Shown here in pieces: positions 1 through 8,561 of a DNA stretch of 8,561 nucleotides. Location of the stretch: the NCBI GenBank assembly GCA_947074225.1, contig CAMTOX010000065.1, positions 1-8,561 on the forward strand, given 5' to 3'. The notes beneath the pieces were generated by a model. It had not been told where the DNA came from and did no database searches. It saw only the letters and a program-made list of their open reading frames with translations. Positions within the stretch are counted from its first letter, which is position 1, and every line of letters begins with the position of its first letter. The translations under genes and the position numbers were made by a program. Source of the stretch: an uncultured bacterium (GTDB taxonomy: Bacteria; Bacteroidota; Bacteroidia; Bacteroidales; Paludibacteraceae).

Positions 1-48
1 AGGGTGAATCTTAGCGTCCGGATGGACATAAGCCAACGGTTGTTTCAT
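1..48 (-). CDS. lpxA: LpxA, UDP-N-acetylglucosamine O-acyltransferase, first 16 codons only (3' part beyond the window)
   Basis: An ATG at 48-46 on the minus strand opens a frame that stays open to base 1 and reads MKQPLAYVHPDAKIHP. The 'PLAYVHPDAKI' pattern is the usual beginning of LpxA, whose first left-handed beta-helix coil starts there. LpxA is the cytoplasmic enzyme that moves a 3-hydroxyacyl chain from acyl carrier protein to the 3-OH of UDP-GlcNAc, the first step of lipid A synthesis. The start lies 9 bases past the stop of lpxC-fabZ, so the two are surely cotranscribed, and lpxC-fabZ followed by lpxA is the standard Bacteroidota order. No clear Shine-Dalgarno sequence precedes the ATG; the spacer is simply A/T-rich. 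The call rests on 16 residues plus context; the rest of the enzyme is not visible. Confidence 0.85.
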   Translation of the reverse strand, partial: MKQPLAYVHPDAKIHP

Positions 49-57
49 ATATCTTAA

Positions 58-1440
58 TTATTTGTTTTTTATTATTTGAGCGGTCATCTCTGCCTCTGTT
101 GCTATCTTTCCATTTACAAAGACATAGCCTTTGATACTTGCCAAACCTCGACGAATAGGAGTAGTTAAGAATACCTTCATTACCATAATATCTCCTGGAA
201 CAACTTTCTGACGGAACTTAACATTGTCGATCTTTAAGAAGTAGGTCGAATATCTTGAAGGTTCATCAACTTGACTTAATACCAATAACCCGGCCGATTG
301 TGCCATAGCCTCTACTTGAAGAACACCTGGCATGACAGGCTCCTCTGGGAAGTGACCCAAGAACTGCATCTCATTGAAAGTGATATTCTTTATAGATACA
401 ATGTTATTCTCGCCAATCTCTACTACTTTGTCTACCAATAAGAATGGATAACGGTGAGGCAAAAGTAATTTAATTTGATTAATGTTCAATACTGGAGCTG
501 CAGCGTCATCATACACAGGTGCAAAAACTTCCTGACGTTTAATATCTTTACGTAGTGTCTTTGCAAAGGCAGTGTTTACCGTATGTCCTGGGTGAGTAGC
601 TATTACACGACCTTTTATAGGACGGCCAATCAAAGATAAATCGCCTATTAAATCCATTAACTTATGACGAGCGGGTTCATTATCAAACTTCAAAGGGCTA
701 TTTAAATAGCCCAACTCATTCTTTGGTACCTCACGTTGTTGCATAATTTCGGCAATGTGTGATAACTCAGAATCGGAAACCTGACGGTCGTAAATTACCA
801 AGGCATTGTTTAAATCGCCACCTTTTATAAGGTTCATCTTCAATAAAGGCTCTAACTCACGTACAAAAACAAAAGTACGGCATGGTGCTATCTCCTGTGG
901 GAAGGCCGACATGTCGTCCAATATCGCATATTGATTAGATAGTATTGGAGAGTCAAAACCTATCATCACTTGTGCCGAGAAACAGTCGTCGGGCAGCATT
1001 ACTATTTGCGACTGACCATCTTCACTCGTGTAGCTAATTTTCTTAGTTACCACAAAATAGTTCTTCTCCTCACTCTGCTCTGTAATACCTACTTTTGCTA
1101 TCTCTTCGCTATAAATAGCTGCACTGCCATCTAAGATTGGGAATTCTGCAGCATCTACTTCCATTAAACAGTTGTCAATGCCTGCAGCATAAAGAGCTGC
1201 CAAACAATGTTCCACAGTGCTCACCTGCGCATCGCCTTTCTTCAATACGGTACCGCGTTGTGTCTCTGTAACATATTCGGCCAATGCAGGAATCTCTGGA
1301 GTGCCATCTAAATCTACACGACGAATGATATAGCCACTGTTTTCAGCGCCTGGTTTTACAGTCAACTTAATATTTAAACCTGTATGTAAGCCTTTACCGC
1401 TTAGGGTAAAAGAATCACCTAAAGTTAATTGTTTTGCCAT
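58..1440 (-). CDS. lpxC-fabZ: Bifunctional LpxC-FabZ: UDP-3-O-acyl-GlcNAc deacetylase fused to 3-hydroxyacyl-ACP dehydratase
   Basis: This 460-residue protein joins two cytoplasmic enzymes. Residues about 1-305 are LpxC, the zinc deacetylase that commits UDP-3-O-acyl-GlcNAc to lipid A. STVEHC holds the first zinc ligand (H78) beside the catalytic Glu (E77); RHKLMDLIGDL holds ligands H259 and D263; H286 in HPGHTVN matches the second catalytic histidine. Residues about 318-460 are FabZ, the hot-dog-fold dehydratase of fatty acid elongation: LLPHRYPFLLVD opens the domain, GHFPEEPVMPG carries catalytic His363, and Glu377 follows in QVEAMAQ. A short Ala/Pro-rich linker (about 308-317) separates them. 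All key residues of both halves are present, so both activities are expected. The fusion is a known Bacteroidota trait and puts the enzyme that withdraws 3-hydroxyacyl precursors for lipid A next to the one that diverts them to membrane lipids. ATG start at 1440, TAA stop; the gene sits 55 bases after lpxD and 9 bases before lpxA. Confidence 0.97.
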   Translation of the reverse strand: MAKQLTLGDSFTLSGKGLHTGLNIKLTVKPGAENSGYIIRRVDLDGTPEIPALAEYVTETQRGTVLKKGDAQVSTVEHCLAALYAAGIDNCLMEVDAAEFPILDGSAAIYSEEIAKVGITEQSEEKNYFVVTKKISYTSEDGQSQIVMLPDDCFSAQVMIGFDSPILSNQYAILDDMSAFPQEIAPCRTFVFVRELEPLLKMNLIKGGDLNNALVIYDRQVSDSELSHIAEIMQQREVPKNELGYLNSPLKFDNEPARHKLMDLIGDLSLIGRPIKGRVIATHPGHTVNTAFAKTLRKDIKRQEVFAPVYDDAAAPVLNINQIKLLLPHRYPFLLVDKVVEIGENNIVSIKNITFNEMQFLGHFPEEPVMPGVLQVEAMAQSAGLLVLSQVDEPSRYSTYFLKIDNVKFRQKVVPGDIMVMKVFLTTPIRRGLASIKGYVFVNGKIATEAEMTAQIIKNK

Positions 1441-1468
1441 AAAATAGTATAATGTTTTGGTTGGTCTT

Positions 1469-1486
1469 GCTTCAATCTGTTGAAGC
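1469..1486 (-). other. Small perfect hairpin between lpxD and lpxC-fabZ
   Basis: In the 55-base gap between lpxD and lpxC-fabZ, GCTTCAA (1469-1475) and TTGAAGC (1480-1486) form a perfect 7-bp stem with a 4-base loop. On the transcribed strand the stem is followed by AAGACCAACC, not a U-run, so it does not look like an intrinsic terminator. A third copy of GAAGC just upstream on the same strand could compete for pairing with the GCTTC arm. It could be an mRNA processing or stability element, or chance. Function is not known. Confidence 0.4.
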
Positions 1487-1495
1487 CTGCTTCTA

Positions 1496-2530
1496 TTATT
1501 TTTCTAATTCTTTAATTCGTTTCTCTAGTTCGTACACCTTCTTGTGCATGTCGGGGAGTTGCTTTTGTATCACACTTAAGCGACGGAATGTTCCAACAGG
1601 CATGGCTGGGTATCCTTGCCATAACTGGTTTGGCTCCTTAATGTTGCTAGGAACACCGGTTTGTGCGCCAAAAACAGAACCATCGGCAATATGTAAATGA
1701 CCTGCTACACCTACTTGTCCGGCAAGAATGCAGCGTTTACCTATCTTGGTTGAACCTGCCACACCACTTTGAGCTGCCATAGCAGTATCTTCGCCCACCT
1801 CAACATTGTGAGCTATCTGGATAAGGTTGTCAATCTTTACGCCACGACGTATAATGGTAGAGCCCATAGTGGCACGGTCTATAGTGCTATTAGCACCTAC
1901 CTCAACATCGTCCTCAAGCACCACATTACCTATTTGAGGTATTTTCTGGTAGTGCCCCTGCTCGTCTGGAGCAAAACCAAAACCATCGGCACCTAAAACA
2001 GCACCGGCTTGAACAACACAACGTTTGCCAATAACACAATTCTCATATATAGTGACATGGGAATAGATTATACTATCGTCGTCAATAGATACGTTATCGT
2101 CAATATGCACATGAGGGTAAATCTTAACACGGTTGCCAATACGCACACCACTGCCAAGAACCGCATAGTTGCCTACAAAACAATCTTCGCCCATCTTTAC
2201 ACTTTCATCTAAAATGGCCGTTGGAGCTACTCCAACTTTCTTTGGCTTCATAGATTCGGCAAGTTGTAAGAGCTTTGAGAGTGCTTGGTAAGCACTTTCA
2301 ACTCTTATAAGAGTAGCACTTATAGCCGATTCGGCAACAAAGCTCTTATCTACTAAAACAACATCGGCTTTAGTGGTATAGATATAATGGGTGTATTTGG
2401 GGTTGGAAAGAAAGGTGAGGGTTCCTGGAACTCCTTCTTCAATTTTAGATAGATCACTGACAATCACTTCTGGATTCCCTTCTACCTCTCCTTGAAGATA
2501 TTGGGCTATCTGTGCTGCTGTAAATTTCAT
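1496..2530 (-). CDS. lpxD: LpxD, UDP-3-O-(3-hydroxyacyl)glucosamine N-acyltransferase
   Basis: A 344-residue cytoplasmic acyltransferase that performs the third step of lipid A synthesis, adding a 3-hydroxyacyl chain from ACP to the 2-amino group exposed by LpxC. The N-terminal uridine-binding domain (about 1-100; [14 protein letters not shown], then [11 protein letters not shown]) is followed by hexapeptide repeats of a left-handed beta-helix (about 105-295, recurrent [IV]GxxxxI-type turns). QIAHNVEVG contains the expected catalytic histidine, H241, and GHLHIAD has the second conserved histidine, H278. The C-terminus (about 320-344) is a charged helix or short coiled coil, as in other LpxD trimers. 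I chose the ATG at 2530 because MKFTAAQIA is the family N-terminus and the length is normal. The frame is open 29 codons further up to a TTG at 2617, but that extension resembles nothing in the family. Upstream of the ATG is AGAGAAGCCT, at best a weak ribosome site. TAA stop. Confidence 0.96.
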
Positions 2531-2543
2531 AGGCTTCTCTCTA

Positions 2544-2551
2544 CAAATGTA
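2544..2551 (-). promoter_or_regulatory. Candidate Bacteroidota -7 box directly upstream of lpxD
   Basis: On the minus strand this reads TACATTTG, an exact match to the TAnnTTTG form of the Bacteroidota -7 element, 13 bases above the lpxD ATG. No good TTTG -33 element lies 19-21 bases further up, and transcription from here would leave a leader of only a few bases. The 173-base gap between the HD gene and lpxD leaves room for an internal promoter, but a short degenerate motif like this in AT-rich DNA can arise by chance. Confidence 0.25.
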
Positions 2552-2666
2552 ATTAATGGAATGGACTAAATGCTTTGTATAATTAGAACCGAAACAATAA
2601 ACAGAGTGTCGATTCAATAGTTATATCCGCTTCTAGAGATTCCTTTAAGGTTTTGTTTCATTATAT

Positions 2667-2695
2667 GATGCAATTTCTTATTTAAACGTTGCATC
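2667..2695 (-). other. AT-rich hairpin just downstream of the HD-phosphohydrolase gene
   Basis: GATGCAA (2667-2673) and TTGCATC (2689-2695) are perfect 7-bp inverted arms around a 15-base loop, starting 8 bases past the TAA of the HD gene. There is no U-tract on either side, and the stem is short with a wide loop, so it is a poor intrinsic terminator. At most it may cause partial termination or protect the 3' end between the HD gene and lpxD. Between it and lpxD (2531-2666) I see nothing else except the -7-like motif listed separately. Confidence 0.3.
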
Positions 2696-2703
2696 TGTAC
2701 TTT

Positions 2704-3921
2704 TTATATATGATAATAAAAGAAATATCTTTTCTGCTCTCTATGTTGTAATAATTCAATCTGTAATATATCAGATGCCTTAGCAATATCTGTTAACTTA
2801 CCATCATTGGAAAGTATCATAATATTTGAGGCATTGGGGTTGTAAGTTCTACTTGTTACGGTCTCCTCGCGCATAAAATAGCTACACTCTTGTTCCGATA
2901 ATCCCCATTTAGCACAATAGCCTAAACGTAATTTCCGGCGGTAATTGTCGTCTATATCATCGGGTTTCACCACTTTATATAATTTACGCTCTATAAAACT
3001 TTTGCTCAGCAAAGATAATATTTTATCTGAGTGCGACATCCATACTTTCACTGCACAATAAATATCGGAGTCGTCCAATGAAATATAATGATTCAGGAAC
3101 TCACCATTTACTTGACTCTTCTTAATGGGTTCTTCTAACTCTAAAAAGAAATGTAAAGCTGGCGAGGCATAAATATCTAATCCTTGGTTTACCAAATATT
3201 TTGCACGTCTTAGTATCTGTTGTAACAACAGTTCGGCAGCTGTGGAACTCTTATGTAAGTAAACCTGCCAATACATAAAACGTCGTGCAATCAAGAAATT
3301 TTCAATAGAATAAATGCCTTTCTCCTCAACCACTAGCCTGTCATTCAGGACGCGAAGCATCTTGATAATTCGTGCCGAACCTATAACGCCCTCCGTTACT
3401 CCTGTAAAGAAGGCATCACGACGCAAATAGTCTAATCTATCCATGTCTAATTGGCCGCTTACTAACTGATGTAAAAAACGTTTGGGGTAACGATCGGTAA
3501 ATATATCGATAGCTGTGGTTAGAGCTCCTTCCATCTCACGGTTCATATCTTCCATAAGCAAAAGAGTAAAATGCTCATGATTCACGCCTGGGGTTAAAAA
3601 TGTTTCTGATACGTGAGAAAAAGGACCATGACCTATGTCGTGCAATAATACTGCTGCCAAAACACCACTCTCTTCCTCTTCACTTATAGTCTCTCCTTTG
3701 GCACGTAACTCATGAATGGCCTCGTGAGTAAGGTGCATTGCTCCTAAAGAATGTAAAAAACGAGTATGTTGAGCACCGGGGTAAACAAACGAAGATAAAC
3801 CAAGCTGTTTAATCCTGTTTAAACGTTGAAAATAACGATGTTGAATGCAATCGTACAAAAAATCGTTCGGAATATAGATGAAACCAAAGACCGGATCGTT
3901 TATTATTTTACGTTTGTTCAC
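2704..3921 (-). CDS. HD-domain metal-dependent phosphohydrolase (SAMHD1/dGTPase-like superfamily)
   Basis: A 405-residue cytoplasmic protein with the full metal-binding signature of HD hydrolases: H57 in QHTRFLHSLG, the H94-D95 doublet in LLHDIGHGPFSH, further histidines H115 and H117 in VNHEH, and the closing aspartate within QLDMDRLDYLRRDAFFTG (about 158-174). The arrangement, with the strongly conserved N-terminal DPVFGFI and YFQRLNRIKQLG, is that of the bacterial relatives of SAMHD1 and dNTP triphosphohydrolases. The substrate is not known and cannot be read from the sequence. The C-terminal third is a family-specific domain. The start is GTG at 3921, immediately preceded in frame by a TAA, so no upstream start exists; MNKRKIINDPVFGF fits the family N-terminus. 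In Bacteroidota this gene habitually precedes lpxD, and here it is first in the lipid A unit, 173 bases upstream of lpxD. That suggests coexpression, but a role in lipid A synthesis is only inference. Confidence 0.92.
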   Translation of the reverse strand: MNKRKIINDPVFGFIYIPNDFLYDCIQHRYFQRLNRIKQLGLSSFVYPGAQHTRFLHSLGAMHLTHEAIHELRAKGETISEEEESGVLAAVLLHDIGHGPFSHVSETFLTPGVNHEHFTLLLMEDMNREMEGALTTAIDIFTDRYPKRFLHQLVSGQLDMDRLDYLRRDAFFTGVTEGVIGSARIIKMLRVLNDRLVVEEKGIYSIENFLIARRFMYWQVYLHKSSTAAELLLQQILRRAKYLVNQGLDIYASPALHFFLELEEPIKKSQVNGEFLNHYISLDDSDIYCAVKVWMSHSDKILSLLSKSFIERKLYKVVKPDDIDDNYRRKLRLGYCAKWGLSEQECSYFMREETVTSRTYNPNASNIMILSNDGKLTDIAKASDILQIELLQHREQKRYFFYYHI

Positions 3922-3999
3922 TTAGTAAATGCGTGTTTGTTTAACTTGTATAACGAAAGATTCATTGATTTATGATAACCTATAATCGTTATTTTGCAA

Positions 4000-4065
4000 A
4001 AGTTATGCAAAGATAGCTATTTAAGTCAAAAAACTTCGATTTATTGGAAATTAGTTGCATAACTT
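4000..4065. repeat. Spaced 11-bp inverted repeat upstream of the HD-phosphohydrolase gene
   Basis: AAGTTATGCAA at 4000-4010 and its exact complement TTGCATAACTT at 4055-4065 are separated by 44 bases. The gene-proximal arm overlaps a 10-bp palindrome TTTTGCAAAA (3992-4001) and touches the candidate -7 box at 4008-4015. The arms lie 55 bp centre to centre, roughly five helical turns. This layout would suit a pair of regulator half-sites or a looped operator, but the long loop makes an RNA hairpin less likely. No regulator gene is in the window. Confidence 0.5.
4008..4015 (-). promoter_or_regulatory. Candidate -7 promoter box for the HD-lpxD-lpxC/fabZ-lpxA operon
   Basis: The minus strand reads TATCTTTG, an exact match to the TAnnTTTG -7 consensus of Bacteroidota primary sigma promoters, about 87 bases above the GTG of the HD gene. 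The nearest TTTG upstream is only 11 bases away (complement of 4027-4030), not the usual 19-21, so a proper -33 element is not seen. Its place in a true intergenic region, past the terminator of the preceding gene, favours it as the start of the lipid A operon. The leader would be about 80 bases. Confidence 0.35.
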
Positions 4066-4178
4066 AAATAAATTATAACAACATGAGGCTCTTATTATGA
4101 GACCATTTTAACCGTATGGATGCAAATAGCTTCACAAATAGAAACATAGAGTAATGTGTAACACTACTCGCAAATATA

Positions 4179-4206
4179 AAAGAGATGCCCAAGCAGGCAT
4201 CTCTTT
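4179..4206 (-). terminator. Intrinsic terminator after the MATE gene
   Basis: AAAGAGATGCC (4179-4189) and GGCATCTCTTT (4196-4206) form a perfect 11-bp stem with a 6-base loop. On the minus strand the stem runs straight into TTTTATATTTG, a U-rich tail, as expected for a Rho-independent terminator of the MATE transcript, whose stop is 119 bases upstream. The plus-strand side is also T-rich (CTCTTTATAT), but there is no plus-strand gene to terminate. Confidence 0.8.
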
Positions 4207-4325
4207 ATATGATAATGTATAAAGCATTGTTTTTGCTCTTAAATATAAAGCAAATAATAGTATTGCTAAATAGGGTATCTATAATGTTTCAACTTCACTT
4301 CTTGAGCCTTCTGCCGGTTACGACA

Positions 4326-5672
4326 CTATACATCCATTTGCTTGAAATGTTTCAAATACCTTAACCGGAATAGAATAGCGGCTACGCTGAGTCCGAATAT
4401 AAAGGCTGTCCACACACCCACAGCACCCATGCCACATGTAAAGGCAAGGAAGTAGCCTAGCGGAAGGTTTATGCAGATATAAGCAATAAAAGCATAGATC
4501 ATTACAATCTTTACATCTTGAAGACCACGCAATATTCCTGCTCCTACAGCTTGCATGCCATCCGACAGCTGGAAAATTCCTGCCATAATAAGCAGTTGGC
4601 TACCAATAGCTATTACCTCTGGGTCGGCAGAAAAGGCGGTAGCAATGATTCGGCTAAAACCTATGAGCATACTGCCGGTAATTAAATTGGCTAACAAACA
4701 GAGGTGAATAGAGGCTATGGCAGCCATTTTTAAGCCCTTGAAGTTTTCAGCACCTAATTGGTGACTTACCCTTACTGTTGTGGCCGAAGCAATACCTAAA
4801 ACAATCATAAAGGTTAAGTGAGAGAAGTTCTGAGCTATCTGATTGCCTGCCAAAGGAGCTGCTCCAAGCCAACCCACCATAATGCCAGAGAGAGCAAAGG
4901 CCGATACCTCTAATAAAATATGCGCTGCTATGGGGAAACCTATCTTTAATAACTCCATAATTACCTGCCAATCTATCTGACGTAAACTATAACCTTTGAA
5001 ATATTGCCACCAATTGACTTTAAAACGTAGGTAAATAATATACATTAAAGGCATGGCACAACGTGCTATAAGTGTGGCTATACCGGCACCTAAAACACCC
5101 ATTTCTGGGAAACCGCCCTTACCATAAATCAATAAGTAGTTAAATAGTATATTTAATAGATTTGATATAATAGTAATGGCCATTGCTATAGAGGTGTTGC
5201 CAATACCTTCTAAAAACTGCTTGACACTGGTAAAGATTAATACCGGGAACACACTAAACGATAGAATAATAAAGTAGGGACGTGCAAATTCTACCACTGC
5301 AGGGTCTTGTCCCATATATGGCATGAGGAAGGAGAGGCTAAACATCACTAACGATGTAACCACGCCGAGCATGATTGATAATGACATGCCATTTTGCAGC
5401 AAGCCAGAGAGTCGGCTCTGTTCGCCACCCGCATAAGCTTTACCTACTAAGGGGGTCATGCCAATTAAAATACCTGTAGAGAAGACAAAACCTATTATAA
5501 ATGTGGCCGAAGCAAAAGAAACGGCTGCCAAGGGTATGGTGCCTAAACGGCTAACCATGAATAAATCGACTAGTTGAACTATACCACCGCCCAATTGGGA
5601 TAGGACAATAGGAAGTGCCACTTTAAGGTTTCGTTTATAATAAGGTAGGTATGTTTGGAATGAATAAGACAT
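4326..5672 (-). CDS. MATE-family multidrug efflux transporter (NorM-like)
   Basis: A 448-residue inner-membrane protein with about 12 hydrophobic segments in two six-helix halves, typical of Multidrug And Toxic compound Extrusion pumps that expel cationic drugs and metabolites using a Na+ or H+ gradient. Three acidic residues match the cation-site residues known from Vibrio cholerae NorM: D36 in QLVDLFMVSRLG (helix 1), E255 in LLEVSAFALSG (helix 7) and D371 in FQLSDGMQAV (helix 10). Other family marks are FLEGIGNTSIAM (154-164) and GIASATTVRVSHQLGA (293-308). I chose the ATG at 5672, which gives MSYSFQTYLPYYKRNLKVALP and puts the acidic residues at the NorM positions; an upstream in-frame TTG at 5711 adds 13 residues of no family character. 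It appears monocistronic, between the ribBA terminator and its own. It is the only complete gene here ending in TAG; the frame stays open for 19 codons beyond. The real substrate is unknown. Confidence 0.94.
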   Translation of the reverse strand: MSYSFQTYLPYYKRNLKVALPIVLSQLGGGIVQLVDLFMVSRLGTIPLAAVSFASATFIIGFVFSTGILIGMTPLVGKAYAGGEQSRLSGLLQNGMSLSIMLGVVTSLVMFSLSFLMPYMGQDPAVVEFARPYFIILSFSVFPVLIFTSVKQFLEGIGNTSIAMAITIISNLLNILFNYLLIYGKGGFPEMGVLGAGIATLIARCAMPLMYIIYLRFKVNWWQYFKGYSLRQIDWQVIMELLKIGFPIAAHILLEVSAFALSGIMVGWLGAAPLAGNQIAQNFSHLTFMIVLGIASATTVRVSHQLGAENFKGLKMAAIASIHLCLLANLITGSMLIGFSRIIATAFSADPEVIAIGSQLLIMAGIFQLSDGMQAVGAGILRGLQDVKIVMIYAFIAYICINLPLGYFLAFTCGMGAVGVWTAFIFGLSVAAILFRLRYLKHFKQMDV

Positions 5673-5855
5673 GGATGAAAATATTTTTTGGTGACGCAGA
5701 AGAGTCTGCAAATTCTATGCTTTTTTCTATTTATAACCATTTAAATAAAATGATAACCGATATTCGACTAATTAATATGCATAAGTAGGATGTTTTCCTA
5801 CCCTATGTTGTTAAAAGTAGATTTAAAGCAATATATATTAACGACGATGTAATAC
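5673..5855. other. Upstream region of the MATE gene, with a small hairpin at 5780-5807
   Basis: This AT-rich stretch must carry the MATE promoter, but I find no exact TAnnTTTG box on the minus strand. It contains one hairpin: GTAGGA (5785-5790) pairs with TCCTAC (5796-5801) around a TGTTT loop, and CATA (5780-5783) can pair with TATG (5804-5807) across a small internal bulge. It lies about 110 bases above the MATE ATG. There is no U-run after it and no recognised riboswitch architecture. It may be a protein-binding dyad or leader hairpin, or chance. Confidence 0.4.
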
Positions 5856-5890
5856 AACAAACGCTTTGCACAATGTGCAAAGCGCTTGTT
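5856..5890 (-). terminator. Strong intrinsic terminator after ribBA
   Basis: CGCTTTGCAC (5862-5871) and GTGCAAAGCG (5875-5884) form a perfect 10-bp stem with a 3-base loop. One A-C mismatch outside it is followed by five more pairs, AACAA (5856-5860) with TTGTT (5886-5890). On the minus strand the lower stem is U-rich (GCGTTTGTTGTATT), matching a Rho-independent terminator 25 bases past the ribBA TAA. It ends the lptF-like/ribBA unit and isolates the MATE gene from it. Confidence 0.85.
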
Positions 5891-5915
5891 ATAGAAACAA
5901 TCTTTTAAAAAGATA

Positions 5916-7124
5916 TTAAATCTGATGCAGATTGTGTCCCATACGCTCTTTCTTAGTTTTCATATAGAAAGAGTTATATTCGTTTGGTTCTATTTCAATA
6001 GGAATGTTCTCCTCAATAGTTAAACCATAAGCCTCTAATCCAATGCGCTTAACAGGATTATTGGTCATTAACTTCATTTTTTTTATGCCAATAGCACGTA
6101 GAATGCTTGCTCCTACACCATAGTCGCGTTCGTCGGCTTTAAAGCCTAAATGTACATTCGCATCTACAGTGTCTAAACCCTCCTCTTGAAGTTTGTAGGC
6201 TTTCATCTTGTTCATTAGACCAATGCCACGTCCCTCTTGATTTAGGTAAACTAAAGCACCTTTGCCCTCTTTTTCTATTGCACTAAGTGCTTGGTGTAGT
6301 TGTTCGCCACATTCGCAACGCATAGAGCCAAAGATATCGCCTGTGGCGCACGAAGAGTGTACACGTACAAGAATAGGCTCGTCTTTGCTCCATTCGCCTT
6401 TAATTAAGGCCACATGCTCCATGCCGTTAGATTTCTGACGGAATGGAATAGCGCGAAAGTCGCCATATTTTGTTGGTAAATGCACCTCGTCGCCCATCTC
6501 TACAATAGAATCTTGTTGTAAACGGTAGGCTATTAAATCACGAATAGTGATTAATTTAATGTTGTGCTTCTCGGCAACTTTAATAAGGTCGGGCATACGA
6601 GCCATAGTACCATCTTCATTCATAATCTCTATTAAGGCTGCGGCAGGGTTTAATCCTGCTAAACGTGCCAAATCTACACCTGCTTCGGTGTGTCCGGCAC
6701 GGCGTAATACGCCGCGTTCGCGAGCATAGAGAGGATTTATATGACCTGGACGGCCAAAAGTGGCTGGAGTAGAAGTAGGGTCGGCAAGAGCACGAATGGT
6801 TGCGGCACGGTCCTCAATAGATACCCCGGTAGAGCAACCCTCAAGTTTGTCGACAGTAACAGTGAATGGAGTACCCAATATAGAGGTGTTGTCATTCACT
6901 TGCTTCTCTAACTCTAACTCTTTACAACGCGATTCGGCCATAGGAACACACAAGACCCCACGTCCCTCTTTTAACATAAAGTTTACTGCCTCGGGAGTAA
7001 TCTTCTCTGCGGCAATAATAAAATCTCCCTCGTTTTCACGATCCTCATCGTCGACTACTATTAAGAACTTTCCTGCGCGAAAATCCTCGATAGCCTCTTC
7101 AATGGAACTAATTTTAAAGTCCAT
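5916..7124 (-). CDS. ribBA: Bifunctional RibBA: 3,4-dihydroxy-2-butanone-4-phosphate synthase / GTP cyclohydrolase II
   Basis: A 402-residue cytoplasmic enzyme making both precursors of riboflavin. Residues 1-about 200 are RibB, which converts ribulose 5-phosphate to dihydroxybutanone phosphate: the acidic metal-binding loop [10 protein letters not shown] (25-34), GRGVLCVPM (54-62), STGVS (98-102), GRPGHINPL (124-132) and [15 protein letters not shown] (141-155). Residues about 205-402 are RibA, which opens the GTP imidazole ring: zinc cysteines C259, C270 and C272 in [18 protein letters not shown], the GTP-binding NQEGRGIGL (295-303), DERDYGVG (331-338), and TNNPVKR near the end. The catalytic motifs of both halves are present, so neither domain looks degenerate. 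ATG at 7124; TAA stop. It begins 36 bases after the LptF-like gene with no terminator between, so the two are probably cotranscribed. No FMN riboswitch is seen in that short gap; any such control would have to lie upstream of the truncated first gene. Confidence 0.97.
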
Positions 7125-7160
7125 AACTCTGTTATTTAATTATAGATAGGTGTATATATT

Positions 7161-8514
7161 TTAATCTTTTGTTTTTACTTGATGAGCGGCTCTCTTCTTC
7201 TTGAAGAATGAGCGTACTCTCTCTATCTGACGTTTTATCAGAATGCCTATAGCCTCCGGATTCATTATAGCAGAATCTCTTGCTGCTTTGTAGGTTAGGA
7301 ATATGCCTATGGGCAATAATATTGCCGAACTTAACCACATGCCCTGCCAAACATCCAACACCCCTTGTCGCGCCATCTTCTGGCCCATAGTGTCTATGAT
7401 ATAGTAGATAATAAACATCACTACCGATATGACTACCGGCATCCCTAAACCTCCTTTGCGAATAATTGAACCTAATGGGGCTCCAATAAAGAAGAAGATT
7501 AAACAGGCAAATGAGAGTGTAAACTTACGGTACCACTCTATAGAGTGACGCGTGTAATATTTATCGGCATCGTCAATAATGACTCGATTATATTGTAGGT
7601 CGGAGGCTACACTCTCAATACGTGTTTTAGAGTTTCGCAAAATATTTACCATATCGCCTTGCGTCGACTCTAGAAAAAGGGTGTCGGCATTGTACACCAC
7701 CTCCGGTTTAATAGCATTCAGAGTGTCTACTTGTTCAAAGGCACGCGCATAATATTTATCTTGCACCATCTGGTTGCTAAAGCGGGTGCGTAAGGAGTCG
7801 CGGAGCACATTTATGGAGTCTATATCGTTTGTTAAACGTACTATATCTTTACTCACATGCTGGTTGCTCAGCATCGACTCATCTTTCAAATTAAAGTTGG
7901 CATCAAAATCTATCAACACCTCTTTGCGTGCAAAACTCTCTCTGCGATAAGGCACACTTCCTTTACCCATCTTTCCCTCGCCTTGATCCAAGTTCTCAAA
8001 CGACTCGCCATTTACCAACGTTAGTTTCAAATTCATCTTGTCCTCGGTAAGTCGCACGTAAACTGTGTCGGCAGTGGTAACAGAGGCGTTTTCAAAACCT
8101 TTGGAGAAGTCGTAAATCATCACATCTTCCAAACCTGAGGTCTCCATATTCTTGTTACGCACATAAAGACGCATATTGTTAATGCCCGAATAAAATTCGC
8201 CTACGGGAATGTCCAATTCTGGCGATTTCTCGCGTATAGAGAACATTAAAGTCCACATGCGCTTTTGTGCCACCGGAATAACATTGTTCGAGAAAAAGAA
8301 GGCACCAACGCTTAAAAAAGCTATGAAAAGGGTTAGTATGCGCATAATCCTAAATAACGAGACACCGGCACTCTTCATGGCCAATAGCTCTAACTTCTCG
8401 CCCATATCGCCAAAAGTCATTAGTGAGGCCAAAAGAATGGCAAGTGGTAACGCTAAAGGAATTAAAGTTAAACCGGCATAAAAAAAGAATTGCAATAACA
8501 CTGTGGTGGGCAAC
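7161..8514 (-). CDS. LptF/LptG (YjgP/YjgQ) family LPS-export permease, N-terminus missing
   Basis: About 450 genuine residues of a permease of the LptB2FG type, the inner-membrane ABC machine that extracts LPS and hands it to the periplasmic bridge. Visible in order: a hydrophobic helix ending LPLAILLASLMTFG with the following GEKLELLAMKSAG coupling segment, another helix ending FFFSNNVIPVAQ, a long periplasmic region with GEFYSGINNMRLYV, then three C-terminal helices (around FFFIGAPLGSII, VVISVVMFIIYYIID and SSAILLPIGIFLTY) and a basic tail. The family has six membrane helices; the first, roughly 45-55 residues, is absent because genomic sequence stops at about 8514. The in-frame GTG at 8531 is inside adapter sequence and is not a start. 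The periplasmic part (about 245 residues) is much longer than in E. coli LptF. LptF and LptG cannot be told apart here. TAA stop, 36 bases before ribBA. Confidence 0.9.
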
Positions 8515-8561
8515 AGATCGGAAGAGCACACGTCTGAACTCCAGTCACATTCAGAAATCTC
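8515..8561 (+). other. Sequencing adapter contamination (Illumina TruSeq-type), not genomic
   Basis: From 8515 the plus strand reads AGATCGGAAGAGC and continues through ACACGTCTGAACTCCAGTCAC (8528-8548). That is the standard TruSeq read-1 3' adapter, followed by eight bases ATTCAGAA (8549-8556), which look like an i7 index (the sequence I recall as D705), and ATCTC (8557-8561), the beginning of the constant region after the index. The match is continuous to the end of the window. The first A may be genomic or the A-tail base, so the boundary is uncertain by one base. Confidence 0.98.

What the first reader, a model, noticed from the sequence alone, without database searches (positions are those of the whole stretch)
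8515..8561. Contig ends in 47 bases of Illumina adapter plus an index barcode
The sequence directly shows the TruSeq adapter core, an 8-base index-like word and the start of the post-index constant segment, in the correct order and orientation. It means read trimming failed for the reads that ended this contig. Any protein called across the junction is chimeric, and the same library may have other contaminated contig ends.
Basis: partly seen in the sequence, partly recalled or inferred. Interest (0 to 1): 0.75.

Follow-up and report, generated by a model that had tools for sequence, protein, structure and literature searches.

The report
Sequencing adapter stuck on contig end
The last 47 bases of this contig are laboratory sequencing adapter with a sample barcode, not bacterial DNA, and they stand in place of the start of a predicted lipopolysaccharide-export gene; about 150 other contig ends of the same draft genome carry the same kind of tail.

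Summary
The 13-base core occurs 164 times in this 393-contig genome, 0 times for the reversed control; the 156 that I fetched all lie within 200 bases of a contig end, with one dominant i7 index (85 of 105 readable) and one dominant i5 index (26 of 45). Tail lengths give the likely reason for stopping after 47 bases: clean i7 tails pile up at 46-49, tails with an error at 48-55, one tail in 156 at 56-60, as expected if a k = 55 de Bruijn assembler ended each contig at the first 55-mer shared with another adapter junction; two contigs here share a terminal 55-mer. Raw-read coverage could not be tested. Low interest.

The parts
8515..8548 (+). Illumina TruSeq-type i7-side adapter (34 bases), read-through orientation
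   Evidence: exact match; same string at 89 places in this genome (40 forward, 49 reverse), 0 for the reversed control
8549..8556 (+). 8-base i7 index ATTCAGAA
   Evidence: 85 of 105 readable i7 tails of this genome have exactly this word; the other 20 differ from it by one base
8557..8561 (+). first 5 bases (ATCTC) of the constant segment behind the index
   Evidence: longer tails of the same genome continue ATCTCGTATGCC (L196, L200) and, with errors, on to CTTCTGCTTG and poly-A (L227)
7161..8514 (-). genomic part of an LptF/LptG-family permease gene: 450 codons and the stop (7161-8513) plus one further base; the first 46 codons are missing
   Evidence: PF03739, E 1.4e-59, match starts at profile position 39 of 353; P0001 matches residues 47-496 at 449 of 450 positions and has 46 more residues at the N-terminus
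7161..8531 (-). chimeric ORF as listed mechanically (456 aa, GTG start inside the adapter; first six residues MCSSDL come from the adapter plus base 8514)
   Evidence: alignment

Best explanation
The 47 bases at 8515-8561 are untrimmed Illumina adapter with the library's i7 barcode ATTCAGAA, and they likely reached the contig because reads of short inserts ran through the insert into the adapter and were assembled untrimmed. Shown: the sequence, its recurrence at about a fifth of the contig ends of this genome with one dominant barcode pair, and the normal continuation of the gene in another public sequence. Inferred (about 0.85; the confidence given below is for the first sentence): the contig stops 47 bases into the adapter because the assembler used k = 55 and its path reached a 55-mer (8 genomic bases plus 47 adapter bases) that also occurs at another adapter junction of the same metagenome, where such paths merge and contigs are cut.
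For: Exact adapter, index and constant segment in the right order. 164 core matches, 0 in the control; 156 of the 164 fetched, one per contig end, all within 200 bases of the end; 110 i7-type and 46 i5-type. Index ATTCAGAA in 85 of 105 readable i7 tails, AGGCTATA in 26 of 45 readable i5 tails; all 20 other i7 words and 13 of the 19 other i5 words are one base away (my count for i5). Other contaminated genomes carry other indices: TCCGGAGA in G190 (3 of 3 loci read), GAGATTCC in G256 (1 of 1). P0001 continues the gene through the junction. For k = 55: 130 of 156 tails are 43-55 long and one is 56-60; clean i7 tails have median 47 (n = 65), i7 tails with errors and length up to 60 median 52 (n = 41), p = 1e-15, and the difference stays when errors are counted in the first 45 bases only (61 clean, median 48; 41 with error, median 52; p = 3e-15); the clean lengths fit a longest-shared-suffix model with about 40,000 junctions (observed 7, 23, 20, 9, 1 for 6 to 10 shared bases; expected 5.3, 27.4, 18.9, 6.2, 1.7; n = 60, one outlier dropped); contigs C40 and C53 share their whole terminal 55-mer, with the same rare error.
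Against: No raw reads were available, so trimming failure and coverage are inferred. With the outlier kept, the model fit is poor. Of the 156 tails, 5 are shorter than 43 and 21 longer than 55, and so do not stop at a k = 55 merge. The shared-suffix bound among clean ends has 0 violations, but 73% of shuffles also have none, so it adds little; k = 56 and 57 have no violations either, so the exact value 55 rests on the upper edge of the main group and on one shared pair. The partner contig sharing the window's own terminal 55-mer was not looked for; it would probably lie in the rest of the metagenome, which these tools do not hold.
Confidence: 0.98

Rival explanations
1. The 47 bases are real genomic DNA of the bacterium that happens to resemble an adapter.
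For: The frame stays open across the junction in the lptF direction.
Against: Exact 47-base match to adapter plus index; 164 core copies against 0 in the control, all 156 fetched ones at contig ends; P0001 has 46 ordinary LptF residues there instead; 292 of 297 relatives searched have no exact copy of the 34-base adapter.
Confidence: 0.005
2. Adapter contamination, but the contig stops at 8561 simply because the longest read-through read ended there, not because of a k-mer merge.
For: Some tails in this genome run on past the adapter into poly-A or noise, up to 198 bases, and five tails are only 16-35 long.
Against: Read-end stops should give a broad spread of lengths; instead 60 of 65 clean i7 tails fall at 45-49, error-bearing tails are systematically longer, and the main group ends at 55.
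Confidence: 0.12

Closest known systems
Adapter contamination of microbial genome databases (Moeller et al. 2024, PMC11536531; parts 1 and 2 of 3 of the text read)
   Same: Universal adapter AGATCGGAAGAG at contig ends and its reverse complement at contig starts, next to forward- or reverse-specific adapter; many copies per assembly; contigs taken to be broken there.
   Different: The parts I read do not discuss the index bases or tail length as a trace of the assembler's k; those are computed here, for one genome.
LptF/LptG family permease (PF03739), the gene that is cut
   Same: Strong Pfam match over the rest of the protein; all 7998 scored candidates of a capped database search are related (E up to 0.001).
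   Different: In the predicted ORF the first 46 residues are replaced by six adapter-coded residues.

Membership tests
Illumina TruSeq adapter read-through | Universal core followed by i7-side adapter in read-through orientation | tested here: met
   the core and the two side-specific strings are quoted in PMC11536531
Illumina TruSeq adapter read-through | 8-base index constant within the library, different between libraries | tested here: met
   85 of 105 ATTCAGAA here, the other 20 one base off; other indices in G190 (3 of 3 loci) and G256 (1 of 1). That ATTCAGAA and AGGCTATA are catalogue TruSeq indices (D705, and D501 reversed) is recalled, from no call; a paper search for it found nothing
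Illumina TruSeq adapter read-through | Located at contig ends | tested here: met
   156 of the 164 core matches fetched; all 156 within 200 bases of a contig end; 8 not fetched
Illumina TruSeq adapter read-through | Reads past the junction are read-through of inserts shorter than the read | not testable with these tools
   no raw reads available
LptF/LptG permease (PF03739) | Match above Pfam's gathering score | tested here: met
   202.4 bits against 27.9

The most novel reading that the evidence does not exclude
Adapter tails are a readable forensic record: their length distribution gives away the assembler's k (55 here) and the rough number of adapter junctions in the hidden metagenome (about 40,000), and the peptide they encode carries the sample barcode into protein databases (the residues ISEC in EISECDWSSDVCSSDL are what index ATTCAGAA encodes), so chimeric database proteins can be traced to a small set of barcodes.
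Probability: 0.7. Interest if true: 0.2.

Novelty: not a real feature. Interest (0 to 1): 0.06.

Why it matters
It is ordinary, but it has consequences. The ORF of this contig's LptF begins with six adapter-coded residues and lacks its true first 46. About a fifth of this genome's contig ends (156 fetched of 786) carry such a tail, so other genes at those ends are probably chimeric too (not examined). Public protein sets already hold adapter-coded peptides with the residues that this barcode encodes (P0121, P0123, P0124), which could mislead searches for shared motifs. Trimming contig ends would remove the problem.

Tried and rejected
Real genomic sequence: rejected by P0001 and the genome-wide pattern. 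Missing half of the gene elsewhere in the bin: a search with the first 54 residues of P0001 gave three weak hits (best E 0.048), one of them in contig C128, which also gave the second, distant LptF/LptG match; the 80-base flank occurs once in the bin, so the other side was probably not assembled or not binned. Bound test among clean ends: not discriminating. Looking for P0001's gene in viral contigs: nothing, as expected. Papers holding the adapter-coded peptides or run SRR7610133: none in this library. Papers holding both the index and its recalled catalogue name: none, so the name rests on recall. Searches for adapter contamination papers (listings of 20 and 11, of which only PMC11536531 was opened) and for assembly-graph papers (listing of 6, none opened).

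Full report
What is there. The last 47 bases of the window (8515-8561) are AGATCGGAAGAGCACACGTCTGAACTCCAGTCAC, then ATTCAGAA, then ATCTC. The window is the whole of contig C65 (8561 bases) of a 393-contig, 2.2 Mb, 67.5% complete genome, so this is a true contig end. The universal core and the side-specific strings of both adapters are quoted in Moeller et al. 2024 (PMC11536531, parts 1 and 2 of 3 read). That ATTCAGAA is the catalogue index D705, and AGGCTATA the reverse complement of D501, is recalled and comes from no call.

Is it more than chance? The 13-base core occurs 164 times in this genome (76 forward, 88 reverse) and the reversed control 0 times. I fetched 156 of the 164, each on its own locus; all 156 lie within 200 bases of a contig end, 110 of i7 type and 46 of i5 type. 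Of 105 i7 tails in which the index can be read, 85 have ATTCAGAA and 20 a word one base away (four tails were too short and one with a deletion was left out); of 45 readable i5 tails (one was too short), 26 have AGGCTATA, 13 a word one base away and 6 a more distant one (last two figures my count). Constant barcode, variable genomic neighbour: a library artefact. Among 297 relatives, 5 also carry the 34-base adapter exactly; three loci read from G190 have index TCCGGAGA and the one from G256 has GAGATTCC, so the word varies by library. The adapter plus ATTCAGAA is also in 42 stretches of named genomes in the GTDB-based collection, 33 of them in metaWRAP bins of runs SRR7610133, SRR7610136 and SRR7610141 (my count from the titles), and in 8 stretches of viral contigs. 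Whether the window's genome comes from that project was not established; the tool says records of the window's own genome may be left out there.

What it interrupts. On the minus strand the gene is an LptF/LptG-family permease (PF03739, E 1.4e-59, match beginning at profile position 39). The mechanical ORF starts at a GTG inside the adapter and begins MCSSDL. The best database protein, P0001 (held by an ENA source, 496 aa, contig of 2540 bases), matches the 450 genomic residues at 449 positions and has 46 further residues, ending MVGKG, where the window has adapter. The four other relatives aligned have the same kind of N-terminus, all four with GKG at the junction. The missing N-terminus was not found in this bin, and the flank is single-copy.

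Why it stops at 47 (inferred). Call T the number of bases from the start of the adapter to the contig end. Clean i7 tails: 65, of which 60 are 45-49 long. i7 tails with at least one mismatch and T up to 60: 41, from 48 to 59, median 52 against 47, Mann-Whitney p = 1e-15. Since a longer tail has more room for an error, I repeated it with errors counted in the first 45 bases only and T from 45 to 60: 61 clean (median 48) against 41 with error (median 52), p = 3e-15. Of 156 tails, 130 are 43-55 long, 5 are shorter, 1 is 59 and 20 exceed 60; several of the longest run to the end of the adapter and into poly-A or noise. This is what a de Bruijn assembler with k = 55 would give: adapter junctions merge once a 55-mer is shared, so a contig ends with j genomic bases shared by chance with some other junction plus 55 - j adapter bases. 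For clean i7 tails j should follow the longest chance match to N other junctions; with one outlier (j = 3, L159) set aside, the fit gives N about 40,000 and expected counts 5.3, 27.4, 18.9, 6.2 and 1.7 against observed 7, 23, 20, 9 and 1 for j = 6 to 10 (n = 60); with the outlier included the fit is poor. Error-bearing junctions are rarer, so they should share fewer bases and run longer. C40 and C53, with the same rare error, share exactly their terminal 55-mer (L196, L200), and that pair rules out k = 54 under this model (2 violations counted), while k = 56 or 57 is not excluded by violations but has no tight pair. For the window, j = 8 and T = 47. In the named collection, 33 of 33 tails from the metaWRAP bins are 44-53 long, while 6 of 9 from other projects exceed 55 (my count; the held stretch of one metaWRAP contig, L077, stops 2 bases short of the contig's length, so its tail may be 48 and not 46), as expected if those used other settings. 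That metaSPAdes often uses k = 55 is recalled.

Why the genomic path was broken here is not known. One pair elsewhere in the genome is suggestive: C250 ends and C220 starts with the same 39 genomic bases, each directly bordered by i5 adapter: an overlap shorter than 55, too short to join at that k. It is the only pair among the 156 fetched ends that shares a genomic 21-mer; the fetched genomic parts range from 98 to 1500 bases, so longer overlaps may have been missed.

Downstream. The adapter's reverse complement is open in two of three frames and reads EISECDWSSDVCSSD in the LptF frame. A search with the first 40 residues of the open frame scored 54 candidates and found five proteins at E up to 10; besides P0001, which lacks the adapter peptide and so matches by its genomic part, P0121, P0123 and P0124 contain EISECDWSSDVCSSD, and P0122 a version with other barcode residues, EIKECDWSSDVCSSD. 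No paper in the searched library holds the peptide strings that I searched.

Verdict. A confirmed artefact of a published kind; nothing biological. The trace of k in the tail lengths is a small extra.

Noticed in passing
L049 (G000:C220 start) and L051 (G000:C250 end): The two contig ends share exactly 39 genomic bases, each directly bordered by i5-side adapter: probably adjacent pieces of the genome whose overlap is shorter than the inferred k of 55.
   Followed up: partly
P0121, P0122, P0123, P0124: Public proteins that contain adapter-coded peptide (DWSSDVCSSD); P0124 carries a PF02305 match (a phage capsid family, name recalled), and P0121 is largely adapter-like peptide in several frames.
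   Followed up: partly
G190, G256, G036, G088, G184: Five of 297 relatives also hold the 34-base i7-side adapter, 67 copies in G190; indices read in two of them differ from this library's.
   Followed up: partly
L227, L226, L217, L224 (ends of G000 contigs): i7 tails that run through the adapter into A-rich sequence, three of them on into unrelated bases, unlike the main group.
   Followed up: no
window 58-1440, minus strand: LpxC and a FabA-like domain (FabZ type) fused in one protein, next to lpxD (1496-2617): lipid A genes, with HD-domain, MatE and ribBA-type genes between them and lptF.
   Followed up: no
L159 (G000:C234 start): One clean i7 tail of 52 bases, longer than the k = 55 merge model expects for an error-free junction.
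   Followed up: no
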